Below, piece by piece: positions 1-38,966 of a stretch of DNA of 38,966 bases. Made by a program: the position numbers and the translations under genes. Source of the DNA: an uncultured Armatimonadota bacterium (GTDB lineage Bacteria; Armatimonadota; Fimbriimonadia; Fimbriimonadales; Fimbriimonadaceae); NCBI GenBank assembly GCA_903927345.1, contig CAIYMO010000048.1, positions 1 through 38,966 on the forward strand. Direction: 5' to 3'. The notes beneath the pieces are model-generated. The model had not been told where the DNA came from. It did no database searches and worked only from the letters and a program-made list of their open reading frames with translations. Every line of letters begins with the position of its first letter. Position 1 is the first letter of the stretch.

Positions 1-186
1 ATCGACGGTATTGGACCGGTTTATCAGCAGAAGTTGTATGAGGCCGGGATCAAGACCTTTGCCCAGCTTGCGGCTGCTTCACCTAGCCGGATTACGGAAG
101 TGATTGAGCCACAGAACTGGCAGCACATTGACGTCATGAAGTGGCGAAGAGAAGCAGCGCTTTATGCGGCAGGTGAGAAGTCGTGA
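1..186 (+). CDS. C-terminal end of a helix-hairpin-helix protein (partial)
   Basis: The frame is open from the first base to the TGA at 184-186, giving 61 residues; the N-terminus lies outside the window. The segment IDGIGPVYQQKLYEAGIKTF is the glycine-rich hairpin of a helix-hairpin-helix fold, followed by a second helix-turn (FAQLAAASPSRITEVI). This resembles the small HhH modules, DUF4332-like, found at the C-terminus of diverse bacterial proteins, where they bind DNA non-specifically or mediate protein contacts. The parent protein cannot be identified. The stop codon overlaps the GTG start of the next gene (GTGA), so the two are probably translationally coupled. Confidence 0.75.
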   Translation: MDGIGPVYQQKLYEAGIKTFAQLAAASPSRITEVIEPQNWQHIDVMKWRREAALYAAGEKS

Positions 187-1247
187 CCGTCAATCCTAAG
201 CACCTCAAGTTGATTGCCGGCTTTGCGCTTCTGGGTGGTGCACTTGTTGTTGGTATGGGTCCTTCTACCGAGGCTCCAAAGGTATCGAAAGTTCGAGCAG
301 GCGCTAAGACCCCTGAAACGGTCGGTCTTCTTGCAATGACTCACCCCGAGGATTCTGAAAAGCTTGCGGAAGGCTCCTATGTCTTCGAAGGTCAGATCGG
401 CAAGGGTAGCAAGGTTAAAGTTTTGTTTGATGATCGTGATCCGGTGAATATGGAAGCCGATGCCGACGGTGCTTACCGATTTGAGGCCAAGAAGGTAACT
501 GCCGGTGAGCATAAGATTGAAGTTTTGGTCACCGAAAAGGGCGCAAAGCCAGTCAAAGAAGAACTCGCATTCACGGTTCAGAAAGGAGCACAGAAGAGTA
601 GCAAGCCCAAGGCAACTGAGAAGCACTCAGATACCAAAAAGCATTCGGATGTCGTTGCGAAGCATGACAAGGACGAAGAGCTACCAGTTGAGCTTCTTCC
701 CAATGACGATGGCTCCGACGTGGTGTACACCAAGAATCCTGGTCTTGGAACCGATGACATCGCTAAGAAGGACGAGGTGGTGGCAGCCGAGGCTCACGCT
801 AAACCGGCAGCAAAGGGAGACGCACACGGGAAGGCAGGAGGGCATGCCAAGGCTGATACTCACGCCAAACCAGGCACTCATGCTAAAGGTGACACGCACT
901 CAAAGGCTGACGCACATGCCAAGCCAGATACTCATGCGAAGACAGATGCACACGGAAAGCCTGCTGGTAAGAAAGTAGCCCCGAAGAAGCCCACTTCTAA
1001 GTTTGTGATTAGCTCGCACAGCAATTTCAACGTCGTGCCTCACGGAGTCGTCAAAGTCGGGGGCAAGGGCACTCCGGGCGACAAGATCATGCTTTTGGTT
1101 GATGGAAAGCCATCGATGCGTGGAACAGTCAAACCAAATGGGCGATGGTCGTTCCCGGTGAAGGTTTCTAATGCAGGTTTCCGAAAGATCACCGCGCAGA
1201 ACCTGAAGACCAGACAGCAGGTTTGGGTCAAGCTCAAGATTAAGTAG
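183..1247 (+). CDS. membrane-anchored protein with two Ig-like domains and a His/Ala/Lys-rich linker
   Basis: 354 residues from a GTG that overlaps the upstream stop (GTGA). A hydrophobic segment at about residues 10-26 is an uncleaved signal anchor or signal peptide, so the bulk is probably outside the cytoplasm. Residues about 50-130 look like a beta-sandwich Ig-like domain (GQIGKGSKVKVLFDD, then a DADGAYRF turn). Residues about 200-268 are a low-complexity linker built from HAK/THAK/DAHGK units, very rich in His, Ala and Lys. Residues about 270-354 are a second Ig-like domain (GKGTPGDKIMLLVDGK, then KPNGRWSFPVKV). No catalytic motif is visible. A periplasmic structural or cell-wall-associated role is possible; the charged linker could bind wall polymers or metal. 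This is inference only. A strong terminator follows the gene. Confidence 0.8.
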   Translation: MTVNPKHLKLIAGFALLGGALVVGMGPSTEAPKVSKVRAGAKTPETVGLLAMTHPEDSEKLAEGSYVFEGQIGKGSKVKVLFDDRDPVNMEADADGAYRFEAKKVTAGEHKIEVLVTEKGAKPVKEELAFTVQKGAQKSSKPKATEKHSDTKKHSDVVAKHDKDEELPVELLPNDDGSDVVYTKNPGLGTDDIAKKDEVVAAEAHAKPAAKGDAHGKAGGHAKADTHAKPGTHAKGDTHSKADAHAKPDTHAKTDAHGKPAGKKVAPKKPTSKFVISSHSNFNVVPHGVVKVGGKGTPGDKIMLLVDGKPSMRGTVKPNGRWSFPVKVSNAGFRKITAQNLKTRQQVWVKLKIK

Positions 1248-1261
1248 AAACTCAGAACTAT

Positions 1262-1290
1262 AAAGCCCCTCGGAACCCGGGGGGCTTTTT
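1262..1290 (+). terminator. intrinsic terminator after the HAK-linker gene
   Basis: AAAGCCCC at 1262-1269 pairs with GGGGCTTT at 1281-1288, with extra pairing inside the loop, and runs into TTTTT. It lies 14 bases after the stop and 16 bases before the next -10-like element. Confidence 0.87.
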
Positions 1291-1305
1291 GTGTTTAGGG
1301 GTCGG

Positions 1306-1311
1306 TAAACT
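1306..1311 (+). promoter_or_regulatory. -10-like element of a leaderless promoter (acyl-CoA dehydrogenase)
   Basis: TAAACT followed by 6 bases and then ATG at 1318. There is no Shine-Dalgarno sequence and no clear -35. This geometry puts the transcription start at or next to the start codon. Confidence 0.55.
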
Positions 1312-1317
1312 CGCATC

Positions 1318-2508
1318 ATGGATTTTGCCCTGACGCAAGAGCACGAGCTGATTCGTGAAATGGCCTACAAGTTCGGACAGAACGAAGTTCTTCCGGGTCT
1401 CGCTGAGCGTGATCGTGAACACCGGAGCGACGCTTCAATGCTTGAAAAAATGGCGGAAGGCGGAATTATGGGAATCTCGATTCCTGCGAAGTATGGCGGA
1501 TCCGACACGGACTACATCTCCCTCGGAATTGTGTGTGAGGAACTTGAGCGAGCAGATTCGACGGCTCGGGTTGTGATGTCGGTTCACAGCGGTCTTCACT
1601 CTTTGACGTTGCTTCAGTGGGGAACAGAGGAGCAGCGCAATCGATGGCTCCCAGATTTGGCGAAAGGGAATCGATGGGGAGCTTTTGGTCTAACGGAACC
1701 CAATGCGGGATCTGATGCCGCAAACCTTCGGACGACAGCGACACGTGATGGCGACTCCTACATTCTCAATGGAGAGAAAACGTGGATTTCGTTGGCGGAC
1801 TACGCCCATCAGTTCTTGGTCATTACTCGGTTGACGAACACTGACGCGAAGGCCCCTTATGCAGCTTTTATCGTAGATCGAAACACGCCTGGATTTTCCT
1901 CGAAGGCTCTTAAGGGCAAGCTCGGGGTTCGGGCAGGGAACACGGGGCAGATCTTCTTCGACAACATGCGGATCGACAAGTCGTGCATGCTTGGTGAAGA
2001 GGGTGATGGATTCAAGGTTGCGATGTCGGCGCTCGATCACGGTCGCTATACCGTCGCCGCTGGAGCAGTCGGAATCATCACCGCTTGCCTCGACGCATCT
2101 ACGAAGTACGCCAATGAGCGAGCCGTCGGCGGCGAGGTTATTGGCAAGAAGCAGTTAGTTCAGCAGATGATCGCTTCGATGGTTCGGGGTCGCGATGTTG
2201 GACGGTTGTTGTACTACCAAGTTGGCTGGATGAAGAACAACGGCATCCGGCATACGCGGGAGTGTTCGATGGCAAAGTGGGTCAACTGCGAAGCTGCTTT
2301 TGATTCTGCGAACAAGGCCGTCGAGATCCACGGTGCATACGGATTCTCCGATGAGTTCCCGGTTGAGCGCTACTTCCGCAACTCACGCGGAGCGATGATC
2401 TACGAGGGCACTCACGAGATTCACACCTTGATGCAGGCGGAGTACGAGCTTGGCTATCGGGCAGACAAGCCGATTGCTAAGGTGCTTCCGACTTGGCCAG
2501 TCAAGTGA
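1318..2508 (+). CDS. acyl-CoA dehydrogenase family protein (glutaryl-CoA dehydrogenase-like)
   Basis: 396 residues, the normal length for this flavoprotein family. It oxidises an acyl-CoA to the 2-enoyl-CoA with FAD and passes electrons to ETF in the cytoplasm. Family signatures are AFGLTEPNAGSDAANL at about residues 122-137, the NGEKTWIS segment, and the C-terminal GAYGFSDEFPVERYFRNSR. The expected catalytic base is Glu363 in IYEGTHEIH. That EGTHEIH form and Arg84 in the ARVVMSVHSGL segment resemble glutaryl-CoA dehydrogenase more than short-chain acyl-CoA dehydrogenases, but substrate cannot be fixed by eye. No other beta-oxidation or lysine-degradation gene is adjacent, so it appears to be a single-gene unit, transcribed from its own leaderless-type promoter. 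Confidence 0.93.
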   Translation: MDFALTQEHELIREMAYKFGQNEVLPGLAERDREHRSDASMLEKMAEGGIMGISIPAKYGGSDTDYISLGIVCEELERADSTARVVMSVHSGLHSLTLLQWGTEEQRNRWLPDLAKGNRWGAFGLTEPNAGSDAANLRTTATRDGDSYILNGEKTWISLADYAHQFLVITRLTNTDAKAPYAAFIVDRNTPGFSSKALKGKLGVRAGNTGQIFFDNMRIDKSCMLGEEGDGFKVAMSALDHGRYTVAAGAVGIITACLDASTKYANERAVGGEVIGKKQLVQQMIASMVRGRDVGRLLYYQVGWMKNNGIRHTRECSMAKWVNCEAAFDSANKAVEIHGAYGFSDEFPVERYFRNSRGAMIYEGTHEIHTLMQAEYELGYRADKPIAKVLPTWPVK

Positions 2509-2554
2509 TTTTTTTGTCCCTTGCATGGATTTATTTAGACAAGGGACCGTTTCA

Positions 2555-3070
2555 CTACTCGACTAGGTGAGCGATTCGCTCTAGTCCACGGTCGAAGGAT
2601 GTTGCGATCATTTTTTCGGAGTTCATAAGGACTCCGAAAAACTTTGCGATGAAGTTGTTTGTGCCCGCCATGATCCAGGTGAGCTTGACCCCTTCGGAGT
2701 TTGATTCAAGTTTGAAATCTGCTCTGGAAGAGGACTTCATGGGGCGCTCAAACTCGAGGGCGACATCGACTGCTTCGTTTGGTGCGGAGCGGAGGATCGT
2801 GCATGACCCGGCTCCAGTCTTTTTCCCGTCCCATCGGTAGTACCCACCTTCTCCGGTGGTGTTCTCCCCGTGGGTGAGCTTTGCGGTTGGCTCCATCTCA
2901 ATCCAAGGAGACCACTTTTCCCAGTTCCGGAACTCGTTGACCTGCTCGAAAACCGCTTCGGGCGATGCTTTGATCACGCGTGATCGCTCGTAGCGGAAAT
3001 CATTTGGGCGTGACTGTACATAGATCAGAAAAAGAACGAGAACGAGGACTAGGATTTGCAAGATGAGCAT
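2555..3070 (-). CDS. SRPBCC-family protein with N-terminal membrane anchor
   Basis: 171 residues. Residues 1-18 are a continuous hydrophobic helix (MLILQILVLVLVLFLIYV), followed by a START/polyketide-cyclase-like domain. That domain shows the typical opening strand RSRVIKASPEAVFEQV, the NEFRNWEKWSPW segment and a long C-terminal helix with SFDRGLERIAHLVE. SRPBCC proteins bind hydrophobic ligands in a helix-grip cavity; the ligand here is unknown. The gene follows the cupin gene on the same strand after 36 bases but has its own TAAGAT hexamer 8 bases before its ATG, so it may be transcribed separately. It converges on the acyl-CoA dehydrogenase gene. Confidence 0.8.
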   Translation of the reverse strand: MLILQILVLVLVLFLIYVQSRPNDFRYERSRVIKASPEAVFEQVNEFRNWEKWSPWIEMEPTAKLTHGENTTGEGGYYRWDGKKTGAGSCTILRSAPNEAVDVALEFERPMKSSSRADFKLESNSEGVKLTWIMAGTNNFIAKFFGVLMNSEKMIATSFDRGLERIAHLVE

Positions 3071-3078
3071 GGTGCGTT

Positions 3079-3084
3079 ATCTTA
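3079..3084 (-). promoter_or_regulatory. -10-like element of a leaderless promoter (SRPBCC gene)
   Basis: On the minus strand TAAGAT is followed by 8 bases and the ATG at 3070-3068. No Shine-Dalgarno sequence is present. Confidence 0.4.
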
Positions 3085-3106
3085 ACAGATACTTGCCGGC
3101 GGCGTT

Positions 3107-3460
3107 CTAAGTTCCGGTTGTGTTCTTCAGCTCGACGGAGATCAGATGAATTGGACAGTCTCCGACATTTTCGAGGGTGTGGGGCGGTAGCGGAGCTTGC
3201 CAGGTGGTTGCTCCTGGTTCAACTGAGACGCCTGCTTTGCAAGAATCGAAAAGAATTTCTCCGTTGTCGTCGCGGCGGATGCAGTCGGACCAACTGAAGA
3301 AGTAGTTCGTCGATGGGTTTTGGTGAGTGTGGACCGGAACCGTTTCGCCGGGATTGATTTTGGTTTCTAAGACCCGAACGTAGTCATTTTCCATGAGAAG
3401 TTTATGATGATCTGGCGCTGCAATCAGGGCGTCGAGCTCGGCTGGCCATTCGGAAGACAT
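3107..3460 (-). CDS. small cupin-domain protein
   Basis: 117 residues forming one cupin barrel. Motif 1 is GETVPVHTHQNPST, with two His that can bind a metal. Motif 2 is PGATTWQAPLPPHTLENVGD, ending in a further His. Single-domain cupins of this size include metal-dependent dioxygenases, isomerases and sensor-like proteins; nothing here selects one function. No signal peptide is seen, so the protein is probably cytoplasmic. It is divergent from the M14 peptidase gene with only 30 bases between the start codons. Its -10-like TAAACT ends 7 bases before ATG. Confidence 0.8.
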   Translation of the reverse strand: MSSEWPAELDALIAAPDHHKLLMENDYVRVLETKINPGETVPVHTHQNPSTNYFFSWSDCIRRDDNGEILFDSCKAGVSVEPGATTWQAPLPPHTLENVGDCPIHLISVELKNTTGT

Positions 3461-3466
3461 GCCCGG

Positions 3467-3473
3467 TAGTTTA
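3467..3473. promoter_or_regulatory. overlapping divergent -10-like elements (cupin / M14 peptidase)
   Basis: On the minus strand TAAACT (3473-3468) stands 7 bases before the cupin ATG. The same bases read TAGTTT (3467-3472) on the plus strand, 18 bases before the peptidase ATG at 3491. One near-symmetric element could drive both genes. The minus-strand half is the better supported. Confidence 0.45.
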
Positions 3474-3490
3474 GCGGGTAAAAGAGACGT

Positions 3491-5050
3491 ATGGGTTTGA
3501 TTCCGCTGTTATTGATGTCCGGTTTGTTTGACGACCAACTGTTGTCGAAAGCAGAGAAGACGAAGTTTGCTGAGACATCGACCTATGAAGATGTCGTCGG
3601 ATTCTGTAAGGCTTTGACCACGAAGTATCCCAAAGTCTCTCGGCTGGGTTATAGCGGCACTTCGGCGAAGGGACGCCAAATACCCATGGTGACAATTTCG
3701 GAGCCAATGGTCAGCAGCGCCCAAGAGGCGGCGAAGTCTGGGAAGCTGATTATTTACGTTCAGGCAAATATCCATGCGGGCGAAGTTGAAGGAAAGGAAG
3801 CAGCTCAGCACTTGATGCGGGAGTGGGTGAAGGATCGTGGGCTGCTGAAGAAGGCGATTTTTATTGTGCAGCCCATTTATAACTGCGATGGAAATGAGGA
3901 ATTTGCGCCTCAGGCGAAGAACCGTCCAGGACAAAACGGTCCTGAGATCGTGGGTCAGCGCGCGAATGGTCAGGGGTATGACCTCAACCGAGATTGCACC
4001 AAGGCGGAAACGCCGGAGATGCAGGGTGCACTGCGAAACATCTACTCTTGGAATCCGGATGTAGTGTTCGACCTCCACACGACGGATGGAACCCGCCACG
4101 GCTACCCGATGACTTACGGTGGTCCAGGGAATCCTAATGCTCATCCTGATCTTTTGAGCTATGCGTTTTCCGAGTTCTTCCCGGCGGTTCGCCAGGAGGC
4201 TCGGAAGAAGTATAAGTTGGAGCTGCAGGATTACGGGAATGGGTTCTTTGAGAATGGGAAGTGGCGATTTGAAACGTTTGCGGCTGATGCTCGATATGTG
4301 ACGAATTACGCGGGACTTCGAGGCGCTCTGCCGATTCTCAGCGAGGCCATGGTTTATGAGCCGTTTGACATTCGTGTTCGGGACACTGAGCGGTTTGTGA
4401 AGCTTTGTGTTTCTAAGGTTGTCAAGGATGCCAAGAAGGTTAAGGCTTTCCATGCCGCATCGGAAGCGTCAATCGTGGGTGCGAAGCTCGCGACTAGGTT
4501 CCAAATGACTTCGCGGGGTGAGGAAGATGTTCTTCTTGAGAAGGGTTTGAGTGCCGGAAGCCGCAATAAGGGACCGATCCGGGATATTGAGGCGATCAAG
4601 ATGCCGATGTTTGATCGGTTTACTGGATCTGCATTTGCTGAGGTGCCTTTCGGCTATGTTATTCCCGACTCGGAGCCTAAGCTGATTGAGCTACTGAAAC
4701 TCCATGGGCTCAAGCTCGAGGTTATTGAGGGATTGGATCAGGAAGCTCCTAAGGAGAATCCGCTGCAGGCGTTTCGGATTTCGAAGAGAACTGAGGCGAG
4801 AACCGCTTTTCAGGGTCATAAACTCGTGAGTCTTGAGGGTCAATGGAAGACCTGGAATCGCCCGATTCAAGGCATTCTGGTTCGTTGCGATCAGCCGTTG
4901 GCGCGGGTTGCGTTTGAGCTTTTGGAACCGACTACGCTTGATGGAACGACGGCGTGGGGAACGATTCAGGACTCATTCACCGAGGACACCTGGCACCCAG
5001 TGGCCCGAGTAATCCGACCAGTTAAGCTGAAGACTCGTCCGTTGCCCTAG
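3491..5050 (+). CDS. M14-family zinc carboxypeptidase-like protein
   Basis: 519 residues. The zinc site of M14 peptidases is visible: His95 and Glu98 in NIHAGEVEG, and His196 in VFDLHTTDG. The substrate-binding Asn-Arg pair is Asn166-Arg167 in GYDLNRD. A candidate catalytic Glu is Glu285 or Glu290 in LSEAMVYEPF. The domain spans roughly residues 30-300, and the remaining 200 residues are a C-terminal extension of unknown role. The N-terminus (MGLIPLLLMSG) is hydrophobic but short, so export is uncertain. A start further downstream would lose the hydrophobic stretch. Family members trim peptides or peptidoglycan; the substrate is not predictable. The gene is a single unit, divergent from the cupin gene. 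Confidence 0.85.
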   Translation: MGLIPLLLMSGLFDDQLLSKAEKTKFAETSTYEDVVGFCKALTTKYPKVSRLGYSGTSAKGRQIPMVTISEPMVSSAQEAAKSGKLIIYVQANIHAGEVEGKEAAQHLMREWVKDRGLLKKAIFIVQPIYNCDGNEEFAPQAKNRPGQNGPEIVGQRANGQGYDLNRDCTKAETPEMQGALRNIYSWNPDVVFDLHTTDGTRHGYPMTYGGPGNPNAHPDLLSYAFSEFFPAVRQEARKKYKLELQDYGNGFFENGKWRFETFAADARYVTNYAGLRGALPILSEAMVYEPFDIRVRDTERFVKLCVSKVVKDAKKVKAFHAASEASIVGAKLATRFQMTSRGEEDVLLEKGLSAGSRNKGPIRDIEAIKMPMFDRFTGSAFAEVPFGYVIPDSEPKLIELLKLHGLKLEVIEGLDQEAPKENPLQAFRISKRTEARTAFQGHKLVSLEGQWKTWNRPIQGILVRCDQPLARVAFELLEPTTLDGTTAWGTIQDSFTEDTWHPVARVIRPVKLKTRPLP

Positions 5051-5060
5051 GGCTTGACGA

Positions 5061-5066
5061 TACACT
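5061..5066 (+). promoter_or_regulatory. -10-like element of a leaderless promoter (cyclophilin lipoprotein)
   Basis: TACACT followed by 7 bases and ATG at 5074, with no Shine-Dalgarno sequence. Confidence 0.45.
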
Positions 5067-5073
5067 GATATTC

Positions 5074-6378
5074 ATGCGCACTCGCGTTTTGTTCCTTGTT
5101 GCATCTGTAGCCACGTTCGTCTCTGGCTGTGGCGGCGGCGGTGGCGGGTCTACGACTTCGACGTTTCGCGGGATTTCGATTAACCCATCTTCGATTAGTC
5201 TAAAGCCGAGTGAGTCTGTTCAGCTGACTGCGGTGGTTGATGGCGGAACTCAGGCTGTGTCTTGGAGCTTGCCTGATGCGACGAGTGGTTCGTCTGCTCA
5301 AGGCTCATTTGTCGAGCCAGGAAAGTATAAGGCTCCGGTTGCATCGGGGAATTATCGCGTACGGGCGACTCTCGTGGGGGATGCGACCAAGTATGCGGAT
5401 GCGACAGCGAATGTCGATTCTGGCTATGTTGTAACCATTAGTTCCTCGGGCACCGCAAATGTTGCTTTCGGAGGAACGAAGACCTTTACTGCGACGGTAA
5501 GCGGAGCAAGCTCTAATGAGGTCGTGTGGTCAGCAACGGTCGGTTCAATCACCTCCGGCGGATTGTATACCGCCCCAGAAAGTAACGCTGTGACGAGCGC
5601 GGTTATCACCGCGACAAGTTCAGTGGATCCCGGAAAGAAGAAGACGTTTAATGTGAATATGGTTCCAGCGATTGAAATCGAGAATGCCAGCGCCACTCGT
5701 TACGCAGTTCCGCAGTCAAGGTTTACGTTTAAGGCCATCGTTGCGGGATCGCCGGCGACCAGCGGAGTGAATTGGACAGCCAGTTCGGGAACGATCACTT
5801 CTGCTGGGGTGTGGACTGCTGATAGCAGCACGTTGGGTGACGTGACGATTACGGCGACTCTCGCGAGCGATTCCACGAAGAGCGTTTCTTCGACGGTGAG
5901 CGTTCAGAGTAACTTGAACGTGAGATTCAAGTTCAGCACCGCCGGAGATATCGTTCTTGGGTTGCGACCGGATAAGGCGCCTCGTCACTGTGCGAATCTG
6001 GTTTCGTTGGTTAACGAGAAGTTTTACGACGGGATTAAGCTCCACCGAAGAGAAGAGAACTTTGTTGTTCAGTGGGGCGATCCTCTGACGAAGACCCTTC
6101 CGTTAACCGACTCCAGCATCGGAACAGGTGGTCCCGGCTATACGATTAACTTCGAAGCCAACGATCTGAAGCACCTGAAGTACGCGCTTGGGATGGCTCG
6201 CTCTTCAAGCCTGGATTCGGCGGGTAGCCAGATCTACCTCTGTCTTGCCGATCTGCCGTCGTTGGATACCAACTACGTTGTGTTTGGTAGTGTGCTCAGT
6301 GGGCAAACTGCTGTCGATGGAATCCAGAAGGGTGATACGATCCAGAGTGCTACGGTCGAGCTGGTTCCGGCGCCTTAG
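5074..6378 (+). CDS. lipoprotein: Ig-like repeats fused to a cyclophilin-type peptidyl-prolyl isomerase
   Basis: 434 residues. A lipoprotein signal peptide ends in VSGC, with the lipidated Cys at 19, followed by a glycine linker. Three Ig-like (Big-type) domains lie at about residues 34-112, 117-204 and 205-282. The second and third contain the recurring VVWSATVGSITSGGLYTAP / VNWTASSGTITSAGVWTA pattern. Residues about 283-434 are a cyclophilin domain with the active-site string HRREENFVVQWGDP, matching the Arg-Phe-Gln pattern of active cyclophilins, and the LDTNYVVFGSV closing strand. The predicted job is proline isomerisation during folding of exported proteins, tethered to a membrane surface by the Ig stalk. 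The last 29 bases overlap the convergent lipoprotein gene. Confidence 0.9.
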   Translation: MRTRVLFLVASVATFVSGCGGGGGGSTTSTFRGISINPSSISLKPSESVQLTAVVDGGTQAVSWSLPDATSGSSAQGSFVEPGKYKAPVASGNYRVRATLVGDATKYADATANVDSGYVVTISSSGTANVAFGGTKTFTATVSGASSNEVVWSATVGSITSGGLYTAPESNAVTSAVITATSSVDPGKKKTFNVNMVPAIEIENASATRYAVPQSRFTFKAIVAGSPATSGVNWTASSGTITSAGVWTADSSTLGDVTITATLASDSTKSVSSTVSVQSNLNVRFKFSTAGDIVLGLRPDKAPRHCANLVSLVNEKFYDGIKLHRREENFVVQWGDPLTKTLPLTDSSIGTGGPGYTINFEANDLKHLKYALGMARSSSLDSAGSQIYLCLADLPSLDTNYVVFGSVLSGQTAVDGIQKGDTIQSATVELVPAP

Positions 6379-6763
6379 GTTTTAGGATCACCGGGTCGGT
6401 TTCTCCGACAGCTCGAAAATAGATCGCGTCCGTCTTGACCTCTGCGGTGAAGGCGGACGCTTTTTGTGTGGAGTCTGGTTGGATTCCAACGGGGCGATTC
6501 ATGATCTGTAGGACATCAAATTTAATCTCCCGGTCAGTAGCAACATAGGTGCCCTCGAAGGGGATGCCTCCATCCTGGAGAAGAAATGTGCCGTTGGGTC
6601 GGAGCTCCAAGATCACTCCTGCCAGGGCTCGGGAAACTTCCTCGTTTTGAGTGCCCATGGCCTTCCAATCGCGGGAACCTTCCCATTTCCCTGTTACCTT
6701 GACGCCAGAACCGCACCCTAGTAGCAAGGCGAAAGATATACTTAGGCAGATGGCCGCCTTCAC
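6350..6763 (-). CDS. small lipoprotein, lipocalin-like fold suspected
   Basis: 137 residues from a GTG. Residues 1-17 form a lipoprotein signal peptide ending in LLGC (Cys17), which needs this start because it supplies the basic residue Lys2. The rest (GKWEGSRDW, LELRPNGTFLLQDGG, FEGTYVATDREIKFDV) has the strand pattern of small lipocalin-like domains that open with a G-x-W motif. No ligand or function can be assigned. TAGACT stands 6 bases before the GTG. The 5' end overlaps the divergent purL coding region by 14 bases, and the 3' end overlaps the cyclophilin gene by 29 bases, so the gene is wedged between two plus-strand genes. Confidence 0.72.
   Translation of the reverse strand: MKAAICLSISFALLLGCGSGVKVTGKWEGSRDWKAMGTQNEEVSRALAGVILELRPNGTFLLQDGGIPFEGTYVATDREIKFDVLQIMNRPVGIQPDSTQKASAFTAEVKTDAIYFRAVGETDPVILKPKAPEPARP
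6737..6742 (+). promoter_or_regulatory. -10-like element of a leaderless promoter (purL operon)
   Basis: TATACT followed by 7 bases and ATG at 6750. It lies inside the coding region of the divergent lipoprotein gene and supports 6750 as the purL start. Confidence 0.55.
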
Positions 6764-9002
6764 ACCAGAAGTCTACTCGTCTATGGGTTTGAACGATTCG
6801 GAGTACGCCCTGCTGACCGAACTTTTGGGGCGAGATCCCTCGTACACCGAGCTCGGCATGTTTGCTGTTATGTGGAGCGAGCACTGCGGTTACAAGTTCT
6901 CTCGACCTGTCCTCAACCGATTTAGTAAGTACAAAGAGGCCATGGAGGGCGAGGGCCTGGAGAACGCGGGCGTTGTACCTCTCGGAGATGGCTTGGGGAT
7001 CACCATGAAGGTTGAGTCGCACAACCACCCATCTTACGTTGAGCCTTACCAGGGAGCTGCGACGGGAGTTGGCGGAATTATCCGTGACATTTTGACGATG
7101 GGCGCACGACCCGTCGCACTGCTGAACTCTCTCCGTTTTGGACCTATCGAGGACGGCAAAGCTCCAGATGCGATTGTTCGCAAGAACCGCTACCTCTTTG
7201 ATCACGTTGTTGAAGGCATTGCCGGATACGGCAACTGCGTCGGCGTTCCTACTGTTGCCGGTGAGGTGAACTTCCATCCGAACTACTCAGGAAATCCGCT
7301 TGTCAACGCAATGTGCGTCGGCGTGCTTAAGATGGATGAAGTCACTACCGCGGCTGCAAGCGGAGTGGGCAATCCGGTCATCTATCTCGGTTCTTCGACA
7401 GGTCGAGACGGCATCCACGGAGCGACCTTTGCTAGCGAAGCTTTTGGCGAGGACAGTGAGGCGAAGCGACCAAACGTTCAGATCGGCGATCCTTTTGCGG
7501 AGAAGCAAGTTATTGAAGCGACTTTGGAAGCCTTGGCTACGGGTGCAATCGTTGCGATTCAGGATATGGGCGCGGCGGGACTGACCTGTTCGACCGTGGA
7601 AATGGCGAGCAAGGGTGGGGTGGGCATGGATATCAACCTTGACCTCGTTCCGATGCGTGAGAACGACATGAGCGGTTATGAGCTGATGCTCAGCGAAAGT
7701 CAGGAGCGCATGATGGCGGTTGCGGAAAAGGGTCGCGAACAAGAAGTCATGGACGTGTTCCACAAGTGGGGCGTCCATGCAGTCGTTGTCGGCTATGTTA
7801 CCGAGGGCGAGACGTTGCGGGTTTCTCGACGTGGTCAAGTCATCGCCGAACTTGATCCGAAGTTGCTTACCGATCACTGTCCGGTTTATCACAGCGAACA
7901 GACGGAGCCAGAGAGCTTCCGAAAGGCCGCTGCATTCGACCCTTCCTCACTGCCCGCGATTGATCCGCATTCTGCTCTGCTTCGGCTTCTTGGAACACCG
8001 GACATTGCGAGTAAGCGATATGTTTATCAGCAGTACGATCAGCAGGTCCAAACCCAAACCGTTTGGTCTTCTGGGGCGGCGGACGCGGCAGTCATTGCTC
8101 CCAGCGGAGCAAAGAAAGGTTTCTCGGTCAAGTTGGACGGCAATGCTCGTTGGACCAAGGCACATCCTTTGCGTGGTGGCCAGCTCGCGGTAGCGGAGTC
8201 GGCTCGAAACGTGGCTTGTACTGGAGCGCTTCCGGTGGCGGTCACTGACGGACTCAACTTCGGTAATCCGACTTATCCTGAGGTCTATTGGCAGTTTTCA
8301 GAAGCGGTTGAGGGGATTGCCTCTGCGAGCGAGATCATGGAGACGCCTGTCATCAGCGGAAACGTGAGCTTCTACAATGAGAGCGAACTGGGTGAGATTC
8401 CTCCAACCCCAATGATTGGAATGGTCGGCGTTTTGGAAGATCCTTCCAAGGCTATCGGTCTCAGCCCTCGCCTCGGCGATGAGCTGATCTTGATTCGCAC
8501 TGGACAACCGCTTAGTGCCCACCAAGGTCTCGGTGCGAGTGCCTACGTCGTCGACGTGATTGGAACCGAAGATGGCTATCCCGAGGCTCCCGACTTGGCG
8601 GCTGAAAAGCGACTCTGTGCATTGCTTGCCAAGTTGGCATCAGAAGGTGCAATCAATTCAGCGCATGATGTGAGCGATGGTGGGGTTGCGGTAGCACTTG
8701 CCGAAATGGTGATTGCGGGCGGGTTAGGTATCAAAGCCGTGCTCCCAGCCGCGCAACTGGCCGCCGCTCAGCTCTTTGGTGAGATTCAGGGAGATGTCGT
8801 AGTTTCATCTTCGAATCTCGGAAAAGTTAAGGAATTATCGGAGCAGGCTGATCTTCTGGTATTTCCGCTAGGAACGACTACGGCGGGAGCAACTTTGAAC
8901 CTGACCGGTCTGTTTGGTGAACTTAGCTGGAATCTGGCCGAACTTACTTCTGCGTACGAGTCAGCGATCCCTCGACTGATGGGTGCCGCCGATTTGGCAT
9001 AG
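6750..9002 (+). CDS. purL: phosphoribosylformylglycinamidine synthase subunit PurL
   Basis: 750 residues from ATG 6750, the size of the small-type PurL that works with separate PurS and PurQ. It uses ATP and glutamine-derived ammonia to convert FGAR to FGAM in purine synthesis. Signatures include MWSEHCGYK (41-49), VESHNHPS (88-95), GAATGVGGIIRD (102-113) and, further on, GIHGATFASEAFGEDSEAKR. An upstream in-frame ATG at 6651 would add 33 residues with no family counterpart and would overlap the lipoprotein gene by 113 bases. ATG 6750 sits 7 bases after TATACT and matches the usual N-terminus (LYQQMG-like). ATG 6783 is a further alternative. The gene heads a tightly packed run with the TPR gene, nadK, an ABC ATPase and phoU. 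purQ and purS are not in the window. Confidence 0.97.
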   Translation: MAAFTPEVYSSMGLNDSEYALLTELLGRDPSYTELGMFAVMWSEHCGYKFSRPVLNRFSKYKEAMEGEGLENAGVVPLGDGLGITMKVESHNHPSYVEPYQGAATGVGGIIRDILTMGARPVALLNSLRFGPIEDGKAPDAIVRKNRYLFDHVVEGIAGYGNCVGVPTVAGEVNFHPNYSGNPLVNAMCVGVLKMDEVTTAAASGVGNPVIYLGSSTGRDGIHGATFASEAFGEDSEAKRPNVQIGDPFAEKQVIEATLEALATGAIVAIQDMGAAGLTCSTVEMASKGGVGMDINLDLVPMRENDMSGYELMLSESQERMMAVAEKGREQEVMDVFHKWGVHAVVVGYVTEGETLRVSRRGQVIAELDPKLLTDHCPVYHSEQTEPESFRKAAAFDPSSLPAIDPHSALLRLLGTPDIASKRYVYQQYDQQVQTQTVWSSGAADAAVIAPSGAKKGFSVKLDGNARWTKAHPLRGGQLAVAESARNVACTGALPVAVTDGLNFGNPTYPEVYWQFSEAVEGIASASEIMETPVISGNVSFYNESELGEIPPTPMIGMVGVLEDPSKAIGLSPRLGDELILIRTGQPLSAHQGLGASAYVVDVIGTEDGYPEAPDLAAEKRLCALLAKLASEGAINSAHDVSDGGVAVALAEMVIAGGLGIKAVLPAAQLAAAQLFGEIQGDVVVSSSNLGKVKELSEQADLLVFPLGTTTAGATLNLTGLFGELSWNLAELTSAYESAIPRLMGAADLA
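6770..6775 (-). promoter_or_regulatory. -10-like element of a leaderless promoter (6350-6763 lipoprotein)
   Basis: On the minus strand TAGACT is followed by 6 bases and the GTG at 6763-6761. It lies inside the purL coding region. Confidence 0.4.
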
Positions 9003-9026
9003 AATATGAGGGGAGTTAGTCAACAT

Positions 9027-10499
9027 ATGAAGTCAATGCGATTATTGGTTACGGCACTCTGTGCCATTGCTCTGAGCAGTGCATACGCTCAAGGGCCGAC
9101 AGAGGCGGAAAATGCCGCGAATATCAAGGTTGTTGCGGCTGCACAGAAGTACAACGACGCTAAGGATAAGAAACTAGTTCTTGGCGACGCAATTGCTTCT
9201 TTCGAAGCAATTGTCAAGGAGTTCCCAACAAGTGGCCCTGCGAATGGTTGGCTCGGTTTCCTCTACCTCAAGAATGGCGATGCTAAGAAGGCGATCACCC
9301 CACTGGAAGCCGCTTACACCGCTAACCGAAAGGATACGGAAGTGTTGAATAACCTGGGTAATGCCTACTTCTTGGCAGGCGATCGAGACAAAGCTCTTCT
9401 TCGATACAACGAGTTGATCGTTGTTGACCAGGCATCCTACGAACCTTATTACAACCTTGGGAACATTCATATCCAAAACAAGGACTGGGACAAGGCTATT
9501 CTGATGTTTACCAAGGCTAGCGAGAAGGCCAAGGATAAGGCCTTCGTCGTCAACAACCTTGGCGTGGCTCAAGAAGGTGCGAAGAAGTACGACGTAGCTG
9601 GTGTCACCTTTAGCCGAGCATCGGACATGGAACAGGCGAATTCGACCTACGCTCGAAACGCCGGTGCTCTGCTGTACCGCCTCGGTAAGTATTCGACCGC
9701 GGCAACTTACTTGGAGCGCGCGCTCAAGACCGGCGCTCAGGACAAGCAGGTTGTGCTTGCGCTTGGCGATTGTTATGCCCGAGGTCAGCGAACCGCTGAC
9801 ATGGAAGCGCTTTACGGCAACTATGAGTCGATGTTTGCTTCGGACTTCACGTACAACTACAACCTTGGCGTGATGAAGAAGGCAAAGAAGGACTTTGCTG
9901 GCGCTGAAGTTGCGTTCCGTAAGGCGCTTTCCCTTCGAGATTCGGATGCTTCGACCATCGGAAACCTCGGCGTCATTCTCTTCAATAAGGGTGAGTTTGC
10001 AGAGTCACGAGAACTGTTTGAAAAGTTGGTGGGCATTGAACCATCGCTTAAGAACAAGAAGAACTTCGCGGCGGCAGCTGCTCGATCCGGAGACGTCAAA
10101 GCTGCCATGCCAATTTGGCTTGAAATGTTGAAGGCGAACGGTAACGATGTTGAAACTCGACTTCTGGTGGCGGATGCTGAGTACGAGCTTGGAAACACTA
10201 AGTCGGCAATGGCTCAGTACAAAGCGGCTCTTGCGACGAAGCCTACGAGTGCGATGGCCCTGGACGGAGTTGGTCGATGCCATCTCCGCGATGCGAACTA
10301 TCCGGGAGCAGAAGCTGCCTTCCGAAGTGCGATTAGTGCTGATTCTAAGTTCGTTCCAGCGTACAATAACCTAGCAGTCGTGCTCGAAAAGATGAACAAA
10401 CGACCTCAGGCGATCGCGTTGCTCGAAAAGGCAACCTTGATTGACCCGAACAACTCGGATGTGACGAAGAATCTTAAGCGCATGAAAGCAGCGGGTTAA
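9027..10499 (+). CDS. exported tetratricopeptide-repeat protein
   Basis: 490 residues from ATG 9027. That start is chosen because GAGGGGAG at 9008-9015 is a good ribosome binding site 11 bases upstream, and because a clean signal peptide then begins at Met1 (MKSMRLLVTALCAIALSSAYAQ). An earlier ATG at 9006 overlaps that site. The mature part is a long series of TPR units recognisable by the NNLGN / YYNLGNIH / YNNLAVVLEKMNK patterns, starting around residue 60 and running to the end. TPR solenoids act as protein-binding scaffolds, here in the periplasm or on the cell surface. No catalytic domain is present and the partner is unknown. It follows purL by 24 bases, and its stop abuts the nadK start. 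Confidence 0.88.
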   Translation: MKSMRLLVTALCAIALSSAYAQGPTEAENAANIKVVAAAQKYNDAKDKKLVLGDAIASFEAIVKEFPTSGPANGWLGFLYLKNGDAKKAITPLEAAYTANRKDTEVLNNLGNAYFLAGDRDKALLRYNELIVVDQASYEPYYNLGNIHIQNKDWDKAILMFTKASEKAKDKAFVVNNLGVAQEGAKKYDVAGVTFSRASDMEQANSTYARNAGALLYRLGKYSTAATYLERALKTGAQDKQVVLALGDCYARGQRTADMEALYGNYESMFASDFTYNYNLGVMKKAKKDFAGAEVAFRKALSLRDSDASTIGNLGVILFNKGEFAESRELFEKLVGIEPSLKNKKNFAAAAARSGDVKAAMPIWLEMLKANGNDVETRLLVADAEYELGNTKSAMAQYKAALATKPTSAMALDGVGRCHLRDANYPGAEAAFRSAISADSKFVPAYNNLAVVLEKMNKRPQAIALLEKATLIDPNNSDVTKNLKRMKAAG

Positions 10500-11360
10500 T
10501 TGCGAGCATCCTTAGTTCTCAATCTGCATCGTGAAGATGCCGTCGAAGCCGCCCAACGGGCGGCTCGTTGGCTTTTGGATCGAGGGTGCGAAGTGGTTTC
10601 CGAAGACCGGGCCGCTGGTCGATTGGGACTAACTTCTGTCGGACCCACCGAGGTTGCCGATTGTGACCTCGTTATCGCGTTTGGAGGTGATGGCACGATC
10701 ATTCGAGCCGCTCACCTTTGCTCGGAGAAGGGAACACCGATCTTAGGTGTACACTTCGGGCGATTCGGCTTTGTGACTCAGTGCATGCCGGAGGACATTG
10801 GCGCTGTTCTGAGCGCTTTCCAGGACGGCGAGCACCGGACTGAGCGTCGGATGATGTTGGAGACGGCTCTGGTGCGCGGAGAACGCGCAGTGGCGACGAT
10901 ACATACACTTAACGAGTCTGTGCTTCAGCGAACGGTTACTGACCGTATGTTGACATTCGACGTCGAGGTAAATGGTCAGGCCCTGACGAGCTATCCGGCG
11001 GATGGCGTTATGGTTTCCACTCCGACGGGTTCGACTGGTTACAACCTTTCTGCGGGGGGACCGGTTGTTGATCCGAGCGTCGATGCTTTGATTCTTACTG
11101 CGCTTGCTCCACACACGCTTTCCGCCCGTCCGCTGGTCTTGGGAGCTTCTTCGGTCGTCAAGCTGCGGCTGAACAGCGGCGGGGATGCAGTTTTGAGTGG
11201 CGACGGTCAGACTCGCCTTCATCTCCTTCCGGGGGATTATGTTGAAATTCGGCGTTCAGAGCGCACAACTAACCTCGTGACCATCCAAAATGGAGACTTC
11301 CTTTACAAGCTGAGGAATCGCTTGTTCTGGAGCCAGAGCATTCTTGGCGAGAATGAGTGA
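10500..11360 (+). CDS. nadK: NAD kinase
   Basis: 286 residues, normal for bacterial ATP/polyphosphate-dependent NAD kinase, which phosphorylates NAD+ to NADP+ in the cytoplasm. Diagnostic motifs are FGGDGT at 61-66 (phosphate-binding and catalytic Asp), the LNESV segment, and SYPADGVMVSTPTGSTGY, which shapes the NAD site. The start is TTG at 10500, immediately after the TAA of the TPR gene. No earlier start is possible in frame without invading that gene. The end overlaps the ABC ATPase by four bases (GTGA), so translation is probably coupled. Confidence 0.95.
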   Translation: MRASLVLNLHREDAVEAAQRAARWLLDRGCEVVSEDRAAGRLGLTSVGPTEVADCDLVIAFGGDGTIIRAAHLCSEKGTPILGVHFGRFGFVTQCMPEDIGAVLSAFQDGEHRTERRMMLETALVRGERAVATIHTLNESVLQRTVTDRMLTFDVEVNGQALTSYPADGVMVSTPTGSTGYNLSAGGPVVDPSVDALILTALAPHTLSARPLVLGASSVVKLRLNSGGDAVLSGDGQTRLHLLPGDYVEIRRSERTTNLVTIQNGDFLYKLRNRLFWSQSILGENE

Positions 11361-12280
11361 CAAGTAGCATGAGTAACACGGTTCTTCGAGTTGACGATCT
11401 GCGGGTGACCTACCCGGTGAACAATGGAGTTGTTCATGCGCTTGATGGTGTATCGCTGGAAGTCAACGAGGGCGAAATTGTCGCGGTAGTGGGTGAGTCA
11501 GGTTGTGGGAAGACGACTCTCGCTAAGGCGATTCTAGGGCTTCAACCTACCTCGGGCGGACATATGTATCTCGGGGGTTCTGAGGTGACGAAAACCACGA
11601 GTGATATGGCGGCTCGAGTTGGGATGGTGTGGCAGGATCCTTATGCTTCGCTCAATCCACGATGGACCATCTCGCGATCCATTGCCGAGCCGGGTGACCT
11701 AATGAAAGCCACGGTGGAAATTCCTGCCGTGATGCGCCAGGTTGGTTTGGATGAGCGATTTACGGATCGGTATCCACACCAACTTTCTGGTGGTCAGCGG
11801 CAGCGGGTTGCTATCGGACGTGCACTTGCGCTTCGTCCTCCGCTCGTGATCTGCGATGAGCCGACCTCGGCATTAGACCTTTCGATTCGGGCTCAGATAT
11901 TGAACTTGCTGAAGGATATCCGGACCGAACTCGGTTGTGCGTTCCTTTACATCTCGCACGATTTGATGACGGTTCGCTTCTTGGCGGATCGGATCGCGGT
12001 GATGTATCTTGGGCGGATTGTTGAAACGGGACCTACAGAAGAGATTTTCGCGAATCCCAAGCATCCGTACACCCGGGCACTACTTGAGTCTGCGCCAACG
12101 CTGGATCGGTTGATGCATCTCCCGGAGCCGCTCGAGGGTGAGCTGCCTGATCCTAAGGACATTAAGCCTGGTTGCCGATTCGCGGATCGCTGTGTTCGGT
12201 GCCAAGAAATCTGCAAGCAGATTAAGCCAGAAGCCACAACGATTGGTGAGCGCACCTTTTTCTGCCACAATCCGTTTTAA
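11357..12280 (+). CDS. oligopeptide/dipeptide-type ABC transporter ATP-binding protein (OppF/DppF-like)
   Basis: 307 residues. The nucleotide-binding domain shows Walker A GESGCGKT (46-53), the signature [15 protein letters not shown] and Walker B LVICDEPTSALD. The C-terminal tail GCRFADRCVRCQEIC is the Cys-rich oligo_HPY domain that marks ATPases of the peptide/nickel importer family. The GTG at 11357 overlaps the nadK stop; an ATG at 11369 is an alternative start. These importers normally need two permeases, a second ATPase and a binding protein. None is encoded here, so the subunit is an orphan whose partners must lie elsewhere. phoU follows after 3 bases. Confidence 0.93.
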   Translation: MTSSMSNTVLRVDDLRVTYPVNNGVVHALDGVSLEVNEGEIVAVVGESGCGKTTLAKAILGLQPTSGGHMYLGGSEVTKTTSDMAARVGMVWQDPYASLNPRWTISRSIAEPGDLMKATVEIPAVMRQVGLDERFTDRYPHQLSGGQRQRVAIGRALALRPPLVICDEPTSALDLSIRAQILNLLKDIRTELGCAFLYISHDLMTVRFLADRIAVMYLGRIVETGPTEEIFANPKHPYTRALLESAPTLDRLMHLPEPLEGELPDPKDIKPGCRFADRCVRCQEICKQIKPEATTIGERTFFCHNPF

Positions 12281-12283
12281 GCC

Positions 12284-12967
12284 ATGGAATCTCAAAGCTA
12301 CGCCCGCCAGAATTTCGACCGTGAACTCGAGGCAATGGAGCATGAACTGCTCGAAATGGCGAGTTGGGTCGAGAAGATGGTTGCCGACGCTTCAACCTCC
12401 CTGGTGAAGTTGGACCCTTCGTTGGCGCGCGAGGCCATTCTTCAGGACGACGCGATTGATCATAAGGAACTTGAGATCGAATCGATTTGCATGAAGATTA
12501 TTGGTTTGCAGAACCCGATGGGAGCTGATCTTCGGCACGTTGGAGCGACTCTGAAGATCATCACCGATCTTGAGCGCTGTGCAGATCTCGCTGTCGATCT
12601 CGCAAAGGCGACGTTGAAGATTGAGCGGGAAGCTGGACGAACCGATATTATCGACCTTGGGAAGTTTGCGATACTCTGCCGGAAAATGTTGCACGACGCC
12701 ATGGAGGCGTTTGTGCGCCGAGACTTGGAACGCGTTGAGCTAGTGGGAACCCAGGAGAACGAGGCAGATAAGATCTATCGTGAGCTTCGAGCGCAGGTGT
12801 TCCTGTTGATGCGTCGCGACCCGGATTCGGTGGTCGCGCACGGCTGGCTGTTCCAGGCAATTCATCACCTTGAGAGGATCGCTGACCATTCGGTGAACAT
12901 TGCAGAGCGCGTTCATTACATGGTCACGGGTGAGCTCAAGCAACTGGCCGGATTTGAAGAACAGTAA
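12284..12967 (+). CDS. phoU: phosphate signalling complex protein PhoU
   Basis: 227 residues and all-helical, with the two PhoU repeats visible. Each has a metal-binding E-x-x-x-D style segment (IESICMKIIGLQNPMGADLR in the first half; REL...VVAHGWLFQAIHHLERIADH in the second). PhoU links the PstSCAB phosphate importer to the PhoR/PhoB system and restrains the phosphate-starvation response at the membrane. pst and phoBR genes are not in the window. It is the last gene of the purL run and converges on the N-formylglutamate amidohydrolase gene 13 bases away, with no visible terminator. Confidence 0.93.
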   Translation: MESQSYARQNFDRELEAMEHELLEMASWVEKMVADASTSLVKLDPSLAREAILQDDAIDHKELEIESICMKIIGLQNPMGADLRHVGATLKIITDLERCADLAVDLAKATLKIEREAGRTDIIDLGKFAILCRKMLHDAMEAFVRRDLERVELVGTQENEADKIYRELRAQVFLLMRRDPDSVVAHGWLFQAIHHLERIADHSVNIAERVHYMVTGELKQLAGFEEQ

Positions 12968-12980
12968 GTTAGCGATTGCG

Positions 12981-13736
12981 CTAGCTGGTGAGGCGAACCA
13001 TTACTTGCAAGACAGAGTGAACGTGTCTTTTGATTTGATCGAAGGCTTTGTTCTTCGCACCTGTGCTTTCGTCCATGTAGAGTTTGCGATTGACTTCTAT
13101 CATGATGGAGTGGACCCGAGGGTCTGTCAGCCAGAACTCAGAGGGAACGATTGATCCTGCGTAAGGACAATCAACCAATACCGAATAGCCTTGATCGCTG
13201 AATAGTTGCTTGGTTGTTTCGAGCAGCTCTTCGGGCGTATGAAATGGCACCGTGCCAATGCAGATGTCGGGTCGGTCTGGTGTCTGGTCAAGGTCGCAAG
13301 GAACAGGACTTGATGGGAATGAGTGGCAGTCAATAATCAGTGCGGAGTCGAATTGTTCGAGCATTGCGCGGACCCGGGAATTGAACTGCTCATGGTGGGG
13401 AGTGTAGTAGTCGTCGATCAAGGTCTGCCTTGCGGATGTTGATTTAAGGGGCCGACCATCGTGGGTTTTCTCATACACGGCTCCCATTCCTTGCGCCGAC
13501 ATTGGTTCATCGGCATCTGATTCAAACCGCTCAGGGTCAACCAGGAGCCTGCTGACTGGGAATGTTAGGTGATCTGTGAGTTCACAAGCGAATACTTCGT
13601 CGGTATAGGAATCGGTCATCGTGACCAGTTCCCGGTTGAGATCAATATCGTTGAGGTGGAAGATGTGACGCCACTTTTCTGGAATCAACGTTGAGCTGTG
13701 CGGGATGTGCAGTAGTACAGGCCTCAGAGATTCCAT
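12981..13736 (-). CDS. N-formylglutamate amidohydrolase family protein
   Basis: 251 residues. Family signatures are LLHIPHSS at 8-15, TDSYTDEVF at 41-49, VDPERFESDADEPMSAQGMG at 66-85, HHEQFN at 114-119 and LIIDCHSF at 133-140. These carry the His and acidic residues expected to hold the catalytic metal. The classical reaction is hydrolysis of N-formyl-L-glutamate to formate and glutamate in histidine degradation. No other hut gene is nearby, and the family also includes enzymes acting on other N-acyl amino acids, so the substrate is open. It lies just downstream of the tRNA-Leu gene on the same strand and may be co-transcribed with it. Confidence 0.87.
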   Translation of the reverse strand: MESLRPVLLHIPHSSTLIPEKWRHIFHLNDIDLNRELVTMTDSYTDEVFACELTDHLTFPVSRLLVDPERFESDADEPMSAQGMGAVYEKTHDGRPLKSTSARQTLIDDYYTPHHEQFNSRVRAMLEQFDSALIIDCHSFPSSPVPCDLDQTPDRPDICIGTVPFHTPEELLETTKQLFSDQGYSVLVDCPYAGSIVPSEFWLTDPRVHSIMIEVNRKLYMDESTGAKNKAFDQIKRHVHSVLQVMVRLTS

Positions 13737-13760
13737 TGCGTTGGTTTTGCTGATTTAGCT

Positions 13761-13846
13761 TGGTGCCCAGGGAGGGACTCGAACCCTCACGGTATTACTA
13801 CCAAAGGATTTTAAGTCCTCTGCGTCTACCATTTCGCCACCCGGGC
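13761..13846 (-). tRNA. tRNA-Leu (UAA anticodon)
   Basis: The minus strand folds into a complete 86-base tRNA. The acceptor stem GCCCGGG pairs with CCTGGGC, then discriminator A and an encoded CCA at the 3' end. The anticodon stem GAGGA/TCCTT encloses the loop CTTAAAA with anticodon TAA. There is a long variable arm, as expected for leucine tRNAs (GGTAGTAATACC), and a T-arm GAGGGTTCGAGTCCCTC. It should decode UUA and UUG. Confidence 0.97.
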
Positions 13847-13858
13847 AACGGAACCAAG

Positions 13859-13864
13859 ATTATA
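13859..13864 (-). promoter_or_regulatory. -10 element of tRNA-Leu
   Basis: TATAAT on the minus strand, 12 bases before the mature tRNA 5' end. It overlaps the dapF stop codon (the TAA is part of the hexamer). Confidence 0.55.
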
Positions 13865-14699
13865 TCGGAAAATCGCCTTGAAACACCGTCGTCGCCTCAC
13901 CTTCGAGGGTGATTGGAGAGGACCAGGTGTCGGCGGTTACCCAGACAGTTCCGCCGGGGTTCTTGACTTCGATTCTGCCGCCGCGTTTTCGGCGACGCAT
14001 CCAGTCGACGGCAGCAGCAGACGAACCTGTGCCACAGCCGAACGTCTCTCCGACGCCTCGTTCCCAAATGCGAAGCTTGAGCGCATCACCATCTCGGGCG
14101 GCCCATATGACGCTGGTGCGTTGTGGAAACCGTGGGTCGACTTCGATGCGGGAAGAAATGGTGCGGAAACCATCGTCGTCGGGAAGTGAGCCGACAGGAA
14201 GGACGACGTGGGTTGAACCCGTGGACAAGGCGGACCCGGAGAGAACGACTGACCAGGCTGCGTCGCGACCTGCGAAAATCGTCTCGTCAAACAGTTCACC
14301 TGCGATCGATGTTGGGACGTCTTTGGGGGCGTAGGAGGCCGTTCCGATAATGGTTTTGATCAGGGTCCCCTCGACGGTAACGGGAACCGTTCGGTCTAGG
14401 TGCAGGATATTGAAAGACTCGCCGACCATGCCTTGGTCGAAGGCAAATCTTGCGGCGCAACGGATGCCGTTTCCACAGAAGTCCTCGGTGCCATCAGGGT
14501 TGAACATGCGCAGGCGTAGATCAGAACCCTCCATTCCGACGGCCAGAAGCCCGTCTCCGCCGATACCGAAGTGCTCTCGGCACATTGTTTGGGCGAGGGT
14601 TGACAGATCGCCGGTGAAGTCGGCTAGATGGATAAGAGGGAAGTGGTTCCCGATGGATTGAACTTTCCAGAACCTCAATTCATGGGCTCCCACCAGCAT
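13860..14699 (-). CDS. dapF: diaminopimelate epimerase
   Basis: 279 residues. It interconverts LL- and meso-diaminopimelate for lysine and peptidoglycan synthesis. The two catalytic Cys are present: Cys75 in DFCGNGIRCAA and Cys222 in ERGVGETFGCGTGSSA. The N-terminal substrate motif, usually HGLGNDF, reads QSIGNHF here (Asn18 kept, Asp replaced by His), and GNPH in the centre of the protein reads GSTH, so this is a divergent member. ATG 14699 overlaps the upstream gene by 25 bases; GTG 14693 or TTG 14678 are possible alternatives with less overlap. It is the last gene of a minus-strand cluster with two unknown proteins. Its stop codon forms part of the tRNA-Leu promoter. Confidence 0.93.
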   Translation of the reverse strand: MLVGAHELRFWKVQSIGNHFPLIHLADFTGDLSTLAQTMCREHFGIGGDGLLAVGMEGSDLRLRMFNPDGTEDFCGNGIRCAARFAFDQGMVGESFNILHLDRTVPVTVEGTLIKTIIGTASYAPKDVPTSIAGELFDETIFAGRDAAWSVVLSGSALSTGSTHVVLPVGSLPDDDGFRTISSRIEVDPRFPQRTSVIWAARDGDALKLRIWERGVGETFGCGTGSSAAAVDWMRRRKRGGRIEVKNPGGTVWVTADTWSSPITLEGEATTVFQGDFPI

Positions 14700-16603
14700 T
14701 GGGCAGATTTCATCACGGCTTCAAATAATTTACCGTCTGGAGAGATCATGGGGAGCCACCACGCTGCGGGGCGACGGTTGGCGTTCTCCAGACCGGTACT
14801 CGAGATGATCGCTTCGCGAATCAGTTTCAGGCGCTTTAGCTCCGCTTCGATCTCGATCTCTCGTCTTCGCTCGTGCGCTCGCATGACGGCGGGATCTTGG
14901 GCGGCTTCTCGCTGCTTTCGTCCGAGTTTGGTTAACGCGCTACGCAGGGAGTCTCGCTCTGCTTCAAGAAGGAAGATCTTTTGGGTGAATCGAGCACGGG
15001 CTTCCATGTCTGCCTCGGAGGCGAGGCGGTCATAGATTCTGGAGCGAAAATGCTCGCCCTTTTGATGTTCGAGCTCTTGCCACTCGGTTCGGATTTCGCG
15101 AAGACGACCGTAGATCCGGTGCCGCTTCTTGTTGAGCTCGGAGACTTCTCTTGCGAGGGTAGATAGCTGTCGTTGCAGGACGATGTATTCCTTGGCTTGT
15201 GTGCTCCATGCACCACCGACAAGCGCGTGGAGGTATTGGACGAGGTCAACCGGCTTCTTAAGCGTTCCTAGCCGCGCAAGACGCTCCTTTTGTGCTTCTC
15301 CGACTGCCCGCCATCGCGAAGCGAAGGATGAGAAGCAAACATCTTCGGAACCAAAGGCAAAGTGGAGCGGCTCGGGGAGCTTGAACCAGCCTTGCACGCC
15401 AGCGAGGGAGTCCCAGAGCTGGTAGCGGATGCGAAGGATTGGATTCACCTTGAAGTCTAGTTTTCGGTGAAGCTCCCTCGAAGCTCTTACGTAACCCGAT
15501 GCGCCCTCGTGGAAGGAGAAGACGAACTCCCGGCCGAGCATCCCGATGAGCGTTACTGCTTTGCCAACGAGAACGCAGTTCGGGCCGAATTTCGCCTCGA
15601 TTATCGCCGCGAACTCTTCAAGGGTTTGGATCGGCTTTTTGAAACTGAAGAACTGGGGCTTAGGGGTGTTGATGACTGCACCGCGGTTGCCAATACGGAT
15701 CGTGCCACGACCGATCCCGGGGATAACGAGATCGAAGGGAATTGCTCCAGTGCCGAACTTGGACAGGCTGTAGAGGCCGGGGTATCCCTTGATCGCTTCA
15801 TCGTAGGCGGAGCGGGCAGACGGGGATTCGATGAACTTGCGAACGAGTTCAAATCGTGGAAGCGTGCACGTAGCCGAGTTGAAGCGAAGCAGTTCGCTGG
15901 TCTGGGTGGTGTCTAGGGAGACTTGCTGAATAGCAACGAAAGAGTAGATGCTGGGGATCAGCTCTCGGTAAACGGTGGAGAGCGTCTGACCATCGATTTC
16001 GGCGGCGTTACAGAATGCCGCATGAAGTTCGTCGCCTTTGGAGATTGCCTTTTGAAGCCCATCGCCTCCGAAAGAAGAGGTTGACTCGTCGATGGCCCAC
16101 TTGAGCGTTTTGCAGAGCTCTCGGCTGAGTGCATCGGCTTTGACTTCCAGGGTGATCGGTGGTTGCTCATCAAGCGAGACGATGCCACGCCATCCCCATG
16201 CTTGCGTGGCTTCGTCGAGGAAGCCTTTGCGGACCTGACTGAGCCGATCAAACCTCAGGCCGGCTTTGAGGAGGGCGTCTTTGGTGATGACGGTCTCCGA
16301 ACCGAAAAGGCAGGAGAACTCTGCGGCGGCGGACCAGAGGGCTTTTGTCGAGCCATCGTTGTGGGGCAAGGTTAGGAACTGGTTCTTAGCGTGCTTGGTG
16401 CCCGGTGCTTTCGCGAAGTAGTCCGTATCGTGGACTCCGGCGACAAACTTGACTCCCTGCTTGGAGGCTTCCATCGCGAGACCGGCCTTCATGGGTTCAT
16501 CCCAAAAGACGGTCTGACCGAGGGCGAGGAGTGGAGCGCCAGGCGCGACAGTGCTGAGCTGTTCTACAGCCTCTTGCAATGTCAAACAATCCGGTTCGCT
16601 CAT
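14675..16603 (-). CDS. large protein of unknown function with C-terminal coiled coil
   Basis: 642 residues from ATG 16603; an in-frame ATG at 16645 would add 14 residues of unlikely sequence. I do not recognise the family. The N-terminus (APLLALGQTVFWDEPMKAG, then VKFVAGVHDTDYF) reads like an alpha/beta nucleotide- or sugar-binding fold. The middle is globular. Residues about 470-600 are strongly charged and helical (LSTLAREVSELNKKRHRIYG to EIEIEAELKRLKLIREAI), a likely coiled coil. The end carries the Trp/Pro-rich RRPAAWWLPMISPDGKLFEA. A resemblance in layout to the cysteine ligase BshC (Rossmann-like front, coiled-coil end) was noticed but is too weak to assert. The 25-base overlap with dapF suggests coupled expression and perhaps an envelope-related role. 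Confidence 0.72.
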   Translation of the reverse strand: MSEPDCLTLQEAVEQLSTVAPGAPLLALGQTVFWDEPMKAGLAMEASKQGVKFVAGVHDTDYFAKAPGTKHAKNQFLTLPHNDGSTKALWSAAAEFSCLFGSETVITKDALLKAGLRFDRLSQVRKGFLDEATQAWGWRGIVSLDEQPPITLEVKADALSRELCKTLKWAIDESTSSFGGDGLQKAISKGDELHAAFCNAAEIDGQTLSTVYRELIPSIYSFVAIQQVSLDTTQTSELLRFNSATCTLPRFELVRKFIESPSARSAYDEAIKGYPGLYSLSKFGTGAIPFDLVIPGIGRGTIRIGNRGAVINTPKPQFFSFKKPIQTLEEFAAIIEAKFGPNCVLVGKAVTLIGMLGREFVFSFHEGASGYVRASRELHRKLDFKVNPILRIRYQLWDSLAGVQGWFKLPEPLHFAFGSEDVCFSSFASRWRAVGEAQKERLARLGTLKKPVDLVQYLHALVGGAWSTQAKEYIVLQRQLSTLAREVSELNKKRHRIYGRLREIRTEWQELEHQKGEHFRSRIYDRLASEADMEARARFTQKIFLLEAERDSLRSALTKLGRKQREAAQDPAVMRAHERRREIEIEAELKRLKLIREAIISSTGLENANRRPAAWWLPMISPDGKLFEAVMKSAQCWWEPMN

Positions 16604-16697
16604 CCGACCATATTCTCTATGCCGAAACGTCCGGCAGGGTTCCACTTTACCGCTAATTTCTAGTCTAGAGGCTCACTCCTATAGTCACAAACCCAGA

Positions 16698-17105
16698 CTA
16701 GAGAGTCTCTGTCAAGTGCTTAAGAAGTTCATCGTGTCCGACATAGAAGTGTTGCGAGAACTCGCCTGGCTTGAGCCAGATGAGGGCGGACGGGACGCCG
16801 TGAAGAATGACTGACGCGACTTCGTGGGATTCGGCAGTGGTGACGGGACCTTGGTCAATCGACGTGATCATAAGGTGAAGCAGGTCTTCTTCGCCTTCGA
16901 ATTGGTAGCGGTAAGTGCTAATCGTACCGCCGAAGTCATTTGCTTCGAGGCCGACGTTGATCAACGCGAACTGGTCGGAAGGTCGTTCGCGTTGGGGGTC
17001 GAATACGGGAAGTTTGATGCGCGTTTCTGTTCGCGTGCAGTCCAAGATTTTAGCCATGACGCGGTTGCGCTGGGCGATTTCAGCTTCAGTTGGAGCGAGC
17101 GGCAT
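16698..17105 (-). CDS. conserved-looking small protein of unknown function
   Basis: 135 residues from ATG 17105; GTG 17108 directly before it is an alternative. There is no signal peptide or membrane segment, so it is probably cytoplasmic. The N-terminal half is helical with many charged residues (EIAQRNRVMAKILDC). The rest alternates strands, including FALINVGLEANDFGG and ALIWLKPGEFSQHFYVGHDE. No motif identifies a family. It is the first gene of the minus-strand group with the 642 aa unknown and dapF (95 bases to the next start). TATACT lies 8 bases before the ATG and overlaps the promoter of the divergent VOC gene. Confidence 0.65.
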   Translation of the reverse strand: MPLAPTEAEIAQRNRVMAKILDCTRTETRIKLPVFDPQRERPSDQFALINVGLEANDFGGTISTYRYQFEGEEDLLHLMITSIDQGPVTTAESHEVASVILHGVPSALIWLKPGEFSQHFYVGHDELLKHLTETL

Positions 17106-17113
17106 CACCTAGG

Positions 17114-17121
17114 AGTATACA
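17114..17121. promoter_or_regulatory. shared symmetric -10-like element for two divergent genes
   Basis: The palindrome GTATAC (17115-17120) gives TATACA on the plus strand, 7 bases before the VOC ATG at 17129. On the minus strand it gives TATACT, 8 bases before the ATG at 17105. The start codons are only 23 bases apart, so both RNAs would be essentially leaderless. Confidence 0.5.
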
Positions 17122-17128
17122 GTCCTGT

Positions 17129-17578
17129 ATGGGTGAGTACACCGTTCCCGCAGGGACCCGGATTGGGCACGTCCACTTGAAAGTGAGTGATCTTGAACGA
17201 TCGCTTGAGTTTTATTGTGGAGTGCTGGGATTTGAGCTGACCCAGCGATACGGCGCAGATGCGGCATTCATTTCTGCAGGCGGGTATCACCACCACATTG
17301 GACTCAACCAGTGGCAGAGCAAGGGCTCTCCACCGGCTCCGAGCCGAGCCCCAGGTCTGTTTCACGTTGCGATTCTGTACGAAACCCGGGAAGAGCTACA
17401 TGACGCAGTCCACCGCGTTGCACATCTGATTGAAGGTTCGGCTGACCACGGGGTCAGCGAGGCGTTCTATCTGAGCGATCCTGACGGAAACGGTATTGAA
17501 CTCTACTGGGATAAGCCCGAAGATCAGTGGCCCCGAGACGAAAAAAACGGTCTTGCGATGTACACAAGACCGTTGTAA
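17129..17578 (+). CDS. VOC-family protein, extradiol-dioxygenase (CatE)-like
   Basis: 149 residues and one vicinal-oxygen-chelate module pair. The usual ligands are present: His in GHVHLKVSD (His14/His16), His79 in GLFHVAIL and Glu124 in DPDGNGIELYWD. The C-terminal string YLSDPDGNGIELYWDKPEDQW closely matches proteins annotated as CatE/catechol-2,3-dioxygenase or glyoxalase-like. Those often have two modules and about 285 residues, whereas this is a single 149-residue unit. The substrate is therefore unknown. ATG 17129 is chosen because it fits the family N-terminus and the -10 spacing; an in-frame extension to 17090 would run back through the divergent gene's start. The last 30-odd coding bases contain a terminator that serves the opposite strand. 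Confidence 0.87.
   Translation: MGEYTVPAGTRIGHVHLKVSDLERSLEFYCGVLGFELTQRYGADAAFISAGGYHHHIGLNQWQSKGSPPAPSRAPGLFHVAILYETREELHDAVHRVAHLIEGSADHGVSEAFYLSDPDGNGIELYWDKPEDQWPRDEKNGLAMYTRPL
17541..17574 (-). terminator. intrinsic terminator for the minus strand, embedded in the VOC gene
   Basis: AACGGTCTTG (17546-17555) and CAAGACCGTT (17565-17574) form a perfect 10-bp stem with a 9-base loop. Read on the minus strand it ends in TTTTTTT (17547-17541). It lies 18 bases beyond the stop of the small lipoprotein gene, inside the last codons of the convergent VOC gene. Confidence 0.8.
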
Positions 17579-17591
17579 TTGAAAAAGTGTT

Positions 17592-17876
17592 TTAGCGTCC
17601 TGGGATGTTTGGTGTGCCCGCAGGAGGAGCGGTTGCGGCGGCAACATCTGCGTCGGAGAGATTATATTTCTTCTTAATCTCTTCGATGCGAGCGGCTTTA
17701 TCCGCTGCAGGTGCCGGGCTTGCCTGGATCAGTCGAATCTGATCTGCAGGTGGCTGGGAAGCAACTTCTTTTTGGAATTGCTCGGTAGATGGTCCTTCAG
17801 GAGCGTTTCCGACGTTGCATCCAGAGATCAGTGATCCAGCTGCGATTGTGAGAAGGGCGATTGAATATTTCTTCAT
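17592..17876 (-). CDS. small lipoprotein of unknown function
   Basis: 94 residues. The signal peptide MKKYSIALLTIAAGSLISGC ends in a good lipobox with Cys20. The mature protein has a proline/alanine-rich, helix-prone body (IEEIKKKYNLSDADVAAATA) and no recognised domain. It lies 48 bases after the pseudopilin stop on the same strand, but a strong terminator sits between them, so it is either a read-through gene of that operon or separately transcribed. It has its own terminator inside the neighbouring VOC gene. Confidence 0.75.
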   Translation of the reverse strand: MKKYSIALLTIAAGSLISGCNVGNAPEGPSTEQFQKEVASQPPADQIRLIQASPAPAADKAARIEEIKKKYNLSDADVAAATAPPAGTPNIPGR

Positions 17877-17885
17877 GTGCTGTGT

Positions 17886-17912
17886 AAAAAATCCCCCGCT
17901 GAAGCGGGGGAT
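17886..17912 (-). terminator. intrinsic terminator of the lacI - GH13 - pseudopilin operon
   Basis: ATCCCCCGC (17891-17899) and GCGGGGGAT (17904-17912) form a 9-bp GC-rich stem with a TGAA loop, followed on the minus strand by TTTTTT. Confidence 0.92.
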
Positions 17913-17924
17913 AGTCGTAACTCC

Positions 17925-18815
17925 TTACTGGAAGTTAGGAGCCGCGTAGTTGGTGCCCCAGTAGTAGAAGCACTGGCCGGCGTTTGGATCTCCGCTCCAC
18001 GCGTTTGCAGGAGGGCAGGTATTCCAGAAGCCGTAGTCGGTGTTGTTGAACGCGCGTCCGTATGCGCCGAGCATTGCCTTGGTCGCATAGGTCTTTGCGT
18101 GGGTGTCAGCAAAGACAATGTTGTTCTTTTCGTTGTGCATGCCCTTGTAGTTTGCACCCCAGAACGATGCACCTGGCCAGTCGGTGTTGTCTGGGAAGGT
18201 GTAGAGCAAAGGAACCTTCGCTTGCGAGGTGAAGGTCATCGTTGGGGATGGTCCGATTCGCTCGTTTCCATCACCGTTGCTTCCACCGGTGGTGAGGTTG
18301 GTACCCAGCTGGGCGTAGCCGCCGGTAACGCCAGTGTTAGGGCAAGCATTTGCCTTGTATCCGAAAAGCACGATGTTTACATCGTAGTCGGTCGCTGGAT
18401 AGATATCGTCGAAGAAGTTAGCTGCGCCACGGGTCGAAACACCGAGACCGATACACGGATCGTTCGGGTTGATAACGTAGTTACCGAAGCCGTTCTGACC
18501 TTGCTTTCGCTGGTAGGTTCCAATCTTATATGGGGAAGCAGGGCTCTTGAACATGTCCATGTTCTTGACATAAGGCTTCAGGTAGGCGTGGAAGACGTAT
18601 GGCTCGTAAATCTTTGTGCCTGGAATGTTATCATCTGCATCCGAAGCGTAGATGTGCACTGCGGTACCCGTCTGCTTCATGTTGGAGAGACAGGAAGCCT
18701 TTTTAGCAGCAGCCTTCGCCTGAGCGAAAACTGGGAAGAGGATCGCGGCGAGGATTGCGATAATCGCAATCACGACGAGGAGTTCGATGAGCGTAAACGC
18801 TCGATTGTTTTTCAT
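17925..18815 (-). CDS. DUF1559-type pseudopilin (type IV prepilin N-terminus)
   Basis: 296 residues. The N-terminus [19 protein letters not shown] is a textbook type IV/type II prepilin helix, with cleavage expected before Phe in the K/R-A-F-T-L-I-E context. A large extracellular beta-rich domain follows. The C-terminal signature of DUF1559 proteins (His, nine residues, Asp-Gly) is seen as [15 protein letters not shown], with Asp-Thr in place of Asp-Gly. Such proteins are displayed by pilin-like secretion systems and are abundant in Planctomycetes and Armatimonadota; their functions are mostly unknown. The ATG overlaps the stop of the GH13 gene by four bases (ATGA), so it is translated from the starch-degradation operon. 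A strong terminator follows. Confidence 0.93.
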
Positions 18816-20941
18816 GGTTGTTGTGTTTGCTCCTGAATGGAATTCGCTCGGCTTTGAACCGAATCCCCGTAAAACTTCGCAACTTGGCTAGATTTGGGGG
18901 CAAGCGAGGATTTCTTTGTGTTCACAACCAGCACGCGGGCTGATTTTGGACGCAATTTGATGATTACCGGTCGGTCGGAAATCGCAATACGATCCCCGGA
19001 GATGATGTCAGAGAATCCTCCTGCAGCGAGCTTTCGCACGTTTGTAGGAGGGCGCAGAGAAATTGTTTGTTCCTTGTCGGATCGGTTGAACGTGACGATA
19101 ACGGCGTCTGTCTCACTTGCCCTGTAGAAGGCGCCTGAGTTGGTCGCGTCTGACACAGCATCGAACTGGACATTAGGCGTCCAGAGGGCGGAGTTTGATC
19201 GCTTTAGGCCGGCGAGCTTCTTGTAGTAGCCCAGCATGTCGTTGGTCGGGGTGGCTTTGTCCCACTCCATTCCCCGGCGGTTATCCGGGTCGGCTCCACC
19301 TTCCATGCCCAGCTCTTCGCCGTAATAGACGCTCGGAGCTCCGACCCAAGTGAACTGGATTGCGGCTGCGAGCTTTTGGAGTTCGCGATCACCGCCAGCT
19401 TCGGTGAGGAAGCGAGCAGTGTCATGGCTACTCAGCAGGTTCATCATATTGTTGCTGACCTGAGGGACGTAACTCTCATGGACGCGCTGGAGCTGATTTG
19501 TAAACTGAGTGGCGGTGATTGAGCCTTTGGCGATGAATTTGAGACAGGCGTCTCGGAACTGGTAGTTCATCACGGAGTCGAACTGATCGCCTTTCAGCCA
19601 AGGATTTCCGTCGCCCCAGATTTCGCCGATGATCCAAACGTTAGGATTGGCCTTTTTTACGACCGGGCGCATGGTTTTCCAAAACTCTGAGTTGACCTCG
19701 TTTGCGACGTCCAATCGCATGCCATCGACAGATGCGTTGGTCAGCCAGAACTTTGCCATGTCGAGGAACCAGTCGCGCGCAGCTGAATTAACAATGTTGA
19801 CCTTCGGCATGGAAGGGAAGCCGTACCAAGCTTCGTAAGTTTTGCTGTCTCCGGCAATGACAGGGTAACTCTTGGGGAAGTACCAGTCGGCGTATTTGCT
19901 GTTACGCTGATTCTGAGCGAGGTCCTGAAAGGCGAAGAAGCGCGGACTGGTGTGGTTGAACACGAAGTCCATAACCGTTCGGATTCCGCTTGACTTCATC
20001 TGCTTGGTTAGGGCGATGAACTCCTGCTGGGTGCCGAATTCCCTATCGGGGTTGTAGTAGTCGTCGGCCTCGTAGCGGTGGTTACTTGGGCTGGCGAAAA
20101 TCGGATTGAAGTAGACCGTGCCCACGCCGAGTTGTTTGAGATGATCGAGGTGCTTTGCTACGCCTGCCACATCCCCGCCATATCGGTTGCTGTAGGTTGG
20201 CTTTGCGTCCCAGGGCATCACGTCTGTGGGATCGTTCGACCGATTTCCGTTTGCAAATCGGTCGGGAAAGATTTGGTAGACGACGGTCTTGGGAACCCAG
20301 CTCGGCGTCGTGAAGATGGTCGTTTTTGCGGGATCGATCGTGTAGCTGTAGGCTTGCTTCACCGAGCCGTCGGTAGTTTCGAATCGGTAGATGAGTTTTG
20401 TCTTGCCGTCCCATGGAAGTTCAGCTTTCCAGTTGCTGTAAAACTCATCAATTGGGGATTCCTTTGCGGCGACAGCTAGCTTTCCGGTAAGAACTCGGAC
20501 CTGCTTGAGGTCACCTGGTCGCGCTCTAAGTTTCAGTTGAATCTTGCCGTCATAGAAGTTGAAGTACGGTGCGAGAGGTTCGTGGAAAATTGCACTCTTT
20601 GCGGTCCGACCGTCGAGCGGATCGGCCTTGCCGTTGTAATCGGGTGGGGTGATAAAGAGGATGCTGTTCGTGTTTCCGTTGCCATCGTCCTCGTTCTTGA
20701 CAGCTTTAGGATCGGTAATCCACTGATCACCATTTTTGACGAATTTGTATTGGTGCTTACCAAGGCCGAGCTTGAGGCTGATTGTCCATGTGCGACCATC
20801 GGCGCCAAGGCTCATTGGGTTGGCGTCTTTATTCCAGCTATTGAAGGTGCCAGCGACACTAACGGTTTTTAGCTTTTCGTCGCTGACGAAAAGGAACTTG
20901 TGCAGAGTTTCCTGAGCGAAGACTGCGCCAACCAGGATCAT
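18812..20941 (-). CDS. GH13 alpha-amylase family enzyme, neopullulanase/cyclomaltodextrinase type
   Basis: 709 residues. Residues about 12-100 form a CBM48/AMPK-type starch-binding domain ([19 protein letters not shown]), and 110-210 a second beta-sandwich like the N domain of neopullulanases. From about 215 runs the (beta/alpha)8 barrel. Region I is MDFVFNH (Asp325), the nucleophile is Asp411 in DGMRLD, the acid/base Glu440 in IIGEIW, and the third acid Asp507 in SSHD. It should hydrolyse alpha-1,4 bonds in maltodextrins, cyclodextrins or pullulan. The N-terminus [10 protein letters not shown] is a very short signal-like stretch without basic residues, so export is uncertain. The start is firm: AGAAGGAG 7 bases upstream, and ATGA overlap with lacI. 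The stop overlaps the pseudopilin start. Confidence 0.94.
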
Positions 20942-21960
20942 CGTTTTGCTCCTTCTCGCAAGGTGCTGTGGCGGATGCTCAGTTTTGCGGGGATGATGAG
21001 GCGTCGGTTGACGGGGATATCTTCCTCGTCAATGATCCGGATGAGGCGCTCGACAGTTTGTTTGACGAGGGCGGGAATGTTGAGGTTTACGCTTGTTAAT
21101 CCTCCGCCAACGGCTTCGCAGAGGGTCGTGTCGTTGAAGGACGCAACGCCCAGGTCATTTGGGATTGAGAGTCCGAGCTCTCGGGCGGCAATCGAGACGC
21201 CGAGGGCCATGAAATCGTCGAGCACCACGACGGCGTCGGGGCGGTCAGGCTGCTTCAGGAATTCCGTCGCTGCTTTGCGGGCATTTTCGCTTCCGAAGTC
21301 GGTGTGGTAGACGAGGTGGTCGGCTTGTTGTCCTCGTAGAGCGCGCTGGTAGCCGGCGATGCGGTCGTCGGAGACAGTGATTCCGGTTCTAGCACCGAGG
21401 AATGCGATGCGCTTGTAGCCTTGCTCGATCAGGTGTCGGGTTACAGTCTCCGAGGCTAGGACGTTGTCGTTGTCGACGCTGTGCACTTCTCCCGCGTGAA
21501 GTGGGTTGCCGATGAGCACGAACGGGAAGTGGTCACGTTGAAGTCGGATGATACGCTCGTCGGAAGCTTCGGATTCAACCAGGATCAGCCCGTCGACTCG
21601 CCGCGTTCGGAGCATTTCGTCGTAGATTGCTTCATGAGAGAAGTCGCTCATTGCGGAGTCGACGCAAAGGTGGAAATCCGATCCGGATAGTTCGTCGACG
21701 ATTGAGGAAATGAGGTTGGCAAAGAAGGGGTCGTTTGAGATACCGCCTTGGGGCCGCTTAATGACAAGGCCAATCATGCCGGCGCGTTTGCTTCGGAGAG
21801 CCTGGGCGCGAACGTCGGGCTTGTAGTTCTTCTCCTCCATGATTCGGAGGACTCGGTCGCGGATTTCTTGCTCAACGCGGGAGTCACCCGAAAGGACGCG
21901 CGAAACCGTGGCCTGTGAGACCTTGGCTAACCTTGCTATATCGCGCTGTGTCACCCTCAT
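20938..21960 (-). CDS. LacI-family transcriptional regulator
   Basis: 340 residues from ATG 21960, placed by the family N-terminus MRVTQRDIARLAKVSQATVS and by GAGGAAG just upstream. An in-frame extension to 22023 would read through the operator region. The helix-turn-helix and hinge helix occupy residues 1-60 (ending PDVRAQALRSKRAGMIGLV), followed by a periplasmic-binding-protein-like effector domain. As first gene of the operon with a GH13 enzyme, it most likely represses it and responds to a maltodextrin. The two matching palindromes at 21992-22036 in its own promoter are the obvious autoregulatory operators. The stop overlaps the GH13 start (ATGA). Confidence 0.94.
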   Translation of the reverse strand: MRVTQRDIARLAKVSQATVSRVLSGDSRVEQEIRDRVLRIMEEKNYKPDVRAQALRSKRAGMIGLVIKRPQGGISNDPFFANLISSIVDELSGSDFHLCVDSAMSDFSHEAIYDEMLRTRRVDGLILVESEASDERIIRLQRDHFPFVLIGNPLHAGEVHSVDNDNVLASETVTRHLIEQGYKRIAFLGARTGITVSDDRIAGYQRALRGQQADHLVYHTDFGSENARKAATEFLKQPDRPDAVVVLDDFMALGVSIAARELGLSIPNDLGVASFNDTTLCEAVGGGLTSVNLNIPALVKQTVERLIRIIDEEDIPVNRRLIIPAKLSIRHSTLREGAKR

Positions 21961-21991
21961 TGGTGCTTCCTCGAAGTTCCCGGAACTGCCC

Positions 21992-22007
21992 GTGAATTCG
22001 TATTCAC
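21992..22007. promoter_or_regulatory. LacI-type operator O1
   Basis: GTGAATTCGTATTCAC is a palindrome with 6-bp arms around a TCGT centre. It lies just downstream of the putative -10, 31 bases before the lacI start, across the likely transcription start. Its core GAATTCGTATTC is the reverse complement of the core of O2. Confidence 0.75.
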
Positions 22008-22011
22008 AAGA

Positions 22012-22017
22012 ATCATA
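22012..22017 (-). promoter_or_regulatory. putative -10 of the lacI - GH13 - pseudopilin operon
   Basis: TATGAT on the minus strand, between the two operators. No good -35 is seen; the expected place (22035-22040) reads ACTGAG next to O2. Confidence 0.4.
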
Positions 22018-22022
22018 ACACA

Positions 22023-22036
22023 AGAATACGAATTCT
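22023..22036. promoter_or_regulatory. LacI-type operator O2
   Basis: AGAATACGAATTCT is a palindrome with 5-bp arms around ACGA. The centre-to-centre distance to O1 is 30 bp, about three helical turns, so both sites face the same side of the DNA. It covers the -35/spacer region. Confidence 0.72.
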
Positions 22037-22063
22037 CAGTCACAAATTATGTTCAAGACGCAC

Positions 22064-22096
22064 AAAAAAACCTGAGAAGGTGCGCTTCTCAGGTTT
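22064..22096 (-). terminator. intrinsic terminator of the response regulator gene
   Basis: AAACCTGAGAAG (22068-22079) and CTTCTCAGGTTT (22085-22096) form a 12-bp stem with a 5-base loop, followed on the minus strand by a T run (22070-22064). It separates the regulator gene from the lacI operon downstream. Confidence 0.88.
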
Positions 22097-22116
22097 CTTG
22101 AATCTGGTTAGATCGG

Positions 22117-22524
22117 TTAGAGGTCGATTCGCTTGCTACTTCCGCTGCCGCCATCGTTACCGTCGAGAATTCGCTTGACGAATGTCACGAGTTCGATTGG
22201 GTTGAACGGCTTGGTAAGGTACATATCGGCACCGTAGTGGTAGCCCTCGAAAACGTCCTTATCTTGTGCCTTAGCAGTCAACATGATGACTGGAAGAGCT
22301 TCAGTCTCTGGCTCGCGTCGGATTGATTTGAGGACTTCAAATCCGTCCATGTACGGCATCATGACGTCAAGAACAGCCATGTCAGGCTTTTCGGCCTTTA
22401 CTTTCTCAAGTCCTTCTTTTCCGTCAAACGCGGTAACAACCGTGTAACCCTGCTTTTCGAGGTTGACTTGAATAAGGCGGACAATATGTCGCTCGTCGTC
22501 ACAAACAAGAATTTTTTTCGGCAT
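22117..22524 (-). CDS. single-domain CheY-like response regulator
   Basis: 135 residues from ATG 22524, preceded by GGGAGAA; an in-frame extension to 22587 adds sequence without family support. It is a receiver domain only. The acidic pocket is Asp9/Asp10 (LVCDDE), the phosphoacceptor Asp53 (VLDVMMP), then Thr83 (MLTAKA) and Lys105 (YLTKPF). A short Gly/Ser tail follows with no output domain. Single-domain regulators act in phosphorelays or by protein contact, for instance on motility or polar machinery. The gene is divergent from an operon whose third gene is a sensor kinase, a plausible partner, though pairing is not proven. Transcription ends at the terminator at 22064-22096. Confidence 0.9.
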   Translation of the reverse strand: MPKKILVCDDERHIVRLIQVNLEKQGYTVVTAFDGKEGLEKVKAEKPDMAVLDVMMPYMDGFEVLKSIRREPETEALPVIMLTAKAQDKDVFEGYHYGADMYLTKPFNPIELVTFVKRILDGNDGGSGSSKRIDL

Positions 22525-22628
22525 CCAGATTCTCCCAGGTCGTGCCTGTTCTGCGGGTGAATCATACCACGCAATTGCGGGGTGCATCTAGCGGTTTTGA
22601 CGTTTAAAGGACAATCCGCACGAAAAGG

Positions 22629-22634
22629 TATCCT
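22629..22634 (+). promoter_or_regulatory. -10-like element of a leaderless promoter (FAH-fold gene)
   Basis: TATCCT followed by 6 bases and the GTG at 22641. No Shine-Dalgarno sequence. Confidence 0.45.
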
Positions 22635-22640
22635 GTTTCG

Positions 22641-23390
22641 GTGAAACTTTGCCGTTTTGAACTGAAATCCGAGCCAGGAACAATTCGCTCAGGAATGGTT
22701 TACGACGGGAAAATCTATGAGACCGATGGCGCCGAAGCGATCGGTGTTCATGAGGCCGCAGATGTGCGACCGCTCGCCCCCGTCCCGACTCCTCCGTCAA
22801 TTCGGGTTTTTCGAACAGACCTTTCCGAAACCGGGTTTGTTTATGCCAACCCTGTAGCAGTCGTAGGGCCAAGCATGGTGATTGAGTTGCCGGATAGCGG
22901 TAGCGACTATGTTGTTCGTTCGTATTTCGGTGCAGTTATTGGTGGAACCGGTTACCAGCTGGGTGAGGAAGAGGCAGAGGCTGTTCTTCTAGGGTTTACG
23001 CTTGTGAACATTCTGTCCTCCAAGTCGATTGAAGAGGAAGATGGAAAGAGCCTCGGACGAGCGCAGGACTTCGGGATCATGGTTGGGCCGGTCATCACCA
23101 CTCCTGATGACTTGGATGATGCGATGGTTCCTACTGATAACGGAATCATGTACAAGTTGTCTGCTTCTATACGTATCAATGGGGATGAGAAGGGATTCAC
23201 GAACTTCGAGGACTTCAGCCTCTCGACCGTAGAGGCGGTGCGGCTGGCTAGCGAAACGTGTACGGTACGCAGCGGTGACCTCTTCTGTATTGGTCCCATT
23301 TTCTCTGACGACTCGTGCGCTGTTTCGAAGGGCGACGAGTTTCAATTTTCAATGGAGCGTCTCGGGATGCTTTCAACCAAACTTGGTTAA
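22641..23390 (+). CDS. FAH (fumarylacetoacetate hydrolase) fold protein, probably lacking the metal site
   Basis: 249 residues from a GTG. The layout matches the FAH superfamily: an N-terminal domain opening MKLCRFELKSEPGTIRSGMV, then the core with AVIGGTGYQLGEEEAEAVLL, GKSLGRAQDFGIMVGPVITT and the SGDLFCIGPIF closing region. In active members the core strand reads like D-x-E-x-E-L-A-V-V-I-G and is followed by N-D-x-S-x-R-D, which bind the catalytic metal. Here the equivalent strands read DYVVRSYFGAVIG and VNILSSKS, so the acidic ligands appear lost. The protein may be a pseudoenzyme or have a changed function. It is the first gene of a tight cluster with an M16 protease (3-base gap) and a sensor kinase. 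Confidence 0.68.
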   Translation: MKLCRFELKSEPGTIRSGMVYDGKIYETDGAEAIGVHEAADVRPLAPVPTPPSIRVFRTDLSETGFVYANPVAVVGPSMVIELPDSGSDYVVRSYFGAVIGGTGYQLGEEEAEAVLLGFTLVNILSSKSIEEEDGKSLGRAQDFGIMVGPVITTPDDLDDAMVPTDNGIMYKLSASIRINGDEKGFTNFEDFSLSTVEAVRLASETCTVRSGDLFCIGPIFSDDSCAVSKGDEFQFSMERLGMLSTKLG

Positions 23391-23393
23391 CAC

Positions 23394-24623
23394 ATGAGCG
23401 AAATAAATAAAATCACGCTGGACAATGGCGTGCGAATTCTTGTCGAAAACGTCCCTTACGTCAGATCTGCAGCGATTGGACTATGGTGCAAAACAGGGTC
23501 ACGACACGAGTTGGACCACGAGGCAGGCATCACACACCTTATCGAGCACATGCTCTTCAAGGGAACAGAGCGACGAACTGCAAAGCAGATTGCCGAGTCG
23601 ATTGAGGGGCGCGGTGGAATGCTCAACGCCTTCACCGATAAGGAGTCCACTTGCTATTACTGCCGAGTTCTGTCGGACGACGTGGCAAATGGTGTTGATG
23701 TTCTTTCGGACATGATGCTCCACTCAAACTTCGATCCTGAGGAGCTTGAGCGTGAGGAGGAAGTTGTTTGCGAAGAGATCAAACGATCTTTGGACGAGCC
23801 AAGCGATCATGTCCACGAGCTGCACCTTGGGTACCGGTGGGGCAATCACCCGCTGGGTAAACCGATTATTGGCACCGAGGAGTCGGTGCGTTCCTTCCGC
23901 CGAGAGCACATCATCGGTTATATGGATCGTCGCTATCGCGCAGAGACAGTTCTCCTGAGCGTGGCTGGGAATGTAAACGTCGACGAAGTCAAAGCCGCTG
24001 CTGAAAAGTACCTTGGCAAAATTCCATCGGGTGTGGAATCGAGTCAGCCAGAGCGCCCGCACGGCGTGGCAACTGTGAATGAAGTTGCCAAGGATACGGA
24101 GCAGGTTCATTTCTGCATTGGCTCCGAGGGGATTTCGGTTTATGACGAGAGTGATATCGCGGTCATGAGTGTGCTGGACTCTGCGCTTGGTGGATCGATG
24201 TCTAGCCGGCTATTCCAAGAGATTCGAGAGAAGCGTGGGTTGGTTTACTCCGTTGGTTCTTACACGCTAAGTTACGGTGCCGGCGGCGCCTACACCGTTT
24301 ACGGCGGTACGAGCCAGAAGAACTGGGAGCTTGTGAAGGAGCTCGTTCGTAAAGAGTTTGACGACGTCATGAAGCACGGGCTTAGCGAAGATGAGCTTGA
24401 TCGGACGAAGCGCTCACTCGCTGGCAATCTTGTTCTAGCTCTGGAGGGAATGAATTCCCGAATGATGCGCCAAAGCCGAAATGAGTTGAACTACGGCCGT
24501 CAGGTGACGGTAGATGAAGCGTTGGAGCGCCTTAACAAGGTGACCAACGACCAAGTGGTGAACCTTGCGAATCGAATTCTTGGCGAGGACAAAGTAAGCA
24601 CAACCGCGATCGGACCTTTCTGA
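23394..24623 (+). CDS. M16-family zinc metallopeptidase (processing-peptidase type)
   Basis: 409 residues, the usual length for bacterial YmxG/MPP-beta-like proteins. The inverted zinc motif HxxEH is HLIEH (His48, Glu51, His52), and the distal Glu is Glu128 in VVCEEIK, at the expected spacing. The substrate-binding half carries LFQEIREKRGLVYSVGSY. All catalytic residues are present, so it is likely an active peptidase working on small peptides or presequences. There is no signal peptide, so it is probably cytoplasmic. It sits between the FAH-fold gene (3-base gap) and the sensor kinase (1-base gap), indicating one transcript. Confidence 0.95.
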   Translation: MSEINKITLDNGVRILVENVPYVRSAAIGLWCKTGSRHELDHEAGITHLIEHMLFKGTERRTAKQIAESIEGRGGMLNAFTDKESTCYYCRVLSDDVANGVDVLSDMMLHSNFDPEELEREEEVVCEEIKRSLDEPSDHVHELHLGYRWGNHPLGKPIIGTEESVRSFRREHIIGYMDRRYRAETVLLSVAGNVNVDEVKAAAEKYLGKIPSGVESSQPERPHGVATVNEVAKDTEQVHFCIGSEGISVYDESDIAVMSVLDSALGGSMSSRLFQEIREKRGLVYSVGSYTLSYGAGGAYTVYGGTSQKNWELVKELVRKEFDDVMKHGLSEDELDRTKRSLAGNLVLALEGMNSRMMRQSRNELNYGRQVTVDEALERLNKVTNDQVVNLANRILGEDKVSTTAIGPF

Positions 24624-24624
24624 T

Positions 24625-26223
24625 ATGGAACTTGAAGCAACTCGTGAACTGATTCGCGCCGCGGCCAACACTTGGTCCGAGGATGATCTGTTGAACGAGA
24701 TGGTTCATATTCTGCTGAGAGAGACTCATGCAGACTCTTGCGACATTCTGTTCAGGGATTCGCAAGATGGTCTGATCTTGAGAGCAAGTACCGTCGTGCC
24801 GGAAATGGTTGGACGGTTGAAGCTTGGGAAGGGAATTGGCATTTGTGGTCAAGTCGTCCTTCAAGGCGGGCCAGAGTATGTTTCTAATCACGCATTTGAG
24901 CATCCGAACTATGCCAAATATCCTGGATTGAGTGAGCACGAGTCAGGCGCGGTTGCGGCTATTCCGTTGAGGCATGTGACGGGACATCTCTTTGGTGTTC
25001 TGCTTCTCCGGCGGCAAAAGGCGTGGCGCTTCACTGCTCCCATCAAGAAAAGGCTTGAGGAGTCTGCAAGTACGGTTGCGATGGTCTACAAGTCGTTCCG
25101 AGCAGGATTCCAGGTCGGAGCGCAGTCGAATCGACTTGGAGCACTTAATGAAGTCGCTCAGAGGATGACTAACTCGCCTTACTTGGATGAGATATTGCAG
25201 CTTTTGGTCAATCTCACCGCTCAGCAGTTCAACTACAAGGTTTGCACAGTTAGGCTGATCGATGAAGCAGGTAAGGAGCTTGTTCTTAAGGCAACCCAGG
25301 CGACGGTGAAGGCTTATCAGCGCAAGCGCGCGATCAAGATCGGAGAATCGATCGCTGGACGGGCTCTTGAAGAAGATCGGCCGATCATCGTTCGAGACGT
25401 TCAAACGGACAGCGAATACATTGGTCACGATTTGGCAGTTGAACAAGGTTTGCGGAGCATGATCTGCGTGCCTTTGAGCATTGCAGATAAGCCGGTTGGG
25501 GTTCTGAGCTGCTACACCGAGGAAGTCCGCGACTTTTCGCCAGACGAGATAAAGGCACTCGAAACTCTTGCTCAACAAGCCGCACTTGCGATTGAGAACG
25601 CAAAGTTGCAAGTGCGTGGCACCTTAATGCAGGAAATGCATCACAGGGTCAAGAACAACCTGCAGCAGGTGGCTTCTTTGTTGCGCCTTCAGCTGCGCAC
25701 TGCGAACTACAAGACTCTGGAACAGGCTTTGAACGACGTCCTGACGAGGATCCTAACAATCTCGTCTGTTCACGATCTACTGAGCCGGGAAGATCTTGAT
25801 CACGTTGGGCTGAAGAGCATTGCGGAGGCCCTTGTTCATCACCATCAAAGCTCGCTTTTGATGCCGAACAAGAAGATTTCATTCCTTGTTCGCGGTGATG
25901 AACTGAAGCTGAACATGAATCAGGCAACCTCGGTGGCGTTGTTGCTTAACGAGCTGATAAGTAACGCAATCGAGCACGGATTCGAAGTCTGTAGCGAGGG
26001 TGAAATTCACGTTACTGTCGAAGAACGAGAAGGGAATGTGAACCTTTGGGTCAGCAATAGCGGAGACAAGCTTCCGGCCAACTTCGATCCTAAACAGTCT
26101 CGAAGCCTGGGACTTCAGATTGTGGAGAACCTTTCGCGATCGATGAATGGAACCTTTGCGATTCGCGATGTGTTAGGTTGGACGGTAAGCGAGATTAGCT
26201 TCCCCCGACAAACAGGCGAATAG
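24625..26223 (+). CDS. cytoplasmic sensor histidine kinase with two GAF domains and HisKA_2
   Basis: 532 residues without membrane segments. GAF domain 1 is at about residues 15-155 and GAF domain 2 at 180-325 (GESIAGRALEEDRPIIVRDV, then MICVPLSIADKPVGVLSCYT). The phosphoacceptor helix is of the HisKA_2 type, EMHHRVKNNLQQ, with His340 the likely site. The ATPase domain has an N box LLLNELISNAIEHGF and a G box SLGLQIVENLS. Such kinases sense small ligands or redox state in the cytoplasm and often phosphorylate stand-alone receivers. It is the third gene of the cluster starting at 22641, and the CheY-like gene at 22117-22524 is the nearest candidate partner. The start is one base after the protease stop. 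Confidence 0.94.
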   Translation: MELEATRELIRAAANTWSEDDLLNEMVHILLRETHADSCDILFRDSQDGLILRASTVVPEMVGRLKLGKGIGICGQVVLQGGPEYVSNHAFEHPNYAKYPGLSEHESGAVAAIPLRHVTGHLFGVLLLRRQKAWRFTAPIKKRLEESASTVAMVYKSFRAGFQVGAQSNRLGALNEVAQRMTNSPYLDEILQLLVNLTAQQFNYKVCTVRLIDEAGKELVLKATQATVKAYQRKRAIKIGESIAGRALEEDRPIIVRDVQTDSEYIGHDLAVEQGLRSMICVPLSIADKPVGVLSCYTEEVRDFSPDEIKALETLAQQAALAIENAKLQVRGTLMQEMHHRVKNNLQQVASLLRLQLRTANYKTLEQALNDVLTRILTISSVHDLLSREDLDHVGLKSIAEALVHHHQSSLLMPNKKISFLVRGDELKLNMNQATSVALLLNELISNAIEHGFEVCSEGEIHVTVEEREGNVNLWVSNSGDKLPANFDPKQSRSLGLQIVENLSRSMNGTFAIRDVLGWTVSEISFPRQTGE

Positions 26224-26269
26224 CCCTGTAAAAATTACCAGCCCCTGCCATAATCTCTAGTTATAACTT

Positions 26270-26626
26270 ATGGATTTTTTCAGCCCAAATTCTGAGGCTC
26301 CGACTAGCCCACTCGAGATCCTGATGGTTCCGATGATGCTGCTGGTTTTGGGTGTGTTCCTCTATTCTGCGGCAAGCAGATACATTGAGGCTGAGGGCAA
26401 GCCACCGAAATGGATGAAAGTCATCTGGGTCGCTTTGGGCCTGTCCGTTCTGTTCGGTTTACAACGGTTCATGTTTACGAAGGACATTCTTTACGCCCAA
26501 ACGCTTGTTACGGGACGTATTCGATATTCTCATCACGCCGGTCTGATTCTTCCGTTGATTGTGACAATCGGAATAGGTATTCGTGAGTACGTCCGCAAGC
26601 GAGCCGACTCGGAGCGACTCTACTAG
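26270..26626 (+). CDS. small integral membrane protein of unknown function
   Basis: 118 residues with three hydrophobic stretches: LEILMVPMMLLVLGVFLYSA (about 15-34), VIWVALGLSVLFGLQ (about 51-65) and AGLILPLIVTIGIGI (about 90-104). It ends in a basic cytoplasmic tail (REYVRKRADSERLY). No family is recognised. It follows the kinase gene by 46 bases, a gap containing CATAAT and TATAAC, so it may be the end of that operon or have its own promoter. The next gene starts 25 bases later. Confidence 0.72.
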   Translation: MDFFSPNSEAPTSPLEILMVPMMLLVLGVFLYSAASRYIEAEGKPPKWMKVIWVALGLSVLFGLQRFMFTKDILYAQTLVTGRIRYSHHAGLILPLIVTIGIGIREYVRKRADSERLY

Positions 26627-26651
26627 GTTTCCTAGTAAACTTATCAGTACA

Positions 26652-27596
26652 ATGACGACTGCGAACAATGACGTTCCGGTTCTGATGGGACTGACCACGA
26701 CCGAGGCGCCCTTCATCGAGCAGCGAAAAGCTGCTGGCGAACTCTACATTCAACAGCCTTACGAGCTGTATACCGAGGAGAACCATGCCGCTTGGGCAGC
26801 GCTGTACTCTCGGATGGCTCCACGGTGGGAACGATACGCCAATCAGCACTTCATGCGAGGTATTGATTCGCTCTGTCTCGACCCCCGGCGCGTTCCCAGG
26901 CTCGATGACGTCAATAAGTTTCTGAATCCGCTCACCGGGTTTACGGCCAAGGCCGTTGCGGGCTACGTTCCTGCTTTTCTGTTTTTCGATTGCTTGAGGA
27001 ATCGTGCATTTCCTACGACGATTACGATTCGGCGAGGGGACAAGCTCGATTACTTGCCTGAGCCAGACATTTTCCACGACATCGCTGGGCATGTGCCGAT
27101 GCATACCGATAAGGCGTTTGCTGACACCTTAGTTCGGTTTGGCGACCTTGCACATCTTGCAGCTGAGATCGCTCAGAGCATCAAGGACCCCGAGAAGCAA
27201 GTGAAAAAGGTGGAGAGCATCATCAAAGCGATGGCGCGATTCTTCTGGTTCACCATTGAATTCGGATTGATGAAGGAGTCCAGTGGGATGAAAGTCTACG
27301 GCAGTGGCCTCTTAAGTTCCTACGGCGAGCTTGCTCACTGCGTCGAGTCACCCGACGTACAACGTTTTCCCATTCAACTCGAATGGGTGATTAATCAATA
27401 CTTCGAAATAGACCACTACCAGCCTCTACTGTTCTGGGTGGATAGTTTCGACCACCTCTTCTCACTCGTGGGAGAGTTGGAACAATGGATGAAGGACGGC
27501 AAACTCGACAACGTCTCGCCCGGCGAGCCGCTTGTCAATGAAGCAGATTTGAAGAGCTTTATTGCCGCCGAATTCGACTCTAAATCGGTAGACTAG
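26652..27596 (+). CDS. phhA: phenylalanine 4-monooxygenase (aromatic amino acid hydroxylase)
   Basis: 314 residues from ATG 26652. An upstream in-frame start at 26583 would overlap the membrane-protein gene and adds no family sequence. The catalytic iron ligands are His142 and His147 in FHDIAGHVPMH and Glu203 in FTIEFGLMKE. The enzyme uses tetrahydrobiopterin and O2 to make tyrosine from phenylalanine. There is no regulatory ACT domain, as in other bacterial enzymes. TAAACT lies 10 bases before the ATG. The E2 gene follows after 9 bases, so the two probably share a transcript. A related tryptophan hydroxylase activity cannot be excluded by eye. Confidence 0.93.
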   Translation: MTTANNDVPVLMGLTTTEAPFIEQRKAAGELYIQQPYELYTEENHAAWAALYSRMAPRWERYANQHFMRGIDSLCLDPRRVPRLDDVNKFLNPLTGFTAKAVAGYVPAFLFFDCLRNRAFPTTITIRRGDKLDYLPEPDIFHDIAGHVPMHTDKAFADTLVRFGDLAHLAAEIAQSIKDPEKQVKKVESIIKAMARFFWFTIEFGLMKESSGMKVYGSGLLSSYGELAHCVESPDVQRFPIQLEWVINQYFEIDHYQPLLFWVDSFDHLFSLVGELEQWMKDGKLDNVSPGEPLVNEADLKSFIAAEFDSKSVD

Positions 27597-27605
27597 GAAA
27601 AAGAA

Positions 27606-28868
27606 ATGCGCGTAGAGATCTTGATGCCCGAGCTCGGTGAGTCCGTCCACGAAGGGACCGTAAGCCGCTGGTTGAAACAAGTAGGCGACACCGTCAAGGA
27701 AGATGAGCCGGTAGTCGAGATCATGACCGATAAGGTCAACACCGAACTCGGCGCTCCTTCCGCTGGCGTTCTAGCTGAAATCGTAATCGGTGAAGGCGCT
27801 CCGGTTAAAGTGTTTGAAGCAATGGGATTCATCGAAACCGATGCATCTGTTGCCGTTTCGGCCCCTGCCGCGAAGAACGAAGAACCCAAAGTCGAAGCGG
27901 CTGCTCCTGCGCAAGCAGATCAACCAACCACGATCGCACAGCCAGCTTCTGGCGAGAAGCGATGGTATACGCCGTTGGTCCGAGCAATTGCGAAGGATAA
28001 CAATGTTTCCGACGCCCAGCTCGCTTCGATTAGCGGAACGGGTGAGGGTGGACGAGTCACGAAGAAAGACCTCGAAGCCTATCTAGCAGGTGGTGCTCCG
28101 AAGACCGCTGCTGCACCAGCTGCGAAGGCTCCTGAATTTAAGGCACCTGCTGCAACGGTTGCCGGTCCAGACCAAGAGGTCACCCCGCTCGCTGGAATGC
28201 GGAAGATGATCGCGGATCACATGATCCGGTCATCTCAAGTGCCTACGGTCTCGACAATCACTGAGGTTGATGTGACCAACATGGTTCACTTCCGCGATAA
28301 GAACAAGGAGACCTTCCTTGAAACCTATGGCGTTAAGCTCACCTACACCCCGTTCTTCATCAAGGCGCTCACCGAGGCGCTTGTCGAATTCCCGCTGATG
28401 AATGCAGCGTTGATGCCAGACAACAACATCGTCAAGACGAAGGGTGTCCACATGGGCGTCGCGGTTGCATTGGGTGCTAAGGGTGAAGGAGGATTGATCG
28501 TTCCGGTTATCCGAGACTGCCAAGCAAAGTCCTTGATCGATATTGCACGAGACCTGGACGGCATTGCTAAGAAGGCGCGGTCTAACTCGCTATCAGTTGC
28601 TGATGTTCAAGGTGGAACGTTCACCTTGACCAACCCTGGAACCTACGGAGCACTGTTCGGTACGCCGATGATCAACGCTCCTCAAGCGGGCATCCTCGGC
28701 GTCTATGCCATCAAGAAGACCCCGGTCATCATTGACGACATGATCGCCATCCGATCGATTATGCATTTGGTTCTAACCTACGATCACCGGTTGATTGATG
28801 GCATGCTTGCTGGCGCATTCTTGGCTTCGGTACGCGATAAGCTGGCCAAGTTTGACTTCTTTAAGTAA
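27606..28868 (+). CDS. dihydrolipoyl acyltransferase, E2 component of a 2-oxoacid dehydrogenase complex
   Basis: 420 residues with the three E2 modules. The lipoyl domain (1-78) has the lipoylated Lys43 in IMTDKVNTE. The E3-binding domain is at about residues 121-160 (TPLVRAIAKDNNVSDAQLAS). The catalytic acyltransferase domain is at about 195-420 with His394 in TYDHRLIDG. Linkers are Ala/Pro-rich. The substrate class (pyruvate, 2-oxoglutarate, branched-chain) cannot be told reliably; the position after phenylalanine hydroxylase hints at amino acid catabolism. No E1 or E3 gene is in the window, which is unusual since these are commonly clustered. AGGAAAAAG precedes the ATG as a ribosome binding site. 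Confidence 0.94.
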   Translation: MRVEILMPELGESVHEGTVSRWLKQVGDTVKEDEPVVEIMTDKVNTELGAPSAGVLAEIVIGEGAPVKVFEAMGFIETDASVAVSAPAAKNEEPKVEAAAPAQADQPTTIAQPASGEKRWYTPLVRAIAKDNNVSDAQLASISGTGEGGRVTKKDLEAYLAGGAPKTAAAPAAKAPEFKAPAATVAGPDQEVTPLAGMRKMIADHMIRSSQVPTVSTITEVDVTNMVHFRDKNKETFLETYGVKLTYTPFFIKALTEALVEFPLMNAALMPDNNIVKTKGVHMGVAVALGAKGEGGLIVPVIRDCQAKSLIDIARDLDGIAKKARSNSLSVADVQGGTFTLTNPGTYGALFGTPMINAPQAGILGVYAIKKTPVIIDDMIAIRSIMHLVLTYDHRLIDGMLAGAFLASVRDKLAKFDFFK

Positions 28869-28902
28869 GAGTCAGCGACGCTCTGCTCTCTGCCTCGGCT
28901 GG

Positions 28903-28941
28903 TTCTTGCACGATCCGAAACACGTTCAGATCGTGCAAGAA
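28903..28941 (+). other. long perfect hairpin in front of the sulfatase gene
   Basis: TTCTTGCACGATC (28903-28915) and GATCGTGCAAGAA (28929-28941) are perfect 13-bp inverted repeats with a 13-base loop. They are followed by TAGGGGC and the sulfatase ATG at 28949. There is no T run in either direction, so a classical intrinsic terminator is unlikely. It could be a 5' leader structure, an operator or an mRNA processing site. Confidence 0.6.
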
Positions 28942-28948
28942 TAGGGGC

Positions 28949-30388
28949 ATGATTTCTCTGTTTTTGGCCGCGGGTGTTCTTACTGCGCCGATCCGCCCTA
29001 ATATCATCATTCTGCTCATAGATGATTTGGGCTGGAAGGACTTTGGGGTTTTAGGGTCCTCTGTATACAAGACTCCGAACATCGACAGGTTCGCCGCTGA
29101 GGGAACCCGATTTTCTCAGAGTTATGCTGCGGCAAGCGTTTGCTCTCCGACCCGCGCCTCTTTGTTTTCTGGGCAATACCCGGCTCGGTTAGGGATCACC
29201 GATTGGTTGCCGGGAGCGGATATCCGAACTCAGAAGTTGGTGTCTCCGCAAATGCCGGAACATCTTGACCCGAAGTTGGTTACTCTTCCTGAAGCGCTTC
29301 GGGATGCAGGATATACAACATGGAACGTAGGGAAATGGCATTTGGGTGCTGACCCGTACAGTCCGACGGCAAACGGCTTTGATGTTAACATCGCCGGCAA
29401 CGAAACGGGCCAACCGACGAGCTACTTCTATCCCTACGGGAATGATGGGAATGATTATAACCGAGTCCGACCGCTCTCCGGGGGGCGACCAGGCGAATAT
29501 CTGACTGACCGACTTACAGATGAGGCGATTGGTTTGATTGATCGAAAGGATGGGCGTCCATTCTTTCTTCAGCTTTCGCATTATACGGTTCACATGCCGC
29601 TGGAGGCTAAGGCCAGTGACTTTGCAAAGTATGAGAGTCTTGTTGGAAAGGATTTTGCGAAGCGTCGCGCCACGTACGCTGCGATGGTTGATAACCTCGA
29701 CCAGAACGTCGGCAAGTTGATGAGTCATCTTCGAGATCGCGGGTTGGACAACGATACTCTGGTCTTTATTACCAGCGACAACGGGGGTCTTCACGATGTG
29801 ACTGATAACAAGCCTCTGCGACTCGGGAAGGGCTATTTGTATGAAGGTGGCATTCGAACTCCTTTGATCGCACGGTGGCCGGGTCGAGTTCCTTCGGGCA
29901 AAGTTTCCGTCTCGCCAGTCTCAACTATCGATTACTATTCGACTCTCTTAGAGACTGTCGGACTGGCACCAATCCGGTCTCAGCTGCAGGACGGAGTGAG
30001 TTTTGCTCCGCAACTGCTCGGCAAAGCTAGGACAACCAAAGAGAGGACGCTGTACTGGCACTATCCGCACTATCACACGGTGCAACGTCCACCCGCTAGC
30101 GCAATCAGAAAGGGGAATCTTAAGCTTGTGCACTGGTACGAAACCGATAAGGACGAAGTGTATGACCTTGAGAAGGACCCCGGTGAGACGCGAGATCTTT
30201 CCGAGGAAAATCCCTCTCTGAGAATGTCATTGAGGAATGACTTGGATCATTGGTTGATCAAGGTTAGAGCCAAGTTTGCAACTCCCAATCCGAAGTTTCG
30301 CACCGAGAAGACTGCTCAGATTCCAAGGGTTTCGGTTGGTGACTGCTCGTGTCGCTTGTCCATTTACCGCGATCAAATTAGCGAGTAA
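28949..30388 (+). CDS. sulfatase (formylglycine-dependent, arylsulfatase family)
   Basis: 479 residues. The sulfatase signature CSPTRASLFSGQYPARLG (from Cys65) holds the Cys that must be converted to formylglycine. The metal-binding Asp25-Asp26 pair is in LLIDDLGWKDFG, and further ligands are in ITSDNGG. It hydrolyses sulfate esters, probably on a polysaccharide. The N-terminus MISLFLAAGVLTAP is a short signal-like stretch, suggesting export. No sulfatase-maturing enzyme is in the window. The start lies just after a 13-bp hairpin, with AGGGG directly before the ATG, so translation may depend on that structure. Confidence 0.93.
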   Translation: MISLFLAAGVLTAPIRPNIIILLIDDLGWKDFGVLGSSVYKTPNIDRFAAEGTRFSQSYAAASVCSPTRASLFSGQYPARLGITDWLPGADIRTQKLVSPQMPEHLDPKLVTLPEALRDAGYTTWNVGKWHLGADPYSPTANGFDVNIAGNETGQPTSYFYPYGNDGNDYNRVRPLSGGRPGEYLTDRLTDEAIGLIDRKDGRPFFLQLSHYTVHMPLEAKASDFAKYESLVGKDFAKRRATYAAMVDNLDQNVGKLMSHLRDRGLDNDTLVFITSDNGGLHDVTDNKPLRLGKGYLYEGGIRTPLIARWPGRVPSGKVSVSPVSTIDYYSTLLETVGLAPIRSQLQDGVSFAPQLLGKARTTKERTLYWHYPHYHTVQRPPASAIRKGNLKLVHWYETDKDEVYDLEKDPGETRDLSEENPSLRMSLRNDLDHWLIKVRAKFATPNPKFRTEKTAQIPRVSVGDCSCRLSIYRDQISE

Positions 30389-30424
30389 CTTCGCTAGCTA
30401 AGTTTAGTTTGCTCGGCTGGGACG

Positions 30425-30430
30425 TATTCT
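30425..30430 (+). promoter_or_regulatory. -10-like element of a leaderless promoter (aldo/keto reductase)
   Basis: TATTCT followed by 6 bases and the GTG at 30437. Confidence 0.42.
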
Positions 30431-30436
30431 AGTTGG

Positions 30437-31474
30437 GTGGAATACAGACTCCTTGGTGCATCTGGACTGACGGTCCCCGTTCTCTCGTTCGGCACAGGAA
30501 CTTTTGGAGGCAGGGGAGAATTCTTCGAAGCTTGGGGCAGTTCAGATGTTGAGGAGGCGAAGCGAATCGTTGACATCTGCCTTGATGCAGGTCTCAACAT
30601 GTTTGATTCGGCTGACGTCTATTCGGCTGGCAACTCGGAGGCAGTTCTCGGGCAAGCAATCAAGGGACGCCGAGACCAAGTGTTGATTTCTACTAAGGCG
30701 ACGTTCACCTTCGGGAAGGGACCCAATGAAGTTGGATCTTCCCGATTCCATCTCATTAATGCTGTCGAAGGGAGCCTTAAGAGGCTGGGCACGGACTACA
30801 TTGACCTCTTCCAACTCCACGCATTTGACGCCCAAACCCCGATCGAGGAAACGTTGTCTGCGTTAGATACTCTTGTTCGAGCAGGGAAGATACGGTACAT
30901 CGGTTGTTCCAACTTCTCTGGTTGGCACTTGATGAAGTCACTTTCGATCTCCGAAAGGTACGGCTGGTCGCGTCACGTTGCACACCAGGCGTATTACTCT
31001 CTCATCGGTCGCGACTACGAATGGGAATTGATGCCGCTCGCGAAGGACCAAGGAGTAGGGACGGTTGTATGGAGTCCGCTAGGTTGGGGTCGGCTTACTG
31101 GAAAGATTCGCAGAGGTGCGCCGAAGCCCGAAGTGAGTCGCCTCAACTCTCAAGTTGTCGTTGACAGTGGCCCTCAGGTTGATGATGAGCATCTGTTCAA
31201 TGTTGTTGACGTCCTTGATGAAATCGCCGCAGAAACGGGCAAGACTGTCCCGCAGATCTCGCTCAACTGGCTACTTACCCGCCCGACAGTTTCAACGCTA
31301 ATCATCGGAGCGCGAACCGAGGATCAGTTGAAACAGAATCTAGGTGCGCTTGGTTGGGAACTTTCAGCAGATCAGCTTGAAAGGCTGGACAAAGTGAGCC
31401 GTCCAACTTTGCCATATCCATACTGGCACCAAAATGGCTTCTCTCGAAATCCATTTGTGGTGCCGTACAACTAG
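30437..31474 (+). CDS. aldo/keto reductase
   Basis: 345 residues from a GTG. The catalytic tetrad is visible: Asp57 and Tyr62 (FDSADVYSAG), Lys87 (ISTKATF) and His128 (FQLHAFD). C-terminal NADPH-binding elements follow (PTVSTLIIGARTEDQLKQNL). It should reduce an aldehyde, ketone or sugar carbonyl with NAD(P)H in the cytoplasm; the family is too broad to predict the substrate. Length and the YRLLGASGLTVPVLSFGTG opening fit the group containing YajO/Gfo-linked sugar reductases. It appears to be a single-gene unit. The stop is only four bases from the stop of the convergent pseudopilin gene. Confidence 0.94.
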   Translation: MEYRLLGASGLTVPVLSFGTGTFGGRGEFFEAWGSSDVEEAKRIVDICLDAGLNMFDSADVYSAGNSEAVLGQAIKGRRDQVLISTKATFTFGKGPNEVGSSRFHLINAVEGSLKRLGTDYIDLFQLHAFDAQTPIEETLSALDTLVRAGKIRYIGCSNFSGWHLMKSLSISERYGWSRHVAHQAYYSLIGRDYEWELMPLAKDQGVGTVVWSPLGWGRLTGKIRRGAPKPEVSRLNSQVVVDSGPQVDDEHLFNVVDVLDEIAAETGKTVPQISLNWLLTRPTVSTLIIGARTEDQLKQNLGALGWELSADQLERLDKVSRPTLPYPYWHQNGFSRNPFVVPYN

Positions 31475-31478
31475 GTAG

Positions 31479-32240
31479 TTACTTCAGATCCGATCCGTCG
31501 CAGCCACCGGGGGTGAGGTTTGGATCTGCAGATCCAAAGTTTGGATTCACGGTCATCTGAGTAACTGGCACGTTCTTCGAGTGACCATCGACGAACGTCA
31601 GGTTTCGACGACCTTCCAGGAATCCTGGACCCATTGAGAAACCGGCATTCTTTCCCCAGGGTCCCACAGGACCAGTTGGGCCGAAGTTGTGGGCATTCAC
31701 CCACTCAAAAACCATCACTTTGGAAGCTGGCTGAGAAACCTGTGTAAACGAGATGCTCGTACAAGTATCCACTGGGCATGGTCCGTCACCAGCGAGCTGG
31801 AAGAGCGAGGTGACCGATGCAATAAACGCAGGCGGGCGGTAGAGCGACGAGACATACGAATATGAAGTGTCGTTGAAGGCAGTCTTGGAAGAATCCGAAG
31901 GGCAGTACAGGAGCGCGGACGAGGAGTCTGAGTCGTATTGACTTGTCGCTCGGCTCTTTTGGCCAACGGCGAGGTAAGGCATGATGGGCCAACGGAATCT
32001 ACGACCCGTCCAGAGACCGGTAACGTTGGTGTTCGGGAACATATCGCCGGCGTCGGCTCCATAGAGGTTGAACGCTAGACCGATGTTCTTCAGGTTCGAC
32101 AAACACTGAGTTTGCTTTGCCGCTTCCTTTGCTCGAGAGAAGACCGGGAATAGAATCGCCGCAAGAATTGCGATGATCGCAATCACCACAAGGAGCTCGA
32201 TAAGCGTAAATGCGCGACGATTGTGCATTGGGGCCAACAT
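31479..32240 (-). CDS. DUF1559-type pseudopilin
   Basis: 253 residues from ATG 32240, where AAGG stands 7 bases upstream; ATG 32228 ([11 protein letters not shown]) is an alternative, and a longer frame to 32351 would cover the promoter. Prepilin signal [20 protein letters not shown] with cleavage before Phe. The body is a beta-rich exported domain with Cys pairs. Near the C-terminus the DUF1559 signature is [10 protein letters not shown], keeping Asp-Gly but with the upstream His replaced. It is divergent from the UgpC-type ATPase gene, with a symmetric -10 between them. Confidence 0.9.
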
Positions 32241-32288
32241 AAAGATACCTTGGTGGTCGATTGGGGGTCGAAATCTGAGAAGAAACAG

Positions 32289-32296
32289 GTTATAAT
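32289..32296. promoter_or_regulatory. symmetric -10 element between the pseudopilin and UgpC-type ATPase genes
   Basis: The plus strand reads TATAAT (32291-32296), 39 bases before the TTG at 32336. The minus strand reads TATAAC (32294-32289), 48 bases before the ATG at 32240. The core TTATAA is a palindrome. Both genes have a recognisable ribosome binding site, so here leadered transcripts are expected. Confidence 0.55.
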
Positions 32297-32335
32297 CGGC
32301 GTGAACCCCAGTGTTGGGGATCAACGGAGCAACAA

Positions 32336-33472
32336 TTGGCAGGAGTCGCATTCAAAGGCGTAAGCAAAATTTTTGGCAAGGACGTCAAAGCCGTCAACGA
32401 TCTGAACCTTGAGGTTAAGGATCAAGAATTTATGGTCCTCGTTGGACCATCGGGTTGCGGTAAGACCACCGCTCTCCGAATGATTGCCGGCCTTGAAGAA
32501 GCTTCGCTGGGCGACATTATGATTGGCGAAGTTCGCGTCAACGATGTTCCGCCGAAGGATCGAGACATCGCGATGGTTTTCCAAAACTACGCGCTCTATC
32601 CTCACATGAATGTTTATGACAACATCGCCTTTGGTCTACGACTTCGAGAACTGAAGGGCTTTTTCTGGCAGCTCGCTAATGCTTCGGAAGCAAAGCGAAT
32701 CAAGGAAGATATTGATAACCGGGTCAAGGAAGCTGCTCGCATGCTTGACATCGAAAAGTATCTGACTCGTCGTCCAAAGGAGCTTTCGGGTGGTCAGCGA
32801 CAACGTGTCGCTCTTGCTCGCGCTATCGTCCGAAAGCCGAAGGTCTTCTTGATGGACGAGCCTCTTTCGAACTTGGATGCTAAGCTCCGCGTCCAGACCC
32901 GATACGAGCTGATCTCGCTCCACAGAAAGCTGGGTATCACCACGGTTTACGTCACTCACGACCAGGTCGAAGCTATGACCATGGGTCAGCGAATGGCGAT
33001 TATGAAGGACGGCGTTCTTCAGCAGTGCGACAAGCCAGAAGAGGTTTATTCGCACCCAGCAAACAAGTTTGTTGCTGGTTTCATTGGATCGCCTCCAATG
33101 AACTTCCTTGATGCAGTGATTAAGGATGGTCGAGTGGATGCAGGTGCGTTCTCGCTGCCTCTTCCAAGCGGTCATCCCGCGATTGCGATGAACGGTCAGC
33201 GCGTTACTTTGGGCATCCGACCTGAGGAGCTGTTCGACAAGGCGTTGCCGACAAACGTTCCAGCGACTCCTGACAACACGCTTAAGGCGGTTGTCGATGT
33301 TATGGAGCCACTCGGTCACGAGTATGTTGCTTACCTGCAGGTCAACGGTGCCAAGTTGGTTGCTTCGATCGACAAGGAAACTAAGCTGCGCCCTGGCTCC
33401 GAAGCTGAGATTCTGATCAACCTTGATCGAATCCACATCTTCGATGCGGACACCGAACAAGCAGTTCGCTAG
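32336..33472 (+). CDS. sugar ABC transporter ATP-binding protein, UgpC/MalK/MsmK family
   Basis: 378 residues from TTG 32336, preceded by GGAG. Walker A is GPSGCGKTT (37-45), the signature [14 protein letters not shown] (150-163), Walker [13 protein letters not shown] (171-182) and the switch His208. A C-terminal OB/TOBE regulatory domain typical of MalK-type ATPases occupies about residues 240-378. An insertion of roughly 20 residues follows LRLRELK (about 107-127) in the helical subdomain that contacts the permeases. No permease or binding protein is adjacent, so it may be a shared ATPase serving several sugar importers, as MsmK does. A hairpin terminator follows. Confidence 0.95.
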
Positions 33473-33507
33473 TCGTTAACTAAGTTAACAGAACAATAAC
33501 ATTGTAA

Positions 33508-33543
33508 AAACCTCCCCTTAACAATGGGGAGGTTTCATTATTT
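33508..33543 (+). terminator. intrinsic terminator of the UgpC-type ATPase gene
   Basis: AAACCTCCCC (33508-33517) and GGGGAGGTTT (33526-33535) form a 10-bp stem with an 8-base loop, followed by the imperfect T-rich tail CATTATTT. Confidence 0.75.
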
Positions 33544-33546
33544 GTC

Positions 33547-34545
33547 ATGTTCCGAAAGGCGTTTACTCTTATTGAGCTTCTGGTTGTTATTGCGATTATC
33601 GCAATCCTTGCCGCTATCCTTTTCCCAGTTTTTGCTCAGGCGAAGCTTGCAGCTAAGAAATCTGCTGACCTCAGCAACTCAAAGCAAATCGGCATCGGTC
33701 TGCAACTTTACATTGCTGATAACGATGATGTCTTCATGCCGAGCAACCACCGGGAGAACAGCTCAGCTGGTAACGAAGTTCACTGGAGCTGGATGACTGT
33801 TCCTTACATGAAGAACGAGCAGATCTTTGTTAGCCCTGTCGATGCTATCGGTGGATGGGCACCTGGTTGCGCCGATCGAACCAACAACAACCGAGGATTT
33901 GGCGAACCTGCCATGCAACGAGCGGTTGACGGTTGTGCTTTGCAAGGCTACCAGGCTGGGGTGTACACGCTCCAGGTCGGACGGATCTCTTACGTTGCGA
34001 ACCAGTCGATCATTGGTCGAAAGCGATCGGACGCAGATACAGCAAACGTTGTCAGTGCGACGGCCATTGACGGAGTGAGCCAAACGATCTTGGTTGCTCC
34101 TGCGACCGAAAAGCAGTTCTGTATGCAAGCCAGTGCAGGTGGTGAGTACCGATCCTACCGACCTGCGTTTGGTATTGCACGACGAGGACAGCGCGATCTC
34201 AGTGGTTCCAGTGTTCCTACCTCGGCCGCTGATCTCCCGCTCGAAGCGATGACCGTTTCTGGCGCTGCTACGGGACAGTTGGGTAAGTGGGTCGGCAAGG
34301 GTACGGTCGGCGCAGTCTTTAGCTGCGAGTTGTTGCCGACCAATGGCGGCCTCGCTCACACTCTCCGATACACCAATGGCGGACGATTTGACACGGGTAA
34401 CAACTACGTGTTCGCTGATTCCAGTGCTAAGTTCCAGCCGATTGCTGCAACGTTTAGCGTCAATCGATATATGTGGGGTAAAGCTGCCTACTCGTTGGGT
34501 GGTCTTCCAGTCATGGATCCTGCGACTGGCCTTCAAGTTCAGTAA
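33547..34545 (+). CDS. DUF1559-type pseudopilin
   Basis: 332 residues. Prepilin signal [20 protein letters not shown], identical over the membrane helix to the two other pseudopilins of the window. The exported domain is long. Its C-terminal signature reads [12 protein letters not shown], so both the His and the Gly of the usual His-x9-Asp-Gly motif are replaced. The start ATG lies 11 bases after the ATPase terminator hairpin, so the gene depends either on read-through or on a promoter overlapping the hairpin. A terminator-like hairpin follows. Confidence 0.92.
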
Positions 34546-34563
34546 GAACCGATTTGATCCGAT

Positions 34564-34600
34564 AACTGCTTGGCGCAAAGCGCCAAGCAGTTTGTGTTTA
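34564..34600 (+). terminator. hairpin terminator between pseudopilin and phytase genes
   Basis: AACTGCTTGGCGC (34564-34576) and GCGCCAAGCAGTT (34580-34592) form a perfect 13-bp stem with an AAA loop, followed by TGTGTTTA. The T tract is interrupted. The phytase ATG at 34600 follows directly. Confidence 0.68.
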
Positions 34601-35562
34601 TGGTTACCATTCTTGCTTCGTTGATCCTTTTTACCGAGTCGGTTCAGTTCGATGCCGACGATCCGGCGTTTGCCTACTGTCCGGAGCAACCTCAGAGGTC
34701 TTTACTCCTCGGTACGGATAAGCAGGAGGGGAACGGGGCGCTATATGCCTTTGACCTTTCGGGCAGAGTCGTCTTTAAGTCAGCTCCTCTTGATCGACCT
34801 AATAACGTTGATGTTTTGGATGGATCTGAGTCTCCGATTGGGAATTCACCTCTTGCGGTTGTCACCGAACGCCTTCAAAATCGACTGAAGATGTTTCGAG
34901 TGAACTGGTCTGGGGAACAACTGATTGACGTCACTGGGTCCAGTGCAGTCTTTGCCTCCGAGACCAGAGAGGACCGTGCCCCCATGGGAATTGCGGTCTG
35001 GAACCATGGCGGAAAGGCGTTTGCGTTTGTTACACCTAAGGCAGGTGGTACTACTCAGCACTTGGAACAACTTGAGCTGAAGTGGAATCCGTTGTCTAGC
35101 AGGGTTGACGCAGTGAGTGTTCGGCGATTTGGTTGTTTCAGCGGCAAGAAGGAGACTGAATCGATAGTTGTTGACTCGGAGATGGGTCGTGTTTTCTATT
35201 CGGATGAAGGCAATGGCATTTGGGTCTATGATGCAAGACCTGAGGCATTGGATCGACCACTGATGTTGATCCGCAATCCGTTGCACCTGGGAGACCATGA
35301 GGGTCTAGCCATCATGGGTGACCTGCTTGTTTCGACGGACCAGCGGAAAGGGAGGTCCTACTATTGGTTTTACGACAAGCGAAGTGGGATTCCACGCGGT
35401 GGGTTCTCGGCTGATATTGATGAAACTGATGGAATTGATATCATCGATCGACCCGGTGTTCGGCTTATGGCGGCGATGAATAGTAAGGGGAAAAACTTCG
35501 CCTTGCTTCCCTTGGACTGGGTTCAAAAGCAGGTTGGCGGGTACCCTCTAGGGCGTGATTGA
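34600..35562 (+). CDS. beta-propeller phytase family protein
   Basis: 320 residues from ATG 34600; GTG 34594 and TTG 34570 are earlier in-frame options, the last one inside the terminator stem. Beta-propeller phytase signatures are present: DADDPAF (18-24) followed by LLLGTDKQEGNGALYAFDLSG, then RPNNVDV (66-72) and the DHEGLAI calcium-site segment. The family removes phosphate from phytate (inositol hexakisphosphate) in a calcium-dependent way, normally outside the cell. The N-terminus MVTILASLILFTES is signal-like but short and lacks basic residues. It overlaps purB by 8 bases, an unexpected partner. Confidence 0.85.
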   Translation: MVTILASLILFTESVQFDADDPAFAYCPEQPQRSLLLGTDKQEGNGALYAFDLSGRVVFKSAPLDRPNNVDVLDGSESPIGNSPLAVVTERLQNRLKMFRVNWSGEQLIDVTGSSAVFASETREDRAPMGIAVWNHGGKAFAFVTPKAGGTTQHLEQLELKWNPLSSRVDAVSVRRFGCFSGKKETESIVVDSEMGRVFYSDEGNGIWVYDARPEALDRPLMLIRNPLHLGDHEGLAIMGDLLVSTDQRKGRSYYWFYDKRSGIPRGGFSADIDETDGIDIIDRPGVRLMAAMNSKGKNFALLPLDWVQKQVGGYPLGRD

Positions 35563-36850
35563 TCGCTACTCTACCGCCGCAATGAACGACATTTGGTCCC
35601 AGCAGGCCAAGTTCGAGAGGTGGCAGGAAGTTGAGGTTGCGATCTGCGAGGGCTGGGCTGAGGCGGGGATTATTCCTGCTGCCGATATGCGCGAGATTCG
35701 GGAGAAGTCGGCGTTTACGATTGCTCGTTGCGATGAGTTGGAGCTTGAGACTCGGCACGATCTTGTGGCGTTTGTTCGCTGCCTTGAAGAGAACGTTGGA
35801 CCGGCGGGGCGATGGATTCACTACGGCGTCACTTCTTACGACGTTATCGATACTGCCCTGGGCATGATGCTTCGAGACTCTTGTTCGGTTCTGCTTGAGT
35901 CGGCGTGTCGGCTTCGGGATCAGATTGAGCGACTTGCGGAGGAGCATATCGATACTCCGCAGATTGGACGGACTCACGGCATTCACGCTGAGCCGATTAC
36001 GTTTGGTTTCAAGTGTGCGAACTGGCTGGCTGAGCTGGATCGAAACATTGTTCGGATCAAGACCTGCCAGGAGGAGCTTTCTTACGGCAAGATCAGCGGT
36101 GCGGTGGGCATTCACGCAGTCGTTTCTCCGGAGATGGAGAAGTCGGTTTTGGCTCGACTTGGTTTGAAGGCGGAGCCTTCTTCGACGCAGATTATCAATC
36201 GTGATAAGCACTCGCAGTTTATCAACGTTCTCGCCGTGATGGGCGGCGGGCTGGAGCGGATTGCTACCGAGCTTCGGAACCTTCAGCGGACTGAGATTCT
36301 TGAGGTTCAGGAGGCGTTTGCGGCGGGTCAGACTGGTTCGAGCGCGATGCCTCACAAGCGAAACCCTTGGAACTCTGAGACGGTGGTTGGTCTCGCTCGT
36401 CTTCTGCGAGGTCACGCGTTGTCGATGCTGGAGAGCGTTTCGACTTGGCACGAGCGCGATTTGACGAACTCCTCGTTGGAGCGCATCGTTTTCCCCGATG
36501 CCTGCCATCTGGCGGATTTCATGTTGAACCGCATGGCGCGGATTCTGACAGGGCTCAACGTTTATCCAGAGACAATGGCGGCTAACCTTCGCAAGATGGG
36601 CGACCTGGTGTTCAGCGAGCACTTGATGGTGGCTCTGGTTGGCAAGGGCCTGCCTCGGGCGGCGGCTTACAAGGTTGCTCAGCGCAATGCGGCCAAGGCT
36701 TGGGAAGGGCACGACTTCAAGACCTCGGTTGAGCAGGATGAGGATGTTGTTGCAAACCTGACCAAGGAAGAGGTCGAACACATCTTCTCACTCGAGCATC
36801 ACTTACGACACGCGAAGCACACGCTAGATGCGGTCCGATCTGCGCAGTAG
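35555..36850 (+). CDS. purB: adenylosuccinate lyase
   Basis: 431 residues from GTG 35555, inside the last codons of the phytase gene. It catalyses two fumarate-releasing steps of purine synthesis (SAICAR to AICAR, adenylosuccinate to AMP). Signatures are TRHDLVAF with His68, QIGRTHGIHAEP with catalytic His141, and the superfamily motif GSSAMPHKRNP (261-271) holding the catalytic Ser. The opening IDRYSTAAMNDIWSQQAKF matches the family. It is the last clear housekeeping gene of the window, and no terminator is visible behind it. purL lies 28 kb away in another cluster. Confidence 0.97.
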   Translation: MIDRYSTAAMNDIWSQQAKFERWQEVEVAICEGWAEAGIIPAADMREIREKSAFTIARCDELELETRHDLVAFVRCLEENVGPAGRWIHYGVTSYDVIDTALGMMLRDSCSVLLESACRLRDQIERLAEEHIDTPQIGRTHGIHAEPITFGFKCANWLAELDRNIVRIKTCQEELSYGKISGAVGIHAVVSPEMEKSVLARLGLKAEPSSTQIINRDKHSQFINVLAVMGGGLERIATELRNLQRTEILEVQEAFAAGQTGSSAMPHKRNPWNSETVVGLARLLRGHALSMLESVSTWHERDLTNSSLERIVFPDACHLADFMLNRMARILTGLNVYPETMAANLRKMGDLVFSEHLMVALVGKGLPRAAAYKVAQRNAAKAWEGHDFKTSVEQDEDVVANLTKEEVEHIFSLEHHLRHAKHTLDAVRSAQ

Positions 36851-36879
36851 GGGCTGAGTAGCTGGGGGTTGGCGCAGTT

Positions 36880-36993
36880 GGCGCAACTAGGTTCGAGTGA
36901 GTGGCGCTTTTCGTTAAAGTCCGCGACTGATGGCGCAAATGGTTGAGTCTGGGGTGTGCGGCGATCTGTGAAGTCGGCGCAAATCTTTGAACC
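36880..36993 (+). repeat. three degenerate direct repeats (GGCGCAA...TTnGA)
   Basis: GGCGCAACTAGGTTCGAGT at 36880, GGCGCAAATGGTTGAGT at 36932 and GGCGCAAATCTTTGAACC at 36976, spaced 52 and 44 bases. A truncated GGCGCA also occurs at 36871. They lie in non-coding DNA behind purB. Confidence 0.4.
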
Positions 36994-37147
36994 TAAATGC
37001 ACCGATCCGGAAGGGGTTCGCCTAACGTGAGTTTTGGGAGTTGGGTCCAGCTGTCGTCGAGATCTTGGACCATCACTGAATAGGCGACTTTGGGGGCGTT
37101 TGTCAACCTGCTCGTTGGGAGATTGGGGTTGATGGTAGAGAATTGCA

Positions 37148-37297
37148 GTGCAGGTCGTCAGGCTTTGCACGGTAGCAGCACTGAATCTGTTGTGGGTTCC
37201 GGCGATTATTGCAGCCGTTCGCGTGTTGAATGGGTATGACCGAAGGGCGGCCAGGCTTGAGCTGAGCGAGATTGCTCGGGTGCGATATGAGCGGTAG
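37148..37297 (+). CDS. possible 49-residue single-span membrane peptide
   Basis: GTG start, 49 codons, TAG stop at 37295-37297. The peptide has one hydrophobic span (VAALNLLWVPAIIAAVRVL) followed by a charged tail (RRAARLELSEIARVRYER), the layout of a real small membrane protein. The ribosome binding site is weak (GGTAGAGA) and no family is recognised. It could equally be a chance frame. Confidence 0.3.
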   Translation: MQVVRLCTVAALNLLWVPAIIAAVRVLNGYDRRAARLELSEIARVRYER

Positions 37298-37440
37298 TTA
37301 AGTGAGGGTGCGGTCACGCGATTGAGTTTGTCCTAGCTCCTTGTTCCCGGCTAGATTGGAAGGCCGTTCACGCTTAAGCTAGGCGTCGGTCTGCCACCGT
37401 CCTCGGCGACCTTCGCTTAAACGTGCCACACCTATTCCTC

Positions 37441-37894
37441 CTACTTACCCCGCCCACAAAGTGGCTCGCCGGTTTCACGGTAGCCGTAGCTTCCGACCCA
37501 GCCGAAGCCACAGCCTGTGCCAGTGGACCAGTTGTTACGTCCGAAAGCCGAATAACGGGTCTCGAATGTCCGGTTCTGGTTCTGGTCGATCTCAGCGGTG
37601 ATGGAGCCAAGGTGATCTGTCAGAAAGTCTTTCTTGACCCCTCCCGACTCATAGCCCATCATCTGGCCATTCACACTGTAGAAACGCTCTGTCATTGGCA
37701 TCTTAGCTTTGTCTCCCGAGATAATCTGTTCCATCCCAGATCAGAGTCGATAGAACTCCGTTCTTCAGCTCTGTTCGCTTATAACCATCTCCATCATAAG
37801 AGAATGTATGAGCAACCGCGTCTTCAAAGAACTCTTTCATTCGGTTTTCCTTATCGTATATCATCGTCGTCCTTTGCCACGGAAGCTTTCTAAA
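37441..37894 (-). pseudogene. RHS-repeat core fragment, truncated and frameshifted
   Basis: Two overlapping minus-strand frames together spell RHS-type sequence. Frame A (37894-37703) reads MIYDKENRMKEFFED, FSYDGDGYKRTELKNGV, LIWDGTDYLG and then hits TAA. Frame B (from 37734) continues MTERFYSVNGQMMGYESGG, DFLTDHLGSITAEIDQ, YSAFGR and ends GYRETGEPLCGRGK at 37441. A single-base indel near 37720-37735 separates them. The YDGDGYKR / DHLGS / YRE-TG order is that of the RHS-associated core, the wall domain of the cage that encloses a C-terminal toxin. The N-terminal repeats and the tip after YRETG are both missing. It starts in frame directly after the stop of the upstream gene, as a displaced RHS remnant. 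Confidence 0.78.
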
Positions 37895-38728
37895 TCACTT
37901 GAACCCTTCAACGTGGTCGATAGCATCTACCAAGAGGAAAGCACCATAAACATTGCTTGACCGCATAGATCGCACTTCAGAATAAAGTTCCACGCGGCTC
38001 CAGGAGCCAGAAAGCGGACTGTTTGACATCACGATAACTGCAATCCGGCCATCCCCTGTTAATCGAACTCCGCTAAACGAGCCGAATGATGGTGCCGACC
38101 TTGACCACAAGGATCCCTTGCTATAAACGTAGACCGTCGACCTGGTGCAATACGCCAGATCAAGTTCAAGTACATCTAGGCCAGTAACTTCGTAAGCTTC
38201 GGAGCACTGGGTCACAACGGTACGAGCGAGTTCTTGTTTCACAGACTGCTTTATTTCCACGGGTCCTGCTGGCGGCTTGTGTACTTCCGCAAAACTGTCT
38301 TTTCTTCCAACTGCGAATCGAAATGGTGAACTTTTAACAGCCCACTTGTGCGTGTTGGCTATTTCAACATCGTTCTTCAAAACGACCAGCCAGTCATGAC
38401 CGCAGCTAAACTCCCGCAAATCTGAAGTCACCTGAATGGAGCCGATTCGTACACCGTTTCTTTCGAGGGCAACACTTGGCTTACTGGCTCCGGATGAAGT
38501 TAGCTCTACCGTGAGTGATGGGAGCGGACGGATTCTTAAATTTGAACGCTCTTTGTTTGATGTGACACTCCCGTTCTCGTTGATCCGCTGCAAGCCTTCT
38601 GCGGACCAGATATATATAAGGGGCCAGTCTGAGTCATCTTGCGAAACCCAGCGCAACACAATCAGTGCGCTAACTAGTGGCAGCACAAGAAAACCAATCA
38701 ACTGTATTTTCCTCTTTTGAATTCGCAC
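37895..38728 (-). CDS. membrane-anchored protein of unknown function in an RHS locus
   Basis: 277 residues from GTG 38728; a TTG at 38773 would extend it by 15 residues. With the GTG start the protein opens with a basic patch (VRIQKRK) and one transmembrane helix (LIGFLVLPLVSALIVLRW), a normal signal-anchor layout. The rest is beta-rich and extracytoplasmic, with WPLIYIWSAEGLQRINENGS near the start and FSGVRLTGDGRIAVIVMSNS near the end. No family is recognised. It lies between the tail of an upstream gene and an RHS core fragment, a position where immunity proteins to RHS toxins occur, but this is only contextual. Its AT content looks higher than the housekeeping genes to the left. Confidence 0.65.
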   Translation of the reverse strand: MRIQKRKIQLIGFLVLPLVSALIVLRWVSQDDSDWPLIYIWSAEGLQRINENGSVTSNKERSNLRIRPLPSLTVELTSSGASKPSVALERNGVRIGSIQVTSDLREFSCGHDWLVVLKNDVEIANTHKWAVKSSPFRFAVGRKDSFAEVHKPPAGPVEIKQSVKQELARTVVTQCSEAYEVTGLDVLELDLAYCTRSTVYVYSKGSLWSRSAPSFGSFSGVRLTGDGRIAVIVMSNSPLSGSWSRVELYSEVRSMRSSNVYGAFLLVDAIDHVEGFK

Positions 38729-38827
38729 GTTGAATGCCCCGCTGATGGTGAAATCAAAGCCCAGCCATTCCAAGTTGGTCCGCTCGTAAGCAGATTCTCA
38801 GATTTTCCAAAGGATCAATCGCCGAGC

Positions 38828-38965
38828 TTACCAGTTGTATCTTAAACTCTTCTTGTTGGCACCCCAGTCTTTAAGACCACTGCTTGTCAGTTGAGGCGTG
38901 ACCTCGTGTGGCAGATCGTGGGGGCTGGGTGCCTCCTTTGGACCTCGAACAGCATCTGGGCAGCC
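38828..38965 (-). CDS. C-terminal tail of an unidentified gene (partial)
   Basis: The minus strand is open from the window edge to the TAA at 38830-38828, giving 45 residues (from GCPDAVRGPKEAPSPHDLPH to ANKKSLRYNW). The frame has coding-like composition and ends 100 bases before the GTG of the next gene on the same strand. Given the RHS fragment downstream, it may be the tip of an RHS-type or other polymorphic toxin. That is a guess; the tail alone has no diagnostic motif. Confidence 0.45.
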   Translation of the reverse strand, partial: GCPDAVRGPKEAPSPHDLPHEVTPQLTSSGLKDWGANKKSLRYNW

Positions 38966-38966
38966 A

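Follow-up and report, generated by a model that had tools for sequence, protein, structure and literature searches.

The window, by which we mean the whole stretch of 38,966 nucleotides analysed here (contig C48 of genome G000, which has a size of about 3.1 Mb), contains two divergent genes whose start codons are separated by 23 bp. The features of this locus are:

16698–17105, minus strand: minus-strand gene, an ORF of 135 aa with its ATG at 17105–17103 and no family match found in Pfam or NCBIfam
17129–17578, plus strand: plus-strand gene, encoding a 149-aa protein of the VOC/glyoxalase superfamily (PF00903, E 1.8e-15)
17106–17128, unstranded: 23-bp intergenic region, the putative holder of the whole common promoter, equal in length in the relatives G015 and G018
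17111–17124, unstranded: conserved core AGGAGTATACA[G/A]TC, invariant across three species at 13 of its 14 positions
17111–17115, plus strand: AGGAG, conserved and ending 13 bases before the ATG, a possible distant Shine-Dalgarno sequence of the plus-strand gene
17114–17119, minus strand: predicted −10 TATACT, 8 bases from the minus-strand ATG and identical in three species; TANNNT at 6–9 bp is the leaderless-type signature of the genome
17115–17120, unstranded: palindrome GTATAC, on which an earlier note on this DNA was centred, found by direct reading and by an inverted-repeat search
17116–17121, plus strand: TATACA, the plus-strand −10 of the earlier note, 7 bases from the plus-strand ATG, without a T at the sixth position and conserved in three species
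17118–17123, plus strand: TACAGT (TACAAT in G015), the preferred predicted plus-strand −10, 5 bases from the plus-strand ATG, with TA 17118–17119 common to it and the minus-strand −10

By direct reading, the full sequence of the 23-base gap (17106–17128) is CACCTAGGAGTATACAGTCCTGT, and AGTATACA occupies 17114–17121 between the minus-strand ATG at 17105 and the plus-strand ATG at 17129. Counted from first base to first base, the two start codons lie 24 positions from each other. The letters and distances given in the earlier note are confirmed: it had derived TATACT on the minus strand and TATACA on the plus strand from GTATAC, placed both start codons 7–8 bases away (8 for the ATG at 17105 and 7 for that at 17129) and put the intergenic distance at 23 bases. 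TATACT on the minus strand and TACAGT on the plus strand together make up ANNNTANNNT (17114–17123), in which −10-like hexamers on opposite strands overlap with common key bases, an arrangement kept in three species. No sigma-70-like −35/−10 promoter scored in 16500–17700 (0 found, 0.5 expected), the best −35 matches at both sides reach only 2–3 of 6 letters in three species, and in these species the 80 bp upstream of each ATG contain no further TANNNT.

Elsewhere in the window, a terminator-like hairpin with a T run (17546–17574, minus strand) is contained in the 3′-terminal part of the VOC coding sequence, where it is placed to end the minus-strand ORF 17592–17876. Three pilin-like ORFs (17925–18815, 31479–32351 and 33547–34545), which we take to be DUF1559-like, have nearly the same N-terminal segment.

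Conservation of the gene pair

Matches to the minus-strand gene are present in 45 of the 61 searched genomes and matches to the VOC gene in 32 of 61. By the listed coordinates, G015 and G018 are the only ones among 60 other genomes in which the two genes lie side by side and divergent with an equal 23-bp gap and the same two ATGs; the pair is known from three species, all of one genus. Both ATGs align in G000, G015 and G018, the MPLAPT start of the minus-strand gene is kept in all three, and the VOC protein is 89% identical in G015 and 85% in G018. A GTG at 17108, 5 bases from TATACT, was rejected as the minus-strand start, given that G018 has no start codon at this place and the ATG at 17105 aligns in all three.

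Across the three species the gap is identical at 16 of 23 positions, compared with 16 of 105 for fourfold sites in both coding sequences, an agreement with a binomial P of 7e-9 under the fourfold rate. The sole variable base of the core is 17122 (G, A and G in the three species), and T17123 and C17124 are kept even though they lie outside the minus-strand −10 hexamer. It is this conservation, and not the palindrome or a promoter score, that goes beyond chance, and part of it could stem from one promoter and its flanking contacts. The palindrome was discarded as the key feature, both because three 6-nt inverted repeats occur within 151 bp and because a longer inverted repeat returned by the same search, ATACAG-TC-CTGTAT at 17117–17130, does not have its arms kept, its right half being altered in both G015 and G018. 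Hence the exact palindrome of the earlier note, in itself an ordinary 6-nt one, does not hold as the defining feature; the element is defined by the TA at 17118–17119 that is common to both hexamers.

Signals before the two genes

In G000, TANNNT ends 6, 7, 8 and 9 bases before the first ATG in 62, 34, 23 and 26 of 702 genes, compared with 7.5 (sd 2.8) per position in the background, which was taken from positions further upstream, the start being set at the first ATG in every ORF call. The peak at 6 bases is also present in samples of G007 (258 genes), G018 (290 genes) and G001 (285 genes), and the genus has many probable leaderless genes by this signature. At a distance of 5 bp we count 11, 5, 1 and 3 compared with 7.5, 1.9, 2.7 and 3.6 in G000, G007, G018 and G001, or 20 compared with 15.7 when pooled over the four genomes. 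Tables made from gene-internal codons show a similar peak, and being an uneven control they are unsuited to single distances.

With its spacing of 8 bp, TATACT falls within the 6–9 bp TANNNT peak of the genome. The minus-strand gene is without a Shine-Dalgarno sequence, as none of GGAG, AGGA, GAGG or GGTG is present at bases −16 to −5 (L003, L004 and L005). Among its relatives, examined as the best 30 of 45 matches, 19 loci sit downstream of a tRNA-Ser(GGA) on the same strand, which lies 7–382 bp from the chosen start candidate (at most 143 bp in 18 of them). TANNNT at 5–9 bp before the candidate start is found in none of these 19 loci and in 9 of the 11 loci without an upstream tRNA-Ser(GGA), the other two (L007 and L031) having neither. 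The split gives a Fisher P of 4e-6 (9e-5 once the three window-pair loci are removed), for loci that are related and not independent draws. This absence behind the tRNA and presence in 9 of 11 other loci argue for TANNNT as the own promoter of the minus-strand gene, and the simplest reading is that the gene would ride the tRNA transcript where possible and use a leaderless promoter of its own elsewhere. The separation from the tRNA is at most 31 bp in 12 of the 19 tRNA-Ser(GGA)-linked loci (L009, L012, L018, L020, L023, L026, L029, L030, L032 and ten more), and in tRNA-linked loci 3′ processing of the tRNA may release an mRNA with hardly any leader.

For the plus-strand gene, TACAGT is the more likely −10, with TATACA as a possible second candidate. 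Two points favour TACAGT: the variable base 17122 coincides with one of the free positions in TANNNT, with T17123 unchanged, and the hexamers of ANNNTANNNT share their TA in what is, by our own geometry, the 23-bp register. TATACA at 7 bp is not a TANNNT, and TANNNA 7 bases before the first ATG occurs 9 times compared with 6.3 (sd 2.5) in G000 and 26 times compared with 13.8 when pooled over four genomes, mostly through G001 (11 compared with 2.7). The distance of TACAGT, 5 bp, lies outside the 6–9 bp peak, and it counts against TACAGT that too short a distance from −10 to ORF disturbs expression, as stated in the available text of a study of leaderless genes (PMC12340547). A 5.6-fold enrichment at this distance in G000 relative to gene-internal ATGs was abandoned as an argument for TACAGT, since that control fluctuates with a three-base periodicity and dips at 5, 8 and 11 bp, and the further-upstream background leaves 5 bp only slightly above background. 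Among the relatives of the VOC gene, TANNNT is present at 5–9 bp before the candidate start in 10 of 19 loci (of 30), three of which are the window pair at 5 bp; L046 has too little upstream sequence. The VOC protein itself has at least 80 relatives at 63–70% identity from Bacteroidota, Alphaproteobacteria, Verrucomicrobiota and others (a set that may omit records close to the source genome), a spread over phyla that suggests horizontal spread.

The short distance of TACAGT and the conserved AGGAG make the leaderless start of the plus-strand gene less secure than that of the minus-strand gene. None of GGAG, AGGA or GAGG is present at bases −16 to −5 of the plus-strand gene, yet AGGAG ends 13 bases before its ATG, where it may be a weak Shine-Dalgarno sequence. 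In the genus, AGGAG/GGAGG is enriched before starts, most at 4–12 bases and somewhat still at 13, with 9 occurrences compared with 2.9 over the four samples (the window pair accounts for two of the nine, leaving 7) and 4 of 702 compared with 1.06 in G000 alone. This enrichment, together with the identity of AGGAG in three species and a genome signature that fits the minus-strand −10 and not fully the plus-strand one, speaks for a one-sided promoter, in which TATACT would be a leaderless −10 for the minus-strand gene only and the plus-strand gene would be transcribed from inside the minus-strand gene, with a leader carrying AGGAG as its Shine-Dalgarno sequence. However, 13 bases is long for Shine-Dalgarno spacing, TACAGT is the sole TANNNT within 130 bp upstream of the plus-strand ATG in G000 and G018 (G015 has one other, 87 bp away), and the conserved T17123 and C17124 fall outside the only −10 that such a promoter would need in the gap. 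We regard the one-sided promoter as unlikely, although it is the alternative that fares best.

Other tight divergent pairs

Tight divergent pairs were surveyed in approximately 1.0 Mb (a third) of G000 and in 0.4 Mb each of three other genomes. Counting ATG/ATG combinations only, as the main claim does, the approximately 1.0 Mb of G000 holds 16 divergent combinations of ORF calls at 12–34 bp, some of which are probably spurious ORFs, given that the calls are simple long-ORF calls made with no trained gene finder. TANNNT is present at 5–9 bp on both sides in 3 of the 16, compared with a mean of 0.14 for shuffled gaps, and 3 was reached in 0 of 5,000 shuffles; in the other surveys it is found in 1 of 9 combinations in G018 (the window pair itself) and in 0 of 1 in G007. 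Two of the three G000 combinations, the window pair and L228:7554–7573, have overlapping −10s. With GTG and TTG starts allowed and gaps of 12–40 bp, the double TANNNT is present in 12 of 79 combinations in G000, 0 of 28 in G007, 4 of 37 in G018 and 3 of 26 in G001, many of them with non-ATG starts. A mirror-image control motif on both sides of gaps of up to 120 bp was found 4 times compared with 13 for TANNNT in G000, 1 compared with 1 in G007, and 2 compared with 3 in G018. In a separate observation, a 30-bp stretch between divergent ORF calls (L231:4868–4897 and L266:9458–9487) is identical at 30 of 30 positions in G000 and G018, and L231:3000–7000 has no Rfam match at the gathering score.

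The earlier note had proposed looking for the same spacing at other close divergent pairs. The exact spacing pattern has six matches in three genomes, three of which are the window locus, one in each genome; elsewhere it occurs only inside single ORF calls (L209, L210 and L213). The backward control of the pattern has two matches. These numbers, and a GTATAC that is unremarkable alone, speak for palindromes and TA-rich hexamers falling beside start codons by chance in a leaderless-rich genome, but chance is a highly doubtful explanation of the whole in view of the conservation (P 7e-9), the match of the exact pattern to the window locus in all three genomes and the 3 of 16 tight combinations where 0.14 are expected. 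More doubtful still is the operator of a regulator between two ordinary promoters with only incidental −10-like letters, for which the inverted repeat at 17117–17130 and a conservation (17111–17124) extending beyond the hexamers would speak, as the right half of that repeat is altered in both relatives and 23 bp between start codons leaves further promoters room only inside the genes.

The second pair consists of genes for an aminopeptidase P-like M24 peptidase and a phytase-like protein:

L228:7554–7573 (contig C14 of G000), divergent: second divergent pair, with TATGATA in a 20-bp gap; likewise, with gaps of 18–20 bp, in L275, L276, L277 and L294

In G000, G018, G001, G009 and G008, respectively, the gap that holds TATGATA (TANNNTA) measures 20, 20, 18, 20 and 18 bp, and the two hexamers of the element are 9, 9, 7, 8 and 7 bp from the minus-strand ATG and 6, 6, 6, 7 and 6 bp from the plus-strand ATG. 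All distances are within the 6–9 bp peak on both strands in the five species, and the opposite-strand −10-like hexamers overlap as TANNNTA in each of them. Because both hexamers are within the peak, the second pair fits the idea of the earlier note better than the window pair does. All of the 20 genomes searched contain a match to the peptidase, and 15 loci were checked, one per genome with a strong match: the phytase-like neighbour is present in 6 of the 15 and the element in 5 of these 6, being absent in G005. At the fourfold sites of the peptidase gene, G000 and G018 agree at 78 of 196. TATGATA followed by ATG five bases on has 37 matches in 16 of the 20 whole genomes, compared with 9 for the backward control.

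Discussion

The gene pair, its start codons and spacing, the conservation of the element, the leaderless-type signature in four genome samples and the second, similar pair are observed. The best reading is a symmetric −10 common to two divergent, probably leaderless genes. This partly supports the earlier note, which had claimed one palindromic −10 for two divergent leaderless genes, and comes with three corrections: TATACA is a poor plus-strand −10, the exact palindrome is not defining, and the plus-strand leaderless start is less secure.

On balance, we favour the view that the 23-bp gap serves as a minimal promoter for both directions, to which the polymerase would bind either way through overlapping −10s, with both directions leaderless or nearly so. 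In this mechanism, one RNA polymerase would bind the gap in either orientation through −10s that overlap at a common TA step, using TATACT for the minus strand and TACAGT, or less likely TATACA, for the plus strand. Given that there is no good −35 at either side, the −10 would work alone, in a way that resembles described −10-only leaderless promoters. The minus-strand transcript would begin at or a few bases from its AUG and be translated leaderless, and the plus-strand transcript would begin at A17129 or up to two bases upstream and be leaderless or nearly so. As the two directions would exclude each other at polymerase binding, the genes would be both coupled and competing. Start sites, −10-only recognition, leaderless translation and mutual exclusion are the parts of this mechanism that we infer.

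A broader proposal, on which we are evenly divided, is that bidirectional promoters of a 'zero-leader' class are maintained in the genus, with gaps of 18–23 bp over several species, in which one symmetric −10 would be the entire control region, both messages would be leaderless, and the binding of a single polymerase would couple the two genes of a pair and make them mutually exclusive, in 18-bp and 23-bp registers. If true, approximately 20 bp would be a complete control region for two genes, with both promoters, no leaders and no room for other sites, which is near the smallest possible divergent gene pair. Such pairs would offer a clean natural test of how the polymerase chooses its direction at a symmetric −10 without effects of leaders, and they would point to selection on bidirectionality, as both the element and its spacing persist where fourfold sites have almost reached saturation.

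Among known systems, the nearest are the bidirectional promoters with a symmetric −10 of Warman, Grainger and colleagues, which, in the available text of these papers, have overlapping opposite-strand −10s with reciprocal key bases (PMC12825309, PMC10268837). Their start sites are given as 7–25 bp apart, with 18 bp the commonest and 10 and 23 bp also common; they cannot hold two opposing polymerases together, and activation of one side may bring the two directions into competition (PMC12825309). Start codons 24 apart would fall within this 7–25 bp range if both transcripts are leaderless, and our own geometry places the window pair in the 23-bp register and the second pair in the 18-bp one, as far as the registers are described there. 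In contrast to the promoters of those available texts, both transcripts here would be protein-coding and would start at or next to the AUG, with the promoter filling the gap; the word 'leaderless' is absent from the main text of both papers. The other component is found in leaderless genes with a −10 motif in Deinococcus-Thermus and other bacteria, where TANNNT just upstream of the ORF acts as the −10 and yields a leaderless mRNA according to the available text (PMC12340547, PMC3160421), and genes with TANNNT beside the ORF have been reporter-tested in Deinococcus, as the former describes (PMC12340547). Our samples from four genomes within this genus show a similar TANNNT signature. PMC12340547 uses neither the word 'divergent' nor 'bidirectional', and PMC3160421 does not use 'divergent'.

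The combination of a shared −10 with a divergent leaderless pair was not found in the literature searched, as far as its available text extends. Among papers on leaderless and bidirectional promoters, no title concerns leaderless pairs with a shared −10, going by titles only; one of them, PMC6640164, deals with an archaeon. A search for literature on Fimbriimonas and leaderless genes returned nothing. Divergent restriction-modification operons such as EcoRV, in the available text on them, are alike in having divergent promoters with overlapping polymerase sites, but differ in being regulated by a C protein, and the leaderless transcript described there belongs to the convergent AhdI system (PMC5333194). 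Bidirectional promoters and leaderless genes are each known, and our reading joins the two in one short gap without invoking a new principle.
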